Below are positions 1-64,000 of a DNA stretch of 64,000 nt, in pieces. This stretch comes from Spirochaetota bacterium (GTDB lineage Bacteria > Spirochaetota > UBA4802 > UBA5550). The stretch spans positions 62,001 to 126,000 of the forward strand of contig JAGNKX010000004.1 of assembly GCA_017999915.1 (NCBI GenBank). The letters run 5' to 3'. The position numbers were made by a program, and so were the translations under genes. The notes beneath the pieces were generated by a model. That model had not been told where the DNA came from and did not search any database. It saw only the letters and a list, made by a program, of their open reading frames with translations. Each line of letters starts with the position of its first letter. Position 1 is the stretch's first letter.

Positions 1-448
1 GGCGCCGGAGATCGTCAGGGACACCAAGGGAGAGGTGGACGCCTTCGTTGCCGGCATGGGGACGACCGGCACCCTCATGGGATGCTCGCGATATTTCAGG
101 GAGCGCAATCCCCGCACGAAGGTCGTGGGCGTTGAACCGACACTGAATCATCGGATCCAGGGACTCAAGAACATGAATGAATCGATCATTCCCGCCATAT
201 ATGACCCGAAGCTCCTTGATGTGAAACTGGAATGCACCGACGATGACGCCTTTGACACTACGAGAAACCTGGCGCTCATGGAGGGCCTTTTCTGCGGCAT
301 GTCAAGCGGCGCCGCCATGTGGGGCGCCATGACGGTGGCAAAAGACATGCCCCGTGGTTCCACCATCGTGGTTCTCTTCCCGGATCGCGGAGACAGGTAC
401 CTCTCGACGGAAGTGTTCAGGTCGGTGTGCGCCATCTGCCCGCCCTGA
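1..448 (+). CDS. Cysteine synthase-type PLP enzyme, C-terminal part
   Basis: This is the 3' end of a gene that begins before the window; the frame is open from base 2. The protein is a fold-type II PLP enzyme that would make cysteine from O-acetylserine and sulfide. Visible features are the glycine-rich phosphate-binding loop VAGMGTTGTLMG and, near the end, the CGMSSGAA segment expected around the PLP pyridine-nitrogen serine. The catalytic lysine lies upstream of the window. A serine O-acetyltransferase gene follows on the same strand and makes the substrate, so the two probably form a cysteine-synthesis operon. The internal GTG at 35 is not the true start. Cystathionine beta-synthase-like activity cannot be excluded from the fragment. 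Confidence 0.85.
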   Translation, partial: APEIVRDTKGEVDAFVAGMGTTGTLMGCSRYFRERNPRTKVVGVEPTLNHRIQGLKNMNESIIPAIYDPKLLDVKLECTDDDAFDTTRNLALMEGLFCGMSSGAAMWGAMTVAKDMPRGSTIVVLFPDRGDRYLSTEVFRSVCAICPP

Positions 449-560
449 TAGGGCTCTCTCGCCGACGCCGCATCCCGAATCTCACCCGCGCCTGAACTGC
501 TTGACATTAATAGCGGCCTGATCGATGTTTATTCATCCTATGCGATATCCGGAGGCTGAT

Positions 561-1514
561 ATGAAATGCGGGATCGGCGCGCGTAACGGCAGGCTCACAG
601 AAGATTTTATCAATGACATTGTCGGCGATCTCTGCAGGCCTGAATCCTACGAAGCCGTATACCATCGCACCTACCATGATTTTCCCATGCCGTCGGTGGA
701 AAGCCTCAGGGAATTCGTCGATCTGATGAAGTCGATATTGTTCCCGGGGTATTTCGTCAATTCCGACGTGAAGCCCGAGACCATGAAGTTCTATATCGGG
801 TCGGCCCTTGACATGGTCTATCGCCACCTGGCGGAACAGGTGAAGCGGGGGTTCTGCTTTTCCTGCGCAGAGGCCGGCGAGACGGACCATGACTGCGAAG
901 ATTGCGAGAGAAGATCGAAAGATGTTTCAAAGAAATTCCTGCTTACCCTTCCTCGTTTGCGGAGATTGCTTACCCTGGATGCCCGGGCTGCCTTCAAGGG
1001 AGATCCGGCGGCCAAAGGCGTCGGTGAGACCATATTCTGCTATCCAAGCCTGTCCGCGCTGGCGAACCACCGCGTCGCCCATGAACTGTATTGCCTCGAA
1101 GTCCCTCTTATACCGAGGATTATTTCCGAGATGGCCCATTCCGAAACGGGTATAGACATCCACCCCGGCGCCAGGATCGGAGAATCATTCTTCATAGACC
1201 ATGGCACCGGGACGGTCATAGGCGAAACTGCGGTGATCGGCGCAAACGTGAGGATCTACCAGGGAGTGACCCTGGGCGCGAAAAGCTTTCCCCTTGACGA
1301 AAATGGAAATCCGATCAAGGGGATTCCCCGCCATCCCATCGTGGAAGACGACGTCATAATCTATTCCGGCGCTACCATACTGGGGCGCGTCACGATCGGG
1401 AAAGGGGCGGAGATCGGGGGCAACGTGTGGCTCACCAGGGATGTCGCCCCGGGGGCGAAGATAATGCAGGGTAAGGCCGAGGAATTCCTCTTCGGGGATG
1501 GACTCGGCATTTAG
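561..1514 (+). CDS. cysE: Serine O-acetyltransferase (long EpsC/CysE type)
   Basis: The 317-residue protein acetylates L-serine with acetyl-CoA, the first step of cysteine synthesis, in the cytoplasm. The C-terminal half has the left-handed beta-helix hexapeptide repeats, with the family stretches HPGARIGESFFIDHGTG and VIGETAVIGANVRIYQGVT; the HG histidine is the expected catalytic residue. I place the start at ATG 561 because GGAGG lies at 551-555; an upstream ATG at 525 adds 12 residues but has no ribosome site. The N-terminal helical half carries two CxxC pairs about ten residues apart (nt 847-910), which could bind zinc or act as a redox switch. The stop overlaps by four bases the stop of the convergent reductase gene. 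Confidence 0.93.
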   Translation: MKCGIGARNGRLTEDFINDIVGDLCRPESYEAVYHRTYHDFPMPSVESLREFVDLMKSILFPGYFVNSDVKPETMKFYIGSALDMVYRHLAEQVKRGFCFSCAEAGETDHDCEDCERRSKDVSKKFLLTLPRLRRLLTLDARAAFKGDPAAKGVGETIFCYPSLSALANHRVAHELYCLEVPLIPRIISEMAHSETGIDIHPGARIGESFFIDHGTGTVIGETAVIGANVRIYQGVTLGAKSFPLDENGNPIKGIPRHPIVEDDVIIYSGATILGRVTIGKGAEIGGNVWLTRDVAPGAKIMQGKAEEFLFGDGLGI

Positions 1515-2866
1515 AAGGGCTTGCGCTTCAGAAGCTTCTGCGCCGCCGCGTTGACCGGGTCCCAGACCGGGGAAAAGGGCGGGGCGTATCCGAGGTCAAG
1601 GTAGGCGACCTCGTCGATCTTCATCCTGGCCGTGACCGCAGTTGCGATCACATTGGTACGGAGTGCGGCGCCGTCGGGACCGGCTATTTCCCCACCGATC
1701 AATTCGCCGGTGTCGGAGTTGATGGTCAATGAGACCAGGATTTCCTTCGTCCCGGGATAATAACCGGCCCGCGATCGCCATTTGACCAGGGCCGATTCGG
1801 CCTTTATACCCTCGCGGGCAGCGTCGGCGCCGTTCAGGCCGGTTTTTCCCACCTCGAGATCAAAGACCTTGACGAGCTGGGACCCCACGGAGCCCCGAAA
1901 CAGCTCTTCCTGGACGCCTGCGGCCTGGAGTCCGGCGACGCGCCCCTGCTTGTTGGCGGTGGTCCCCAGGGGAAAATACACATCGTTGCCGGTTATTATG
2001 CTTTTTACCGTTGAGCAGTCACCGGCCGCCAACACCTCGGGTACATTGGTCCATGATCCCTCATCAACTATGATGGCGCCCCGGTCATTCATGAGCAAAC
2101 CGGAGCCTTTTAAGAATTCCGTATTGGGAGCTATGCCGGTGGATGCGATGATAAAATCAGCTTCATGGATGCCCCTGTCGGTATGAACGGCCAGGCCCGT
2201 AACTGATGCATCGATATGGCTGATCTTTGTCGAAGCGATAATGGTGACATTGTTCTCCTCAAGGGTGCGCCAGATGAGGTCCCTGATCTCCGGGGAAAGA
2301 GGCATGGCAACGGATTCAAATTTTTCAAGAATAGTCACATCAATGGAAAGCCTTCGCAACGTTTCAGCCAATTCCAGACCGATGAATCCTCCGCCGATGA
2401 TTATACATGATTGAGGCCTATGCTCCCTTATGAAATCCTTTATCGATATTCCCTGAGAAAGATTTCTCAAAAAAAAGACCGATGGGCTGTCAATTCCGGG
2501 GATGGGGGGTATAATGGGCCTGGCCCCTGTGGCGATAACGAGCCTGTTGTATCCCAGCGTATATGTCTTTTCGGAAGTACGCGCCGTCACGGTTTTTTCG
2601 GAAAAATCGACATCAATTACTTCAGTGCCTATGCGGATGTCGATTTTTCTTTTTCCCCTGAATTCGTCAATATCGATGGCTATAAGGCTTTCTGAATTTT
2701 TGACTATATCGGCTATAAAATAGGGCATGCCGCAGGCCGCGTAAGAAACATGAAGGCCCAGTTCCAGAACGGCAATTGTCAGTGAAGGATTGATACGCCT
2801 TGCCTGGGACGCAGCGCTCATTCCCGCGGCGTCACCGCCAATGATTAAAATGTCAAATTTTTCCAT
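1511..2866 (-). CDS. CoA-disulfide reductase-like FAD/NAD(P)H oxidoreductase
   Basis: A 451-residue flavoprotein of the pyridine nucleotide-disulfide reductase superfamily. The N-terminal FAD site is IIGGDAAGMSAA. The single active-site cysteine sits in SYAACGMPYF near residue 46, as in CoA-disulfide reductases and NADH oxidases. A second nucleotide site reads IIIGGGFIGLELAE, and FAD contacts lie in VLAAGDC. The C-terminal YAPPFSPVWDP segment is typical of CoA-disulfide reductase. The likely role is reduction of CoA disulfide, persulfide or O2/peroxide with NAD(P)H. A good promoter lies just upstream (2895-2923). It stands at the edge of the oxygen-defence cluster, divergent from the HesB-like selenoprotein gene. 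NADH oxidase or polysulfide reductase activity is an alternative. Confidence 0.88.
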   Translation of the reverse strand: MEKFDILIIGGDAAGMSAASQARRINPSLTIAVLELGLHVSYAACGMPYFIADIVKNSESLIAIDIDEFRGKRKIDIRIGTEVIDVDFSEKTVTARTSEKTYTLGYNRLVIATGARPIIPPIPGIDSPSVFFLRNLSQGISIKDFIREHRPQSCIIIGGGFIGLELAETLRRLSIDVTILEKFESVAMPLSPEIRDLIWRTLEENNVTIIASTKISHIDASVTGLAVHTDRGIHEADFIIASTGIAPNTEFLKGSGLLMNDRGAIIVDEGSWTNVPEVLAAGDCSTVKSIITGNDVYFPLGTTANKQGRVAGLQAAGVQEELFRGSVGSQLVKVFDLEVGKTGLNGADAAREGIKAESALVKWRSRAGYYPGTKEILVSLTINSDTGELIGGEIAGPDGAALRTNVIATAVTARMKIDEVAYLDLGYAPPFSPVWDPVNAAAQKLLKRKPF

Positions 2867-2894
2867 CAGGTATTATCATTAATCTTTATTTATT

Positions 2895-2923
2895 TATATA
2901 TAAAAAAAAATCGCAAATGTCAA
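2895..2923 (-). promoter_or_regulatory. Sigma-70-type promoter of the CoA-disulfide reductase gene
   Basis: On the minus strand a perfect TTGACA (2918-2923) is followed after 17 bases by TATATA (2895-2900). The start codon at 2866 lies about 30 bases further on. The spacing and match to consensus make this one of the clearest promoters in the window; no transcription data support it. Confidence 0.6.
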
Positions 2924-2961
2924 GAAAAATATAGAAAATTCTAAAATACTGTATTTCTATG

Positions 2962-2990
2962 TTGACGATAATTTGAAAAATTAGTATTTT
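2962..2990 (+). promoter_or_regulatory. Sigma-70-type promoter of the HesB-like selenoprotein gene
   Basis: TTGACG (2962-2967) and TATTTT (2985-2990) are separated by 17 bases, and the gene begins at 3021 with its ribosome site at 3011. The promoter is divergent from that of the CoA-disulfide reductase gene, with about 40 bases between the two -35 boxes. Confidence 0.5.
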
Positions 2991-3020
2991 AAAAACACCT
3001 TAAATACCATGGAGGTTATT

Positions 3021-3323
3021 TTGAATATTAATATAACAAAAGAAGCCAGGACGCGATTGCATAAGGCCCTTGTAGAATCGGATTTTCACAAACCGGCGTT
3101 GAGGGTGGTTTTTTCAGGTTTTGGTTGAGGCGGTCCCCGGCTGGGACTGGCTCTGGATGAGCTGGAAAATAGCAGCGATCAGATCATTGAAAGCGACGAA
3201 ATCAAGATCCTGGTCGATGAAAGGGTATCGGATTTTCTGGATTCCATACCTTCCCTGACGGTGAATTATATTGAAACAAAGCATGGATCCGGTTACGTTT
3301 TTGAAGGATTGAAAACGTGTTAG
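3021..3323 (+). CDS. HesB/IscA-like protein with in-frame UGA (selenocysteine)
   Basis: Reading TGA at 3126-3128 as selenocysteine gives a 100-residue A-type iron-sulfur carrier-like protein (HesB/IscA family, PF01521 type). The N-terminus reads NINITKEARTRLHKAL, as in the family. The TGA sits in FSGFG-U-GGPRLGLALDE, exactly where IscA proteins have their first metal-binding cysteine. The C-terminus ends in a single cysteine (EGLKTC). Start is TTG 3021 with GGAGG at 3011-3015; an in-frame ATG at 3009 lies inside that ribosome site. A promoter precedes the gene and a strong hairpin terminator follows it. HesB-like selenoproteins are a known bacterial family. The role (Fe-S delivery or redox) is not established. 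An ordinary stop would leave only a 35-residue stub. Confidence 0.85.
3128..3165 (+). promoter_or_regulatory. Candidate bacterial SECIS hairpin(s) after the UGA
   Basis: Two mutually exclusive hairpins lie inside the coding sequence just after the UGA. The first pairs GTCCC (3133-3137) with GGGAC (3143-3147) around loop CGGCT. The second pairs CTGGCTC (3147-3153) with GAGCTGG (3159-3165), with two wobbles, around loop TGGAT that starts 26 bases after the UGA. Bacterial SECIS elements are usually a short stem with guanines near the start of a small apical loop, set roughly 16-37 bases from the UGA, which favours the second. The structure is inferred by eye. Confidence 0.55.
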
Positions 3324-3349
3324 AAATCTAATGCATTATCATATTAATA

Positions 3350-3381
3350 AAAAGAGCGGCACCGCATGATGCCGCTCTTTT
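3350..3381. terminator. Bidirectional hairpin terminator
   Basis: An A-flanked perfect stem pairs AAAGAGCGGCA (3351-3361) with TGCCGCTCTTT (3370-3380) around an 8-base loop, with an A tract on one side and a T tract on the other. It lies between the convergent HesB-like gene (plus) and rubrerythrin (minus) and can stop both. Confidence 0.8.
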
Positions 3382-3398
3382 CGTTCTGGGGCCTGTTA

Positions 3399-3974
3399 TT
3401 AGAAATTGTCATCGAGCACTTCGAAATATGCCTGGGGATGGAGACAGGTCGGGCATTTTTCCGGGGCGCTCTCGCCCTCGTGGATATAACCGCAATTGCG
3501 GCATTTCCATTTGGTCTTTCCCTTTTTCTTGAAGACCGTACCGTCCTGTATGTTCTTCATGAGCGCCAGATAGCGCTCTTCGTGGTGCTTCTCCACTTCG
3601 GCGATCTTTCTCCAGGCAATGGCGATATCCTTGAATCCTTCCTGTTCCGCTACGTCAGCGAAGGACGGATAGAGCAGGGTGTGCTCTTCATTCTCGCCGG
3701 CGGCGGCGGCTTTGAGGTTTTCCACCGTGGTGCCTATGACGCCGGCCGGGTAGGAGGCGTTGATTTCCACCACTCCGCCTTCGAGAAACTTGAAAAAGCG
3801 CTTGGCATGCTCTTTCTCGTTCTCGGCGGTTTCAAGGAATATCGCCGCGATCTGCTCATATCCCTCTTTTTTAGCCTGTGAGGCGAAAAAGGTATACCTG
3901 TTCCGGGCCTGTGATTCGCCCGCAAAAGACGCTAAAAGGTTCTTTTCTGTCTTAGTTCCTTTTACACTTTTCAT
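3399..3974 (-). CDS. rbr: Rubrerythrin
   Basis: A 191-residue cytoplasmic peroxidase that reduces H2O2 with electrons from rubredoxin. The N-terminal four-helix domain carries the di-iron ligands in [19 protein letters not shown] and [10 protein letters not shown]. The C-terminal rubredoxin-like domain supplies the FeS4 site with CRNCGY and CPTC. Length and domain order are those of classical rubrerythrin. AGGAG stands six bases before the start. It is the last gene of a minus-strand series that also holds ferritin, superoxide reductase, cytochrome bd and rubredoxin, so a joint role in removing oxygen species is likely. Confidence 0.95.
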
Positions 3975-4110
3975 TCTAATCTCCTCGTTGAGTTGATAGG
4001 GGTATGGTTCCCCCGTAAATTATGTTGCTACACCTGGCAGGCGCCATGTTTCAGTCATGTGCTGATAGGACTTACTCCGGACTTAGAGCGCGTATTCAGA
4101 CGCGCCAAAG

Positions 4111-4641
4111 CTATGCGCCGGCACCGGCAATGCCCGTATACAGTGCCATGTTCAATATCCTCTGTGCGAGCTCGCGGTCTTTCATAAGGAGACCATTGCC
4201 GTCATTGCCTATAAGCTTGAGCTCGTCCAGTATCTCAAGGGCCGATGCCTCTTCCTCGACCTGCTCGGCCACAAACCACTGGAGCATGTTGTTCGTCGCG
4301 TGATCCTTTTCCGCGATCGAGAGGTTGACGAGATCGTTTATAAGGCCGGTGACCTTCTGTTCATGCCTGTAGACTTCTTCAAAGACGTGCTCCGGCGATT
4401 TCCAGTCCGTGGGCGGGCCTTCTATGGGCTTCAGAAGCACCCTTCCGCCCCTGTCAAAGAGGTAGCGGTAGAATTTCCTTGAATGAGAGAATTCCTCGGC
4501 CGCCTGGATCTCCATCCAGTGGGCGAAGCCTTTCAATCCCTTGTTCTGGAAATAGGCGCACATTGAAAGATACAGGTAAGCCGAATACTGCTCGGCGTTT
4601 ATCTGGTTGTTGATGGCATCTTCTACTTTTTTGACTATCAT
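4111..4641 (-). CDS. Non-haem ferritin
   Basis: A 176-residue ferritin that stores iron and oxidises Fe(II) at a di-iron ferroxidase centre. The family pattern is clear: NAEQYSAYLYLSM at the N-terminus with the first glutamate, AAEEFSHSRKF with the E-x-x-H pair, and AEQVEEEASALEIL with the later glutamates. It lacks a haem-binding signature that I can recognise, so I call it bacterial non-haem ferritin. It sits between superoxide reductase and rubrerythrin in the same orientation, with 136 bases before rubrerythrin. Sequestering iron fits with limiting Fenton chemistry. Confidence 0.93.
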   Translation of the reverse strand: MIVKKVEDAINNQINAEQYSAYLYLSMCAYFQNKGLKGFAHWMEIQAAEEFSHSRKFYRYLFDRGGRVLLKPIEGPPTDWKSPEHVFEEVYRHEQKVTGLINDLVNLSIAEKDHATNNMLQWFVAEQVEEEASALEILDELKLIGNDGNGLLMKDRELAQRILNMALYTGIAGAGA

Positions 4642-4657
4642 AGAGCGTTTCCTGGCG

Positions 4658-5035
4658 TCATTTTTTCCAGAGACCGTGAAGGTTGCAGTACTCGCGCACC
4701 GTCGATTTTTCGTCAGCGCAGCAGAATTCAGCTTCAGGCGCCTGGCCCGGCTTGAGGAACTTGCGGTCCGATGTTCCGTCTGCGGATATCACCTGTATCC
4801 ACTCGATATAATGCTTTTCCTCCATCGGATGGGCGACTTCTCCCACCTTGGCCTTGATCCCATGATCGGATTTGCTGACGGCGGGAATATGCTTCTCCTT
4901 TGCCGCGTCGGTGGTATTCTCGGTAAGAAGCGTCATGTCCTGACCGCAGCAGACAAGGGTTCCGACGCTTTCATGGATGACCTCGACGATATTGCCGCAA
5001 ACCTGACATTTGTAAATTTCAAATCTCTTTGTCAT
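4658..5035 (-). CDS. dfx: Desulfoferrodoxin (superoxide reductase)
   Basis: A 125-residue two-iron superoxide reductase that turns superoxide into H2O2 with electrons from rubredoxin. Centre I is the N-terminal FeS4 site with CQVCG and VCCGQ. Centre II is the active site, with histidines in [22 protein letters not shown], and the late CNLHGLW cysteine-histidine pair. All expected ligands are visible. GGAGG lies six bases before the start. The gene lies 16 bases upstream of ferritin and downstream of cydB. The partner rubredoxin is encoded at the head of the same series. Confidence 0.96.
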
Positions 5036-5089
5036 TATGAACCTCCATAAAATTTGTTACCGGCAGCATGGCCGGCGATACTGTGATTG

Positions 5090-6088
5090 TTATTGTGAGA
5101 CTTTTCCTTTAAAAACACGGTATGAATATATGGTATACCCCAGGACTATGGGCATGCCGATCAGGGCGATGATGAGCATGACCGAAAGCGTCAGTTGGCT
5201 CGACGACGTGTTGTATATCTGAAGATGAAGGCCGGCGTCATCGGTCGCCCTTACGAGATTGGGGAATTGAATTGACCCGGCAATACCCCATAGCCCTATA
5301 AAAGAGATCGACGACAGGATGAATGCGGCAAAGCCGCTGTTTTTCCCGAGCCGTGACCTCGCCGCCGCGATGGCGATGAAAACAATGGCAGTACAGATCC
5401 AGGCGGGAATGTTGGCCATCCGCTCCGGCATGACGATAAAGGCGACGATAATGGAAAGGGCAAGGAGCGCCGCGTAGGCGATAGCTATTTTCTTGCCGGC
5501 GCTCACGATCCGGTCATGGAGCTCACCCTCGGTTTTAAGGGCCCCATAGGCGCATCCCTGGAGGAGTATCGCAGACAGGCCGAGAAGTCCGATGGCCAAT
5601 GGATAGGGACGCAGCAGGGTGAAGAAGGTGCCGGTAAATTCCATCTTGTCGTTCAATGGAATGCCAATGAGAACATTGCCGAGGGCCACGCCGAAAAGCA
5701 GGGATGGCAGCGCGCTCCCCACGGTAAAGGCCCATTTCCAGAGGGTCCGGCGATTTTCATCCAGCGACCAGAATTCAAGGGCCACGGCCCTGAATATCAG
5801 GGCGAACAGCACGAGCATCAGGGCGAGATAAAAGCCGCTGAATACCGTGGCATAGACATGGGGGAACGCGGCGAACAGGGCGCCGCCCCCCGTGAGGAGC
5901 CATACCTCATTGCCGTCCCATACAGGGCCAATGGCGGTGAAAAGGGCCGTTATATCTTTTTTATCCCTGGCAAAATAGGGGAGCAGGGTGCCAATGCCGA
6001 GATCAAATCCGTCTAGGACAGAATAGCCGATGAACAGAACGCCGATCAGGATGAACCATATGATCTGAAGGATTTGAATGGTTTCCAT
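5090..6088 (-). CDS. cydB: Cytochrome bd quinol oxidase, subunit II
   Basis: A 332-residue integral membrane subunit that pairs with CydA in the oxygen-reducing bd oxidase. It has the family start (IWFILIGVLFIGYSVLDGFD) with the conserved GFDLG segment and IGPVWDGNEVWL after it, then about eight hydrophobic helices. It follows cydA with a two-base gap and the same orientation. No short CydX-like gene is visible after it. In an anaerobe-type gene set this oxidase probably scavenges oxygen at low tension. Confidence 0.96.
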   Translation of the reverse strand: METIQILQIIWFILIGVLFIGYSVLDGFDLGIGTLLPYFARDKKDITALFTAIGPVWDGNEVWLLTGGGALFAAFPHVYATVFSGFYLALMLVLFALIFRAVALEFWSLDENRRTLWKWAFTVGSALPSLLFGVALGNVLIGIPLNDKMEFTGTFFTLLRPYPLAIGLLGLSAILLQGCAYGALKTEGELHDRIVSAGKKIAIAYAALLALSIIVAFIVMPERMANIPAWICTAIVFIAIAAARSRLGKNSGFAAFILSSISFIGLWGIAGSIQFPNLVRATDDAGLHLQIYNTSSSQLTLSVMLIIALIGMPIVLGYTIYSYRVFKGKVSQ

Positions 6089-6090
6089 GA

Positions 6091-7422
6091 TTATTCCCCC
6101 ACGTATCCGAGAGTTGTTTTATCGGGTCCCTTGCGAATAATGCCGAAGAGGAGCTTCAGAAATACAATGAATAAAAGGATGTAGATGGCGCTGAAAGCAA
6201 TGATAGTCAGCAATATCTGCCATGCCGGCACCACGACCGATGCGGCATCGACGGTTTTCAGCACTTTGTACACTGCCCAGGGCTGCCGCCCGATCTCGGC
6301 GGCCATCCATCCCAGTTCGTTGGCAATGAAAGGAAGGGGCACCGATAGGACAAGAACCCAGAGAAACCACCGCGCATCCTTTAGTTTGCCGGTTATCATG
6401 AGGATGGCGGAGATCGCGGCAACGAGGGCGAAGAATGAGCCAAGCCCTATCATGCCGTGATAGGTGAGATATGTTAACACAATAGGCGGCTGTTCATCTT
6501 CGGGAATCTCGTCAAGGCCCTGTACCCTGGAGTTGGGATCGAAATTGATGCCGATGCTCAGGAGCTTGGGAACGGCGATCTCGAAATGGGTCTTCTTCTG
6601 CGACGGATCGGGCAGTCCTATGATGGACATGGGCGCGCCTTCCTGGCTTTGCCAGAGCGCTTCAAAGGCGGCCATCTTCGCAGGCTGCGTATTGGCGACC
6701 TGAACGGCATGTCCGTGACCAGAGCCGAACTGGAGAAGCGCAACGGCTATGAATAACCAGAGGGCGATCTTTATCAGGTACTGGGCAGATTCCCGGTCCC
6801 GTTGTTTCAGGAGGTACCACGCGCCTATGCCGGCGGTGAAGAGCGATCCGGTGATCCAGCCGCCCATCACGGTATGAAGATAGCGGATAAGCGTTGAATC
6901 GTTGAAGGCTGCGGCGAAAAAGTCCTTGAGCACCGCCCGGCCCCCTTCAATGGCGAATCCGGCCGGAGTCTGCATCCATGAATTGGCAATGATTATCCAC
7001 AGGCCTGAAAGATGGGAAGCGAAGAAAACCAGGAACGCCGATAACAGATATACGCCTTTGGAGAGGCGGTTTCTCCCGAAGATGAGCATCCCCAGGAACA
7101 CCGATTCCATGAAAAAGGCAAATACGCCTTCGGCGGCGAGGGGCGCGCCGAAAATGTCGCCCACCATCCGGGAATAATTGGACCAGTTCGTGCCAAAGGA
7201 AAATTCCAGGACGATACCGGTGGCGACTCCCATGACAAAAACAAGGCCCAGAATCTTGATCATGAAATTTGATATTTTAAGATTATGCTCGCTTCCGGAT
7301 CTGTAATACAGAAGCTCAAGTATTACGATCAGCAGCGTGAGCCCCAGTGTCAGGGGTGGAAAAATGAAATGGAATCCCGCAGTTAAACCGAATTGAATTC
7401 TTGAGAGAAGAACCGCATCCAT
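6091..7422 (-). CDS. cydA: Cytochrome bd quinol oxidase, subunit I
   Basis: A 443-residue membrane subunit that binds the haems and oxidises quinol. The haem-ligand histidine is at residue 18 in GLTAGFHFIFPPLTLG, another in YLHTVMGGWITG, and the haem b558 and quinol region includes ELGWMAAEIGRQPWAVY. The length suits the short Q-loop class. The gene comes after rubredoxin and before cydB. It gives the cell a high-affinity oxygen sink beside the peroxide and superoxide reductases. Confidence 0.97.
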   Translation of the reverse strand: MDAVLLSRIQFGLTAGFHFIFPPLTLGLTLLIVILELLYYRSGSEHNLKISNFMIKILGLVFVMGVATGIVLEFSFGTNWSNYSRMVGDIFGAPLAAEGVFAFFMESVFLGMLIFGRNRLSKGVYLLSAFLVFFASHLSGLWIIIANSWMQTPAGFAIEGGRAVLKDFFAAAFNDSTLIRYLHTVMGGWITGSLFTAGIGAWYLLKQRDRESAQYLIKIALWLFIAVALLQFGSGHGHAVQVANTQPAKMAAFEALWQSQEGAPMSIIGLPDPSQKKTHFEIAVPKLLSIGINFDPNSRVQGLDEIPEDEQPPIVLTYLTYHGMIGLGSFFALVAAISAILMITGKLKDARWFLWVLVLSVPLPFIANELGWMAAEIGRQPWAVYKVLKTVDAASVVVPAWQILLTIIAFSAIYILLFIVFLKLLFGIIRKGPDKTTLGYVGE

Positions 7423-7465
7423 TATTCTGCCTCCAAATGATCAGACATGTTTCAGCAATGTTATG

Positions 7466-7630
7466 CTAATCTTCGTATGGCTCGAACTGGTCTTTTCCTA
7501 CGCCGCATTGCGGGCAGACCCAATCATTGGGCAGCTTTTCAAAGGGCGTGCCGGGTGCGATGTCGGAATCAGGATCTCCCGCTTCAGGATCGTAGACATA
7601 CCCGCATACTGAACATACATATTTTTTCAT
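7466..7630 (-). CDS. Rubredoxin
   Basis: A 54-residue electron carrier with one FeS4 site held by [10 protein letters not shown] and CPQCGVGK, the standard CxxCGxxYD / CPxCGxxK pattern. It would supply electrons to rubrerythrin and superoxide reductase encoded downstream. I use the ATG at 7630 because GGAGG lies eight bases upstream; a longer reading from 7660 has no ribosome site. It is the first gene of the rubredoxin-cydA-cydB-dfx-ferritin-rbr series. Confidence 0.96.
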
Positions 7631-8001
7631 AATTAAGGCCTCCCTGATGATTTTCAGCAAAAAATTAGTTATTGCTCGAATGCAACTCGTTATGTTGTTT
7701 ATATTCTTTAAATATATATTATATAATAAAGGGCTTTTTGGAAACCATTTTTTATATCAGACCAGTTGCAAAACCGGTATTTCACCTCTCCCGGCAAGGG
7801 GTGGCAAAATTAGAAATCTATAAAAGCAACAAGCCTGTTGATAAACGCCGGATATATTCGTACTATCTAACATTTGTAATAAATACAAATATCATTTCCC
7901 CCTATTTTATTTCAAGAAAAAAATAATCGGAAAATGGAAATATTTTTAAAACGTGGTAATCCGTTATGCGAAATGAACAATAGAAAATGCGATGCAACCG
8001 G
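7631..8001. other. Non-coding gap before rubredoxin, candidate operator
   Basis: No gene is seen in this AT-rich stretch. At 7717-7728 there is a perfect 12-base palindrome TATTATATAATA that includes a minus-strand TATAAT. It resembles the AT-rich palindromes bound by PerR-type repressors and would overlap the -10 region of the rubredoxin operon. The match is suggestive only. Confidence 0.35.
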
Positions 8002-8421
8002 TTATTTTGAGCATCGTTTACAGATGCCCTTGAAATAGACCTGCCGTTCCGTAATATAATGACCCTGAATTTTTCTGCTGACGCTCAATCTCTTGTCGAA
8101 GCTCATCTGGTCCATCTCGATGTCATATAACATTCCACATTGGATGCATTTGAAATGACCATGAAATGTAAGGTCCGCGTCATAGCGAACCTCATTGTCT
8201 TCAATGGTAATGGAGGATACAAGGCCTTTTTCGGAAAATGTTTTCAATGTATTGTAAATGGTGGTTTTTGACAGGGTCGGTATCTGTTTGATCACTTCGT
8301 CATAGATCATGTCTACCGTTGGATGGGTCCTGTTATTAGATAGGTATTCGTAGATTTTCAAACGATGAAAGGAGGGACTGATGTCGTTTTCCAGTAAAAT
8401 GCTTTTAATGTCGTTAGCCAA
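8002..8421 (-). CDS. Fur-family regulator, PerR-like
   Basis: A 139-residue metal-dependent repressor. The N-terminal winged helix includes SPSFHRLKIYEYL, TVDMIYDEV and TLSKTTIYNTL. The C-terminal dimer domain has the HGHFKC motif and two cysteine pairs (CIQC and CKRC) for structural zinc. I choose TTG 8421, preceded by a G-rich ribosome site, because a longer reading would begin at a TTG inside a probable TTGACA -35 box. It lies directly upstream of the oxygen-defence series in the same orientation, so a peroxide-sensing PerR role is likely; Fur or Zur cannot be ruled out by eye. Confidence 0.88.
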   Translation of the reverse strand: MANDIKSILLENDISPSFHRLKIYEYLSNNRTHPTVDMIYDEVIKQIPTLSKTTIYNTLKTFSEKGLVSSITIEDNEVRYDADLTFHGHFKCIQCGMLYDIEMDQMSFDKRLSVSRKIQGHYITERQVYFKGICKRCSK

Positions 8422-8851
8422 TGTTGCCCCCCACCGCGACAAGTCAAATCTGATAGGATATGAGCATATGATCTTCACTGTCAATTGAATCTATCAGATA
8501 CTGATCAGAATTCATGCTGTCAATGGCGCCCACCCGATATGCATTGTCACGTATTGTAGCCGCTTTCATTCCGGAACCGCCGGGTAATATTTTTGTGATT
8601 GTTATGCGATATATCAATAATGCGCGTCACTATTCATAACTTGTCATGGTATTATCTTTCTGCGTCTATTTGTCAACAAAAAGATAAACGGGTAAATAAT
8701 GGTAGTCCATAATTGTTTCAAAAATGTAACGATTACAAGATATATAAAATTTTGCCGCATTACAATGATTAATGAGGTTTTCGGCGAAAAAATGATTGCT
8801 AACAGGATGATGGTGTTTAAAATCATAATAAATTGCATAAAATAAAGAGGA
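8422..8851. other. Divergent regulatory gap between PerR-like gene and cytochrome gene
   Basis: No gene is seen. For the minus strand, TTGACA boxes are at 8517-8522 (17 bases before TATCTG) and 8479-8484 (18 bases before TATCCT), either able to drive the regulator. For the plus strand, TTGTCA (8670-8675) with TAAATA (8693-8698) at 17 bases could drive the cytochrome gene. The first minus-strand box is followed by ATCAG/CTGAT inverted repeats near 8492-8506 that might be an autoregulatory site. Confidence 0.35.
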
Positions 8852-8857
8852 ATGCGT

Positions 8858-10177
8858 ATGAAATCAGGTTTCTCCCTTGGTTCGATGATGGTGATCTGTA
8901 TGGCGTTACTGCCTATGTCCTGTTCAAAGACGCGGCATTATGAATTATCGCAGTTTGTTTCGCCTGAGACATGCGGAGGATGCCATGCTGAAATATACGA
9001 GCAGTGGAAAGGGTCAATGCACAGCCTGTCCCATGTGGACCCGATATACAAGGAGGTGGCGCTTCATGACCTCAAGGGGGTCACGGACCCGGACGAAATC
9101 AAAGAAGCGGAACATTGCGTTTCGTGCCATACCCCGGTCGGGTATGTATCCGGCATGCCTCTGAAGACATCGGACCATTTGAAAAAAATTCCGGATCTGG
9201 CGCAGAAGGGCGTCCAGTGCGACTACTGCCACTCGGCAACCGGAGCGGGAAGGATTTACAACGCCGATATCAGTCTGAAACCGGGCAACGGCGAGAACGA
9301 GCCGGGAATCAAGCGCGGTCCCCACAAAGACGCAAAGCCTGAGTTCCATGGAGCAGAGTTTTCGAAATTCCACACCGGGGCGGAAATATGCGGCGCATGC
9401 CATGATGTCCGCCACGTGGTTTTCGGCACCAGGCTGGAAACGCCCTATGAGGAATGGAAGAAAAGCCCCTATGCCGAAAAGGGCATTCCATGCCAGGATT
9501 GCCATATGAGGCAGCGTCCCGGTATCGCGGCAACCGGATCGACCGACAGGCCCGACAATCCCGGTTCTTCGGCTGAAGGGGGGCCGAAACGGAAGCACAT
9601 ATATACTCATTACTTTACAGGAACCAATACACTGGTCCCGAAACTATACGGAAACAATGACCAGGTGGCGATGGCTGAAGAGCGCCTGAAAAATGCGGCG
9701 GACGTATCTGTCGGCGATACGATCAGAAATGGAAAGCTGACCGTTGCCGTGAAAAACAAGGGAGCGGGCCACTATCTGCCCACGGGCCTTACCCACGTGC
9801 GACAGATGTGGCTGGAGCTAACGGTTTCCGGCAGAGGCGGAGCCACGCTGTACCGCAGTGGTGGATTAGACCCCCAGGGCCGCATTGCAAGCGGAGCCGT
9901 CATCTACCATACGGTATTCGGAGACGGCAAGGGAAAACCGGTCATGAATGTAGCGAAGGCGCGGGAGATATTGAAGGATAAAAGAATCGAACCGCTGAAA
10001 AGCGCCGTTGAAAATTATACCATGCCCCGGATCAATGATAAAAAAGTTACCGTCGAGGTTAAGCTCTGGTATCGCATTCTTCCCCAGGAAGCGGCGGACG
10101 CGGTCATGGGCGCGGGGAAAATAAAGATCCCCGCTGTTCTGATGGCGTCGGACAAAAAGCTTGTGACTGTTGAATAG
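8858..10177 (+). CDS. Multihaem cytochrome c lipoprotein (cytochrome c554-type)
   Basis: A 439-residue exported electron-transfer protein. It begins with a lipoprotein signal ending in LLPMSC, so it is probably anchored to a membrane face. Five CxxCH haem c motifs follow: CGGCH, CVSCH, CDYCH, CGACH and CQDCH, all within about the first 215 residues. The spacing resembles the cytochrome c554 / NrfB-like multihaem group. The last 190 residues have no haem motif and may form a beta-domain. I use ATG 8858 since AGAGG lies seven bases upstream; ATG 8852 is too close. The gene stands alone on the plus strand. The electron partner is unknown; a link to the oxygen-defence genes is by position only. 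Confidence 0.85.
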   Translation: MKSGFSLGSMMVICMALLPMSCSKTRHYELSQFVSPETCGGCHAEIYEQWKGSMHSLSHVDPIYKEVALHDLKGVTDPDEIKEAEHCVSCHTPVGYVSGMPLKTSDHLKKIPDLAQKGVQCDYCHSATGAGRIYNADISLKPGNGENEPGIKRGPHKDAKPEFHGAEFSKFHTGAEICGACHDVRHVVFGTRLETPYEEWKKSPYAEKGIPCQDCHMRQRPGIAATGSTDRPDNPGSSAEGGPKRKHIYTHYFTGTNTLVPKLYGNNDQVAMAEERLKNAADVSVGDTIRNGKLTVAVKNKGAGHYLPTGLTHVRQMWLELTVSGRGGATLYRSGGLDPQGRIASGAVIYHTVFGDGKGKPVMNVAKAREILKDKRIEPLKSAVENYTMPRINDKKVTVEVKLWYRILPQEAADAVMGAGKIKIPAVLMASDKKLVTVE

Positions 10178-10263
10178 ACATTTAACGCTGTCGGATTATT
10201 TATTAATTATAATAGGATCGTTCTGGTAAGATTGAAAAAGCTTAACACGTGATTTTGTCTAAT

Positions 10264-10299
10264 CCGCGATAGTCGCCAATGCCGCAGCGGCTATCGCGG
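10264..10299. terminator. Hairpin between convergent genes
   Basis: CCGCGATAG (10264-10272) pairs perfectly with CTATCGCGG (10291-10299); the loop itself can fold through GCCGC/GCGGC. It lies between the convergent cytochrome and peroxiredoxin genes. T tracts are poor, so termination is inferred from the position. Confidence 0.5.
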
Positions 10300-10346
10300 C
10301 AATGACATGGAACGGCTCAAGACGATTTTCTCCGGTCCGGCAACGG

Positions 10347-10823
10347 TCAGGACAATTCTTTCAGTCTTTCAAATACCTCGTCAACGTGTCCCTTCACCTT
10401 TACCTTTTCCCACGCTCCCCGAATCACTCCCTCGGGATCGATAAGAAAGGTTGACCGCACCACGCCGTAGGATTCTTTGCCGTACAGCTTCTTGATCTGC
10501 CACACACCATAGAGCTTCAGGACCTTGCGGTCGCTGTCGCTGAGGAGGGTTATTCCCAGGTCATTCTTGGCGATGAACTTCCGGTGGCTTGCTTCGGAGT
10601 CAGGGCTGATCCCCAGGATTACGGCATTGAGCTTTTTGAATTCACCGGCCCGGGAGGTGAAATCAACCGCCTCCAGGGTGCAACCGGAGGTATTATCCTT
10701 TGGATAGAAATAGAGAACGACCCATGAACCCCTGAAATTTTCGAGGGATATCATGGTTCCATCGGAATCTGTGAGGGTGAAACCGGGAGCCGTCGATCCG
10801 GTCGTCAGCTTTTTACCTGCCAT
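10347..10823 (-). CDS. bcp: Peroxiredoxin, Bcp/PrxQ type
   Basis: A 158-residue thiol peroxidase that reduces H2O2 and organic peroxides. The peroxidatic cysteine is in YPKDNTSGCTLEA; the usual proline before GC is a serine here. The second cysteine found five residues later in many PrxQ proteins is absent, so it is a 1-Cys type or uses another partner. The thioredoxin fold continues through ILGISPDSEASHRKF and the conserved arginine in VVRSTFLID. GAGG precedes the start. It shares a 20-base gap with the divergent glycosylase gene. Its place suits the surrounding peroxide-defence theme. Confidence 0.93.
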   Translation of the reverse strand: MAGKKLTTGSTAPGFTLTDSDGTMISLENFRGSWVVLYFYPKDNTSGCTLEAVDFTSRAGEFKKLNAVILGISPDSEASHRKFIAKNDLGITLLSDSDRKVLKLYGVWQIKKLYGKESYGVVRSTFLIDPEGVIRGAWEKVKVKGHVDEVFERLKELS

Positions 10824-10888
10824 GGCATATCCTCAAAATACAATTGATTTTAATGCTCGTCATTATAGTCTATGGCGGAAAAGCCGCC

Positions 10889-11548
10889 ATGTCAACAAAA
10901 CAAATTAAAAATCGTATCGTTGAGATCCTGAAAATCCATGCTGAAATTTCCGGCCGGATAGAGGAGCGACTTCTGGAATTTAAAAAGATATGGAAGGAGG
11001 GCGATGATTGCGCACTTTTCATAGAGATGGTTTTCTGCCTCCTGACCCCTCAATCAGGCGCGAGGCGGTGCTGGCGGGCCGTGGAGCTTCTTCTTGGAAA
11101 GAATTGCCTTTTTGAAGGCACATACGAAGATATTTGCCCGGAGCTTAACATCGTTCGTTTCAAGAACAATAAGACGAATTATATCCTGGAAGCCCGGGAC
11201 ATGTTCAGGGGGCCGGGAAAATCCCTGAGAAATATCCTGGAAGGTTTTGACGATAGTTTTTTATTGAGAGAATGGTTAGCGAAAAATGTAAAGGGATTGG
11301 GATATAAAGAGGCAAGCCACTATCTGAGAAATATAGGGCGGGGCGATTCCATAGCGATCCTTGACCGCCACATCCTGAGGCATATGCATAACCTCCGCAT
11401 TATCAACGATGTCCCCGGTTCCATATCTCCGCGTCAATACTGCGAGATGGAAAAAAGGCTCGATGACTTCGCGTTGAAAATCGGCATCCCCCTGGCACAT
11501 CTTGATTTTGTTCTCTGGTACATGGCGACCGGCGATATATTCAAGTAA
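10889..11548 (+). CDS. 8-oxoguanine DNA glycosylase/lyase, Ogg2 type
   Basis: A 219-residue base-excision repair enzyme that removes 8-oxoguanine and nicks the site. The helix-hairpin-helix region reads KGLGYKEASHYLRNIG with the catalytic lysine, followed by the catalytic aspartate in AILDRHILRHM. Length and the start of the fold (LLTPQSGARRCWRAVE) agree with the Ogg2 / archaeal Ogg family and not with MutY or Nth, since no FeS cysteine cluster is present. I begin at ATG 10889 because the extra upstream residues are hydrophobic and unlike the family; no strong ribosome site is seen. It repairs the lesion that the neighbouring peroxide-removing enzymes prevent. Confidence 0.85.
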   Translation: MSTKQIKNRIVEILKIHAEISGRIEERLLEFKKIWKEGDDCALFIEMVFCLLTPQSGARRCWRAVELLLGKNCLFEGTYEDICPELNIVRFKNNKTNYILEARDMFRGPGKSLRNILEGFDDSFLLREWLAKNVKGLGYKEASHYLRNIGRGDSIAILDRHILRHMHNLRIINDVPGSISPRQYCEMEKRLDDFALKIGIPLAHLDFVLWYMATGDIFK

Positions 11549-11577
11549 GAACCATGAATCGTTGTGAGCTTTGAATG

Positions 11578-11649
11578 CTACGGGAGAAGGATTCGAACCT
11601 CCACTGCTGAGTCCAAAGCCCAGTGTGCTACCAGTTACACCATCCCGTA
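11578..11649 (-). tRNA. tRNA-Gln (anticodon UUG)
   Basis: The minus strand folds as a full cloverleaf of 72 bases. The acceptor pairs TACGGGA with TCCCGTA. The D arm is GTGT...GCAC, and the anticodon arm is CTGGG-CTTTGGA-CTCAG with anticodon TTG. The T arm is GGAGG-TTCGAAT-CCTTC. The variable region is four bases. The 3' CCA is not encoded. It is a lone tRNA. Confidence 0.93.
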
Positions 11650-11855
11650 ATGATAAAAAAGAGCCCGAGGCTGAATTTTACACCGTCGAATGAATATATG
11701 ATCGATGACCTCGTCTTCTAAATGTCAGAGTAATAACAGCATGGTTAATCAGCCATAATTTATTGAAAAAGCTTGTTTCAATGATGTAAAATTAGCCATG
11801 GCTATCCATGGCTCTATGGGTGGACAAAACGTGGAATTGATCGCGGCACGCGCAA

Positions 11856-11877
11856 ACCCCGCAGTTTGCTGCGGGGT
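11856..11877. terminator. Hairpin terminator after the ferritin-like gene
   Basis: ACCCCGCAG (11856-11864) pairs with CTGCGGGGT (11869-11877) around a TTTG loop, followed on the plus strand by ATTTTATAT. It lies 17 bases beyond the stop of the minus-strand ferritin-like gene, but its T tract points the plus way, so direction is uncertain. The stretch 11650-11855 holds no gene; it contains a 12-base palindrome TAGCCATGGCTA. Confidence 0.65.
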
Positions 11878-11893
11878 ATTTTATATATCGTTA

Positions 11894-12376
11894 TTATGAT
11901 GATATTTTTAATTTGTCAATCACGTCAAGGATCGTGGATACGTGTTTCCGCTCTTCATTTATTATCCTGTCGAGCATCAGGGTCGTATCCTTGTCTTTTG
12001 TGAAGAGCTCCTTTAATTCGCTGTAAAAAAGTATGGAATCTTTTTCGGCGGAGAAGGCATGCTTTAACGCGTCCATCGGAGTGTTTATCCCGGAGAGTAT
12101 CTGTGCGATCGATTCATGTTGTGAGTCGAATATCCTGCCGCCGCCAATTGCCCTCAGGTAGGCGTAGTATTCCTCGTTATATAAACCGGCGGCCTCGGTC
12201 TTGCCGTGGAATGATTGGAAAAGCCTCTCATGCTCCAGCTCCTCGCGGGCGAGGAAGTCAAAAGCATCATGGACGGACATGTCCGTGAACCTGCCGGCGC
12301 AGCCGGAATAAAATTCATACCCGGCTCTTTCAATGCCGATGGCGATGTCTATGATTTCCTTGATCGTATAGGGCAT
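11894..12376 (-). CDS. Ferritin-like di-iron protein (rubrerythrin family, no rubredoxin domain)
   Basis: A 160-residue four-helix protein with di-iron ligand motifs: GIERAGYEFY, REELEHERLF, AEKDSILFY and NEERKHVSTIL. This is the E...ExxH...E...ExxH pattern of rubrerythrin-like ferritin domains, without the C-terminal FeS4 domain. It may act as a peroxidase or an iron or oxygen sensor. I start at ATG 12376, four bases after the aminopeptidase stop, with AAGGA upstream, so the two genes are co-transcribed. Longer readings overlap pepA and are low-complexity. It is the third di-iron ferritin-fold protein in 9 kb. Confidence 0.85.
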   Translation of the reverse strand: MPYTIKEIIDIAIGIERAGYEFYSGCAGRFTDMSVHDAFDFLAREELEHERLFQSFHGKTEAAGLYNEEYYAYLRAIGGGRIFDSQHESIAQILSGINTPMDALKHAFSAEKDSILFYSELKELFTKDKDTTLMLDRIINEERKHVSTILDVIDKLKISS

Positions 12377-12380
12377 GATG

Positions 12381-13853
12381 TTAATCCTTCCATTGGGATA
12401 GGGCCTCAACGAGGAGGCGGACGCCGAAGCCCGTGGCGTTTTTGGGCCGGTATCCGCGCTGCTTGGATGAATGCGCCGTGCCGGCGATGTCAATATGGGC
12501 CCACCGGGTGTTTGTCGTAAAGTTCTTCAGGAAAATCCCCCCCATGATGGTGCCGGCGTTTTTTTCGGATGAGATGTTGCACAGGTCCGCTATATCGGAC
12601 TTCATGTTATCCTCGTAATCCTTGTACAGGGGGAGTCTCCAGATCAGCTCCCCGGTGTCTTCGCCGGCCTTTTCAAGGAGCGCTCCCAGTGGCTCGTCGG
12701 TGGTGACGTATCCGGCAATTATCTCGCCGAAGGTTACCACGCAGGCCCCGGTCAGGGTGGCGATGTCCACGATGCAGTGGGGCTTCAGCACTTTATCGGC
12801 ATAGGCGATGGCGTCGGCGAGTATGAGGCGCCCCTCGGCGTCGGTATTGCCGATTTCGACGGTAATCCCGTTATACCCCTTAAAGACATCGCCGGGGCGG
12901 TAGGAGTCGCTGGCAAGCATGTTGTCCGTGAGGGGCAGGACGGCGTAAATGTTCTTGTTCAGCTTCAATTCAGCCGCTGTCTTCAGGGTATACAGGGCCG
13001 CGGCGGCGCCGGCCATGTCGGTGCGCATGTCCTCGATATGGCCCGAGGGCTTAAGGTTAATACCTCCTGAATCGAAGGTGATCCCCTTGCCGATCACAGC
13101 GAAGAACTTTTTGCTCCGGGGATTGCCGCGGTAGGTAAGTATGACCAGGCGGGGAGGTCTTGAACTACCCTTGTTGACGGCAAGGAGGAGTCCCATCTTC
13201 AATTTTTCTATCTGCTTTTTGTCAAGGATCGTGCAGGCGACGCCGGGAATCTTTTTCAGCGCAGCGGCCTCCCTGGCGATACCACTGGAATCGGATTTTT
13301 CGCTGGTTTCGTTGATGAGGTCACGGCAGAGAAGGGTGTTTTTCGATATGATGGCGGCTTTTTTAAGCATAGCCGCGGCGCCTTTGACGCTGGTGTAAAA
13401 AACGGCGCCCTTGATAGGGGCCTTGCCATTGTCGTTTTTCTTTGTCTTATACCGGTCAAAGCTGTAATTGGCCAGATACAGACCTTCGGCTAGGGCGGAC
13501 AGCACCGCGCCGCTTTCGATATTTTTAATTTCCGGGACGATTACATGGACCTGGTCTATGGATTTTTCGCGGCACTGGAAAGCGGCGCCAGCGGCGCTGC
13601 GGCGCAGGGATTCGGCGTCGCAGTCCTTTTCCTTGCCTATGCCGCAGAGGATGATGTTCGGCTTGTCAGAGAAAGGAAGGAAAATGGTCTCGGATTGCTT
13701 ACCCTTGAAAAACGAAAGGTCTATCGATTTTTCCACGTAGGAAAATCCGCCAGGCAGCTTTATGCCCTGACCGGCGGCTGATTCACCGGCGAAGATCAGA
13801 ACAGTATCGATTTTGGTATAAGAAGAGACGGGTTTTTTTGAAACAAGATTCAT
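12381..13853 (-). CDS. pepA: Leucyl aminopeptidase (M17)
   Basis: A 490-residue cytosolic metallopeptidase that trims N-terminal residues. The M17 signature NTDAEGRLILADA is intact. The metal-binding lysine and aspartate are in GKGITFDSGG, and DMAGAAAAL follows. The N-terminal macro-like domain is present. I start at ATG 13853 (MNLVSKK), with GAGG six bases before it; the longer reading from 13898 has no ribosome site. It is followed closely by the ferritin-like gene. The PepA family can also bind DNA in some species, but nothing here shows that. Confidence 0.94.
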   Translation of the reverse strand: MNLVSKKPVSSYTKIDTVLIFAGESAAGQGIKLPGGFSYVEKSIDLSFFKGKQSETIFLPFSDKPNIILCGIGKEKDCDAESLRRSAAGAAFQCREKSIDQVHVIVPEIKNIESGAVLSALAEGLYLANYSFDRYKTKKNDNGKAPIKGAVFYTSVKGAAAMLKKAAIISKNTLLCRDLINETSEKSDSSGIAREAAALKKIPGVACTILDKKQIEKLKMGLLLAVNKGSSRPPRLVILTYRGNPRSKKFFAVIGKGITFDSGGINLKPSGHIEDMRTDMAGAAAALYTLKTAAELKLNKNIYAVLPLTDNMLASDSYRPGDVFKGYNGITVEIGNTDAEGRLILADAIAYADKVLKPHCIVDIATLTGACVVTFGEIIAGYVTTDEPLGALLEKAGEDTGELIWRLPLYKDYEDNMKSDIADLCNISSEKNAGTIMGGIFLKNFTTNTRWAHIDIAGTAHSSKQRGYRPKNATGFGVRLLVEALSQWKD

Positions 13854-13940
13854 GTCACACCTCATCTGAATCCCTTTGTAGCACTGGTGTTTTTTCATAC
13901 AACAATTTTTTAGAATTAACGGAAGGAAAAGACGGAACGA

Positions 13941-14327
13941 TCACCGGTGGTAAGACTTCCTTGATCTGCTGCGGATGTATCGCAGGCTGTATCCATCTTC
14001 GACTTTAAGCATATGGATCGTTCCGTAAAACTGCTTGCCGGCGACCTGTATCAGGTATACCGGAGGGCTCCAGCGCTCGATGGCGCACAGGCCAGAGTCA
14101 AAGAGGCGCACTTTCCCGGCGCCGCAGGAGACAGGCTTGTCGAGGGGCGCGGTCCCGGCTGAACCATTGTCGACCTCATCAGCCTTGACTTCGGTTCCGT
14201 CCAGGAACGCCAGCATGTCAAACTGGGCGATACGGAAGGTTGCAAGTGATTCACCGCCGTCAATTATAATATCATAGTATGCAGGCGAATCCGGATGATG
14301 ATGGATCGCGAATTGGGGCATGGTCAT
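13941..14327 (-). CDS. Small protein resembling LigD 3'-phosphoesterase domain
   Basis: A 128-residue protein whose start (QFAIHHHPDSPAYYDIIID, then GGESLATFRI) resembles the N-terminal phosphoesterase-type domain of LigD and the stand-alone proteins of that family, which have H...HYDhxhE..GxLxTWxh. The C-terminus has YGTIHMLK and an Arg-rich tail. In true LigD enzymes the histidines and arginines trim 3'-phosphates at DNA or RNA ends. Its start overlaps the stop of RNase R by ATGA, so translation is coupled, which suggests a link to RNA decay or repair. The family call rests on a short by-eye match. Confidence 0.55.
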   Translation of the reverse strand: MTMPQFAIHHHPDSPAYYDIIIDGGESLATFRIAQFDMLAFLDGTEVKADEVDNGSAGTAPLDKPVSCGAGKVRLFDSGLCAIERWSPPVYLIQVAGKQFYGTIHMLKVEDGYSLRYIRSRSRKSYHR

Positions 14328-16414
14328 ATCACTTCAAAATCGATTATCATGCGGTCGATTTCGACGCTGGTGAGTTTCACCCGGACGCGGTCTCCCATCC
14401 TGAAGCGCCTGCCGTACTTTTTGCCTATCACCGTGTAATCATCCTCTTTCACCAGGTAGAAATCGTCCGTAAGGGACCAGATGGGAACCATGCCGTCGAT
14501 GGGCTTTTCCGTGATGGTCACGTAGAACCCGTACCGGCTGACGCCGTTGATGACGCCGGTGAAGATCTCGCCGACGCGGTCCTTCATGAGCCGGCAGATC
14601 TTGAGCTTGCGGAAATCGCGCTCCGCCGACTGGGCCACCCTCTCCATTTCGGAGCTGCGGTCGCCGATCTCGATGATCTCATCCTGTCCGTAGGGATGGT
14701 TCGTTCCGTCAAGGATGCTCTTAAGACAGCGGTGCACTATGAGGTCCGGATAGCGGCGAATGGGCGACGTAAAGTGGGTGTAATCCTTGAAGCCGAGGCC
14801 GAAATGCCCCTCCGGGAAGGCGCCGTAATAGGCCTGCATCATAGACTTGAGTATCACCATGTTCACAACGTGCTCGACCTCGGATCCAGCCACCTGCGAC
14901 AATACCCTCTGGAAGTTCATTGTCACATTGCCGGCCGCCTTGAAGGGAATGCCCAGCTGCCTGAGAAATTCCTTGAGTGAAACAAGGGAGTCGGCGCCCA
15001 CCGGCTCGTGGTTGCGATAGAGCGAAGGAACGCCGTTTTCACGTATGAACCGGGACACGGTGACGTTGGCGCAGAGCATGCATTCTTCGACGAGGAGATG
15101 GCTTTTCAGGCGTTCCACATACTTGATGTCGGTGACGACGTTGTTTTCATAGACCAGGGACTGGTCCGTCAGGTTGAGTTCCAGGCTCCCCAGGCTCAGG
15201 CGGCGGCCGTTAAGGAGCAGGGCGCACTCATACATCGTCCGGAGCTTGTCCGCGATGGGGCCGGTATCGCCGCCCGATAGTATCTCGTCTGCGCCTTTAT
15301 AGGTGAGTCTCCGGTCGACTCGTATGAGCCCGCGCGAAAAGCGCTGCCCCCGCACTGAACCCTTCCGGTCGATGTCCATCTCGACTGACATGGTGAGGCG
15401 GTCGACTCCCTCGCGCAGGGAGCAGAGGTCGTTGGAAAGTACCTCCGGAAGCATGGGAATGACGTTTTTGCCCAGATAGCAGCTGGTGCTGCGCTTCAGG
15501 GCTTCGCGGTCAAGCTCGGAGTTCTTGCTTATATAGGATGATACGTCGGCGATATGGACATAGAGCGTGTAGCCGTCGCCTTTCCGCTCTATCGATACTG
15601 CGTCGTCGAAGTCCTTGGCGTCGGCCCCGTCAATGGTAACGGTAAACAGGCCGGTATAGTCTTTGCGGGATCCCATATCGGGCCGCAGGGCCTGAATGTC
15701 TTTCAGCTCATGGTAGTCCCTGTGGGGAGAAGGAAGCGAGTGCTTGACCTTGATCCGTTCAAGATCCTGACTGTCGTCATCGGGCGAAAAGGTATTGATG
15801 ATTTTGCATTTCTGGCGTTTAAGGTAAAGTCCCTCTTCAAGGATAACAATGGCTATGTCGCCGACATCCATGCCGTTTCGGGCCTTGGGGGCCGCAACTT
15901 CTCGGATACCCGGCGCATCCAGGAGATTTAGGATTGCCGCGTCCCGGGTCATGTGGACGGTTTTGGCGAAAAAAAAGCTCTTTTCGCGGCGGATGATCTT
16001 ATCCACCGCGCCGGAGATGACGCCATTCCTCACGTCGGTGATCTTGACCAGCACAAGATCTTTATCGTGGGCGCCTACGGTATCATCCTTTTTTATTATG
16101 ATCTCATTTTCCAGGAATTGCATGATGCCGTTTCCCGTGGAGTTGATCCGTATCGCGCCCTCGATGGAAAAGGCATGGACCTTGACAAAGCTGTTTCTTT
16201 TTTTGCGGAGGAGACCTGCTTCCGTCATCGACTCAAGGGTCATGTCAAGGACGGATATCTCCCTTGTCGGAGCGGCGTCGCGGGTCTTTTTCCCTGATTT
16301 CTTTTTGCGTCGATCAACCTTCTGACTTACCAGGTCGTTGATGATCTCTTTCCTGGTAAATTCGCCCGTGCGGGCATTGATGTAGGCAACGATTTTTTTT
16401 GAGGTTACAGGCAT
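14324..16414 (-). CDS. rnr: Ribonuclease R (3'-5' exoribonuclease)
   Basis: A 696-residue processive exonuclease that degrades structured RNA. After an N-terminal winged-helix region (KIVAYINARTGEFTRKEIIN) and cold-shock-like RNA-binding domains comes the RNB catalytic domain with TIDGADAKDFDDAVSIE, whose aspartates bind metal. The C-terminal S1 domain includes FTGVINGVSRYGFYV. A basic KKKSGKKTR segment lies near residue 37. Length fits RNase R rather than RNase II. It starts eight bases after the coiled-coil gene and overlaps the LigD-like gene by four bases. Confidence 0.95.
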   Translation of the reverse strand: MPVTSKKIVAYINARTGEFTRKEIINDLVSQKVDRRKKKSGKKTRDAAPTREISVLDMTLESMTEAGLLRKKRNSFVKVHAFSIEGAIRINSTGNGIMQFLENEIIIKKDDTVGAHDKDLVLVKITDVRNGVISGAVDKIIRREKSFFFAKTVHMTRDAAILNLLDAPGIREVAAPKARNGMDVGDIAIVILEEGLYLKRQKCKIINTFSPDDDSQDLERIKVKHSLPSPHRDYHELKDIQALRPDMGSRKDYTGLFTVTIDGADAKDFDDAVSIERKGDGYTLYVHIADVSSYISKNSELDREALKRSTSCYLGKNVIPMLPEVLSNDLCSLREGVDRLTMSVEMDIDRKGSVRGQRFSRGLIRVDRRLTYKGADEILSGGDTGPIADKLRTMYECALLLNGRRLSLGSLELNLTDQSLVYENNVVTDIKYVERLKSHLLVEECMLCANVTVSRFIRENGVPSLYRNHEPVGADSLVSLKEFLRQLGIPFKAAGNVTMNFQRVLSQVAGSEVEHVVNMVILKSMMQAYYGAFPEGHFGLGFKDYTHFTSPIRRYPDLIVHRCLKSILDGTNHPYGQDEIIEIGDRSSEMERVAQSAERDFRKLKICRLMKDRVGEIFTGVINGVSRYGFYVTITEKPIDGMVPIWSLTDDFYLVKEDDYTVIGKKYGRRFRMGDRVRVKLTSVEIDRMIIDFEVI

Positions 16415-16422
16415 GTATCAGG

Positions 16423-16773
16423 CTACTGTGAGCCGCCCTCGGGCTTGCTGCTGCTGCTGCCCGGCTTTGCTTCCCTGGCTTCGGTTTTTACTTTTTCTAT
16501 CTCGGCCTTCTTGTCTTCTATCTTTTTGACCAGCGACGCGACCTTGTCGTGGAACTCCTTCACCTTGACGTCGGCGCAGTCGATGCTTGAGGCGCCACCG
16601 TCTATCTTCTCGATGATATATCTTCCCAGTTCTTTTTCGGCGATGCCCTGGTCGATTTTCAGACGTTTTATATCGAGATTTAGCTTCGCAATTTTCGCGA
16701 GCTCTTCTGTCTTATTGACAATGATTTCGCCGTACTTGACAATGGTGTCACCGGTGTCTTTGAGTATACCCAT
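16423..16773 (-). CDS. Predicted coiled-coil protein, unknown
   Basis: A 116-residue protein I do not recognise. Residues 15-50 and 65-100 are rich in Lys, Glu, Ile and Leu with heptad spacing and should form coiled coils. The end is a disordered Ser/Gly/Glu tail. It has two parts linked by a short GGASSIDCAD segment with the only cysteine. There is no signal peptide or membrane span. It is the first gene of the apparent series ending in rnr and the LigD-like gene. Confidence 0.75.
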   Translation of the reverse strand: MGILKDTGDTIVKYGEIIVNKTEELAKIAKLNLDIKRLKIDQGIAEKELGRYIIEKIDGGASSIDCADVKVKEFHDKVASLVKKIEDKKAEIEKVKTEAREAKPGSSSSKPEGGSQ

Positions 16774-16934
16774 GATTGTCTCCCCTTTTATTTGATACTA
16801 TGTAAATACAAAAATTATGGTTAATTGTCAATATAAATTAGGAAATAAAAAATCCGCCGATCAAAACGAATAACTTTTCAAAAAAATTAATGTAACAATA
16901 TGCGTTCTGACAGGCGGTATTTTTAGATGAGGGA

Positions 16935-17969
16935 TTACACCTTGGAAGCCAGAACCTTCTGAGCTTCTTTTGCTTCCTTTGCTATCCGCTCGATGATCTG
17001 CTTCACCGTCGGGGTATCGTGGATGATGCCCGTAACCTGGCCGATGGGAAGAACGCCCTTTTTATTGTCGCCGTCAATGGTGCCCACCTTGAATGCCTCA
17101 AAGCCTATGGCCATCCGCGCCATCTGCATTGATCTCTGGAACCCCATGAACATTATGCCGATTGCCAGCTTGAGCCACGGGAATCCGAGGAGCTTCGCTA
17201 TTTTTCGTGACATGAGGAGCGAGGTCAGGGGATTCAGCTTTTTCTTCATGAGGCGCAGGGACCCCGTCGATTTCATGAACCGCGCGGGAAGACCGTCGAC
17301 CTTGTCGGTGTAAATGGTGCTGTAGACATCGGTCTCGTTGCTGATGGCTTTCTGCGACGGATGGACTGGACTTTCTACCGAGTTCATGAACCGCGTCCCC
17401 ATGGAGATGCCGTCGGCGCCGAGGAGCAGGGCGGCCGCGAGGCCCCGGCCATCGGCAAAACCGCCCGCAGCGATGACGGGGATCTTGACAGCGTCGACGA
17501 TGCTGGGGATCAGCACCAGGGATGTGACGGCGCCGCCGTGGCCCGCCGCTTCGTGGCCGGTGACGATAAGGGCGTCAGCTCCGTCCTTCTGTGCCGCCAG
17601 GGCGTGCTTCAGCGTTGTCACCGTGGCGATCACCTTCCCGCCGTAGGCATGGACTTCCTTGCATATCCAGTCGCCTTTGCCCAGGGCGTAATTGACGACG
17701 GGAACTTTTTCTTCAATGATGACTTTAGCGTTCCGGTCCGCTCCCGGGAAATAAAGAGTAACGTTGGCGGCAAAGGGGTTCTTGGTTAGCTTCCTGGTGC
17801 GCTGGATGTAATCGCGGGTCTCTTCCGCTTTGAGGATGCCGGTTGCCAGGATCCCGAGACCGCCGGCATTGGCAACGGCCGCCACCAGCTCGGGGGTGCT
17901 GATCCAGCTCATGCCGGAAAGTAGAACCGGGTACTTGATGCCGAATAATTTGGTGATTTGCGTTTTCAT
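16935..17969 (-). CDS. NAD(P)H-dependent flavin oxidoreductase (nitronate monooxygenase / FabK-like)
   Basis: A 344-residue TIM-barrel FMN enzyme. Family features are YPVLLSGMSWISTPELVAAV and NAGGLGILATG at the N-terminus and the catalytic-histidine segment GHEAAGHGG, then FMN phosphate contacts in IPVIAAGGFADGRGLAAAL and LLGADGISMGTRF. Members oxidise nitroalkanes or reduce enoyl-ACP; which applies is not visible. GAGAGG precedes the start. The acyl-CoA dehydrogenase gene lies upstream in the same orientation but is separated by a terminator, so they need not share a transcript. Confidence 0.88.
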   Translation of the reverse strand: MKTQITKLFGIKYPVLLSGMSWISTPELVAAVANAGGLGILATGILKAEETRDYIQRTRKLTKNPFAANVTLYFPGADRNAKVIIEEKVPVVNYALGKGDWICKEVHAYGGKVIATVTTLKHALAAQKDGADALIVTGHEAAGHGGAVTSLVLIPSIVDAVKIPVIAAGGFADGRGLAAALLLGADGISMGTRFMNSVESPVHPSQKAISNETDVYSTIYTDKVDGLPARFMKSTGSLRLMKKKLNPLTSLLMSRKIAKLLGFPWLKLAIGIMFMGFQRSMQMARMAIGFEAFKVGTIDGDNKKGVLPIGQVTGIIHDTPTVKQIIERIAKEAKEAQKVLASKV

Positions 17970-18017
17970 GGATTACCTCTCATGGGATGTGGTAGACGGT
18001 AAGATGTAAAATAAAAT

Positions 18018-18044
18018 CTGCCCGGCATTATAATTGCCGGGCAG
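18018..18044 (-). terminator. Terminator of the acyl-CoA dehydrogenase gene
   Basis: A perfect 10-base stem CTGCCCGGCA (18018-18027) with TGCCGGGCAG (18035-18044) around loop TTATAAT. On the minus strand it is followed by ATTTTATTTTA. It sits 20 bases after the acyl-CoA dehydrogenase stop. Confidence 0.8.
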
Positions 18045-18064
18045 GTGGAAGATCAATCAATTAA

Positions 18065-19216
18065 TTAATATTCGCGGATTACGTTGCTGGCAATGACAAG
18101 CCGCTGGATCTCGGATGTGCCTTCGTATATTTCCGTGATGCGGGCGTCGCGGTAGTGGCGCTCCACGGGGTAGTCCTTGACGTATCCGTAGCCGCCGAAG
18201 ATCTGGATCGCCTTGTGGGTGACCCGGTGCGACATCTCGGACGCGTACAGTTTCGCCATGGCCGCGTATTTTGAATAGCGCTGGCGGTCGCCGGTGCCGA
18301 TGAGGTTGGCTGCCTGGTACACGAGAAGGCGGGCGGCCTCGATTTCAGTAGCCATGTCCGCTATCATCCACTGGATCGCCTGGAAATCGGAGATCGATTT
18401 GCCGAACTGCTTCCGGTCCTTGGCGTACACAACAGCCGCGTCAAGGGCTGCCTGTGCTATTCCCACCGCCTGCGCCGCTATGCCCACGCGGCCTCCGTCG
18501 AGGGTATGCATCGCTATCTTGAAGCCTTCGCCTCGCTTGCCGACCAAGTGGCCTTCGGGAATCTCGCAGTTGTCGAAGACGAGCTCCGTCGTGGAGGAGG
18601 CGCATATGCCGAGCTTGTCTTCGGTCTTTCCGACGCTGAAGCCCGGGGTCCCTTTCTCAATAAGGAAAAAGCTGAGGCCCTTGTGGCCGATGCCCTTGTC
18701 GGTTACGGCCGTAACCACGGCCACCTGGGCGACGCCGCCGTTGGTGATGAAATTCTTCGATCCATTGAGGACCCATTTGCCGTTTTTAAGCTCGGCCGTT
18801 GTCTTGGTCCCTGATGCGTCAGATCCCGCGTCGGGCTCGGTGATGCCGAAGCATCCGATCCATTCGCCGGTTGTAAGCTTGGTAAGATATTTCTGCTTCA
18901 GTTCTTCAGAGGCAAAGTAGTTGATGGGCGAGAGGCAGAGGGAGTTATGGGCGGAAACGATGACCCCGGCTGAAGCGTCGCCCCGGGACACCTCTTCCAC
19001 CGCTATGGCGTAGCTCAGGTAGTCCATGCCTGCGCCATTGTACTTTTCAGGATACACGACGCCCATGACACCCATTTCACCAAGTTTTTTTACGTGTTCA
19101 AATGGGAATTCATGGGTCCTGTCGTAATGCTCCGCCTTGGGCTTCAGGTCGTTTTCAGCGAATTGACGCAGCGTGTCCTTCAGCATCTGTTGTTCTTCGG
19201 TTAAGTTAAAGTTCAT
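18065..19216 (-). CDS. Acyl-CoA dehydrogenase (short-chain/butyryl type)
   Basis: A 383-residue flavoprotein that introduces the alpha-beta double bond in acyl-CoA. The family signatures are CFGITEPDAGSDASGTKT for the FAD-binding middle domain and the C-terminal IYEGTSEIQRLVIA, where the glutamate of YEG is the catalytic base. QIFGGYGYVKDYPVERHYRD precedes it. The position of the base is that of short- and medium-chain enzymes, with butyryl-CoA the likeliest substrate. AAGGGG is six bases before the start. No electron-transfer flavoprotein genes are adjacent. Confidence 0.94.
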   Translation of the reverse strand: MNFNLTEEQQMLKDTLRQFAENDLKPKAEHYDRTHEFPFEHVKKLGEMGVMGVVYPEKYNGAGMDYLSYAIAVEEVSRGDASAGVIVSAHNSLCLSPINYFASEELKQKYLTKLTTGEWIGCFGITEPDAGSDASGTKTTAELKNGKWVLNGSKNFITNGGVAQVAVVTAVTDKGIGHKGLSFFLIEKGTPGFSVGKTEDKLGICASSTTELVFDNCEIPEGHLVGKRGEGFKIAMHTLDGGRVGIAAQAVGIAQAALDAAVVYAKDRKQFGKSISDFQAIQWMIADMATEIEAARLLVYQAANLIGTGDRQRYSKYAAMAKLYASEMSHRVTHKAIQIFGGYGYVKDYPVERHYRDARITEIYEGTSEIQRLVIASNVIREY

Positions 19217-19614
19217 GTCGTACCCCTTGTACAGTAGTTAAATTGCGTTTTTTTTGTGATTGAGACGTTTGAAATCTATATATATTATCATCCCCATACC
19301 AGCTGGAAGTCGATAATCGATGACTTTCAGGCAATGGGTAATAAGGATGTTGTAATCTATTTTTTTAACGGATTGATTTTTGTCAAGGCGAATAAAATAC
19401 TTGAATCCAATGATTATCATCCTTGCTCAATCATATTGCAGACATGGCGCCAAGTCCGCACCATTCCCTTCCGATTTTAGGCGGAGAGGGTAAAATTATC
19501 TTGAAAAATATGATGCCATTGATTCTAATCGCAAAGGTGCCGGGCTTATTTCTTATGTTTTAATGAAAGCTGTGCAATTCCCGGTCATCATTATATGATC
19601 CCCTATGAGGCGGT
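19217..19614. other. Intergenic gap, no gene seen
   Basis: This gap separates the minus-strand acyl-CoA dehydrogenase from the plus-strand lipoprotein series. It is AT-rich near 19240-19280 and 19500-19600. I see no coding reading that resembles a protein and no clear RNA fold. Promoters for both flanking genes should lie here. Confidence 0.5.
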
Positions 19615-20688
19615 ATGAAGAGAATAGTCCCTTTGGTGTTGGTATTGCCGTTGATTTTGACAGGTTGCGCTTTCTGGAAGTCTACTTCCCTAAACTCGAA
19701 ACGTTTGGCCTTTATTCAAAGCGGTTCGAAGCCGGGCCAGGTGATGATAAAGACCGATGAATACGGGTTGGAGGACCTTTCGGTCGGCATAGGCGTGAGC
19801 AAGGGAATGATCTGTGTGGCGGATAATGAATTGCGGCGCGTGCAGATAATGAAATCCAACGGCGACGTGGAGCTTATTATCGGCAATGTAAAAAACCTTA
19901 AAACAAAGGATATTCCAAGCGAAAATTTCAATTTCGGAAGCATCGGGTTTGTCGTACGAGATGATGATGACAATGTCTATATCCAGAACAAATTGTCCCA
20001 TGGCCGGGAAGCGGGCAAGGAAAAAGACTCGGCGATGGACAGCATTGATGTGTTATCGTCTTTTATTCTTGTATTCAACAAGAGCGGCGAGCTTCAGTAC
20101 ACCCTGGGTCAAAAGGGGACTCCCGATACGCCATTCTCGCATATAGAGCGGCTATATATAGATTCCAAGGACCGCCTCTTTGTGATTACCCGTTCCATCG
20201 AGTCATGGAGCGTTTTCCGTTTCAAGGGAAAAAACAGGGACTATTTAATGAATCTCGGAAACCTCAACCTGAAGGAACGCGAGGAAGGCAACGTATACGA
20301 AGGGAAGATAGACAACGTCAAGGTGTATTCTTCCGGCGACAAGATACTTATTTCGGTATCGTATTACCATGGCACCAGGCTCAAATATATCAAGATCTTT
20401 GAATATTCAATTCCCGAAGGGAAAATATCGAAGACCATCATGATGATCCCTGATCCGAAAAATGTTCTATTCGATATTATTGACGACAAGTACGTCTATC
20501 TCTGGAACGTGAGCAATGACGAGGTAAAATACGAGGTTGCCAACCTCGACGGAACAATCGTCAATAATGTCTATCTGAAAACGGAGCACAAGCGAAATTA
20601 TTATTCACGCATCATTCTGGATGATACCGGCAAGCTGTATTCATATAACATCCTTAAAAACGGAGTTGAGATACTAAGGTGGGAGTAA
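19615..20688 (+). CDS. Lipoprotein, predicted beta-propeller, unknown
   Basis: A 357-residue exported protein. The signal peptide ends in the lipobox LILTGC. The mature part has repeated strands of the kind found in six-bladed propellers (GMICVADNELRRVQIM, YIDSKDRLFVITRS, VFNKSGELQYTLGQKGTPD). It somewhat recalls a lipoprotein family of Leptospira; that is from memory and not tested. It is four bases before the NAD(P)HX repair gene, so they are co-transcribed, with no obvious functional link. An envelope role is likely. Confidence 0.75.
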   Translation: MKRIVPLVLVLPLILTGCAFWKSTSLNSKRLAFIQSGSKPGQVMIKTDEYGLEDLSVGIGVSKGMICVADNELRRVQIMKSNGDVELIIGNVKNLKTKDIPSENFNFGSIGFVVRDDDDNVYIQNKLSHGREAGKEKDSAMDSIDVLSSFILVFNKSGELQYTLGQKGTPDTPFSHIERLYIDSKDRLFVITRSIESWSVFRFKGKNRDYLMNLGNLNLKEREEGNVYEGKIDNVKVYSSGDKILISVSYYHGTRLKYIKIFEYSIPEGKISKTIMMIPDPKNVLFDIIDDKYVYLWNVSNDEVKYEVANLDGTIVNNVYLKTEHKRNYYSRIILDDTGKLYSYNILKNGVEILRWE

Positions 20689-20692
20689 TTCC

Positions 20693-22234
20693 ATGAAGGT
20701 TGTGACCTCTTCTGAAATGCAGGCTATTGACCGGATTACCATTCAGGAGCTGGGGATCCCCGGGGATGTGCTGATGGGGATGGCCGGCAGGTCAGTCGCG
20801 GAAACAATAAGATATGAATGTCCTCGCATGAAAAAGGCCGCCGTGTTCGCCGGGACCGGCAATAACGGCGGTGATGGGTTCGTGATTTCCTATTTCCTCA
20901 CCCAATACGGTACGCAGACGGATGTTTTCCTTGTGGGAGATGAAAGCAAAATATCCGATACATCGCGGGTCTATTTCAATCTCTGCAAAAAAAGCGGGAT
21001 ACCGATCGGCTCGGTACGGTCAGGTCTTGAACTGGATGACTATGACTGCGTTATCGATGCCATTCTAGGCACAGGGTTTGCCGGAGCCGTGCGAGGCGAG
21101 GCCGCCGAAGTAATACGTATGATCAATGATTCTGATTCCTTTGTCGTATCCGTGGATATACCCAGCGGCCTCGGTTCGGACGGCGCCGCTCCTGAAAGCG
21201 AGGCTGTCATGGCGGATCTGACGGTGACCATCGGGCTGCCGAAGATATCCCTGGTCACATATCCCGGCAAGGAATACGCCGGAACAATGCGGGTCGTTGA
21301 TATCGGTTTTCCCAGAAAGCTCACGGAATCGGAAGACCTGAAGACAGAGCTTATCGACGGCGGATTCTTTTCGAAGCATGGCATCAGGGAAATAGAGTCC
21401 GAATATTGCTCAGGACCGGATTCCCACAAGGGAGCGAGGGGGCACCTCCTCATCATCGGCGGTTTTGACGGCATGGAAGGCGCCGCGATGCTGGCCGCAT
21501 CGGCGGCCTTTGAAACGGGCATCGGCCTTGTGACGCTCCTTACCACTGGAGCGGCACGGCCGCTGATCGCAGGGAAAATACCGGAGTTGATGACTATGGC
21601 CCTGCCCGAAGGCCTTGAGGAAGCGGCCGAGGCGGTTAGGTCATTACTTGGCGCAAGGAGATGGAACGCCATTCTTATCGGTCCCGGACTGGGAAGGTCG
21701 GAATATTCCCGCGTGGTGGCCGAAACGGTGTTTGCGGCCGCGGCAGGATGCGGAACCGGACGGATCCTTGTTGACGGTGATGGCCTCTTTCACCTGGGAG
21801 ATTATGTGAAAAAAGAGCGTTTGGACGCCGCGGTCGAATGGATCATAACGCCGCATTTTCTCGAAGCTTCAAGGATATCCGGAATGTCCGTTGATGATAT
21901 AAAAAAGAACAGGTATGGTTCGGCGGGAATGATTTCGCATGAGCTTTCCTGTGCGGTTCTCCTCAAGGGGCCGGCCACAATCGTGGCCGGGGGCGGGCGA
22001 CGGTATGTCAACACAACCGGGTGCGCGGCCCTGGGAACGGCCGGGTCCGGCGATGTCCTGTCAGGCATCATCGGATCCCTGCTGATGAGACGGATGCCGG
22101 CCGTCCATGCCGCCGCCTGCGGGGCCTGGATCCACGGCCGGGCTGCAGAATTGCATTGTTCCGAGAATAATACGGATATCCTGAGATCATCGGATATTAT
22201 TTCCTTCGTACGCGCCGCCAAACAACAGATGTAA
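20693..22234 (+). CDS. nnr: Bifunctional NAD(P)H-hydrate epimerase / dehydratase
   Basis: A 513-residue metabolite-repair enzyme. The N-terminal YjeF epimerase domain (to about residue 215) shows AGTGNNGGDGFVISYFL and VDIPSGL. The C-terminal ADP-dependent (S)-NAD(P)HX dehydratase domain, of ribokinase-like fold, shows GARGHLLIIGG, the Gly-rich GPGLGRS and the catalytic GTAGSGDVLSGIIGSLL. Both active regions look intact. It restores hydrated NADH and NADPH. It sits four bases after the propeller lipoprotein and nine bases before the cysteine-cluster gene. Confidence 0.94.
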   Translation: MKVVTSSEMQAIDRITIQELGIPGDVLMGMAGRSVAETIRYECPRMKKAAVFAGTGNNGGDGFVISYFLTQYGTQTDVFLVGDESKISDTSRVYFNLCKKSGIPIGSVRSGLELDDYDCVIDAILGTGFAGAVRGEAAEVIRMINDSDSFVVSVDIPSGLGSDGAAPESEAVMADLTVTIGLPKISLVTYPGKEYAGTMRVVDIGFPRKLTESEDLKTELIDGGFFSKHGIREIESEYCSGPDSHKGARGHLLIIGGFDGMEGAAMLAASAAFETGIGLVTLLTTGAARPLIAGKIPELMTMALPEGLEEAAEAVRSLLGARRWNAILIGPGLGRSEYSRVVAETVFAAAAGCGTGRILVDGDGLFHLGDYVKKERLDAAVEWIITPHFLEASRISGMSVDDIKKNRYGSAGMISHELSCAVLLKGPATIVAGGGRRYVNTTGCAALGTAGSGDVLSGIIGSLLMRRMPAVHAAACGAWIHGRAAELHCSENNTDILRSSDIISFVRAAKQQM

Positions 22235-22243
22235 CAGGTAATC

Positions 22244-22630
22244 ATGAAAAAAAAGAATGAACAATTCATACCTCCCTGCGGAGATTGCGGGGGAAGGTGC
22301 TGCAAGTATACCGCCATAGAAATTGACAGGCCCACGTCGAAAAATGACTACGACAATATCCGTTGGTACCTGTCCCATGAAAACGTCCATGTGTTCGTGG
22401 ATCATGATAAAAAGTGGCATGTAGAATTCAGAAGCCCCTGTGAGAATCTCGGCCCGGAAAACAGGTGCCTTATATACGAAATTCGTCCCAGGATATGCCG
22501 CAATCACGGCAATCTCGAAGAGGAATGCGAATATTTTGACTCACCCTATCTCCATTATTTTTCGACACGCATTGAATTCGAAAACTTTCTGGATAAGAAA
22601 TCGATTCAATGGCGTTTTAAGAAAAAATAG
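22244..22630 (+). CDS. YkgJ-type cysteine-cluster protein
   Basis: A 128-residue protein with the Fe-S or zinc cysteine pattern of the YkgJ/Fli-type cluster family. The cysteines are in PPCGDCGGRCCKYT, FRSPCENLGPENRC, RPRICRNHG and EEECEYF. The family usually holds one metal cluster; the function is unknown. It is nine bases after nnr and looks co-transcribed with it. Confidence 0.85.
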   Translation: MKKKNEQFIPPCGDCGGRCCKYTAIEIDRPTSKNDYDNIRWYLSHENVHVFVDHDKKWHVEFRSPCENLGPENRCLIYEIRPRICRNHGNLEEECEYFDSPYLHYFSTRIEFENFLDKKSIQWRFKKK

Positions 22631-22814
22631 CATTTCATCGTTGAATTGTTTCTTTTATTTAATCGTTTTAGACAAGCGTAAAAATATGATCTATTTGATT
22701 GATGATCAAGTTTTTTACTTGCGCTTTTTTATGAATGGTATTCATTATTACTTACGATGAGTATATTCGGCATACAGAATAAAAAAACCGCCTTACAACT
22801 TGATAATTAATAAT

Positions 22815-22848
22815 GTGCCCCCTGTCGCCTTCGGCGGCGGGGGGACAC
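22815..22848. repeat. Strong GC-rich hairpin
   Basis: GTGCCCCCTGTCGCC folds on GGCGGC...GGGGGACAC around a TTC loop, with one bulge. It lies between the YkgJ gene and the outer-membrane protein gene. A weak T tract follows after some bases, so it could be a terminator of the nnr operon. The rest of 22631-22921 shows no gene. Confidence 0.5.
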
Positions 22849-22921
22849 GTGAATAATTATAAAAAAAGTTTTGCATAGAGTCTAGCAGTCATTAGTTTCA
22901 ACAAATATTAAGGAGGCCTTT

Positions 22922-24325
22922 ATGATGCGAACATTTTTCGTGCTTGTAAGTCTTATCTTAATTACTCTCTTTGCAGCACCCGCCTTTACTCAAGAAAAAG
23001 AAATCAAAGATGTTGAAACTGATATTATGACTCCAAAGGAAAAAATAAGAGAATACCAGCATGTGCTTGTATTGGGAGTCAACCAGCCCTTCAGCAAGGG
23101 ATACGATAAATATTCACCGCTGTTTTTTTATGCCTGGTTCGGCGATAATTTTAAAAACAAAGACCTTTACATGCAGTTCACCTTGACCACCACCAGGGTG
23201 TTTTATATTGCGGCATTTAAGAACGACAGGATCTACGCGGGGGTAAAACCGCTCCTCGAGCATTCAACCTATTCCGCGTGGAGATCGTACAACCGTGGAA
23301 CAAACGATACTCCGCGTCAGTTCGGCGGCAATAACGCCGGTGTAGGATTGTTCTTTCAGTATAACTGGCTCCGTATCCTGTCCACGAAAATCACCTATCA
23401 TACCTCGTACCATTTTTACAGGATGGTCCTCCTAACTGAAAACGATAACAAGTATCCCAACATGCCGAAGCGTCACTGGCAGGTTAAGCCGGGGTTCGAA
23501 ATACTCATCTCCGACGTGAAAGAATCGAGCCTGGGAAGGGTAAAGCACGGCTACCTGTTTCGCGGAGAATACCAGTATGCCCACCGCATAGGCTATGGCA
23601 CCTGGTACGATTATGACAGGCTCTGGTTCCATGAAAAGCTGAACGGACATTGGGCGCCGCCGACGGGCATGACCGAAGGGGTCTGGTACAAGTCCAAAGT
23701 TCATGATACGCATCGCCTCTATTTCAATGTCGGGGCATATTACAATTTCAAGCATGATATCAATCTCCAGTTTGAATTGTACGGCGGCTATTTCAAGGGA
23801 CTCGACAGGAACAATGCAGAGCAGATCGGCTACATGCAGCAGGACCACGCCATAATGCCAGGATACGCCAGCACGGAATTCTATCACAATTTCTATACGA
23901 TAGCCCGTCTCTAGCTCGGCATACCGCTCAAATTCTGGGACGCAAGGATACAACCGGGGTATAATGTCCTGTACATGCCGAAAACCAATGAAGTCGTCGG
24001 TGTCGGTAATGGTTTTTATGCCGCCGGAAGGGGGGCGCTGCTGTCATATCATCATCTCGCTTTGAACGGCTATCCGCGTAGATTCTATTCCAGCGTGTCG
24101 TGCTCCTTATCCATGCGCCTGGGGAATCTCGTTCCGATATTCCTAGATTATGCCTATGGCTGGGACGCGGTCAGGTCGAGATCGTCGGTCAAGATGTACA
24201 TGAACAGGCTGGAGCGGGGATGTCATGAGATACAGGTGCTTGTAGTTGCCGCTTTCGGCAGTAACATAGAAAAGAAAGAAGATGAAAAAGAAGAAAAAAA
24301 GGAAGGAAAGAAGGGCAGGGGTTAA
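22922..24325 (+). pseudogene. Outer-membrane protein interrupted by in-frame TAG
   Basis: The gene starts at ATG 22922 behind a strong AGGAGG. The product has a signal peptide (FAAPAFTQ end) and then many alternating Tyr/Phe-rich strands suited to a beta-barrel. The frame meets TAG at 23912-23914 after 330 residues and then continues open for 136 more codons to 24325. The continuation is also barrel-like (GIPLKFWDARIQPGYNVLY) and ends in a Lys/Glu-rich tail. I read this as one gene with a nonsense codon, one base from CAG, TGG, TAC or TAT. The alternatives are a real 330-residue protein, a sequencing error, or suppression. The family is not recognised. Confidence 0.7.
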
Positions 24326-24541
24326 ATAGAGAAAAACCTATGCCGTCGACCAGGTCCCGTTTCGCCCGGTCGGCGGCACTAGGGACATAATTATCGCCCG
24401 GGATGCTTTTTTTTAATAGAGCATGCCAGTATATGGGCACTTTCCGCTGAATCAGCTGATAATCCTACAAACCACATATTTTGTCCTACAGAAAAAAAAG
24501 AGTAACGACCAAGCATTAATCAGACAACCTCTGATAGACAG

Positions 24542-24560
24542 AATAATGATAATCATGTAT
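24542..24560. promoter_or_regulatory. Fur-box-like sequence
   Basis: Aligned to the 19-base Fur consensus, positions 2 to 15 match without a gap, including TAATGATAATCAT. The last four positions differ. It lies over 200 bases from the next start codon, so a regulatory role is uncertain. A Fur-family regulator is encoded elsewhere in this window. Confidence 0.3.
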
Positions 24561-24583
24561 TATAAATACAAGATTAACTAACA

Positions 24584-24617
24584 GTAATTAGTGATCAGAA
24601 GACAGATCACTAATTAC
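24584..24617. repeat. 13-base perfect inverted repeat
   Basis: GTAATTAGTGATC and GATCACTAATTAC flank the 8-base spacer AGAAGACA. It could be an operator or an RNA hairpin. No T tract follows, so a terminator is less likely. Confidence 0.6.
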
Positions 24618-24639
24618 AACAATTTCTTCATAAATCCAC

Positions 24640-24661
24640 ACCCCCTTGGCAACAAGGGGGT
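24640..24661. repeat. Hairpin with GCAA tetraloop
   Basis: ACCCCCTTG pairs with CAAGGGGGT around a GCAA loop, a stable GNRA type. It is followed by a C-rich run that could compete for the G strand. It may be a terminator or structured leader. Confidence 0.5.
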
Positions 24662-24744
24662 CCCCCCTCCCTCCAGCAGTATAAATGATGGGCCGAAATG
24701 CTGAAATCCTTCATTTTAGTATATGTATATGTGTAAAGATATTC

Positions 24745-24760
24745 AATCGGAATTCCGATT
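24745..24760. promoter_or_regulatory. 16-base perfect palindrome before the M23 gene
   Basis: AATCGGAATTCCGATT reads the same on both strands. It ends eight bases before the ATG at 24769, where a ribosome site would be expected and none is obvious. A repressor could bind there, or the RNA hairpin could control translation. Confidence 0.4.
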
Positions 24761-24768
24761 TTTAAAAT

Positions 24769-25836
24769 ATGAGAAAATATATATTGATCGGCTTCCTGGC
24801 GTCTCTAATAGCAATCGGGACAATAGTCCTCTATAATAAATATTCCAGTGATGATAATGATCCCGTTAAATTGGAAAATTCAATTATCATACATGGCATT
24901 AACATGACGTCGGATACCCCCCCTTCTGAAACCGAAGATGAAGCCGACGGTAAGATTATTTACAATGATGCCTTCGATGATGCAATCATAGATTTTGAAC
25001 AGTATAAGAAAAAAAGCCGCACGGGCATATCCGAAAAGGCGGTAAATGAATTTGAAAAGCTCCGCGCCAAGGACAGGCGCTGGCATCTCCGCCGGTACCA
25101 GATTAAAAAAAATGACAATCTCTGGAGAATTGCAAGGCGTTTCGGTGTCCATCAGCACAGTATCATAGGAATAAACAAGATAAATAATCCGGATATGATG
25201 AAACCGGGCAGGTATATTAATGTTCCTACCAGGAAGGGAATATACTACAAGGTTGACAAGGGTGATACCCTGAACAGAATAGCGGTTCGTCACAAAATTT
25301 CCATGAAAAGCATAGTGGCTCATAACCGGCTTAAAGGTAAAATAATAAGGCCGGGGCAGAGGATATTCCTCCCGGACGCGGAAGAACAGCGCGAAGCTAC
25401 CACGGTAGCCGTCAAAAAGATAAAAGCCATTCAGACGATAATTGCCGAGACGCTTAAATTCAGATGGCCCATACGCGGCAGGATAACCTCTGGCTTCGGC
25501 AACCGCACCGATCCCCTGTACGGGCATAGGCAGTTTCATTGCGGCATTGACATCAGCGCCAATGTGGGGACTCCCGTCCATGCCGCGGCCGACGGAAGGA
25601 TCATTTTCAGCGGCTGGAAAGCAGGATATGGCAATTGCGTTATCGTTCGTCATGACCGAGGCTTCATAACCGTTTACGCCCATAATTCGAAGAACGTGTC
25701 AGAAATTGACAGTGATGTAAGGCAGGGCTCGGTAATCGCCTATTCCGGCATGACCGGTGCCGTGACCGGGGCCCATCTGCATTTTGAAATACGCAAATAT
25801 GTGAATCCGTTAAATCCTCTGAGGTTTTTACGATAG
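24769..25836 (+). CDS. LysM and peptidase M23 domain protein
   Basis: A 355-residue envelope protein that binds and probably cuts peptidoglycan. An N-terminal hydrophobic anchor (residues 5-22) is followed by a linker, two LysM repeats (KKNDNLWRIARRFGV and DKGDTLNRIAVRHKI), then an M23 domain. The zinc ligands are visible in FHCGIDI and in the last AHLHFEIR motif, and the histidine of VYAHNS fits the second-motif position. No stronger ribosome site than a weak purine stretch is visible. It abuts the TPR-protein gene, whose ATG directly follows this stop codon. EnvC/NlpD-like regulation is possible if catalysis is absent. Confidence 0.9.
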   Translation: MRKYILIGFLASLIAIGTIVLYNKYSSDDNDPVKLENSIIIHGINMTSDTPPSETEDEADGKIIYNDAFDDAIIDFEQYKKKSRTGISEKAVNEFEKLRAKDRRWHLRRYQIKKNDNLWRIARRFGVHQHSIIGINKINNPDMMKPGRYINVPTRKGIYYKVDKGDTLNRIAVRHKISMKSIVAHNRLKGKIIRPGQRIFLPDAEEQREATTVAVKKIKAIQTIIAETLKFRWPIRGRITSGFGNRTDPLYGHRQFHCGIDISANVGTPVHAAADGRIIFSGWKAGYGNCVIVRHDRGFITVYAHNSKNVSEIDSDVRQGSVIAYSGMTGAVTGAHLHFEIRKYVNPLNPLRFLR

Positions 25837-26898
25837 ATGAAACAGATAACAATCGCAGTGGCGCTGCTGTTCATAATGGTTATTAATGCCGATTCGGCCG
25901 TAATTTCGGGCGATAAGGGGTCCAGGATCAAGGTCTTTTATACAATGAACGACCGGACCGGACAGGATGCCATCCAGAAGGGGAAGATAATATCATATTC
26001 ATCGAAGGACGAGTATAATGCGGCCGACCTTTTTGGACAGGCGCAGGACAAGAGCAAGGCTACAGTGCGCCTCCATGACGCCGAAGGTATAAGCGAGGGT
26101 GATATCCTCTATGTCATCAATGATAAGAACCTGATCATCGCGAAGATGGCAGTTCGCACAATTTTTAAAAGCGCTTCTTTTGGGCCGATGCTCGTGGGTT
26201 ACGGCAACTTCAGGCTCAGTTCGGTCGGGGACAGGGTGATCGTTACGGCCGGTAGTGAAGAATCGAAATATTCATATATCTACAAAGCCAGGGGAGATTA
26301 TTATCATGTCACCGGGGAAGATGGCGAAGCGATAAACGAATACAAGAACGCATTGAAAGTCGATGCGAACAATCCGAACGCACATCTCGCCCTGGGTCTT
26401 GTTTATTTGAACCAGGGGCTTGACCAGTTCGCCCTGCGCGAATTCAATCAAGCCAAGAATAACATAAGCAGGTTATACGACAACGAAGACAAGTTCATCC
26501 TCCTGCGCAGTATTGCAGAAATCAGCTACAGGAACGTATACGAAACATTCATGCCCCGGAAGCTGAAGGAAAAATACCGCGATGAAGGGATGAAGGCGTG
26601 CAAGGACGCCCTGAGGATATATCCCAAATCGGAGAGAATGTATTACTACCTCGGCGTGTTCAGCTTCCGTACGTCGGATCCGGATGACAGGGCGGCCAAG
26701 GATTATCTGCTCAAAGTCATTGAATTGAATCCCTCACACGCCAATGCATATGTTGCCCTTTCGGAGCTCTATTACCGGCATGACAACATGATAAAGGCCC
26801 GAATGTTCGCCGAGAAGGCAATTGAAGCCGATAACGGAAACATCCGGGCCCAGAAAATGCTCAAATACATCGAATCGAAAGAGCAGATCAAGCAGTAA
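25837..26898 (+). CDS. Exported TPR protein
   Basis: A 353-residue protein with a signal peptide (about residues 1-20, ending INADSA). An N-terminal beta-rich part of about 120 residues is followed by tetratricopeptide repeats: DYYHVTGEDGEAINEYKNAL, NAHLALGLVYLNQGLDQFAL, MYYYLGVFSFRTSDPDDRAA and NAYVALSELYYRHDNMIKAR. It probably scaffolds a partner in the periplasm. Its start lies immediately after the stop of the LysM/M23 gene, so the two products are likely to work together on the cell wall. Confidence 0.85.
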   Translation: MKQITIAVALLFIMVINADSAVISGDKGSRIKVFYTMNDRTGQDAIQKGKIISYSSKDEYNAADLFGQAQDKSKATVRLHDAEGISEGDILYVINDKNLIIAKMAVRTIFKSASFGPMLVGYGNFRLSSVGDRVIVTAGSEESKYSYIYKARGDYYHVTGEDGEAINEYKNALKVDANNPNAHLALGLVYLNQGLDQFALREFNQAKNNISRLYDNEDKFILLRSIAEISYRNVYETFMPRKLKEKYRDEGMKACKDALRIYPKSERMYYYLGVFSFRTSDPDDRAAKDYLLKVIELNPSHANAYVALSELYYRHDNMIKARMFAEKAIEADNGNIRAQKMLKYIESKEQIKQ

Positions 26899-27013
26899 TC
26901 AAACACCGTCCCAAAATGAACGATGGCACCCACCCGGGCAGTGCTCAACTCCTCACCGCCATGGAGAGGGTTTCCCTGTATCTGTCATTCAAATTTATTC
27001 ATATTAAATTTTC

Positions 27014-27041
27014 TTGACATTTTATAGACATAATATATTTT
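27014..27041 (+). promoter_or_regulatory. Candidate promoter of the membrane/ParB pair
   Basis: TTGACA (27014-27019) and TATTTT (27036-27041) lie 16 bases apart, with a GGGGAAAG-type ribosome site after them and the start codon at 27063. Confidence 0.45.
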
Positions 27042-27062
27042 CCTTTGGGGAAAGAATATTTT

Positions 27063-27521
27063 ATGATCATTTATACGCTATTTTTCTGCCTGCTTACGTC
27101 ATTCACGCTCCATGCAGTAATCATAGCCTTATACATCAAGAATAAGGATAAGCTCTATTTTTACTGGTTTATAGCGACCGTTGCGATGAACATGGCGATT
27201 GCCCTGGCCCTCATTGTCATTTCGCTGAGCAGGCCCGAGCTGATCCGCCAGCTGAACCTGAAATTCTTTTTCTGGCTCCTTTCGGGATTTGTCACACTGC
27301 TGCTCTTATGCTTGAAAATCGTCATATTCAAGAATATCTATAAGCGGAGCAAGGACCCGAAGTGGTATCACTTCAACCATTTCGGCAAGAAGGTGTTTGA
27401 GAAGGGAATAGTCAAGCAGGTCGAATTCCTCGGCATATTCGGATCGCTCCCGTTCTTTCTTTTTATCGGCGCCTTTTTCGTATCACGGCTTATAAACATG
27501 ATTCTCTACGGCAGAATGTAG
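27063..27521 (+). CDS. Small multi-span membrane protein, unknown
   Basis: A 152-residue membrane protein with four clear hydrophobic segments: residues 2-21, 32-52, 68-90 and 128-149. A basic cytoplasmic-type stretch (KRSKDPKWYHFNHFGKKVFEKG) sits before the last. I use ATG 27063, behind GGGGAAAG. I do not recognise the family. The ParB-domain gene begins 12 bases after its stop, so the two look functionally paired. Confidence 0.75.
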   Translation: MIIYTLFFCLLTSFTLHAVIIALYIKNKDKLYFYWFIATVAMNMAIALALIVISLSRPELIRQLNLKFFFWLLSGFVTLLLLCLKIVIFKNIYKRSKDPKWYHFNHFGKKVFEKGIVKQVEFLGIFGSLPFFLFIGAFFVSRLINMILYGRM

Positions 27522-27533
27522 CGGAGGATTCTG

Positions 27534-27947
27534 ATGAAAGTGAAAATAGACGATATTATCATTCGAAGAAGGATACGAACCTCCCCGGGCGACCTGGCGT
27601 ATCTCATGGAATCGATAAGCAAATTCGGGCTTCTGAACCCGATAACGGTCACGGAGGATTTTGAGCTGGTCGCGGGCTTCCGGCGACTTGAGGCATGCAA
27701 GGCCATCGGCATGAAGGAGATCGAATGCAGCATCATGCCTTCTTTGTCCAAATTCGAGCGCCTGCTGGTCGAGGCGGATGAAAATCTTACCCGGAAAGAC
27801 CTTACCATAGCGGAGATCGAGCGGTACGAAGATGAAAAGCGGTACCTCCAATCCCGGGGCCTGGAGCGGATACGGCTCTGGTTCATCAGGTTGTTCGGGA
27901 GAATCATTGAATGGATTCGCAGGTACATCCTCAGGCGGAATGACTGA
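27534..27947 (+). CDS. ParB-like nuclease-fold protein with amphipathic C-terminal tail
   Basis: A 137-residue protein. Residues 1-90 are a ParB N-terminal/sulfiredoxin-fold domain: the GLLNPITV segment and the phosphate-binding GFRRLEACKAIG motif are intact. In place of a helix-turn-helix domain, the last 30 residues hold an arginine-rich amphipathic helix (IRLWFIRLFGRIIEWIRRYI). Such a helix may bind the membrane. It follows the membrane-protein gene by 12 bases. It is not a chromosome-partition ParB, since it lacks the DNA-binding and dimerisation parts. Function is unknown. Confidence 0.8.
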   Translation: MKVKIDDIIIRRRIRTSPGDLAYLMESISKFGLLNPITVTEDFELVAGFRRLEACKAIGMKEIECSIMPSLSKFERLLVEADENLTRKDLTIAEIERYEDEKRYLQSRGLERIRLWFIRLFGRIIEWIRRYILRRND

Positions 27948-29093
27948 TCACTTCTTTACGAAAAGGGATATGAGCTCGATATGGTGTGTGCAGGGGAACA
28001 TGTCGATCAGCGTGAGCCTGTCAATAATGTAGCCGCCGGAAACAAAATCGCGGGCGTCGCGGGAGAACGTCGCTGGATTGCATGAAACATAGACGATCCG
28101 TGGCGGATCCATGGCCATGATCGTCCTTCTTGATTTTTTGTCTATCCCTGCGCGGGGAGGATCGATCACGACCAGATCGGGATGGTGACGGCCTGGATGG
28201 ACCCGGGAAGATGCCATCGCCTGGAACCGGATGTTATCGAGGCAGTTCACACGGGCGTTGTGCCTGGCCCAGCGGATATTTTCTTCACTGATGTCTATGC
28301 CGGTCCCTGATCCCGCTGCTTCGGCAAGGGGAAGGGTAAAGAATCCAACACCGCAGTCAAAATCCATAAAAACTTCATCGTCGTTGATCCCGGCATAGCC
28401 AATGACAATATCGAGCATTCGCTCCCTGAGACAGCGGTTGGCCTGGAAAAAACGGTCAATGTCCCGTAAGAAACTGAGCGAGCCGACCCTTTCTGCGACG
28501 ACGGGATTCTTGCCGAATGATGTTATGATGCGTGAATCTGTATCCGCCGCGATCCTGGCATCATCGGGGAGAACATTGTCATTCAGGATCCAGTCATTGA
28601 GCTCCCGGGAGAGCAGGAGGCATCCCGTTTTTCTTATGGAAACGAAATCATTGGTGCCTTTACGATAAAAGCCGGGGAGTCCTTTTTCCGCTTTTAATGC
28701 GGCATGGCTCCGGTAGTTATGGCGATCGTCATGGACCGTTTCAATGGCAGGTATCAGATGGGCCGGCAGGCCTGCTATCCTTCCAAGGTTGTCTTCAACA
28801 ATGCTTTTCTTGCATGAAAGCTCTTCATCATAGGGCATGTGCAGATAGCTGCACCCGCCACAAACAGTGAAATGAGGGCATTGCGGGATGATACGACTGT
28901 CGGATTGTTCGATGATAGATACAATAGAGGCGAATGCATAATCTTTTTTATCCTCGGTTATGGCGACTGAAACCATTTCTCCTGGGATGCCGTAGGGAAC
29001 AAGGATCGCTTTTCCCTTATGACGACCGATGGCATAACCGCCATATAGCGGCTTGTCAAGGGTAATTGTTAAGAACGTATCGCCGAGTGCCAT
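27948..29093 (-). CDS. 23S rRNA/tRNA uracil-5-methyltransferase (RlmCD/TrmA family)
   Basis: A 381-residue SAM-dependent enzyme that makes 5-methyluridine. The N-terminal TRAM domain precedes the [4Fe-4S] cysteines in CPHFTVCGGCSYLHM. The SAM site reads MDFDCGVGFFTLPLAEA; the usual Leu-Tyr of DLYCG is Phe-Asp here. The catalytic motifs DPPRAG and VSCNPATFSRD are present with the nucleophilic cysteine. Its stop is next to the ParB-domain stop on the other strand. The exact target base cannot be told from sequence. Confidence 0.9.
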   Translation of the reverse strand: MALGDTFLTITLDKPLYGGYAIGRHKGKAILVPYGIPGEMVSVAITEDKKDYAFASIVSIIEQSDSRIIPQCPHFTVCGGCSYLHMPYDEELSCKKSIVEDNLGRIAGLPAHLIPAIETVHDDRHNYRSHAALKAEKGLPGFYRKGTNDFVSIRKTGCLLLSRELNDWILNDNVLPDDARIAADTDSRIITSFGKNPVVAERVGSLSFLRDIDRFFQANRCLRERMLDIVIGYAGINDDEVFMDFDCGVGFFTLPLAEAAGSGTGIDISEENIRWARHNARVNCLDNIRFQAMASSRVHPGRHHPDLVVIDPPRAGIDKKSRRTIMAMDPPRIVYVSCNPATFSRDARDFVSGGYIIDRLTLIDMFPCTHHIELISLFVKK

Positions 29094-29246
29094 TATGCCT
29101 CTGTATTAATGATGTTATTTCCATGGTTTGGTTAAATGTAAAGGAAATAATTATGCCCGGAGGTGCTTCATTGGATCATTGCCGGCGATGCATGTCCTTG
29201 CGGGGGGAAAGTGATATCCGTAATTAATTGGGAAAACAAAATTTAT

Positions 29247-29275
29247 TTGACAATAGCCGGTTATTTGATTACACA
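29247..29275 (+). promoter_or_regulatory. Candidate promoter of the PPC lipoprotein gene
   Basis: TTGACA (29247-29252) and TACACA (29270-29275) are 17 bases apart. The gene starts at 29367. Confidence 0.4.
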
Positions 29276-29366
29276 TTATCGATTCGGACATGGGAACTGA
29301 ATGCCATTTTTTAATTTTCAGATTTCATGTTGAACTATGTGTCAATGGACACGGCCAGGAAATGCC

Positions 29367-30920
29367 ATGAGAATCATCATCACCGCACTATTCATAACAA
29401 CAGCCTTGCTGTTGCCGTCTTGCGCCAAAAAAGGCAAGATTGAGAAGGAACCGAACAATTCTTTCTCAACAGCCTGTGATATTACCATGGATGAACGCAT
29501 CCTCGGTTACATGGGGAGCCCCAATGACAGGGATTTTTATGTGATACACGTAAAGGAAAGAAAGATAGCGGATATCCAGCTTTCGGGCGTAAAAGGCATC
29601 AACCTGGCTGTAAAGATATGGAAGGGCGGTGATGACCCAAGCCTGATAAAGTGGATTGATGACAACAGAAAGTCTTCGCCCGAACGATTCGCAAACTTGT
29701 CGGTTACCCCGGGATATTACTATTTTGAGATATGCCAGAGCGACCGCGACCAGAGGAAAACAGACAAGGAGAATCCCTATGAGCTGATACTCAAGAGCCG
29801 TGTTGCCATATCCGAGGAATCCGAGCCGAACGACTCAAAAGAGGACGCGGACACCATACACATGGACAAGGAGATAACGGGATATTTTTCTCCCGCTTAT
29901 AACAGGCTCAATGAGGACAAGGAGAATCTACATCGCGAGGAAGACTGGTTTGCATTGGACGTGAACCTTAAATCGGACACTCCGCGTCTTATAAACGTAT
30001 CCCTCTCCGGCGTCAGCGACGTCAATTCGCTCCTGTACCTTTATAATCCCGACGGAGATTTGATATCGATGGCGGATAACGGAGGCCCCGGCGAACCTGA
30101 ATACATCAGCGGTGCCGGAATAAAAAAATCCGGGACCTATTACGCGATGGTTGCCGTCAGGGGATATGCCTTCAACCATGATGAGCCATATACCTTGAGC
30201 GCAACGATAAAAGAGCACGAATCTGGCAATGAGATGGAGCCTAACAACGATTTTGAATCGGCAAATAGCTTTACGAACACCATCAGCGGTAAAATTAATT
30301 CTAAAGATGATACGGATGTTTTCCTGTACCAGGTTGGCAATGGCCCCGGCACCTTCCGGATAGAGCTCAGGTGCCCGGATGACATGGATGGCATTCTTGC
30401 GCTGTACAACATGGACCGAGAGAAAATTATGGATGTGAACAGCGGCGGCAAAACCAGGAGAGAGGTGCATCCCAATTTTTATTCGGAAAAGGATTTTTAC
30501 ATAACCGTATCGGCCAGGTCAGCCGGCAGAATCCCTTCAGGTGAATACATCCTGACCGTGACGTCCCTCGCCAACTCTGAAAAACAGGAAAGAGAGCCAA
30601 ATAATGAATTATCCCAGGCGAACAAGTTAACTTTGAAAACCATTTCGGGATTCACTTCGTTCCGGGGGGACAAGGATTATTTCTTACTGGTCTATGACAC
30701 CAGGGTGAAGCAAAAATTCGAGATACAGGGGGCAAGGGGGGGATCGATCAAAGTCTCTGTTACGGATCCACTGGGCTTTATCATTAAAAGCATGGATGTA
30801 CAGGGAGACAGGAAGGTTGTGTTCAGTGAAATGATTGACAAGAAGGGCTATGTCATCGTAGAAGCCGTTACTGAGAATTACGATAATCCCTATGTGATCA
30901 ATCTCAGAGGTGCGCAATGA
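29367..30920 (+). CDS. Lipoprotein with four pre-peptidase C-terminal (PPC) domains
   Basis: A 517-residue outer-surface or periplasmic lipoprotein. The signal ends in LLLPSC. Four PPC-type beta-domains follow, each opening with the same call sign: EPNNSFSTA, EPNDSKEDA, EPNNDFESA and EPNNELSQA. Each continues with DxDxF/W-like strands and GxYY/GxYxLxV segments. In proteases such domains aid targeting; here no protease is attached, so they are the main body. The start is ATG 29367, as an upstream GTG adds ten unlike residues. It overlaps the next lipoprotein by four bases. Confidence 0.87.
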   Translation: MRIIITALFITTALLLPSCAKKGKIEKEPNNSFSTACDITMDERILGYMGSPNDRDFYVIHVKERKIADIQLSGVKGINLAVKIWKGGDDPSLIKWIDDNRKSSPERFANLSVTPGYYYFEICQSDRDQRKTDKENPYELILKSRVAISEESEPNDSKEDADTIHMDKEITGYFSPAYNRLNEDKENLHREEDWFALDVNLKSDTPRLINVSLSGVSDVNSLLYLYNPDGDLISMADNGGPGEPEYISGAGIKKSGTYYAMVAVRGYAFNHDEPYTLSATIKEHESGNEMEPNNDFESANSFTNTISGKINSKDDTDVFLYQVGNGPGTFRIELRCPDDMDGILALYNMDREKIMDVNSGGKTRREVHPNFYSEKDFYITVSARSAGRIPSGEYILTVTSLANSEKQEREPNNELSQANKLTLKTISGFTSFRGDKDYFLLVYDTRVKQKFEIQGARGGSIKVSVTDPLGFIIKSMDVQGDRKVVFSEMIDKKGYVIVEAVTENYDNPYVINLRGAQ

Positions 30921-31378
30921 AAATCACCAAGCTTTTTGTCTTAGCGCCGCTCTTCCTGACCCTGGCCGCGGGGTGCGCCACAAAAACAGCAAAAAGAAAC
31001 GGGGAGACATACCGGCTGCCTGAAAAATATAATTTCCGGTTTATAGGCAGGGACGTGGAAATAGATAACCCGGACAATGACCGGAGATCATACTACAAGC
31101 TCATTATTGACAAGGCCGACGAGGGAAGAACAACGACCGGTCTTGAATCCCAGGAAAAGATATATGAAGCGACTCTTGCGCCTAACCGGCACCTGGTCAC
31201 TGTTGAAAAATGGGTCCTTGACCAGAAATCGTCGCGTTATATCAAGCTCAACAATATCGAGCAGCCCAAGCCTAACTTCATTTATTTTGACGTGCCCGAA
31301 AAGAAGATCGTTGTTGTCGATATGAAGACCGCGAAGGACGGCAAGGCTGAAATAACGATAGATTACGAAAGGAAATGA
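30917..31378 (+). CDS. Small lipoprotein, unknown
   Basis: A 153-residue lipoprotein with signal ending in LTLAAGC. The mature part has no domain I recognise; it alternates charged and hydrophobic residues and looks beta-rich. Its start overlaps the stop of the PPC lipoprotein (ATGA), so the two are made together and probably interact. A terminator follows. Confidence 0.75.
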   Translation: MKITKLFVLAPLFLTLAAGCATKTAKRNGETYRLPEKYNFRFIGRDVEIDNPDNDRRSYYKLIIDKADEGRTTTGLESQEKIYEATLAPNRHLVTVEKWVLDQKSSRYIKLNNIEQPKPNFIYFDVPEKKIVVVDMKTAKDGKAEITIDYERK

Positions 31379-31396
31379 AAAACGATGGTATAGATT

Positions 31397-31425
31397 AAGG
31401 GCGGGATTTTTCACCCCGCCCCTTT
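31397..31425. terminator. Terminator after the lipoprotein pair
   Basis: GGGCGGG (31399-31405) pairs with CCCGCCC (31415-31421) around ATTTTTCAC, with CTTTAT after it. It lies between the lipoprotein pair and the convergent DUF4015-type gene and may serve both. Confidence 0.7.
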
Positions 31426-31428
31426 ATG

Positions 31429-32469
31429 TCAGTCTATGATAGTGTCGGTTTTATCCGAGCGTTCTTTCCTTGATACCTTGTTCGAGTAAAAGCTTTTAAC
31501 AACCGCCAGAGGGAAATCATATTCCTGCCGCGCGTTCCAGAGTATATAACCCTTGATACCGGAATCATGAATGCCCTTGAGCTGGTCCGTGATGTATTTA
31601 TCGAAAGGTATCCCCACCATTTTCATTTTAAAGGCCTGTATGTACGTTACGATCATGGCATTTTTGCTTCTCGATTTGGCCCGCACAGAAGTCTCGCGGA
31701 CCGTGTAATAGGGATCCCCGTAGAATTTCTTGCTCCAGGTGTAATGCGAGGGATACGCCATGGGGCATATGATGTCAACGACCTTGTCGAGGCTTTCCAT
31801 GTTCTGGCCGATGATGTCATCCTTGTTGAGGGGAATCCGGCCGAAAATATCCGCCGCGATGCGCACATTATATTTTTTAAGCCTGTTGCGGGCCCTGGTG
31901 AGGATGTCCTCGATATACTTGTATCTCTGGCTGAAGGTAAGATGTCTCGTACTGCCGGAGTCGTGGAAGCGTATATAATCGAACTGAATTTCCTTGAAGC
32001 CGTTTTTGCAGGCGTCCTCCGCAATGGATATCCTGTCCTCTATATAACTGTCGGGAACAGGGTATTTTCTCAGGCCGTCTGGAAACATGACGACGCGGGC
32101 AATGGGATGAATGCCGTTGTCCTTGCAGTATTGCACGTTGGATGCCGGGACCATGCATTTTACGAATTTGGCGCTCTGCACGTCAAGGACCATCGTGTTG
32201 ATTCCGGCGGTCTTGGCTTTGGTAACAAGATCCTGAAGTTTCTTCATGTTATTGGCGGATGAGACGTTGAGATACATCCCGCGGTAAAATTCAGGAAACC
32301 GGTAACCTCTCTCGGCATCAGGAGCGGCATTGTTCCTGTCTTTGACGAATGGCGCTGCTACAACATTGTCTTTCAATAGACTGGTCGGATACTGAAATAT
32401 TTTATGTGGCAGGTTGCTGATGAATAAAAAAACACCAGTGATGAACAGCAAGATACCAATTTTTTTCAT
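31429..32469 (-). CDS. Putative glycoside hydrolase, DUF4015 type, membrane-anchored
   Basis: A 346-residue protein with an N-terminal hydrophobic anchor (residues 4-20), then a TIM-barrel-like domain. Motifs recalling the DUF4015 (PF13200) putative glycosidases are RGMYLNVSSAN, TMVLDVQSA, EIQFDYIRF, ADIFGRIP, DIICPMAYPSHY and GYILWNA. The acidic residues in QFDYIRF and ADIFG are candidates for catalysis. I use ATG 32469 with AGGAG upstream. Cell-wall or envelope polysaccharide is the likely target; no activity is known for this group. Confidence 0.82.
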   Translation of the reverse strand: MKKIGILLFITGVFLFISNLPHKIFQYPTSLLKDNVVAAPFVKDRNNAAPDAERGYRFPEFYRGMYLNVSSANNMKKLQDLVTKAKTAGINTMVLDVQSAKFVKCMVPASNVQYCKDNGIHPIARVVMFPDGLRKYPVPDSYIEDRISIAEDACKNGFKEIQFDYIRFHDSGSTRHLTFSQRYKYIEDILTRARNRLKKYNVRIAADIFGRIPLNKDDIIGQNMESLDKVVDIICPMAYPSHYTWSKKFYGDPYYTVRETSVRAKSRSKNAMIVTYIQAFKMKMVGIPFDKYITDQLKGIHDSGIKGYILWNARQEYDFPLAVVKSFYSNKVSRKERSDKTDTIID

Positions 32470-32888
32470 GTGAAACACTCTCCTGATTATAAATGATGGA
32501 TATTACGTATTGCAGTGATGAATATGTAAAAGAATGTTTAATTTCAAGTAAAAAATTATGTCGTCTATTCTTTATGGAACATTTTCAGCATTGCATCTAT
32601 ATATTGAATATCGACATCATGAGAATGATTTGATTATTTTTATAGTTAATTTTTTATATAATTATTAAATAAATTATTTATACTATTGACGCTGGTATAA
32701 AAATTTATTATCTATAATTTAAGCACTCGAATTGTCTTCACTGTAATATAATAAGGATACCTCAATACGCTAATTGCGTGGGTATGGATCTATAGTGGCT
32801 GGCCTTCCGGGCATAGGGCTACAGTCATATACATCCCGGTGGGCGGGTCCCTCAAAAGTGCAAATATAAAGTCCATTACGGTGTCAAT
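32470..32888. ncRNA. dnaG upstream gap; candidate structured leader RNA
   Basis: The first 230 bases are AT-rich with no gene. A TTGACG at 32686-32691 and a TATAAT at 32713-32718 could make a promoter, though 21 bases apart is long. From about 32756 GC content rises and hairpins appear: ATACC/GGTAT enclosing ACGC/GCGT (32757-32785), GTGGC/GCTAC (32795-32822) and CCCG/CGGG (32835-32847). The part up to the dnaG start could be a leader RNA or a small RNA. It does not match any RNA class I know; the call is weak. Confidence 0.3.
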
Positions 32889-34655
32889 GTGTTTATTCAA
32901 CCTGAAACGTTAGACCTGATCCGGGACAAGGTTGTCATTCAGGATGTTATCAAGCGGTATGTCCCTTCCTTGAAGAAAAAGGGGAAAAATTATATAGGTC
33001 TGTGCCCGTTCCATAAAGAAAAAACCCCGTCATTTACAGTTACGCCGGAAAAACAGATTTTTTACTGTTTCGGATGCCATACGGGAGGCAATGTCTTTAG
33101 TTTTATATCTAAGATTGAACGCCTGGAATTTCCCGAGAGCGTGAAGTTCGTCGCTGACATGGTCGGTATTGACATCGGCGACGGCAGGAAGAGCGAATCG
33201 ACGATCGTAGAGGCGATGCAGAGGCTAAACCGCCAGGCGGCGGAATTATACCACAGCCATATAAAATCGCCGGCGGGCAAGAAAGGCCTCGCTTATATAA
33301 CCGGCAGGGGAGTAACCCATAAAAGCATCACTGATTTTAAGATCGGTTATGCCCCTGATTCATGGGACTTCTTACTCAGGGCGCTCATAAAAACAGGGAA
33401 GGATCGTGAAGTCGCCGAGTCCCTCGGGCTCATCAAGCCGAGCCAGAAGAGGGTCAACAGCTATTATGATATGTTCAGGGACCGGATCATGTTCCCGATT
33501 TTCGACGCCCCGGGCAACGTGATTGCCTTCGGCGGGAGGACCATCGGCGACGATCCTCGCAAGTATCTCAATTCATCGGAATCGCAGCTATTTAAAAAGC
33601 GCAACGTCCTATACGGCTTTAACCGGGCCAGGGAATCCATAAAGGAGCTGAACCGGGTCATTATCGTGGAGGGCTACCTGGATGTGATAGGGTGCCACCA
33701 GGCCGGCATTGAAAACGTTGTTGCGCCCCTGGGCACCGCCATAACGACGGAGCAGATCAAATTGCTGGGACACTACTGCACGGAGATAATATTTCTTTTT
33801 GACGCCGATTCGGCCGGCCTAAAGGCTGCGGGACGCTCCCTGGAGCTTTCCGAGGACGTGAACGTCAACATAAAAATAGGGATGCTTCCGGAGGATGATC
33901 CCTTCGATTATGTGATCAAAAAGGGGCCCCGTGAATTCATGGCGGTCGTTGACAGGGCCATGGGTCCTGTTGATTTCAGGATAGCCCGCATCATGGACAA
34001 TTATCACAACCTTGGAAGGGTCAATACCCTCAAGCTGCTTTTTGCCGCCATAGCCGACGTGAAGCTGGAAACCGAGAGAGGGGTATATCTGAAAAAGATA
34101 AGCACTCTTCTGGATGTGGATGAAAATTCAGTGCGGACCGATTTCAAGAATTACATTGCCAATCAAAGAGCAGGACTTAGAACTGAACAGCAGCCGAAAA
34201 GTGACCAGGCTGATTTTTTAACACGGAGCTACAGGGACCTGGTAAAGCTCATATGCCATTACCCTGAGCTCATTGAAAAGGCGGTCATCGATTATAACAT
34301 AAACGACATCCCCGATGAATTGTTGCGGTCTATCATGAAAAAGATTGCGGATATGTATTTTGCCGACAGGCAATTTTCAATTGATAAAATATTTGACTTT
34401 TTCACGACCGGTCGAGAAATGGATTTTCTGAACCAGATGTTTAATGAAGATTTTTCAGTGCCCAATCCGGGATCCGCCTACACTGAAATATTTATAAACA
34501 TGAAAGTTCATGAAATTGACGATAAAATTGATAAGTATGCATCTTTAATAAAGTCGTCTCCCGGCGGAAGTTTCCATGAGTATATAACCGAAATCGAGGT
34601 ATTGCGCAGAGAAAAGGAAAAGCTTTCTCAATATATTTACAACAAGGTCATGTAA
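32889..34655 (+). CDS. dnaG: DNA primase
   Basis: A 588-residue primase that makes RNA primers at the replication fork. The zinc-binding CHC2 domain reads LCPFHKEKTPSF and FYCFGCHTGG. The RNA polymerase core includes VIAFGGRTIG, and the TOPRIM domain has IVEGYLDVIG and EIIFLFDADSAG with its acidic metal ligands. The C-terminal helicase-binding part is poorly conserved as usual. The start is GTG 32889; an ATG two bases before is out of frame. It precedes rpoD, the common dnaG-rpoD order, with no rpsU nearby. Confidence 0.96.
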   Translation: MFIQPETLDLIRDKVVIQDVIKRYVPSLKKKGKNYIGLCPFHKEKTPSFTVTPEKQIFYCFGCHTGGNVFSFISKIERLEFPESVKFVADMVGIDIGDGRKSESTIVEAMQRLNRQAAELYHSHIKSPAGKKGLAYITGRGVTHKSITDFKIGYAPDSWDFLLRALIKTGKDREVAESLGLIKPSQKRVNSYYDMFRDRIMFPIFDAPGNVIAFGGRTIGDDPRKYLNSSESQLFKKRNVLYGFNRARESIKELNRVIIVEGYLDVIGCHQAGIENVVAPLGTAITTEQIKLLGHYCTEIIFLFDADSAGLKAAGRSLELSEDVNVNIKIGMLPEDDPFDYVIKKGPREFMAVVDRAMGPVDFRIARIMDNYHNLGRVNTLKLLFAAIADVKLETERGVYLKKISTLLDVDENSVRTDFKNYIANQRAGLRTEQQPKSDQADFLTRSYRDLVKLICHYPELIEKAVIDYNINDIPDELLRSIMKKIADMYFADRQFSIDKIFDFFTTGREMDFLNQMFNEDFSVPNPGSAYTEIFINMKVHEIDDKIDKYASLIKSSPGGSFHEYITEIEVLRREKEKLSQYIYNKVM

Positions 34656-34811
34656 CGGCACTGGACCGGCGCTTTACAAATGGTATATTGAGAGTGTTTT
34701 GTGTCCTAATAATCCAGTATGACATTGTCAAATTTGCTATTTAACAAAGAAGAATAGATAACAGGCGGACTTTGGAAGCAGCATATATTATTTAAAGGAT
34801 ATGATAGCGAC

Positions 34812-36581
34812 ATGAGTAAAAAAGAGATGACGTTGGATGCCGTTCCGGAAGTTAAAAAGCTCATTGAAATAGGTAAGACCAACGGCGAGGTCACCTATGA
34901 TGAGATCAACGACATACTTCCCGACAAGCTGCTCAATTCCGAGAAGATCGATGATGTATTCATTCTTCTCAACCAGTTAGGCATCGAGATGGTGGAGGAA
35001 TCAACGAGAAAAGACCAGTCTCTTCCCGGCGTAAAGAAGAAGAGCAGTACCGCATCGAAAAAGAGCCTTTCCACGCAAACCGAGACGTCACATGTCGATG
35101 ATCCAATACGGCTCTACCTGAAGGAGATCGGAAAGGTGTCCCTCCTTTCGGGAGACCAGGAGGTTGACCTGGCGAAGAGGATCGAAGAGGGCGAGATTCT
35201 CATCGAGGAGACCGTATACAATTCATCTCTGCTCATCAATGACCTCATTAAAAATTACTCCAAGATAAAGAGCGGAAAGATCAAGCTCACCGACGTATTG
35301 AAGGTCAACCGGCTCTATTATTTCTCATCGGTAGACCTGGACAAGCTGGAAAAGAAATTCCACGAGACGATGAAGATCATTATTGAAGAAGACAACAAGA
35401 TGATCCAGTTCGGGAACAAGCTGAAGAAGGTTGATTCGGAGTCCAAGAAGGCGGAGGAATTCAAGGAAAAGATCGAATCCGCCAAGGTGAATATCCGCAA
35501 GACCATCCGGAACCTTGAGATCAACGACAACGAGATAAACAAGCTTTCCGCCAAGATAAAATCCATGGTGGCGCGGATCCAGGAGACCTACGAGTTTTTC
35601 ACCGATATCGAGAAGGACTTCCACCGCGACCTGAAGGAGCTCAAGCACCTGGCGCGCAAGCTTGAAAAAGGCGAGAGCATAACCAAGATCATCAAGGAGC
35701 TGGGGATCAAGAACAAGGACGAGATCCTCGAGGTTATCAAGAACGTGCGCAACAACGAGCGCAAGATTCGCAGGATAGAGCAGGAGGCGGGGGCCACGGC
35801 CGACGAGATCATGGAGTGGGGGCTGCAGATAAACGCGGGTCAGAAGAAGATATCGATCGCGAAAAAGGAGCTCATCAACGCAAACCTGCGTCTCGTCGTT
35901 TCCATCGCCAAGAAATACGCCAACCGCGGCATGCACTTCTTCGACCTTATTCAGGAAGGAAATATCGGCCTCATCAAGGCTGTCGATAAATTCGAATACA
36001 AGAAAGGCTACAAGTTTTCCACCTATGCTACCTGGTGGATACGACAGGCCATAACGCGGGCGATATCCGACCAGGCCAGGACCATCAGGGTCCCGGTCCA
36101 CATGATCGAGCAGATTAACAAGGTCATGAGGGAAACGCGGCTGTTCCAGCAGGAATTCGGAAGGGAGCCGTCCCCGGAAGAGCTCTCCGACAGGCTGGGA
36201 TGGGTGGTTGGCAAGGTAAAGGCGGTAAAGAACGTTGCCCGCGAGCCGATTTCCCTGGAAACGCCGGTGGGCGAGGAAGAAGATTCCCTCCTCGGCGATT
36301 TCATCGAGGACAAGGAGGTCGATTCTCCGGCCAATACCGCCGCCTACCGTCTCCTTTCCGAGCAGATAAACACTGTCCTTTCAACGCTCCCGGCGCGGGA
36401 GCAGAAGGTAATCCGCATGCGCTTCGGGCTTGATGACGGCTATTCCCATACACTTGAAGAGGTAGGCTATGTCTTCAAGGTCACCAGGGAGCGGATACGG
36501 CAGATCGAGGCCAAGGCGCTGCGCCGACTCCGCCATCCGACCAGGGCCCGCAAGCTCAAGGATTATCTGGATCACGCATAG
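34812..36581 (+). CDS. rpoD: RNA polymerase primary sigma factor
   Basis: A 589-residue sigma-70. Region 1.1-like sequence is at the N-terminus, then region 1.2 ([17 protein letters not shown]), a long charged non-conserved insertion of about 230 residues, and regions 2-4. Key parts are [20 protein letters not shown], the -10 recognition [15 protein letters not shown], the region 3 VPVHMIE and the -35 helix-turn-helix [17 protein letters not shown]. All regions needed for a housekeeping sigma factor are present. Ribosome site AAAGGA is somewhat distant from the ATG. Confidence 0.97.
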
Positions 36582-36643
36582 GAGCCGTTGGCCCGGTGCA
36601 TCCCGACAAAAATAAGGATTATCGGGTTTAATACAGGCACGTA

Positions 36644-38950
36644 ATGCGCCAAATCAAAAAAATCGCCATGGTAGGTGCGGGCTCCTGGGGCACCGCGGTC
36701 GCCAAGAATATAGCGGAATCCAAGTCCCATCTTACCGTCGTCATGTGGGCCTACGAGAAGTCCGTTGCCGCGTCCATCAACGCGCAGCATGAGAATATCG
36801 AGTTCCTGCCGGGCATAAAGCTCCCCGTCAATATTATCGCGACCAATGTGCTGCGAGAGGCCGTTGAGGGTTCTGACGTGGTGATCCTCTCGACCCCGTC
36901 GAAGGCGGCTTACGATTTATCGCAGAAAATGGCGCGGTTCATAACCGCCGACATGCATGTGGGTTTTCTTACCAAGGGATTCTGCAAAATTAATGGCCGG
37001 GTCCTCACCATTTCACAGGCCATGGAACTGGCGTTACCGCAGATGGCCGGAAAAATTGTCGCCATATCGGGGCCGAGCCACGCCGAAGAGGTGTCGCAGA
37101 GATTCCATACCTGCCTGAATGTCGGGAGCGACTCTGAAGTGTCCCGCTCTGTCATGGCGGAGCTCCTTAATTCGGAATACGTGCAGGCCCGGGAAACTGA
37201 AAACATCCGCGCAGTTGAAGTGGGCGGTACGCTAAAGAATCCGGCCGCCATAGCAGCAGGCATGATCAGCGCGCTGCCCCGGTGCGGAGATAACCTGGCG
37301 GGAGCTCTCATCTCCGAAGCGCTCAAGGAGATGGTCCGGCTCGGGAAGATCTTCGGTATCAGCGAGGATGCCATGATCGATATATCCGGGCTGGGGGATT
37401 TGGTGGCAACCTCCCTGAGCGAGCATAGCAGAAACCGCCGGTTCGGGAGCGATATAGCAAAGCAGATCATTAGGAAGGGCAGGACCCTTACCCTGTGGGA
37501 CCGGATCATTCTCAGGATCAGGCCGTCCAGCGTCATCGAGCGGATGGGTGGGAAGATGAATTACCTGGCCGAGGGCGCCTACGCCATCGAGCCACTCATT
37601 GAGCTCGCGGAGACTTCCCGTGTGCCGATTCCGGTATACCGGTCGCTCTACGAGGTATTGCTCAATAAAAAAGACCCGTCGCTGCTGATCGAGACCATCA
37701 AGAACCCGTCGAAATTCGAAGATATCTTTTATAACACAAAAATACAGATTTCCGACCGCAAGAAAGGCTTGGAACAGCTCAAGGGCGCCGTGTTCAGGGA
37801 GATGATAATAGGCCGGGTCATGGAGAAGTTCGTCGCGAAAGAGAATAGTAGGCTGCTGCCCCAAAGGCCCGATGATGTTATACGTGATCTTTCGGCTTTC
37901 GCGTCATCCGATTCCGCCGGTGACGGGGAGCGGCGCATCATCAAGGCAATGACCGCTGATACCTATGGGGATTCGATGCGTCGATTGGTTGAATTGTACA
38001 CGGATTCCATCACCGATAATTATACTCCCCTGTTCAAATGGATCATGGCAATTTATATTTTTTTCCTGCGAGTAATCGCCGGGCTTTCGGGTAGAGGGGG
38101 GCGTTTGCTTATCTCCGGGAACATGGGAGAGATCAAGAAATCAAGCAAGTCGGTCAATGTACTGTATGTGAATCGATACAGGGGGATGACGGATTCATTG
38201 ACGATTATGCTCTCCATCATGATCAAGAATCTTCCATTTCCACGATTTTTTATAAGCTCGGAAGCGGCCGGGTCCAGAGACAGATTTATCCTGAAGCGTT
38301 GCGGCGGTTTCGTGGTGGACAGGTCGAAGCTCGGAAATGCGGTGTATCGTGAAACAATCGTGCAGTATCTTGCGACGGTGACAGGTCACGGCGTCCCGAT
38401 GCTCTATTCGGTTTCATACGATCGTGGGGTGGATAACAGGCCGGAAAATGATGAGTTTCTTATGGCTGTCAACGAGTGCCTCTACAGGCACACGGCGGAA
38501 GTGGCCCTCGTCCCGGTTGAGGTGTCATATCTTGGGAAGCCTGCAGGAGCATTCGGTTCCATCAGGTACAGCAGTCTTCTTGCCGATGTGACAGGGATTA
38601 ACTTTTCAAAACCTGTCATGCTGTCGGAATATACCAAGCGGTCTCACATGATAAAGGGCATCCCCGAAACGGTCAGGGGAATATGGAAAAAGGATATGAA
38701 GATATTCCCTCATTATATTATCTGCAAGATCCTGGCCGACAATGACCATTCCGTCAAGGATGATGCCCTGATAAGCCTCGTTAAGCATTACACGTCAAAG
38801 GCGGCCCGCCAATTCGACTATGCTCCTTCAAAGATCGTGAAAAAGGGCCTGCGATATCTCGAAAAGAGCGGTCTTGTATCCGCGGAAAAGGGGCGGATAA
38901 CTTCAACAGACCGGTCAGCGGTGGAATACTTCGCCGCAATCCTTGATTGA
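36644..38950 (+). CDS. gpsA: Glycerol-3-phosphate dehydrogenase fused to a PlsB-like acyltransferase-type domain
   Basis: A 768-residue two-part protein. Residues 1 to about 345 are NAD(P)-dependent glycerol-3-phosphate dehydrogenase: AMVGAGSWGTAVAKN, GPSHAEEV, the catalytic lysine in GGTLKNPAAIAAG and GLGDLVATSLSEHSRNRRFG. After a linker of about 100 residues, residues 450-700 recall glycerol-3-phosphate acyltransferases in order and spacing (NRYRGMTDSLTIML, GGFVVDRSK, VPVEVSYLGKP). The H-x4-D motif is not seen (Asn at the His place), nor the EGxRS motif. So the second half is either inactive or strongly diverged. Convergent to the PLP lyase with a two-base gap. Confidence 0.88.
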   Translation: MRQIKKIAMVGAGSWGTAVAKNIAESKSHLTVVMWAYEKSVAASINAQHENIEFLPGIKLPVNIIATNVLREAVEGSDVVILSTPSKAAYDLSQKMARFITADMHVGFLTKGFCKINGRVLTISQAMELALPQMAGKIVAISGPSHAEEVSQRFHTCLNVGSDSEVSRSVMAELLNSEYVQARETENIRAVEVGGTLKNPAAIAAGMISALPRCGDNLAGALISEALKEMVRLGKIFGISEDAMIDISGLGDLVATSLSEHSRNRRFGSDIAKQIIRKGRTLTLWDRIILRIRPSSVIERMGGKMNYLAEGAYAIEPLIELAETSRVPIPVYRSLYEVLLNKKDPSLLIETIKNPSKFEDIFYNTKIQISDRKKGLEQLKGAVFREMIIGRVMEKFVAKENSRLLPQRPDDVIRDLSAFASSDSAGDGERRIIKAMTADTYGDSMRRLVELYTDSITDNYTPLFKWIMAIYIFFLRVIAGLSGRGGRLLISGNMGEIKKSSKSVNVLYVNRYRGMTDSLTIMLSIMIKNLPFPRFFISSEAAGSRDRFILKRCGGFVVDRSKLGNAVYRETIVQYLATVTGHGVPMLYSVSYDRGVDNRPENDEFLMAVNECLYRHTAEVALVPVEVSYLGKPAGAFGSIRYSSLLADVTGINFSKPVMLSEYTKRSHMIKGIPETVRGIWKKDMKIFPHYIICKILADNDHSVKDDALISLVKHYTSKAARQFDYAPSKIVKKGLRYLEKSGLVSAEKGRITSTDRSAVEYFAAILD

Positions 38951-38952
38951 CA

Positions 38953-40362
38953 TCATACCCTGAACAGGTGCTCGAAGGTGCCGTACAGGACCTGTACGAG
39001 CTGGGATCTGCCTTCAAGAGAGCCCGACAATCCATAGAGGGCGCTGCTCCGGGCAGGGGTTCCTGCCTTATTCCGCGCGTAGTCAACGGCGGCCCGCAGA
39101 TCTTCGATGAGCATATCCCCGATGCCGGGTACCATGGTCTGGGGCATTGTGACGCAGAAATGAATGGCCGCCGGGCTCTGGAGGCCGTTGAAACGCCATC
39201 CCTTTGAAATCATGTAATCGTTCACGTGGAAGATGTCGACTTCCCTGGATCTGAAGCTGATCAGGAAGGTCGGGTCGCCTATTATCTCCAGCTCCCTGAT
39301 GGAGGCGACGCCTTCCCTGATCCGGTCGGCTATTTTCATGATGGCGGATGCGGCCTCGAGGTAGCCGCTCTCGCCGAGGTACACCATCGTCGCCCAGGTT
39401 GAGGCGGTGAGGCCCCCGGACCTGCTGCCGGTCATTGACGGCGATGCGTAAATGCCGCCGGGCCAATGGGCCATCTGGAAGAACTGGTACCTGCGCAATT
39501 TAAGGTTGCGGTAGAGAACGACGGAATTGCCCTTGTGGCCGTAGCCGAACTTGTGGGTGTCGGCCGACATCGATGTGAGACCCGGGAGCCTGAAATCGAA
39601 CACCGGCACCTTGTAGCCCAGCCGTTCGATCCAGGGCAGGATGAATCCGCCGAGACAGCCGTCTATATGGAAGCCGAGATCGTGCTCCAGTGCTACATCG
39701 GAAAGCGCTTCCATCGGGTCGACCAGGCCGTAGGGATAATTGCCCGCGCTGGCGACGATGGCCACCGTGTTTTTGTTTATCAGCTTTTTCACTTCCTCCG
39801 GCTTGACGCGGAAGTCCGTCTCGTCAACGGGCGCGAGGACCATCTTCATACCGAAATATTCACCGGCCTTGTGAAAGGCGGGGTGCGCCGTTATGGGGAG
39901 AATGATCTCCGGGGCGGTGATGTTTTTCTCGACCCTGCCCCTGTCGCGGTAGACCTTCATGGCCATCATGATGCTCTCGCTGCCGCCGAAGGTGACCGAG
40001 CCGCAGATCTCATCGTCTGGATTGTTCTTCTTTACCGCGTCGCCGTTGAGCATCCTGGCGGTCATGGAAATGATCTCGCTCTCGAATTTAGACATGCTCG
40101 GGCACAGGTCCACCTGGAGCACGTTGACATGGGAATAGAGGGAGAACACCTTGTTCAGGAATTCGCGGTGCTCTGCGCCGGCATGGTAATAGGTCCCGGA
40201 AACCTTTCCGTTTGTCCATTTGGCGTTTTCCTCGTCAGACATGGTCCTGAGCTCTTTCAGTATATCTTCCTTGTCCCGTCCGCGCTCCGGCATACGCTCG
40301 TAGCTCTGGAAACGCCCCTTGTAGGGCTTGAAGGGGTCTTTGAATTCCTGCTGATCTGCCAT
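38953..40362 (-). CDS. PLP-dependent lyase, sphingosine-1-phosphate lyase / group II decarboxylase family
   Basis: A 469-residue fold-type I PLP enzyme. It resembles sphingosine-1-phosphate lyase: GTYYHAGAEHREFLNKVFSL, then SHVNVLQVDLCPSMSKFE, then GSVTFGGSESIMMA and HIDGCLGGF. The PLP lysine lies in SADTHKFGYGHKGNSVVLY. Eukaryotic members and Legionella Spl split sphingoid phosphates into phosphoethanolamine and an aldehyde. Bacterial relatives may use other phosphate substrates. No membrane anchor is present. GGAGG precedes the start. The FGGY-kinase gene is 25 bases upstream, which may provide a phosphorylated substrate. Confidence 0.85.
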   Translation of the reverse strand: MADQQEFKDPFKPYKGRFQSYERMPERGRDKEDILKELRTMSDEENAKWTNGKVSGTYYHAGAEHREFLNKVFSLYSHVNVLQVDLCPSMSKFESEIISMTARMLNGDAVKKNNPDDEICGSVTFGGSESIMMAMKVYRDRGRVEKNITAPEIILPITAHPAFHKAGEYFGMKMVLAPVDETDFRVKPEEVKKLINKNTVAIVASAGNYPYGLVDPMEALSDVALEHDLGFHIDGCLGGFILPWIERLGYKVPVFDFRLPGLTSMSADTHKFGYGHKGNSVVLYRNLKLRRYQFFQMAHWPGGIYASPSMTGSRSGGLTASTWATMVYLGESGYLEAASAIMKIADRIREGVASIRELEIIGDPTFLISFRSREVDIFHVNDYMISKGWRFNGLQSPAAIHFCVTMPQTMVPGIGDMLIEDLRAAVDYARNKAGTPARSSALYGLSGSLEGRSQLVQVLYGTFEHLFRV

Positions 40363-40387
40363 GATTGATCCTCCGGTCGTTGCGATT

Positions 40388-42019
40388 CTATTGGTTGGAA
40401 TTTAAGGCTGAGAAAATTTTCTTGGTCCTTTTGAATAACTGGCGATACTGGCCGTACATCTTGTCATAGACGGCCCGGTTCGCCGGGTCGGGATAGAACA
40501 CTTTTTGTATTTTCACCAGGCCGGGAAGCTCCTCCACTCTGCGCAATCCCAGGGTATGGAGCGCCATAAGGGCGGAGCCCCGCAGGGTCGTCCGATCGGG
40601 GTCCTGTACCTGGTGAATCGGCACGCCCAGAACATCGGCATGGATCTGGGCCCAGAGATCGGAAAAAGCTCCGCCGCCGGCGAACCTGAAACTGTTAAAA
40701 GGGCGTCCGGTGAATTTTTCAACCACTTCCTTGGTCCACCGGTTATTATAGGCGAGGCTTTCCAATACCGCCCTGGTCATGTGGGTCCGCTTCGTTGACA
40801 GGGACAGGTTGAAAAATCCCGCGCGAACGTACCCGGCTTCCTCCGGCGCAGCGGTCCCGCTGAACCATGGCATGAAGATGACTCCGCCGCTGCCCGGAGG
40901 CGACTCGGAAGCCATGATATTGGCGCGGAAATACATGTCGTCAGGAGCGGGACCGGTGTCGAAGGCGTCGTTTCCATATATTACGGTATTCAGATAGAAC
41001 TCGAGGGCCTTGCCTCCGACGAGCTGTTCGGCAAAGAGCAGAAACCGGTCCGGCAGTGGGCTGGGCATGGTGGTGATGGAATGGAATATATCGGTCTTCT
41101 TGAAGGGCAGATGGCAGGTCTGTACCAGGGACGTCCCGATATAGATGACTCCCTCAAAATCGATGATTGATCCGGATCCGATGGCGGAGGCCGTGGTGTC
41201 GTTGGAGCCGGCGATAACGCGCGTTGACGGGGAAAGCCCCAGCTCTTTTGCCACCTCGGGGAGGACCGTGCCGATAGACTCCTTGTTGCGGACAAGGTCC
41301 GGCATTTTTTCACGCTCAAGACCGGCAAGCCTGAGCAGGCCTTCATGGTAGTCGGTGGCTCCCCAGGAACGGTTGTCAACGGTCATGAAGGGGACCATGG
41401 TTTCCTGGGAAGCGGCGCACCTGCCGGAGAGGCGCAGGTTGAGGTAATCCATCGGCTCAAGGAACTTCCACGTTTTCCGGTAAATGTCAGGGCGCTCATG
41501 TTTCAGGTAGAGCACGTGACCTATGGAATCGATGCCGGACTTGGTCGGCGCAAAGCCGTTCACACGCACCCATCGGAGCAGCTTGGTTATGCCGTAACCT
41601 TCGATGTTGATTAACCCGCGGATACGCTTCGTGTTATGGGAAGAGCCGCGTGAATCCATCCAGTGGAGCGCGTTCATCAGCGGCTCGCCGTTGGAATCGA
41701 TGGGTACGACGACAAAATACTGGGAATCGCAGATAACAGCGGCGATCCTCTCAGGAGAAACGCCGGAGGCGGTGATGGCCTTCTTCGCCACTTCCTTGAC
41801 GCAGGCCCACCATTCATGGGGATCCTGCTCGGCTCCTCCGTGAGGAAGAATATGGAGAGCGACTTTCGCCGACGCGCTGGCCACTATTTGACCGCCATCG
41901 GACACAACAGCGGCTTTGGGGCCGCCGCTTCCAAGATCGATGGCCAGGACATAGTGATCCGAGTTTGCGGAAGGCGATGATTCTGAACATGGAGAGGCCA
42001 GCGTTGACGTTTCTTTCAT
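40388..42019 (-). CDS. FGGY-family carbohydrate kinase (xylulokinase-like)
   Basis: A 543-residue kinase of the FGGY superfamily. The phosphate-binding start is YVLAIDLGSGGPKAAVV, residues about 27-43. ALHWMDSRGSSHN and AGSNDTTASAIGSG follow, and the C-terminal signature FAGGGAFSDLWAQIHADVLG is intact. The first 25 residues are extra compared with most kinases and of low complexity. The sugar or polyol substrate is not known. The gene overlaps the LOG-like gene by four bases and is 25 bases before the PLP lyase. A shared pathway is inferred. Confidence 0.88.
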   Translation of the reverse strand: MKETSTLASPCSESSPSANSDHYVLAIDLGSGGPKAAVVSDGGQIVASASAKVALHILPHGGAEQDPHEWWACVKEVAKKAITASGVSPERIAAVICDSQYFVVVPIDSNGEPLMNALHWMDSRGSSHNTKRIRGLINIEGYGITKLLRWVRVNGFAPTKSGIDSIGHVLYLKHERPDIYRKTWKFLEPMDYLNLRLSGRCAASQETMVPFMTVDNRSWGATDYHEGLLRLAGLEREKMPDLVRNKESIGTVLPEVAKELGLSPSTRVIAGSNDTTASAIGSGSIIDFEGVIYIGTSLVQTCHLPFKKTDIFHSITTMPSPLPDRFLLFAEQLVGGKALEFYLNTVIYGNDAFDTGPAPDDMYFRANIMASESPPGSGGVIFMPWFSGTAAPEEAGYVRAGFFNLSLSTKRTHMTRAVLESLAYNNRWTKEVVEKFTGRPFNSFRFAGGGAFSDLWAQIHADVLGVPIHQVQDPDRTTLRGSALMALHTLGLRRVEELPGLVKIQKVFYPDPANRAVYDKMYGQYRQLFKRTKKIFSALNSNQ

Positions 42020-42522
42020 TCATCACCCCCCGTTAGAATCTCTTCGATCATGCGGCATACTTCATTGGGATTTTCGGCGGTCATGAAAAGGCCGTCCTCC
42101 TGACCGTCGATATGGATCTGGGGAAATACGGCGCTCCATCCGCCGGCGAAGGAGCAGCATATGACCGGCTTGCCGTAGGTCTTCGCATAGGCCAGCTCGG
42201 AAAGGGTTCCCGATTTGCCGCCGATGGCCACCACGACGTCGGCCGCCAGGATGTTGATGGCGTTTCGCGCGTATCCCATGCCCGTGGGTATCACTATGGA
42301 GCAGAACGGATTTGCCAGTTCCAGGTCCTCGCCCGGGTGAATGCCGATGACGGTGCCGCCCCTTTCTGCCGCCCCGCGGGAGACGGATTCCATGATGCCG
42401 CCGCGGCCGCCGGTTATCAGCACGAAACCATGGTCGGCGATGAAGGCGCCGATCGCGTGAGCTTCTTCCTGGAATCCAATTTCGTCAGATGAACCAATTA
42501 CGACAACCTGCTTTTTCCTCAT
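42016..42522 (-). CDS. LOG/YvdD-like Rossmann protein (TIGR00725 type)
   Basis: A 168-residue SLOG-fold protein. The nucleotide-binding motifs are GGRGGIMESVSRGAAERGG and GGKSGTLSELAYA, the GGxGT..E pattern of LOG-type phosphoribohydrolases. The TIGR00725 group is related to molybdenum-cofactor carriers; the substrate is not established. I start at ATG 42522 behind AGGAG; a longer reading from 42561 lacks support. It overlaps the kinase start by four bases. Confidence 0.82.
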   Translation of the reverse strand: MRKKQVVVIGSSDEIGFQEEAHAIGAFIADHGFVLITGGRGGIMESVSRGAAERGGTVIGIHPGEDLELANPFCSIVIPTGMGYARNAINILAADVVVAIGGKSGTLSELAYAKTYGKPVICCSFAGGWSAVFPQIHIDGQEDGLFMTAENPNEVCRMIEEILTGGDE

Positions 42523-42585
42523 GGGTAACTCCTGTGGTACGCAGAGGACGGAGCGCGACATGCGCCATAACCGGCAAGGCTTTTG

Positions 42586-43557
42586 TTAAAACGATTCGAG
42601 AAACAGGTACAGTTGCTGTTGTGTCTCAATCTCGTTGTGAATCACCTTGTAGGGTATGTTGTTTCCATGATAATCAAAATCGATGCGGTTGAGCTTTATA
42701 TCGAGTCTCGTTTTCGTTTTTTCATCGTATAGAACGAAATAGTTGTTCAGGGAAAGCGCAAAAATATGGACATCCGCCGGGTAGGTCAATTTAAGCGTCT
42801 TAACGACGAAATGTGAGAAATCTATCAGGTTGTATATCCCTGCGCCGATGAAAGCGCCAGGCTGGTTATACAGGATGAAATGGTCGATGTAAATGGGACC
42901 GTCTTTTCCTCCGTTGAAAAGCCTGGAGGTTTCAGTGGATATATCGTCGCTGTAATTGAGCGTGACTGGGCTGTAGAACTTTCGCTTTTTGGTGTACAAT
43001 AAGGTGAGCAGCTCGGCAAGGAGATCGAAATCGTCGGTGCCATACAGCGGTGTTGATGTTACCGCGGCAGGTATGATCGTTTCGTTGCCGATATCGATGA
43101 ATTTCGCGTACAGGGTGAAAGGATGACCGCTCTGCTCGCCGAGACGAATCTTGATCAGGGTTCCACTCTCCCGGTCTTTCAGCGATTTCTTCAAAAAAGC
43201 AGGAATGGCTTTAAGGAGGATCGCGTCACCGGCATATACCAATGGCTTGATATCGTCGTCATTGGCGCCGAAAAGCGCTGTCAGGGTTGCGCTGTTGACG
43301 GTATTGTGATGATACAGGAGACCCTTGACAAAACCCCGGGTATTCTCCGAGATATATTTGCGCTCCAGTTTATGGAATTGCTCGCTGAGTTTCCTGTAGG
43401 CCATTTTCGCCCTTTCCGCGGAAAGAGAGCCATCGGACATCATTGAGATGGTATTCTTGACCTGGTTGAGGAATATTTCGGTATCTGGCGTTCCGGACAT
43501 GGCTCTGATCACATTTTGTGGTATTCTATACAAGCATTCATTGAAATTCAAGAACAT
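42586..43557 (-). CDS. Hypothetical protein
   Basis: A 323-residue protein I do not recognise, with no signal peptide or membrane helix. The N-terminal 90 residues are helical (KNTISMMSDGSLSAERAKM), the rest alternates strands and helices. It starts inside the end of folC (ATG 43557; alternatives at 43566 and 43500) and so looks translated with it. A roughly 60-base gap separates it from the LOG-like gene. Function cannot be guessed. Confidence 0.7.
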   Translation of the reverse strand: MFLNFNECLYRIPQNVIRAMSGTPDTEIFLNQVKNTISMMSDGSLSAERAKMAYRKLSEQFHKLERKYISENTRGFVKGLLYHHNTVNSATLTALFGANDDDIKPLVYAGDAILLKAIPAFLKKSLKDRESGTLIKIRLGEQSGHPFTLYAKFIDIGNETIIPAAVTSTPLYGTDDFDLLAELLTLLYTKKRKFYSPVTLNYSDDISTETSRLFNGGKDGPIYIDHFILYNQPGAFIGAGIYNLIDFSHFVVKTLKLTYPADVHIFALSLNNYFVLYDEKTKTRLDIKLNRIDFDYHGNNIPYKVIHNEIETQQQLYLFLESF

Positions 43558-44849
43558 TTTACACAAATATGGCGGGCGTAATCGAGGGCTGTTCGGTACA
43601 GTCGGAATGATCCTGTAAAGAAAAAGAGCGATGATGATGACGCAGACCGATCGAGAATGGCGGCCAGGTCCGTAAAATCTGCCTGTACAATATGATCTAT
43701 GACATCCGGATAATCACCTTTCTTCGGCTTGTAGCATCTCGGGTCATTCAGGATATAGTAGCATGCGCGGATCCCCTGTGCCGCCATCATTGACATGATA
43801 CTCTCAATGTCCTTGTCTTCCATGAGCGACACTATCACGGATAATTCACGGCCGGGGAACCGGTGGGAGACGACCTGGAACATCTCGTGTAATGCAGCTT
43901 CATTATGGGCCGGGTCGAATATGACAAGGGGGGCCATCCACAGGGTCTGGAACCTTCCCGGAGCGCAAAAGTCATTGATGCAGCCTCTGATGACATCATC
44001 GGTCAGACCGGGAAAATGACCCCTTGATATAACGGCCGCTGTAATGGCGCTTGAGCTGTTTACGACCTGTTTTCCCAGAGGGTGGTTTATGAGAATCCCC
44101 GGCATAGAGGTTAAAATCCCGGATTCAAGGAAGTAATCAAAGCAAAAGCCTGTGGATGTCTCGGTCGTATTTTTGGAATGATACTCCCGGTTGTAAACGT
44201 ACAGGGGCGAACCATGGAAACCCGCGGCTTCCGCGATGGGTCCCAAAACGGACGGCTCGGTATTGGACGTAACAACAGGAACCCTGTCCTTAATGATGCC
44301 GGCCTTTTCCCGGGAGATGGCGGAAAGCGTATTCCCAAGAATTGCAGCATGATCGATCGATATGTCGGTAATTATACTGCAGATCGGCATGACAACATTT
44401 GTCGAGTCAAGGCGTCCGCCCAACCCGGTTTCGATGACGGCGCATTCGGCATGGCAGTCATTGAAGTAACGGAAGGCGCAGGCGGTGAGGACATCGAAAT
44501 ATGTCGGCGCTATGGATCCGTTCGATTCAACATATTCCGTTATTTCGTCTATGTAGAGCGATAATATTTCGGAAGGAATGGCACGGTCACAACACATTAT
44601 GCGCTCATTGATCTCCAGGAGGTGCGGAGATGTATACAGTCCGGTCCGGTACCCGGCCCGGGAAAGCATGGCATTGATCATGTGCGCGACTGAGCCTTTG
44701 CCGTTGGTGCCGGCGATATGGAATGAAGGAATATTCAAATGAGGATTGCCCAAATGCGACAGTAAGACAGAAATGTCTCTCAGCCCGTATCGCCGCATAT
44801 CGAAGCGTGTTTCGTTATTGGCAAAACGTTGGAGCTTTTCAGGTATCAT
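43548..44849 (-). CDS. folC: Folylpolyglutamate synthase / dihydrofolate synthase
   Basis: A 433-residue Mur-ligase-type enzyme that adds glutamate to folates. The P-loop is IAGTNGKGSVAHMINAML and the next block YTSPHLLEINERI, both as in FolC. Later motifs are TGLGGRLDSTN, SIDHAAILG and FDPAHNEAAL. All catalytic motifs look complete. The start overlaps the stop of aroE by ATGA, so translation is coupled. Confidence 0.95.
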   Translation of the reverse strand: MIPEKLQRFANNETRFDMRRYGLRDISVLLSHLGNPHLNIPSFHIAGTNGKGSVAHMINAMLSRAGYRTGLYTSPHLLEINERIMCCDRAIPSEILSLYIDEITEYVESNGSIAPTYFDVLTACAFRYFNDCHAECAVIETGLGGRLDSTNVVMPICSIITDISIDHAAILGNTLSAISREKAGIIKDRVPVVTSNTEPSVLGPIAEAAGFHGSPLYVYNREYHSKNTTETSTGFCFDYFLESGILTSMPGILINHPLGKQVVNSSSAITAAVISRGHFPGLTDDVIRGCINDFCAPGRFQTLWMAPLVIFDPAHNEAALHEMFQVVSHRFPGRELSVIVSLMEDKDIESIMSMMAAQGIRACYYILNDPRCYKPKKGDYPDVIDHIVQADFTDLAAILDRSASSSSLFFFTGSFRLYRTALDYARHICVKCS

Positions 44850-45709
44850 GATTCAATATTAAGGTGCTTGTGGGCGGCCCTGCGCATGGTTTCAATGGGC
44901 GCATCCATGCCGGTCCATATCTCGAATTGTCGCGCGCCCTGCATGACCAGCATGTCAACGCCGAATACAGTGGGGCACCCTTTTTCCCTTGCGACTGCAA
45001 GGAGTCGGGTTTCATGGGGCGCATACACTATATCAAACACTATATGGCGCTTCTTGATTAATTCGATGTCGATCGGCACCGAACCGGTGTCGGGGGTCAT
45101 GCCGATCGGAGTCGTGTTTATGATGATGTCGACCGATTCCATGAAGACGTTATCTATAGAATTTAGCAGGATGGAACGCGCTTTCCGTGAGATGGTCCCG
45201 ATATCTCCTGCAAGTTTCGATATGCGTTGCTCATTCCGTCCGGCTATTATGATGGAAGCGCCGTGCCCGGCCAGGGTGAAGGCTATGGCCCTGGCTGATC
45301 CGCCATTGCCCAGGATAAGGCAGGTTTTGCCGTCCACTGATATCCCGCGCTGTTCGATGGATCGAACGGCGCCGTAGCCATCGGTATTATATCCGATGAT
45401 TCTTCCGTCCCTGTTGGCGATCGTGTTCACGGAGCCGATTCCCGCTGCGAGGGAATCTATCTCGTCACAGTGCCCGCATACATCTATCTTGAAGGGAATG
45501 GTGATACTGGCTCCCTTGATTCCGAGGGTTTTCAAGGAAGAGACCGCTTCGCCTATAGACATCGGCTCAAAGGCAAGATATACGGCGTCAACATTCATTT
45601 CCCTGAATGCCGCATTGTGAATGACGGGGGATATGGAGTGTCGCACGGGGTTGCCGAAAATGCAGTAGAGCGCGGTCCGGGAATTGATATCCGTGATTTT
45701 CATTGACAT
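44846..45709 (-). CDS. aroE: Shikimate dehydrogenase
   Basis: A 287-residue NADP-dependent enzyme that reduces 3-dehydroshikimate. The substrate region shows GNPVRHSISPVIHN and ASITIPFKIDV with the catalytic lysine, then SVNTI. The cofactor region is ILGNGGSARAIAFTL. The late INTTPIGM motif is also present. I place the start at ATG 45709 (or ATG 45703 two codons on); the much longer reading runs back over the ispH gene and is not coding-like. It lies 53 bases after the ispH-ubiA stop. Confidence 0.94.
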   Translation of the reverse strand: MSMKITDINSRTALYCIFGNPVRHSISPVIHNAAFREMNVDAVYLAFEPMSIGEAVSSLKTLGIKGASITIPFKIDVCGHCDEIDSLAAGIGSVNTIANRDGRIIGYNTDGYGAVRSIEQRGISVDGKTCLILGNGGSARAIAFTLAGHGASIIIAGRNEQRISKLAGDIGTISRKARSILLNSIDNVFMESVDIIINTTPIGMTPDTGSVPIDIELIKKRHIVFDIVYAPHETRLLAVAREKGCPTVFGVDMLVMQGARQFEIWTGMDAPIETMRRAAHKHLNIES

Positions 45710-45762
45710 GTTTTTGCCGGGAAAAATATTTTTGTCAATACATTTCCTGCAGGAGCTGATTC

Positions 45763-47487
45763 TTATGATGCGGCCCTGATCACAAAGTAGCACGCGATGA
45801 TGAATAACAGGTTCATGTCGACCAGAAGTTCGTATTTCAGCGAGATAAGATAGTTCAATCGCTGGACCAGGTATATGAGCAACAGGTAAAAAAGTATCGC
45901 GGGAAGGAGTATCAGATATATCCAATGATGCAGCAGGATTGTCATCGTGGTAAATATCAGAATTGTAACCATGGAAATTCCTATCGAGAGCATGCTGATG
46001 GCTCGGGCCCCGATAAGGACCGGAAGGGTTTCGCGTCCCAGGATGAGGTCGCCCTGGAACGCGATGAGGTCCAGGAGAGCCGTCCTGAGGAATATGACGG
46101 TGAAAACGAAAAACGAGAGCGTGACCAGGGCGGATATCGATATATTCGTACCGACCATGGGCACCAGGATCGTTATTATGATCCATCCGAAACAAGCGAC
46201 GATTTTTGAATTATAAAGTTTTCGCAGGAGCTCGGGCATCAGCTTTGCGATGAGGCCCTTGAACGGGTCTGTCGAGTAGATGAATCCAAGGAGATAAGCG
46301 CCGAAGACGATTGCCGTCATCAATATGCTATAGGCACTCGTGATATATATCGAAAGCGCCATTGAAGCGATAGAGATGATGAGAAGGGGCCTTCCGTATT
46401 GTGCGTAAATATCGTATTTGTATGGATTGCTGAGTTTTAAGAGATCTTTTTCAAAATAGTTGTTAATGGAATACATGGAAAAGACATAGAGAAAGGAGAG
46501 CGCCGGAAACGAATAATTATCATGTATGCCGACATATGACAGGGCTATGAGTGTTATGAAGAAAGCGGCGATAGAGGAAAAGAGGTTGGTCCTCACGATG
46601 AGCTGCAAAAGTGACATGATAGCCTTGATGAGAAGGTTGCTTTTTTTAAAATTGATGGTGTAAAGCTTTTCGAGGATATTATTGATGATCCAGCCCGGCG
46701 TTGAAGTCCCGGCGGTCACAAGGACGCTTTGGGAATCCGAAAAGTCGTTTTCATTGATTTCATCATCGGTTTCAACATGAAGGGTTTTTATGTTGCTGTC
46801 CCTCCCGATCTGCGCAAGGCGTTTTGTGTTCGCTGAATTTTTGCCGCCGACCACTACAAGGGTATCGTTCCCCTGCATGATTCCTTTTATGACATCCTCC
46901 TGGCGATAACGCGTGGAATCGCATATCGTGTCATAAACCCGGGTGTTTACATACATCTCGGCTATTCGGTCCACGATTTTTTTGAACAGCGTCCGGTCGA
47001 AGGTTGTCTGTGACACTATCACGTACGATTCGGAAGGAGGGATGGAATCTATTTCGTTGATGTCCGAGATAACGGTGACGCCGTGGGACGCGTAACTCAT
47101 CAGACCGGTCACTTCCGCGTGATCGCGATCCCCGGTAATGATGGTATGGCATCCGCGGCCGGACTCCTTCTTGATGATCGCCTGGACCCTCGCGACGCGG
47201 GGGCAGGTGAGATTTATGACCTTTGAGGCACATTGCTTTAGATACTTGATTTCATCGACCGGGATGCCATGGGTACGGACGACGATACGCTTGCCCGTAA
47301 TGCCGTCCAGGGTATTGACGGTCCTCATGCCGCGGCCATGGAGAACGTTTATGGTCTGGGGATTATGGATAAGCGGGCCATACACATAGATCTCGCCTTT
47401 GGAGATGTTGATTTCGCGGACTATGCGCAGAATGGCGTTCCTGACACCCATGCAAAAGCCCGAATGTCTGGCAAGGGTGATTTTCAT
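45763..47487 (-). CDS. ispH: IspH (LytB) fused to a UbiA-type membrane prenyltransferase domain
   Basis: A 574-residue fusion. Residues 1 to about 285 are 4-hydroxy-3-methylbut-2-enyl diphosphate reductase: the three Fe-S cysteines are in HSGFCMGV, INLTCPRV and DTICDSTRYRQ. Residues in HNPQ, HAEV, GKNSANT and GTSTPGW bind the diphosphate. From about residue 290 eight or nine hydrophobic helices follow. Near the end, LLDLIAFQGDLILGRETLP matches the second Asp-rich motif of UbiA enzymes. The first is altered (NNYFEKDLLKLS). One protein would thus make IPP/DMAPP and bind a prenyl diphosphate at the membrane. It begins 13 bases after gspN. Start ATG 47487. Confidence 0.88.
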   Translation of the reverse strand: MKITLARHSGFCMGVRNAILRIVREINISKGEIYVYGPLIHNPQTINVLHGRGMRTVNTLDGITGKRIVVRTHGIPVDEIKYLKQCASKVINLTCPRVARVQAIIKKESGRGCHTIITGDRDHAEVTGLMSYASHGVTVISDINEIDSIPPSESYVIVSQTTFDRTLFKKIVDRIAEMYVNTRVYDTICDSTRYRQEDVIKGIMQGNDTLVVVGGKNSANTKRLAQIGRDSNIKTLHVETDDEINENDFSDSQSVLVTAGTSTPGWIINNILEKLYTINFKKSNLLIKAIMSLLQLIVRTNLFSSIAAFFITLIALSYVGIHDNYSFPALSFLYVFSMYSINNYFEKDLLKLSNPYKYDIYAQYGRPLLIISIASMALSIYITSAYSILMTAIVFGAYLLGFIYSTDPFKGLIAKLMPELLRKLYNSKIVACFGWIIITILVPMVGTNISISALVTLSFFVFTVIFLRTALLDLIAFQGDLILGRETLPVLIGARAISMLSIGISMVTILIFTTMTILLHHWIYLILLPAILFYLLLIYLVQRLNYLISLKYELLVDMNLLFIIACYFVIRAAS

Positions 47488-47500
47488 GGCTGGCTCGTCC

Positions 47501-48433
47501 TCACCGGACCGGTATGATCCTGTCGATCGGATGCTCGGGCCTGTCCGGGGGGCCCGAATCGCCGCGGTACATTTCAATGCGCGGCATCATGAGGGAGCCG
47601 CGGAGCTGAAAGACGACCTGGTTCGAGTCGTTTATGAATTTAGTGAGGAAATCGCGGTATCCTTCAAGGACCGGCGAATTGGCGTTCATCAGTATTCTCA
47701 GGTCGAGGCCCGAGGTCATGAAGTTCTTCGAGAGATTGATCGACCCGGTAATGGTCCCGTTGAGGTCCTTGCCGAAGATTCGTATGTTTTTCACGTTTAT
47801 CCGGTTATTGCCTATATCGGCGTCGATTTTCATCGAATTTATCCTGATTGCCGGCAGGGAGAGCGGCATTCCTCCCATGCTGTCGGGGAGAGGGATCTCG
47901 CCAAGCTTGAGAACCGCGTTGTCGATGATCATGTTGATAGAGCCGCCCTGGGGTATTTCGGAAAAATTCTTGTAATCGATGAAAATATTGCCGTTCAGGT
48001 TGAATAATATCTGGCTGGCAGGCGAGACGTACTTGAATCCGCTGATCTGCAGCGTGCCGCTGATGTCTTTGCGTATCAGAAGCTTCAGGAACGAGATGTC
48101 GATTTCTGCGGTGCGGATATTTATTTCACCGCCGCTCTGTGTCGTCAGCTGGATGCCCTTCATCTCTATGATATCGATGATGCTGAAATTTATTTCACTT
48201 ACATAAACCGACTTGAAGGATGTCTTTTCAAGATCTTTCATTTTTTTGCGTATGAGCATATCGTAGGGGAAGGTGAACACGATGAATACGCCCAGCAAGA
48301 CGATTGAGGCGGATATGTAGGACTTTGCGTAGGGGAGCTTGAGCGCTTCCTTCGTTTTGCTCCAGAGGGACGAAAGATTCAACAGCGGCTTTATCCGCGT
48401 GATGAAAAAGTTTTTTACTGTGCTAATGTCCAT
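47501..48433 (-). CDS. gspN: Type II secretion protein GspN
   Basis: A 310-residue protein with one N-terminal membrane span (residues 40-58) and a beta-rich periplasmic body with AsmA-like repeats such as INMIIDNAVLKLGEIPLP. GspN closes many type II secretion operons and joins the inner-membrane platform. Identification rests on position after gspM and the fold pattern. It is 13 bases before the ispH-ubiA start. Confidence 0.8.
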   Translation of the reverse strand: MDISTVKNFFITRIKPLLNLSSLWSKTKEALKLPYAKSYISASIVLLGVFIVFTFPYDMLIRKKMKDLEKTSFKSVYVSEINFSIIDIIEMKGIQLTTQSGGEINIRTAEIDISFLKLLIRKDISGTLQISGFKYVSPASQILFNLNGNIFIDYKNFSEIPQGGSINMIIDNAVLKLGEIPLPDSMGGMPLSLPAIRINSMKIDADIGNNRINVKNIRIFGKDLNGTITGSINLSKNFMTSGLDLRILMNANSPVLEGYRDFLTKFINDSNQVVFQLRGSLMMPRIEMYRGDSGPPDRPEHPIDRIIPVR

Positions 48434-48449
48434 CGGTCCCTCATGCCGT

Positions 48450-48965
48450 CTACTGCGACGCTACGCTGTTGAATGTTATGGTAACGTCATAGGTGTTGCG
48501 GCCCTTGATCGTCTGGTTGATGCGAAGATAGCTTATCTTGACCACCATCCCGGAATTTTCCATCCTGTAAATGAAATTCAGTATGGAGTTGATATCAACA
48601 CCCTCAAACCGGACGTCGGCCGATATTTTTTTGTATTTTCCCTGCGTCACCGTGGGCCGGTCCCTGGTGTATGTCTTGTTCTTGATAATGTTGAGGCTCT
48701 GGGCGTTCTCTTCGATGAGCGACGTAAGGCCCTTCGTGTTGTTCAGCTGGGCATTGTACTGGGAAATCTTTTCGCGGACTTCCCTGTATTGATCGTATAT
48801 CTTATCAAGCATGTTGAGCTTGTTCATGTTGGATTCATATTCCTTGTTGATGCTTTCCCGCAGGCTCAGGATGGGAGATATGATCAGGAAATATACGGCG
48901 ACTACGCCTATAAGCGCGGCAAGGGCCTGTATAAGACGCTGTTCGCGTTTGCTTAATTCAATCAT
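48450..48965 (-). CDS. gspM: Type II secretion protein GspM
   Basis: A 171-residue inner-membrane protein of the secretion platform. It has an N-terminal helix anchor (residues 8-32), a coiled-coil stretch and a C-terminal ferredoxin-like domain that pairs with GspL. The sequence is typical in pattern but not in strict motifs. The start overlaps gspL by ATGA. Confidence 0.85.
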   Translation of the reverse strand: MIELSKREQRLIQALAALIGVVAVYFLIISPILSLRESINKEYESNMNKLNMLDKIYDQYREVREKISQYNAQLNNTKGLTSLIEENAQSLNIIKNKTYTRDRPTVTQGKYKKISADVRFEGVDINSILNFIYRMENSGMVVKISYLRINQTIKGRNTYDVTITFNSVASQ

Positions 48966-50596
48966 TCCTGTCCGCCTTTTTCCTTGGATGCGTCGGCTGA
49001 GGTCTTGTATTTAATGGTCATCGAGAACTTCACTTCGTTCTGTCGTGAATACTTTATGTTCAGATTCACCGAGTCGAATTTCTTCGTCTTCAAAAGGCTC
49101 TCTTTAAAAGTATCGATTGAAGAGCTTGATCCGGCCGTTCCTTCAATCATGATGACGCTTTCATTGTAAACAAGGTTGTTCAGGATGAAGTTGCCGTCTT
49201 TCGGAAAGTAGGTGAGAATGTCCTTCATGATGTCAAGGAAGGTGTTGTCGCCCGGCACCAGCCTGGCAATGCCGTCCATCTCCTTCTTTTCTTTTTTCAG
49301 GAGCTTCCGCGCCTCGGCTATGGGATCGCCGGAGACCGGCCTGGAATGAAAATAGCGGTTATACTGCTCTTCTATGATCTTATTGTACTGCCTGTTTGAC
49401 CGGGCCGTGAGCACGGCGGTGAGAATGAAGTTTACGATGAGCACCAGCACCGTAAGAATGGCAAATCCGCCTGAGAGATAGTAGATTTTTTTCGATTCGC
49501 CGGCGATGTCAGGTATGAATTCGCCCTTGAGAAAGTTTATGGAGGAACGACGGCGGTTGATATAGGCAAGAACAGTGCCGAAGGCAAGAGGAAACTGAGT
49601 GCGTATCTCCCGTTCCTTGTAATCATCAAGAAAGGGAAGGGCGTCAACGGGAATGTCGAGCTCTCTCGAAATGATGGTGCCGATTCCGGTGAGATTTGAA
49701 CCGCCCCCCGATATGAGGGCGCGGTTAAAGGTGATGTCCCCGCAGTCCAGCTTCATCGCTTTCATGGTGAGGATTATTTGTTCGACGAGCTCGTCGGAGA
49801 CGTTCTGGGCCGCCGCGTATATCTTCTTCAGCTGCTGGCGGTTCAGGCCGAGGGACTTGTAGTAATCGCGCCGTTCATTGTTCTCAAACGAGGTAAGGTC
49901 CAGGTTGAGGTTGAGAAACAGGCGGGTCGCCTCGGATTGTGGGATTTTCAGCTGTAATGCCACCGCCTTGATGATGGTGCCGATGCCTATGGCAATCGAT
50001 CTCGTATAAAGAAGATTGTTTGCGGAAATGAAGTTTACGATGGTCTTCCCGTGCCCGATATCGAGCTGTATGACCGTCTCGTTATCGATTTTATTGAAAT
50101 ACCGGTAGCATTCGTAAAGGGCATTGGCTTCCATGCCCATGGTGATCGGTTTGACGCCGTTGGTGTTCAGCACCTGGAGAAAATTATTAAGATTGTTCTT
50201 ATGGACCGCGGCGAGTAGTATTCTCCCTTCGCCTTCCTTGAAGCTTCTCAATGATTGAAAATCAAGCTGGAGCTCTTCAAGCTTGAAGGGTATGTTTTCT
50301 TCAGCCTCGTAGGGTATGGCGTCAGCTATTTTTTCAACATCGCTGAAAGGGAACGATATGGTGCGGATGAGTTCCATCTCCATGGGCAGGTTAGTTATAA
50401 TCCGGTAACCGCCAAGGTCTTCCTCCGATAGTATCCTTTGAATGGTCGCGACAACGGCGGCAGTGCGGTCTTCCTGGTCGGGGTCGACGGGCTCATAGTT
50501 GAATGACTTAAGCTGGAAATCGTGAAAGCCGGTTTTTACGGTAACGAGCTTTACCGTGTTGGTGCCCACATCAATGGCTGCTATGTTCTCGAACAA
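48962..50596 (-). CDS. gspL: Type II secretion protein GspL
   Basis: A 544-residue platform protein. The N-terminal cytoplasmic part is actin/PilM-like (AAIDVGTNTVKLVTVK, VIQLDIGHGKTIVNFI, ALISGGGSNLTGIG), which binds the N-terminus of the GspE ATPase. A single membrane helix lies near residues 375-395, then a coiled-coil and periplasmic ferredoxin-like domain. The nucleotide-binding loops are better kept than in most GspL proteins and nearer to PilM. Confidence 0.9.
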   Translation of the reverse strand: MFENIAAIDVGTNTVKLVTVKTGFHDFQLKSFNYEPVDPDQEDRTAAVVATIQRILSEEDLGGYRIITNLPMEMELIRTISFPFSDVEKIADAIPYEAEENIPFKLEELQLDFQSLRSFKEGEGRILLAAVHKNNLNNFLQVLNTNGVKPITMGMEANALYECYRYFNKIDNETVIQLDIGHGKTIVNFISANNLLYTRSIAIGIGTIIKAVALQLKIPQSEATRLFLNLNLDLTSFENNERRDYYKSLGLNRQQLKKIYAAAQNVSDELVEQIILTMKAMKLDCGDITFNRALISGGGSNLTGIGTIISRELDIPVDALPFLDDYKEREIRTQFPLAFGTVLAYINRRRSSINFLKGEFIPDIAGESKKIYYLSGGFAILTVLVLIVNFILTAVLTARSNRQYNKIIEEQYNRYFHSRPVSGDPIAEARKLLKKEKKEMDGIARLVPGDNTFLDIMKDILTYFPKDGNFILNNLVYNESVIMIEGTAGSSSSIDTFKESLLKTKKFDSVNLNIKYSRQNEVKFSMTIKYKTSADASKEKGGQE

Positions 50597-50614
50597 TGGA
50601 TGAGCTCCAGTACC

Positions 50615-51841
50615 TTATTCTTCGCACCAGTAGTATAACGACCTGTTATTTCTATTATATACCGCAGTTATTTTCGATTGTACGCCGTCAACCGTTGCGG
50701 TTGATATGATTCTAAATACCGATGATTTCACCGAAAACCGTTCAAGGACGGTCGAATCAATTCCGAATTCTTTCCCCAAAGCTTGAATTTCATTGTCGTT
50801 TTTATAAGGCTGTATCAGTCTCCGGCGGATAATCTCCGTCACAATATCAGGAGTCATTTTATCTGTCAACGCAGATAATACCCGGTATGAGGCCGTATTG
50901 ATGTTAATTTTATTAAATTCACTGGTATAGTCCATGCGATCGCCGTAGACGGTAAAATAATCAGAGAGCTTCCGGCTCTTTTCCTTGCCGATCTTGACCA
51001 GCTCCAGATTCTTTTCCCGCGGTGAGATTTTCCCGGCCTCTTGCTCTCCTGCCATTTCCTCGATTTTATCGATCGGCAGGTCGGTATTGCCTTTGTTGTC
51101 GTCGACCAGGGTCTGCTCGCTCTTTTCAGACTCGGTATTACCGCCTCCCAGCCCGTAATATATTTCAGGCGTCATGTCCTTGAGCAATAACATTTCATCA
51201 ACGCTGTCCATGGCGTTGTTCTTTGACGTGTATGGGGGCTTGAGCGTCTGGTAGTAGTCGTGTCCCTCGGCGCCATAGGGCATGCGCTGTTCGTCGACAT
51301 CGACCCAGTCATGAATGATGTCGGCGATGTCCAGGGGCAGGCCCATATTCATAAAAAAGTTCTGGGCCAAAAAATAGAACTTAGATCGGTCGGTGAATTC
51401 GGTGGCGAAAACGCTCATGTTGATCTTTGAATTTTCGTCGATTATCCGTAGCTTCAGGGAGCCATCGGCCATGGGCAGTTCGGGGACATTGATGGCCCAT
51501 ATGTCATTGTACGAATCGGTATCCTTGTCGGTGGCCTTGCCGGTTATCATTTCAGTGTTGAGCCCCTTCATGTCCGCATAGAGGATGAACTGGCAAAGCT
51601 GGACGCCTGACTTGGCCAGGTAATTGGCCCTGAGGCTGTTTTTAAGCTTCTGGCCGTAGCCGATGTTCACCTGCGCAACGACGATGAATTCACCGGCGAT
51701 CGACACCAGCAGTGTCGTGATGATGAGCACGATAATAAGCACATAGCCGGAGGAGCCGCGCAAATAGCATAGCAGCCCGCGCTCTTCCAGGAGCCGCTTT
51801 CTTCCCTCGTAATTTTTTCTCAATGCGTACAGTAATCTCAT
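50615..51841 (-). CDS. gspK: Type II secretion minor pseudopilin GspK
   Basis: A 408-residue minor pseudopilin that caps the pseudopilus. The prepilin-type segment is GSSGYVLIIVLIITTLLVSI near residue 30, with the non-Glu fifth position usual in GspK. The long periplasmic part carries INTASYRVLSAL, the helix-hairpin-helix-like element of GspK, and acidic stretches. The gene is followed by gspL with an 18-base gap. Confidence 0.9.
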   Translation of the reverse strand: MRLLYALRKNYEGRKRLLEERGLLCYLRGSSGYVLIIVLIITTLLVSIAGEFIVVAQVNIGYGQKLKNSLRANYLAKSGVQLCQFILYADMKGLNTEMITGKATDKDTDSYNDIWAINVPELPMADGSLKLRIIDENSKINMSVFATEFTDRSKFYFLAQNFFMNMGLPLDIADIIHDWVDVDEQRMPYGAEGHDYYQTLKPPYTSKNNAMDSVDEMLLLKDMTPEIYYGLGGGNTESEKSEQTLVDDNKGNTDLPIDKIEEMAGEQEAGKISPREKNLELVKIGKEKSRKLSDYFTVYGDRMDYTSEFNKININTASYRVLSALTDKMTPDIVTEIIRRRLIQPYKNDNEIQALGKEFGIDSTVLERFSVKSSVFRIISTATVDGVQSKITAVYNRNNRSLYYWCEE

Positions 51842-51842
51842 G

Positions 51843-52544
51843 TTACCTGAATTCCCTGATATTGATCAGCGAAATAAACTCGAATTTTTCATCCTGGGCC
51901 TGGTAGTTCTTTACGACCAGTGTCGTTTTGACCGACCTGGGGAACATGTTGTTCTGGCGCGAATCCCATTCCTCCACCCAGTCGTTCCCCTTGTTGAATT
52001 CGAACTTGAGGCTTACCACGTTGGGCAGAAGGACGTGTTCCGTTCCGCCCTCGAGAGGGGCGTCGTCCCAGTAGTTTACTTTTTCCCTTTTTATAAGGTG
52101 GAACAGTTCAATGGTGTTTTTTGCCTCTTGAAGGAAATATCCCACCTCCTTGATGTCGCTTTCTCTTACCGCAGTGTTTATTTTCCCGCCAAATTTATGC
52201 TCATTGTGATTTACCGTAACGAAGTCAATCCTGCTGTTTCCGCGGATATTCTCGCAAATGAAAGTGATATTCTTGTTTGTCCTGTTGTAATAAGCGTTGG
52301 AAATGTCCTGGTCGATCTTCAGGAGAGCGAGGTTGACGTTCTCGTAAAATTCAGCCCGCCCCGTTGAGCGTTTGATCGAATCGAAAATGGAGCGGTATGA
52401 AGCGTAGGCCATAACAAGGATTATGGACGCGAGCGCGGTCGCGACCAGTATCTCGATGAGGGTAAAACCACCGCTGCCGGCTGGTGTGTGTGGGCCCGGA
52501 CGGAAGGCGGAAACGCCTGTAATGTCAGAAAGCTTCCTTGTCAT
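51843..52544 (-). CDS. gspJ: Type II secretion minor pseudopilin GspJ
   Basis: A 233-residue pseudopilin with the processing motif SGGFTLIEILVATALASI. The mature domain has the NVNLALLKIDQDISNAY segment of GspJ. Its ATG overlaps the stop of gspI by four bases. It is one of the tip-complex proteins with GspI and GspK. Confidence 0.93.
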   Translation of the reverse strand: MTRKLSDITGVSAFRPGPHTPAGSGGFTLIEILVATALASIILVMAYASYRSIFDSIKRSTGRAEFYENVNLALLKIDQDISNAYYNRTNKNITFICENIRGNSRIDFVTVNHNEHKFGGKINTAVRESDIKEVGYFLQEAKNTIELFHLIKREKVNYWDDAPLEGGTEHVLLPNVVSLKFEFNKGNDWVEEWDSRQNNMFPRSVKTTLVVKNYQAQDEKFEFISLINIREFR

Positions 52545-52951
52545 TGTGTCTGATATATATACGATATCTTGTAGTCTTTTTTTCTGCCACGTTCTCTCCA
52601 GGTTACGATGATGTCCGTCTTGTTAGCCGGGAGCGGACCCAGGAGAGGATGCTCGAAGCGCTTGGTGACCCTGCTGTATGAAAAACCCGGATACTCCTTG
52701 ACTTTTTGCCCTTTGATGTCGGTCCCGCGCATGTTTTTAAGGATATAATCGTTCATCTTGCTTTTCGCGATGAGCATGGCGCTAGTGTAGTTCTTCATGC
52801 CGGAAATAACGTATACGCTGGATGTTACGCCGGATATGACGCTGATGAGGATGGTCGAAAGGATGGCCAGGGCGATAAGTATCTCGACCAAAACAAAGCC
52901 AGTCAAGCGCTTGCCGGGACGATGGCGGCTATTCGATTTCGAGGGAGGCAT
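52541..52951 (-). CDS. gspI: Type II secretion minor pseudopilin GspI
   Basis: A 136-residue pseudopilin with motif LTGFVLVEILIALAIL and the SVYVISGMKNYTSAMLIAKS segment found in GspI. It overlaps the end of gspH by 23 bases. It starts the pseudopilus tip assembly in known systems. Confidence 0.92.
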   Translation of the reverse strand: MPPSKSNSRHRPGKRLTGFVLVEILIALAILSTILISVISGVTSSVYVISGMKNYTSAMLIAKSKMNDYILKNMRGTDIKGQKVKEYPGFSYSRVTKRFEHPLLGPLPANKTDIIVTWRERGRKKDYKISYIYQTQ

Positions 52952-53513
52952 ATCCTTCCATCACTTTGGGTTCTTTGAGATGCTTGTCAATGCGAATGGA
53001 CCATTTCTGTTCGCCGTTGACAAGAACATGAATGATGTAATTATTTGAATATCCTTGCGGATAAAAAGTTATAGGAATCCAGCCGCTTGTAAATGTTTCG
53101 CCCGTTGGAGTGAGCACTTCCTCTATGATAAAATTTTGGGAAAACTGTTTGAATTGAAGTGTCTTGCGCTTTGAGTCGTAGAATTCTCCATTGATCGAAT
53201 TTATGACGGCAATTCCGTTTCGTCGATTGAAAATTTCTTTTTGGCCCATCGGATCTTCCGGATCGGGAGCATTCAGGTATACGGCAAGAATGTCCTCCCG
53301 GTTCTTCAGAAAGGCGTCGTCGAAGGTGGACGCGATCATGCCGGTAAAGATGGCGAAATTCTGGCGCTGGGAGCTGAAGACCCTCGTCACGCGGGGCACG
53401 GCGATCATCGCGAGAATGGAAATAACCGCAATGACGACCACCATCTCTATCAGGGTGAAGCCGCGGCTGTTAAGGCGAATTTTTTTTTTAATGAATCCCG
53501 AGACGGTATCCAT
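52929..53513 (-). CDS. gspH: Type II secretion minor pseudopilin GspH
   Basis: A 194-residue pseudopilin with the motif SRGFTLIEMVVVIAVISILA. I start at ATG 53513, ten bases after gspG; the 31 residues before it in a longer reading are low-complexity and overlap gspG. The mature part is beta-rich with a long tail, as in GspH. Confidence 0.88.
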   Translation of the reverse strand: MDTVSGFIKKKIRLNSRGFTLIEMVVVIAVISILAMIAVPRVTRVFSSQRQNFAIFTGMIASTFDDAFLKNREDILAVYLNAPDPEDPMGQKEIFNRRNGIAVINSINGEFYDSKRKTLQFKQFSQNFIIEEVLTPTGETFTSGWIPITFYPQGYSNNYIIHVLVNGEQKWSIRIDKHLKEPKVMEGYASLEIE

Positions 53514-53523
53514 GGGACAGGAC

Positions 53524-53970
53524 CTATTTGTCCTCCCAGCTCTTGATGTCGGCGTTGGCGCCTTCGCCGCCCTCCTTCCCGTCGGGACCGTTGCTCCATA
53601 TCTCATATTCTTCCTGGTCGTTTTCTCCAGGATAGCGGTAATGGTACGGGTTGCCCCAGGGATCGGTGGGGATCTTCTTCAGCAGGCCCTCTTTGACAAG
53701 GGCATCAAGGCCTTCCTCGGTCGAGGGATAGTTACCCTTGGTGCTCTGGTACTCGATGAGGGGAGTCTGGAAATTCTTGATCTGGAGCTTGGCCGCTTCG
53801 ATTTTGGCCCGTTTCAGGTATTTCGTGACATTGGGCACGACTATTACGGCGGACAGGAGAGCTATGATGGTTACCACGATCATGATCTCTATGAGGGTGA
53901 ATCCTTTGTTCGATTTGGCCTGGGCGCGTACCTGATGCATCCTGGATGCTATTCTGTCTTTGATATTCAT
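53524..53970 (-). CDS. gspG: Type II secretion major pseudopilin GspG
   Basis: A 148-residue major pseudopilin. The processing motif is NKGFTLIEIMIVVTIIALLS. The C-terminal calcium-binding loop is kept: TDPWGNPYHYRYPGENDQEE. The start is ATG 53970 with AAGGAG six bases upstream. It would be cut and methylated by a prepilin peptidase, whose gene is not in this window. Confidence 0.95.
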   Translation of the reverse strand: MNIKDRIASRMHQVRAQAKSNKGFTLIEIMIVVTIIALLSAVIVVPNVTKYLKRAKIEAAKLQIKNFQTPLIEYQSTKGNYPSTEEGLDALVKEGLLKKIPTDPWGNPYHYRYPGENDQEEYEIWSNGPDGKEGGEGANADIKSWEDK

Positions 53971-54034
53971 GGCATTCTCCTTTTCGTATATTACATTTGA
54001 TATGGTAATCGCCGACAGGTTACGGCGCATACAT

Positions 54035-55291
54035 TTATTGCAGCAGCATATTCATCTGTGTTATCGGCAATATGACGGACATGACGATCATGGCAATGAC
54101 AAGACCCATGATTATGATGACAATAGGCTCTATGAGGCTCGTAAGGCTCGTTACGGACAGATCGAGCTCGGTTTCGTACACGGTGCCGATGTTAAGGAGC
54201 ATGGTGTCAAGGTTATCGCTGGCTTCGCCGGCCGTTATCATGCCCAATACCAGCTTGGGGAGAAAGTCGGATTTGCTCAGGGCATTGGCCACCGAGGCCC
54301 CCTCCTTGATCTTTATAGCCGCGTCATTGATCTTTTCCTCTATGATGACATTTCCTACGATCTTTTTCACGATTTCGAAGGATTTGATTATATCCACCTT
54401 GTTGTTAAGGAGTATGCCGAGGTTCTGGGTAAAACGGTAGACAATGAGCCTCTTATAAAGATTTTTCGCCAGGGGTATCGTGAGCTTCAGGCCGTCGATT
54501 TTTCTCCTGCCCTCGGGAGTGTGTATGTACCGATAATAGGTGTAACCGAGGACAACAAATAAAAACACGAGACCCAGGAGGACCCAGCCGTTGGAAAGAA
54601 GCGAGCTGATGCCGATGACGACCCTGGTGACAAGGGGGAGGGCCTTTTGCTGCTCCTCGAACATTCCAGCGATTGTCGGGATTACGCTGGTCATGAGGAA
54701 CATCGTAACAGCCATCGCGAACAGGAGCATGAAGGCGGGATAGTACATGACCGACCTTATCTTGCTGGTCAGGACGTTCTGCTTTTCCTCCATGTCGGCC
54801 AGGCGGGCTATGACCTGGTCAAGGGACCCGAGACTCTCCCCGACGCGGACCATGCTGACGTACATATCGGGGAAAATGGCGCGGTGCTGGGAAAGGGCGT
54901 TGGAAAACGATGAACCCTGCTCAAGCTTTTCCTTCAGATCGGCCACCACGTTTTTAAAGTGCTTGTTGTCGATCTGCTCGACAATATCCGTTATGGCGAC
55001 CGGGAGGGGAAGGCCGGCCTTGAGAAGCGTGGCAAGCTGGCGCGAAAAAAGGCCAAGCTGTTTGGTGCTTAAGCGAAGGCTTATGATATCGGAAATGCGC
55101 TGGGCGAATCCTTTCAGGGTAAGCTTTGATGCGGCTGAGGCGTCAAGGGACGTTATCTCATGCTTCTTCAGCTTTACGAGGTAGAGTCCCTGGCCGCGAA
55201 TTTTCTGACGGGCGCTCATTTCGGACGGCGCGTCGATATAGTCCGATACATTCTTTCCCGTGCGGTCTAAAGCCTGGTACTGGAATATCAT
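54035..55291 (-). CDS. gspF: Type II secretion platform protein GspF
   Basis: A 418-residue inner-membrane protein with the two repeated cytoplasmic T2SSF domains and three membrane spans. Motifs are LATLLKAGLPLPVAI and the matching LGILLNNKVDIIKSFEI repeat, with MVRVGESLG and ITAGEASDNL. It couples the ATPase to pseudopilus growth. It lies 25 bases after gspE. Confidence 0.95.
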   Translation of the reverse strand: MIFQYQALDRTGKNVSDYIDAPSEMSARQKIRGQGLYLVKLKKHEITSLDASAASKLTLKGFAQRISDIISLRLSTKQLGLFSRQLATLLKAGLPLPVAITDIVEQIDNKHFKNVVADLKEKLEQGSSFSNALSQHRAIFPDMYVSMVRVGESLGSLDQVIARLADMEEKQNVLTSKIRSVMYYPAFMLLFAMAVTMFLMTSVIPTIAGMFEEQQKALPLVTRVVIGISSLLSNGWVLLGLVFLFVVLGYTYYRYIHTPEGRRKIDGLKLTIPLAKNLYKRLIVYRFTQNLGILLNNKVDIIKSFEIVKKIVGNVIIEEKINDAAIKIKEGASVANALSKSDFLPKLVLGMITAGEASDNLDTMLLNIGTVYETELDLSVTSLTSLIEPIVIIIMGLVIAMIVMSVILPITQMNMLLQ

Positions 55292-55316
55292 CGCAACGAA
55301 CCTGCCTGTAGTGAAC

Positions 55317-57017
55317 TCAGCATACCCTCAGCACTTCCTCTACCGTAGTGATGCCCTCAATCGCCTTGTTGAGTCCGTCCTGCAAGAGCGTTATCATTCC
55401 TTCCTTGACGGCGAATTCTTTAATAAGAGGGGCCTCGCTGTGCTCCATGATCAACTTCCGCACGCCCGGCGTGAGCACCAGGAGCTCGAAGATGCCGAGC
55501 CTGCCGGAATATCCGGTATTGAGGCATTCGGGACAGCCCTTTCCGTGGAAGAGCCTGCCTCCCTTCAGCTGTGAGGCTTTGATGCCGAGCTCGGCGAGCA
55601 TCTTCGGAGCCGGCTTGAAGGCCTCCTTGCAGGAGGGGCATATCTTGCGGGCGAGACGCTGGGCCAGGTACGCGTTGACGGATGAAGTGATCAGAAAGGG
55701 TTCGATACCCATGTCGACAAGGCGGGTAATCCCGCTGGCGGCGTCATTGGTATGGAGGGTGGAAAAAACGCGGTGGCCGGTGAGTGCCGCCTGAACGGCG
55801 ATCTCGGCGGTTTCAAGGTCGCGTATTTCGCCGACCATGACGATATCGGGGTCCTGGCGCAATATTGATCGGAGACCGCTGGCGAAGGTCAGGTTGATGC
55901 CGGGCTTGACCTGCATTTGGCCGATGCCGGGAATCTGGTATTCTATCGGGTCCTCGACGGTGAGGATGTTTACATCCTCATTCTTTAACTTCTGGAGAAC
56001 GCTGTAGAGCGTCGTCGATTTCCCGCTTCCCGTTGGGCCAGTGACGAGAACGACACCGTAGGTCTTCTTTATAAGCTTGTCGAATTCCTCGAGGGTTTTT
56101 TTATCGAACCCTATGGCTTCCAGGTCGAAGCTCATATCGGATTTGTTGAGTATACGGAGAACGATGCGCTCGCCGTAGTAGGTGGGGAATGTCGAGACCC
56201 GGATATCGATGTCTTTTCCCGCTATCTTCAGCTGTATGCGGCCGTCCTGGGGCAGCCGGTTTTCCGCTATATTAAGGTTTGCCATGATCTTGATCCGGGA
56301 TATGACGGCTCCCTGGTATTTTTTTGGGGGCGTATACATGTTATACAGGATGCCGTCGATGCGGAACCGGACCACGAGGTCCTTTTCATAGGGCTCGACG
56401 TGTATGTCGCTGGCCCGGTCGGTGACAGCCTGCTTGATGAAGGTGTTGACCAGGCGGATGATGGGGGCCTCGTTGGCCATGTCCATGATGTCTTCTGTTT
56501 CGGATATGGAGGAGGTGAGGATCTCGAAGTCGGATTCCTCCAGGTCCTCGATGACATCGTTGGTCGACTCATCCTTCAGGACGTTGAAATGGGCAGTGAT
56601 GACGTTCTGGATCTCCTCGTCGGTGCTCAGGACCGCCTCGAAATCGTATTGGGGGAAGATCATTTTCAGATCGTCGAGGGGCTGTATGTTGAGCACATCG
56701 ACGATGCCGACCAGGATCGTGTTGCTTTTCTTCTTAAATGGGACCATCCGGTTCTTGCGCATGAAGTGGGCGGGAATGGCGGCGAAAAGATTGTCGGGAT
56801 CGGAAAAATCAAGGCGCGGCATGAAGGACATGTCATACTGCTCAGCGAGACAGGAGAGGATGTCTTCCTCTGACACGATCCCCTTCTTGAGCAAAAATTG
56901 CCCCAGTCGCAGCGACGATCCCTTCAGCGCGAGAACGGCTTCCTGGAGCTCCTCCTGGGTAATGATCTTCCGGTCGACAAGTATCTTGCCGAGGTACTTG
57001 GTCTTAATCTTCGCCAT
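55317..57017 (-). CDS. gspE: Type II secretion ATPase GspE
   Basis: A 566-residue hexameric ATPase. It has the N-terminal MshEN-type domain (LGKILVDRKIITQEELQEA), the Walker A GPTGSGKSTTLYS, the Asp box EDPIEYQIPGIGQMQV, Walker B VMVGEIRDLETAEIA and the His box FSTLHTNDA. The tetracysteine metal site CPSC and CPEC is present. Its ATG follows the gspD stop without a gap. Confidence 0.96.
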   Translation of the reverse strand: MAKIKTKYLGKILVDRKIITQEELQEAVLALKGSSLRLGQFLLKKGIVSEEDILSCLAEQYDMSFMPRLDFSDPDNLFAAIPAHFMRKNRMVPFKKKSNTILVGIVDVLNIQPLDDLKMIFPQYDFEAVLSTDEEIQNVITAHFNVLKDESTNDVIEDLEESDFEILTSSISETEDIMDMANEAPIIRLVNTFIKQAVTDRASDIHVEPYEKDLVVRFRIDGILYNMYTPPKKYQGAVISRIKIMANLNIAENRLPQDGRIQLKIAGKDIDIRVSTFPTYYGERIVLRILNKSDMSFDLEAIGFDKKTLEEFDKLIKKTYGVVLVTGPTGSGKSTTLYSVLQKLKNEDVNILTVEDPIEYQIPGIGQMQVKPGINLTFASGLRSILRQDPDIVMVGEIRDLETAEIAVQAALTGHRVFSTLHTNDAASGITRLVDMGIEPFLITSSVNAYLAQRLARKICPSCKEAFKPAPKMLAELGIKASQLKGGRLFHGKGCPECLNTGYSGRLGIFELLVLTPGVRKLIMEHSEAPLIKEFAVKEGMITLLQDGLNKAIEGITTVEEVLRVC

Positions 57018-58838
57018 CTATTTATTGCTCTTTTTCAATCTGCGCATGGTTTCAATTTTCTGTTTCGTTATGCTTTCGAGACGGTCCTTCTTGGTCACGA
57101 TATGAGGCGTTATGAACACCAGCAGATTCGATTTCTTGTAGCTGACGGTTTTATGCTTAAAGAGCCAGCCGAGGAGGGGAATGTCCCCCAGCAGCGGCAG
57201 CTTTGATTCGGTAGTGTCTTTCTTGTTCTGGATCAGGCCACCCACCACGATGGTTTTGCCGTCGTAAACCGTCACTTTGGTTTTGATGTCTCTTTTCCCC
57301 AGTTTCGGCGGCACCAGGGACCCGCTCGAAAGCTGCTGCGTCTCGCCGATGATGGAATTGACCTCCTGGTAGAGGTCAAGGGTGATCCGCTTCTGCTGGG
57401 TTATGTGCGGTGTGATCTTCAGCTTGATGCCGACGGTTTTGTATTCATAGGTCTGGAACGTCGTGTTCTGGTCGGTGATGCGATTGTTCGTCGGCACGCC
57501 TATCTCCTCACCAACATTGAGCTCGGCTTCGCTGTTGTCGATGGTCAAGACCTGCGGCGTGGAGAGGATGTTGAAATTATTATCGGTCGCTGAGGCGTTA
57601 AGGAGCGCGAAGGCGAGTACGCCGATATCGGGCACGTACCCGAGCTGGAATCCCGTGTTAACCGGTACCGCGAGCTTTTTGTCGGTTACGCCGTCGGGGA
57701 GCTTGTAGCTCGGGATCGTCGAGCTCATGATGGATGATCCGCCGAATATGTGGGTACCGGCCTGGTATCCCATCATCCAGTCGATGCCGAAGCCCCACCC
57801 GTTCTCGACGTTTACCTCGACGATCATGGCCTCGATCAGCACCTGCTCGCGTACGATGTCGAGCTGCTTGATAATGCTCAATATTTCCGAGTATTCATCG
57901 GGCTTTGCAGTTATTATGAGAGAGTTGGTCTCTTTATTCGCTATTATAGAAAGCTTTTCCTTGCTGGACGAGGACGACGATCCATGTTCCCTGGTGACGC
58001 GTTTTGTCTTGTCCGAAGGCTCGACCCTCTGCGGCTGCTGGGGCGCGACCGGCGTCGAAATGGGCGACGTATTGATTTTCGCCGTATCCGAAAAAGGAAT
58101 GCGGGACAGGACATTGGCGAGGTCCTCGGCGTTGGCGTTTTCCAGGTGGTAGACATGGATGTTTCCGCTGGTCTGTTCTTTGCCGGCCGGCGCTATCCTG
58201 GAGTCAATGGCCTGGGCGATCTTGACAAGGCTGTTGACATCCGACGTTATACCGGTTATGATAAGCAGGTTCAGGGACTGATAAACGATGATATCGGCGC
58301 TCTTCGGCTTGAGAGACCGCAGGGTATTGGAGATTTCCGTGGCATCGGCGTTCTTAAGATCAAGGAGGTAGGTTATTGATCGCTCATCGAGGATAATTTT
58401 GCCGTCCACGATTACCGAGGAGTTCTTTTTTACCGCATCCTCGATGGGAAGTATCTTGATCAGGTTCGGCGTCTCAACGACGGCGAGTCCTTTCACTTCG
58501 AGGATTGCCTTCATGACGTTATAGGCTTCATCAAGGGGGACCTTGCGGGCCGAGCTTATCGAAATCTTGCCTTTTACACGGTCATCGATTATGACGTTCT
58601 TGCCGATCAGCTGTCCCATGACGTTGATGAACTCGTTGATTTCAACATCCTTGAAATTGAGGGCGAATTTCTTTTCAACGGGAGCTCTCTTTCCCCTGGC
58701 GGCTCCTTTCTTGGGAGCGGCGCTCAGATACGCCGAAGAAGGGCTGCTATCATGATATGATACGATAATGAATGGCAAGAAGGATATCAGGAGAAACATG
58801 GCAGCGGTCTTTTTAGGGAGTGATAGATTCATTATCAT
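57018..58838 (-). CDS. gspD: Type II secretion outer-membrane secretin GspD
   Basis: A 606-residue secretin. It has a signal peptide (residues 1-30), an N0 domain beginning FALNFKDVEINEFINVMGQ, N1-N3 domains, and the secretin pore with VGEEIGVPTNNR and KTIVVGGLIQNKK. A Ser/Thr-rich linker (SSSSSKEKLS) is inside N3. There is no sign of a lipobox, and no pilotin gene is seen. It leads folded proteins through the outer membrane. It lies 19 bases after gspC. Confidence 0.95.
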   Translation of the reverse strand: MIMNLSLPKKTAAMFLLISFLPFIIVSYHDSSPSSAYLSAAPKKGAARGKRAPVEKKFALNFKDVEINEFINVMGQLIGKNVIIDDRVKGKISISSARKVPLDEAYNVMKAILEVKGLAVVETPNLIKILPIEDAVKKNSSVIVDGKIILDERSITYLLDLKNADATEISNTLRSLKPKSADIIVYQSLNLLIITGITSDVNSLVKIAQAIDSRIAPAGKEQTSGNIHVYHLENANAEDLANVLSRIPFSDTAKINTSPISTPVAPQQPQRVEPSDKTKRVTREHGSSSSSSKEKLSIIANKETNSLIITAKPDEYSEILSIIKQLDIVREQVLIEAMIVEVNVENGWGFGIDWMMGYQAGTHIFGGSSIMSSTIPSYKLPDGVTDKKLAVPVNTGFQLGYVPDIGVLAFALLNASATDNNFNILSTPQVLTIDNSEAELNVGEEIGVPTNNRITDQNTTFQTYEYKTVGIKLKITPHITQQKRITLDLYQEVNSIIGETQQLSSGSLVPPKLGKRDIKTKVTVYDGKTIVVGGLIQNKKDTTESKLPLLGDIPLLGWLFKHKTVSYKKSNLLVFITPHIVTKKDRLESITKQKIETMRRLKKSNK

Positions 58839-58857
58839 ATCCTTTCCTGTTGGGTGA

Positions 58858-59718
58858 TTAATCAGTAATGTTGAAATCGAATCTGAGATCTTTTCCGTTA
58901 CGTTCCAGGTCTATGGTTATTTTCGGATCATTTTTCATCATTTCCCACATAGACATCAGTTTTTGGGTGCTGTCAAGCATTTGCCCGTTGATCCTCTTGA
59001 TGATATCGCCGCTTCGCGCGCCCAGACGGAACATGATATTCTGGGGCTGGACGGTGACAAGTCGATAACCGACTATCTGGCCGTTCACGCGGTGAGGACC
59101 CGCCTGCAGGCCCTGGAGCGCGTTATCCATATTGTTGAACACCTTCTGCTTGAGCTCGGCCCTGCTGAGATTCTGGTTGACCTGGGAGCTTCTCCCGTCG
59201 GGCGATGCGCCGCCGGGTCTCTGGGAATCGACTACTTTTTTCGCATACAGCTCCAGGGCCACCTTTTGCCCGCCGGCTTCAAGATATACCTTGGAGTCTC
59301 CTATGCTTACCAGCTTGTTGCCGTACACGTCGCTGCCAACATCGTTGTTAACCTTGTACAGGGCGAATACGCCGGGCCCTTTTTCACCGGTTTTTAGTAT
59401 CATGGCCCGCGCGATGCTGGTGGGGCCAGATATAGTCCCCAGGAGGGTCAACTCGCTTATGGACCCGGCGGGGTTCTGGCCTTCACCGGCCAGATCGCCG
59501 GCGCTGGCTACTTTGAAGAAGCCGCATTCGGATATAATTTTATAATCGTCAAAGTTCTTTCTCGCATGGGCAGCATATGTTCTCCGGGTGCTTGTTATGA
59601 TCTTGGAATAACCGGGAGACAGGTTATATTTTATTATCTGGTTGATTGTCGAAGCAAGCATGAATGAGAAAATCATTATTGAAATGATATTGAGTGAATG
59701 ATATTTGAGATTCTGCAT
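58858..59718 (-). CDS. gspC: Type II secretion protein GspC
   Basis: A 286-residue protein linking platform and secretin. It has an N-terminal membrane span (residues 8-27), an HR-like domain (LTLLGTISGPTSIARAMILK) and a C-terminal PDZ domain (MFRLGARSGDIIKRINGQML). The first gene of the operon. No clear ribosome site precedes the ATG. The AT-rich upstream stretch likely holds the promoter. Confidence 0.92.
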   Translation of the reverse strand: MQNLKYHSLNIISIMIFSFMLASTINQIIKYNLSPGYSKIITSTRRTYAAHARKNFDDYKIISECGFFKVASAGDLAGEGQNPAGSISELTLLGTISGPTSIARAMILKTGEKGPGVFALYKVNNDVGSDVYGNKLVSIGDSKVYLEAGGQKVALELYAKKVVDSQRPGGASPDGRSSQVNQNLSRAELKQKVFNNMDNALQGLQAGPHRVNGQIVGYRLVTVQPQNIMFRLGARSGDIIKRINGQMLDSTQKLMSMWEMMKNDPKITIDLERNGKDLRFDFNITD

Positions 59719-59771
59719 GAATACGAAAACCCGGGATTTTTGCCATTCGCCCTTAAGGACGTGGTATAATA

Positions 59772-59798
59772 AAAAAATAATAGTTTATATTATTTTTT
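59772..59798. repeat. AT-only inverted repeat upstream of gspC
   Basis: AAAAAATAATA and TATTATTTTTT pair perfectly around GTTTA in a very AT-rich stretch between dedA and gspC. It could be a weak terminator for dedA or an AT-rich promoter element for the secretion operon. Confidence 0.4.
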
Positions 59799-59838
59799 AT
59801 ATAAAATCAACAATTATTATCATATTAAGTCAAGTAAT

Positions 59839-60522
59839 TTACTTAATTATCGCATTTTTTGATTTTATTTCATTATGATTAGCATCATATGAGGACGATG
59901 CTTTTTGTTTCTTTATTTTTTTCCTCGCGATGAATATTATGATCAACGTGACGATTACCGCTACAAGGACTATTTTATATCTGTTTATGTATGGAAAAAT
60001 CTTCTCATAGTTGTTACCGAATGTATAGCCGAGAGTGAAAAGGATCAAAGAAGTTGATGTTACGGCGCACAGGTCGATAATCATGAATTTGACCGGATTC
60101 ATTTTTATAAAACCACAGGTCATGAAAAGGATGTTCCTGAAGCCAAGGGGGATGAACCGGCCGAAGAAGAGCGTCTTTCCGCCATAGGATTCGAAATAAC
60201 CACTGAGGATTTTCATCCGTGATTCCACATTTTGAGGATTGACCAGTTTGAGACGGATCATGAGCCTGCTATACAGAATTTTTTTTATCCCAAATCTGCC
60301 GATGCAGTAGGCCAAAATGTCGCTCAGATATGCTCCCATATAACAGCCGGCAAAAATATAGAGTGTATTCTGGGGCTCGATGGTCGCCGCGATCGAAGCG
60401 GATATGATGAATACGATATCCTCCGAAACGGGGAGGTTCAGCCCTGAAAGCATCAGGAGTCCAAAGGAAATGAACTGCACATAAGGAGACATCCCCATAA
60501 GGATTTCTTTGACATCGAACAT
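59839..60522 (-). CDS. DedA/SNARE-associated family membrane protein
   Basis: A 227-residue membrane protein with about five hydrophobic segments. Family motifs are present: LPVSEDIVFIISAS, GAYLSDILAYCIGR and the loop FFGRFIPLGFRNILFMTCGF with its conserved arginines. DedA proteins act as lipid carrier or scramblase-type proteins that depend on proton force. A basic tail ends the protein. It lies 17 bases after the small hypothetical gene. Confidence 0.88.
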   Translation of the reverse strand: MFDVKEILMGMSPYVQFISFGLLMLSGLNLPVSEDIVFIISASIAATIEPQNTLYIFAGCYMGAYLSDILAYCIGRFGIKKILYSRLMIRLKLVNPQNVESRMKILSGYFESYGGKTLFFGRFIPLGFRNILFMTCGFIKMNPVKFMIIDLCAVTSTSLILFTLGYTFGNNYEKIFPYINRYKIVLVAVIVTLIIIFIARKKIKKQKASSSYDANHNEIKSKNAIIK

Positions 60523-60539
60523 TATGTTGTACCTTGACG

Positions 60540-60866
60540 CTAACGGACTATAAACGGTTTTGCTTTAATAGCGGGCGTCCCTTTCTTGATCCAGATACGG
60601 ACCTTCATGGCACTTTCGCCGTCTTCATTTGTCACAGTGCCAATTTCCTCCATGTGGCCAATGGAGTCAACAGTGAATTCATAAAATTCCTTGTTTTTAG
60701 AAAAGGGATCGGTGAGCAAAATCATGAGTGAATTGTCATGGGGGTGCTTCTTGGGCGTGCCCTCGAAAATACGATGCATTTTTGAAATATCGTCTTCCCG
60801 GTATTTCTCGATATCAAATTGCCTATGGGATTTCTCAATAAGTCTTTTGATGTAACGGTCAGTCAT
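60540..60866 (-). CDS. Small hypothetical protein
   Basis: A 108-residue soluble protein I do not recognise. It starts at ATG 60866 with AGGAG six bases upstream. The N-terminal third is helical, and the rest is beta-rich (HDNSLMILLTDPFSKNKEFYE). There is no signal peptide. It is probably co-transcribed with the DedA gene. Confidence 0.72.
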   Translation of the reverse strand: MTDRYIKRLIEKSHRQFDIEKYREDDISKMHRIFEGTPKKHPHDNSLMILLTDPFSKNKEFYEFTVDSIGHMEEIGTVTNEDGESAMKVRIWIKKGTPAIKAKPFIVR

Positions 60867-60987
60867 AGTGCGCTCCTGGACTGCGGTTCTTATCAATTAT
60901 AACTCGTCAGAGAAACATCAAAATTCCTAAAAATCTCAATTTAACTTGACTCTGCCGCATGTTTGTCGCACAGTAAACAAAAATTTT

Positions 60988-63228
60988 ATGAAAATTCAAA
61001 AAAAATATATCGCCGTAGCCGTGATTGCGCTGCTTGTCATCGTTAATTCCCTGGCAACCATGAGGCTTTTTTTCGGAGTCATGTATCCGGAGAGGCTCTT
61101 AAAAGGCGCGGTTAACGAATATTTTCGCAACAATCTCAACAAGGCGGTTAAATTCGAGGACCTGTATATTGATTATGACGGAACTATCGTCCTCGATGAC
61201 CTCAATGTATCCATAACCAGCGATTTCAACGATAACATCAGCCTCATAAAAAGCGAAAAAGCAGTCATCAATCTTCGTTTTTTCGCGTTGTGCGCCGGCT
61301 CCATAAGTGTCGAGGGTATAGATTTCTATAATTCCGAGATAATATTCATCAAAAAATTCGGCAGAAGCCATGTCGATTCATTTCTCATGGTATTTGATCC
61401 GGGTAAATTCATCAAGAAAACGCAGGAATCATACGGAGACTTCTATATCGATTTTCACCGGGCGAAGCTGTTTTACCGTGAATCGCTCAGGGCGAAACAG
61501 GTGATAATGGAGCTCTATAAAATCAACGCCGGGATGACGATAGATAAGAACTATTTCACCTATGATGTATCAGGCAAGATAAAGAAATATCATTCGAACA
61601 TGATACGGAACGGTGATTTTGACTGCAGGGGAACCATCAGGGTGGTTGATTATAATTATTACCACCATGACATCTCCGTAAATAATTTTGACCTCACCTA
61701 TCTGAATGATCACATCCTTGATTACAAGGTTGCCGATATCGCACTGAAAGGCGGACTGTCGACCGATTTCTCTGTATCCAAGAAAAAGAACATGCTCTCG
61801 GTAAGTGGAAAAGTTGAAACCAATGCCCTCACGGTTTTTTCCATACCGGAAAAATTCAATCTTCTCTCGAACGAGAATATGAATATCGCCTTTGACATGT
61901 CGATTGATCCGGACCTGAACAGCTATGCCATAAGGCAATTGAAGCTCGATGACGATGTCCTTGCCATTGAAGGCTCCGGAAGATTTGCGCGAAATGACAA
62001 GGAAGATGTTATTAGTTTGAATATCAAGTCAAACAAGATAGATCTTGGCGACCTGTCCCAGAACCTTTCTCCTCTAAAAAACATTGAATATGGCGGAACA
62101 TTGAAGTTTGACGGTTCCGCCAATCTTGATTTCAAAAACAGCAAGGCATCGGGGATTAAAGGCGCAGCTGTTCTTGAAGATTTCACTCTGTCGAAAAATG
62201 TAAAGGGCTCACTCGTCCCCATTGTTGAAGAATCCTCGGCGAGCCTGTCCTTTGACGAAAGCTCCATTTCACTCGACATCAAGGGAAAGCCCCTTAAATC
62301 GGACCTGTCAGTGGCGTGCAGATCGAAAATCGCTTCCTGGATCCCCTTCAGATCTGAAACCGCCGTCAGCGTCAGGTCCCAAAAGATGAACCTGGACAAT
62401 CTGCACCATTGCGTCGTTTATTTCGCCGACAAGGTCTTCGCCGCAGCCTACGAAGATAAGAGGAATCCCCTTGACAAGGAGCCGTTCATGCAGCGTCCCC
62501 TCGGAAAGTTCCTGAATTACAATACCATAAGCCTTAAAAGCAGCTTCGATACGATGTTTTACGGTGCAAAAGCCCGTTTCAGCGACGTTGTCATGAATGC
62601 TCAGTTAACGAAGGGAAGCATACTTCTCAATGATTTCTCAATTGATGGATATGACGCAAAATACAGGCTTTCTTTCCAGGGATATTTCAATAGCGACCAG
62701 CCCTATGTAAAGCTGGAAGGAAAGGTTGAAGATTTCGATCTTTCGGGATTTTACTCTGACAGCGGCATCAAGGGCTCCCTGAGCGCGAAGGCCCGGACTG
62801 AATTTTCCTTTGAGGTTTCAGCGGCTCGGATGGGCGATATCCTCGACAATGCCAAGGGTCATTTCAATATTTATATAGGCAAAGGGGAGATGAAGAATAC
62901 GCCTTTGCAGCACAACCTCATTGCATTTTTGCGGAAAAACGGATATGATCCCGGAGCCATATCGGACATATCCTTTGAAGACATCACTTTGTCGGTATCG
63001 GAGCAGGGCGAGAATTTCTGGTTCAGCAATTTAGGCATACGCGGCGATACAATGCAGTTCAACGCCCTCGGAGATTATCTGTATGAAGGCGGCATCAGCA
63101 GCACCCCGAACCTGACGATTCGCAATGAAACCTCGTCGACCAGCGTGCCGATTAAGTTAAGCGGGCCCCTCCTGGCTCCCTGCCTCGATGTCTCCGGCAA
63201 GAGTAAATCACACAGGGTCTGTTTCTGA
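60988..63228 (+). CDS. AsmA-like inner-membrane/periplasmic protein
   Basis: A 746-residue protein with an N-terminal membrane span (residues 8-27) and a long beta-rich body of the AsmA/DUF3971 type, with repeated strands such as EDLYIDYDGTIVLDDLNVSI, LSGFYSDSGIKGSLSAKAR and FNIYIGKGEMKNTPLQHNLIAFL, the last being the AsmA C-terminal pattern. Such proteins form bridges that carry phospholipids between membranes. The start ATG 60988 follows a poor ribosome site. Gene stands alone on the plus strand. Confidence 0.82.
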   Translation: MKIQKKYIAVAVIALLVIVNSLATMRLFFGVMYPERLLKGAVNEYFRNNLNKAVKFEDLYIDYDGTIVLDDLNVSITSDFNDNISLIKSEKAVINLRFFALCAGSISVEGIDFYNSEIIFIKKFGRSHVDSFLMVFDPGKFIKKTQESYGDFYIDFHRAKLFYRESLRAKQVIMELYKINAGMTIDKNYFTYDVSGKIKKYHSNMIRNGDFDCRGTIRVVDYNYYHHDISVNNFDLTYLNDHILDYKVADIALKGGLSTDFSVSKKKNMLSVSGKVETNALTVFSIPEKFNLLSNENMNIAFDMSIDPDLNSYAIRQLKLDDDVLAIEGSGRFARNDKEDVISLNIKSNKIDLGDLSQNLSPLKNIEYGGTLKFDGSANLDFKNSKASGIKGAAVLEDFTLSKNVKGSLVPIVEESSASLSFDESSISLDIKGKPLKSDLSVACRSKIASWIPFRSETAVSVRSQKMNLDNLHHCVVYFADKVFAAAYEDKRNPLDKEPFMQRPLGKFLNYNTISLKSSFDTMFYGAKARFSDVVMNAQLTKGSILLNDFSIDGYDAKYRLSFQGYFNSDQPYVKLEGKVEDFDLSGFYSDSGIKGSLSAKARTEFSFEVSAARMGDILDNAKGHFNIYIGKGEMKNTPLQHNLIAFLRKNGYDPGAISDISFEDITLSVSEQGENFWFSNLGIRGDTMQFNALGDYLYEGGISSTPNLTIRNETSSTSVPIKLSGPLLAPCLDVSGKSKSHRVCF

Positions 63229-63251
63229 TCTGGCCAGGGCCCCTTTCCCCG

Positions 63252-64000
63252 TCAGTTCTTCATGTCGATAAGCTCGTATATCGTGACGGGCTTTTCCTTG
63301 CCTTTTACCCGTATGAGATCAAGCTCGCGGGCGATGACGTGGTCCTTGACCTCGTCATAGGTGAATTCGCTTATTATGATGCTGGTGCTGTATATCTTGT
63401 TCGTACCCTCAAGGCGTGCCCCCAGGTTGACCATGTCGCCCATGAGCGTGTAGTCCATGCGGGACGTTGAGCCGACGAATCCGACGACCATGGGGCCTGT
63501 ATTCAGGCCGATGCCGATGTTGATCTTTTCCTTGCCCTGATGCTGCCAGGCCTGGTTCATCTCGTTGAGCTTGACCATCATCTCAAGGGCGGCCCTGCAG
63601 GCCCGGAGCGAGTGATCGGCCTGGGGCACGGGTGCGCCCCAGAACGCCATGATCTCGTCGCCCACGTACTTGTCGAGGGTCCCGTCGTATTTAATGACGA
63701 TATCGGTCATCGCCTGGAGATACTGGTTCAAGTGGTCGACTAGCTGCTCCGGCGTCATCCTTTCAGACATGGTGGTAAACCCGCGAATGTCCGAGAAGAG
63801 AACGGTGATGGTCTTGCGCTCCCCGCCGAGCTTGGCCATTTCTGGCGAGTTGATGAGCTCGTCGACGACCTTGGGCGATACGAATTTCGAGAAGGTCTGC
63901 TTGATGAATCGCTTTTCCTTCTGCTCAGTAAGAACGCGGAATACGACGATGGCCGTAAAGGAGAGACCTATCTGCAATATGGGCGTTGAAAATGCCGCCA
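63252..64000 (-). CDS. Class III adenylate/guanylate cyclase, C-terminal part
   Basis: The 3' end of a gene that starts beyond the window, open through the last base. A membrane span (PILQIGLSFTAIVVFRVL) is followed by a linker (FSKFVSPKVVDELINSP) and the cyclase domain. Metal-binding aspartates are in VLFSDIRGFTTMSE and DKYVGDEIMAFWG. The transition-state residues lie in the MDYTLMGDMVNLGARLEG region. The arrangement suits a CHASE2-type receptor cyclase, but its sensor part is not seen. cAMP or cGMP cannot be told apart with certainty; the lysine of LDKYVGDEIMAFWG suggests cAMP. Confidence 0.9.
   Translation of the reverse strand, partial: AAFSTPILQIGLSFTAIVVFRVLTEQKEKRFIKQTFSKFVSPKVVDELINSPEMAKLGGERKTITVLFSDIRGFTTMSERMTPEQLVDHLNQYLQAMTDIVIKYDGTLDKYVGDEIMAFWGAPVPQADHSLRACRAALEMMVKLNEMNQAWQHQGKEKINIGIGLNTGPMVVGFVGSTSRMDYTLMGDMVNLGARLEGTNKIYSTSIIISEFTYDEVKDHVIARELDLIRVKGKEKPVTIYELIDMKN

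Follow-up and report, generated by a model that had tools for sequence, protein, structure and literature searches.

Does an in-frame TGA inside a small reading frame of a Spirochaetota bacterium end a gene or encode selenocysteine (Sec), and if the latter, what might the protein do? The frame lies in a 64,000-nt stretch of contig JAGNKX010000004.1 (assembly GCA_017999915.1), hereafter the window. An initial annotation, made from the letters alone, read it as an A-type Fe-S carrier gene split at a metal-binding cysteine site, with a ribosome-binding site, conserved sequence flanking the TGA, a final cysteine, and a terminator. Our analysis bears out each of these elements (Table 1): the TGA aligns with Cys35 of IscA, GGAGG precedes the start codon, TGT directly precedes the TAG, family models and 29 relatives match on both sides of the TGA, and a perfect 12-bp inverted repeat sits between the convergent genes. 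The start codon is ATG, GTG or TTG at the same position in most relatives that keep the TGA. Neither half of the frame appears in a list of ORFs of at least 60 amino acids, so a gene caller that stops at TGA is likely to miss the gene, as the annotation had also supposed. Inspecting the window by eye, we saw no convincing second single-TGA gene; the remaining candidates resemble spurious frames, or translation continued beyond a normal gene end.

Table 1. Features at and around the hesB-Sec locus (window coordinates).
Feature	Position	Strand	Remarks
CoA-disulfide-reductase-like flavoprotein, divergent neighbour	1511..2866	-	416.9 bits, under NF007123 cut-off of 458
Candidate sigma-70-type promoter, TTGACG-17-TATTTT	2962..2990	+	conserved in relatives
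Ribosome-binding site GGAGG	3011..3015	+	five bases 5' of TTG start
Sec-containing HesB/IscA-like gene	3021..3323	+	TTG start, 100 residues, TAG stop
TGA predicted to be read as Sec, residue 36	3126..3128	+	aligned with IscA Cys35; motif G-U-G-G-P
Predicted SECIS hairpin CUGGCUC-UGGAU-GAGCUGG	3147..3165	+	apical loop 25 nt after UGA; covariation
C-terminal cysteine codon TGT, last sense codon	3318..3320	+	in all complete Sec homologues
TAG stop of hesB-Sec	3321..3323	+	
12-bp inverted repeat, likely bidirectional terminator	3350..3381	.	perfect arms, 3350-3361/3370-3381
Oxygen-defence island: rubrerythrin, ferritin, desulfoferrodoxin, CydB, CydA, rubredoxin, PerR-like	3399..8484	-	family-conserved

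The read-through protein scored best against NF038090 IscA_HesB_Se (E = 1.4e-13) and also matched TIGR00049 (E = 4e-12), TIGR01911 HesB_rel_seleno (E = 2e-10), and Pfam PF01521 (E = 9e-5), with matches that span both sides of the TGA and an IscA/HesB domain over the full length. Its scores fall under the curated cut-offs of NF038090 (51 vs 85 bits) and TIGR01911 (41.1 vs 66.35 bits), which are naming thresholds and not biological features; each of the two models matches 29/29 family members scanned at E<=1e-5. The predicted structure (pLDDT 89) gave Foldseek matches to PDB entries 1r94, 1s98, 1x0g, and 2d2a, and PDB profile matches align the protein to IscA with Sec at Cys35. A UxGP motif is listed for HesB-like selenoproteins (PMC13188914), and the window gene and its relatives carry GUGGP with TGA as the U codon. 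HesB-like selenoproteins were already established, as the annotation had stated (PMC1794560, PMC5029168, PMC11097638), so the window gene is a new, divergent, and probably unannotated member of a known family. It shows how annotation can miss such genes, with ORF calling truncating at the TGA and curated models staying below their cut-offs.

The comparison with HesB-like selenoproteins and Cys homologues that the annotation had called for found TGA at this site in nearly every case, Cys in a few, and an ordinary stop in none. The gene, with one in-frame TGA, is present in 30 of 59 genomes from the same phylum, the window's own included; in the 29 relatives the TGA occupies the same codon, flanked by homologous sequence on either side, far beyond chance. 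In total, 67 distinct homologues carry the TGA, and they represent about eight phyla. A second scan, which used the alignment downstream of Sec as the query and yielded 60 named loci, found TGA in 56 and Cys in 4 (Desulfomicrobium, Desulfovibrionales). The titles of these loci cover Spirochaetes, Desulfuromonadales/Geobacteraceae, Firmicutes/Clostridia, SAR324, Dehalococcoidia, Acidobacteria, Gemmatimonadetes, Delongbacteria, and others. The nearest named relatives of the source organism are metagenome assemblies, the closest an uncultured Spirochaetes assembly (L051), and the TGA form is also found in the named strain Trichlorobacter thiogenes ATCC BAA-34. Invariant positions of the alignment used are G35, the Sec/Cys position, GGP, L41, G42, LDE, and the C-terminal Cys. 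No complete Sec protein lacks a Cys near its C-terminus (the only two sequences without one lie at contig ends), and some members retain extra C-terminal cysteines. Because the gene tree rests on few columns and resolves poorly, it served here solely to show how the Cys forms nest.

A SECIS element had been expected at positions 3120-3190, and covariation places one within that span (Table 1). In the bacterial SECIS model, a stem of 4-16 bp with a folding energy of -7.5 kcal/mol or better carries a loop of 3-9 nt with G in one of its first two places, 16-37 nt from the UGA (PMC13188914). The hairpin in the window agrees with this model, having a 7-bp stem (-8.2 kcal/mol), a 5-nt loop (UGGAU) with G at position 2, and a spacing of 25 nt. 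Across 29 sequences, 95.6% of cells are paired, and double-change cells number 9 vs 2.4 in shuffles. The covariation score is 0.368 vs 0.262 +/- 0.020 in shuffled alignments (0 of 500 shuffles reach 0.368), and is at most 0.138 when the hairpin is slid; compensatory examples include GCT..GAG to GTT..GAA and GCT..GAGC to ACT..GAGT. Synonymous sites here are frozen in the Sec genes (CTG in 66/67, NCT in 67/67) and not in the Cys homologues. The loop region reads CTGGA(T/C)G in all but one of the 67 distinct Sec genes, the exception being L075, where by eye the stem seems shifted; in the five Cys genes several stem positions no longer pair. A different hairpin adjacent to the UGA is the minimum-energy structure of the window sequence alone, favoured over the one chosen here. 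We rejected it as the SECIS: it shows no covariation among the 29 sequences, two of its pairs fail in 12/29 and 15/29, and its loop lies only 9 nt from the UGA. The eukaryotic SECIS model RF00031 matched nothing, controls included, and is uninformative on bacterial elements.

The annotation had further implied that the organism makes selenocysteine, and all four machinery genes are present. The tRNA-Sec gene (selC; 72.5 bits, anticodon TCA) lies on contig C1 directly beside selA (487 bits), followed by selB (304.9 bits); selD (371.8 bits) is on contig C3 and contains a TGA of its own. This selD (L047, G000 C3:130695-131621) is itself a selenoprotein gene with the motif SGUAAK, and a SECIS-like hairpin (AGGUCC-GGA-GGACCU) has its loop about 17 nt downstream of the TGA. 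Within the phylum, selB scores over its cut-off in 30/30 genomes with the TGA form of hesB vs 10/29 others (Fisher p = 1.4e-8, kinship not corrected for). One close relative, genome G029, carries TGT where the others have TGA (L032, reverse strand, codon ~1605). G029 has no selB over the cut-off and no tRNA-Sec of ~72 bits, whereas four congeners have both, and its hesB copy retains neither the SECIS loop (TGG to TAG) nor the normal C-terminus. This single assembly reads as loss of the Sec trait, then a Sec-to-Cys change, then decay.

Comparative evidence thus establishes the gene, its Sec codon, the SECIS, and the Sec machinery, and on these sequence grounds we are close to certain that 3021-3323 is a working selenoprotein gene. 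The other readings of the TGA fare poorly. The sequence comes from an assembled genome, and a single TGA in an otherwise open frame is what a pseudogene, or an ordinary Cys gene with a sequencing error, would look like. This account has a vanishingly small probability and is already ruled out by conservation of the TGA, since 29 relative assemblies share the codon, as do members of other phyla such as T. thiogenes ATCC BAA-34, with constraint on both the protein and the RNA hairpin. It is very improbable, too, that the TGA acts as an ordinary stop or is decoded as another residue, as Trp or through a suppressor tRNA, with no selenium involved. The UGA-adjacent hairpin could pause ribosomes, which would suit such a reading, but the complete Sec machinery co-occurs with the TGA allele, the codon is TGT where the machinery has been lost, the alternative residue in homologues is Cys and not Trp, and other genes in the window terminate normally at TGA. 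In the selenoprotein reading, SelB with Sec-tRNA-Sec would bind the hairpin at 3147-3165 (loop 25 nt 3' of the UGA), and Sec would be inserted at residue 36 to give a 100-residue A-type (IscA-fold) protein.

The surroundings of the gene offer hints to its regulation and role. In the window's bacterial family (loci L051-L055, L060, and L065, with single members missing in some), the order is cysE, CoA-disulfide-reductase-like gene, hesB-Sec, rubrerythrin, ferritin, desulfoferrodoxin, cydB, cydA, rubredoxin, PerR-like gene. Other lineages show other neighbours. By eye, we named a Lon-like protease in other spirochaetes and methionyl-tRNA-synthetase-like genes in Geobacter; in SAR324 and a related bacterium (L082, L086, L096), a thioredoxin reductase gene lies a few hundred bases 3' of hesB-Sec in the same orientation. 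Outside the window's bacterial family we set clustering aside as lineage-specific, with unrelated partners; the oxygen-defence link is therefore real in one bacterial family and not a property of the whole protein family. Of the redox role that the annotation had drawn from the neighbours, the synteny stands for that one family, and the role itself is what we infer from it. The proposed promoter likewise held in part: in the window sequence alone it is at chance level (2 found vs 2.0 expected), but the TTGAC hexamer and a TTAGTATNTT-like block are kept in most of seven aligned relatives. Upstream of hesB, window positions 2930-2995 and L051-L055 share a TAGAAAATTCTAAAATACTG-like block plus TTAGTATWTTCTAA, which overlaps the -10 region. 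These conserved blocks resemble an operator dyad that the divergent gene would share; in the window, the dyad found in relatives does not clearly exceed chance, and a PerR-box search gave weak matches only.

Turning to iron-sulphur metabolism, a PF01521 profile search of this genome found no other A-type protein, and the Sec protein, used as a query, retrieved nothing but itself. The hesB-Sec product may thus be the only A-type carrier here, with the qualification that the PF01521 genome search also misses the Sec protein, so an equally divergent second copy could in principle escape it. The same genome (G000) has NifU/IscU-type scaffolds, and SufBD was not found by a search that was positive in 14/14 controls; this suggests Fe-S assembly of the ISC/NIF type. 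Further A-type copies, of the Cys type, occur in relatives such as G003. In G003, a close relative, two tandem A-type carrier genes without TGA lie at C62:1063-1648, besides the Sec form.

What might the protein do? The pair Sec36 and Cys100 would replace the Cys35/Cys99/Cys101 set of classical IscA, and could either bind iron or an Fe-S cluster at the interface of subunits or form a reducible selenenyl-sulfide pair; the role would be to defend iron-sulphur enzymes against oxygen in an anaerobe. We favour Fe or Fe-S handling with a redox-active Sec/Cys pair, a proposal that could fall either way. The main competitor is purely thiol/selenol redox chemistry, in which a flavoprotein disulfide reductase would reduce the Sec36-Cys100 pair and Fe-S clusters would play no part. 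Most members have one C-terminal Cys where IscA has two, and a CoA-disulfide-reductase-like gene is the neighbour here, as thioredoxin reductase is downstream on the same strand in SAR324 relatives. Against this stand the IscA fold and family membership, the lineage-specific nature of the neighbours with the SAR324 genes a few hundred bases apart, and the extra C-terminal cysteines kept in some members; we consider a pure redox role a credible option that is on the whole doubtful. A further reading, that the sole A-type carrier found here holds its cluster through a selenolate ligand, Sec36, within a PerR-linked oxygen-defence island, strikes us as unlikely. If true, it would make the protein a natural selenium-ligated Fe-S carrier. 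The HesB-like family was recognised about two decades ago and still lacks an assigned function. The present set makes it more testable: the SECIS is clean and covaries across phyla, one relative shows a natural switch from Sec to Cys that is coupled to loss of the Sec machinery, one genome has hesB-Sec as its only A-type protein found, and the oxygen-defence neighbourhood is conserved.

Classical A-type carriers such as IscA and ErpA bind an Fe-S cluster and hand it on, using three cysteines, C35 and a C-terminal CxC. The window protein resembles the IscA/SufA/ErpA carriers of known structure (1r94, 1s98, 1x0g, 2d2a) in fold and near-full-length alignment, with Sec36 at Cys35. It differs in having one Sec and one C-terminal Cys in place of the three-cysteine set: Sec replaces Cys35, and the CxC is down to one Cys in most members. 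For Methanococcus maripaludis, one report cites work in which mutagenesis and 75Se labelling identified the HesB-like protein MMJJ_08070 as a selenoprotein, and its disruption was tolerated (PMC11097638). MMJJ_08070 shares the family name with the window protein and is likened to it by description only; unlike the window gene, it is archaeal and has a different SECIS type. In 2006 there were 25 bacterial selenoprotein families, the HesB-like one included (PMC1794560), and by a 2016 count it occurred in 86 organisms (PMC5029168). The bacterial HesB-like members in the 2006 list came from Deltaproteobacteria, Clostridia, and Symbiobacterium, and the sole selenoprotein-rich spirochaete in that list had none (PMC1794560). 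Our literature search, which covered main texts, found no paper reporting a HesB-like selenoprotein from Spirochaetota. The window gene shares with the HesB-like selenoproteins Sec in a UxGP motif, a short IscA-type protein, a bacterial SECIS just downstream, and occurrence mostly in anaerobes; it differs in its divergence, below both curated cut-offs, and in its family-specific oxygen-defence neighbourhood.
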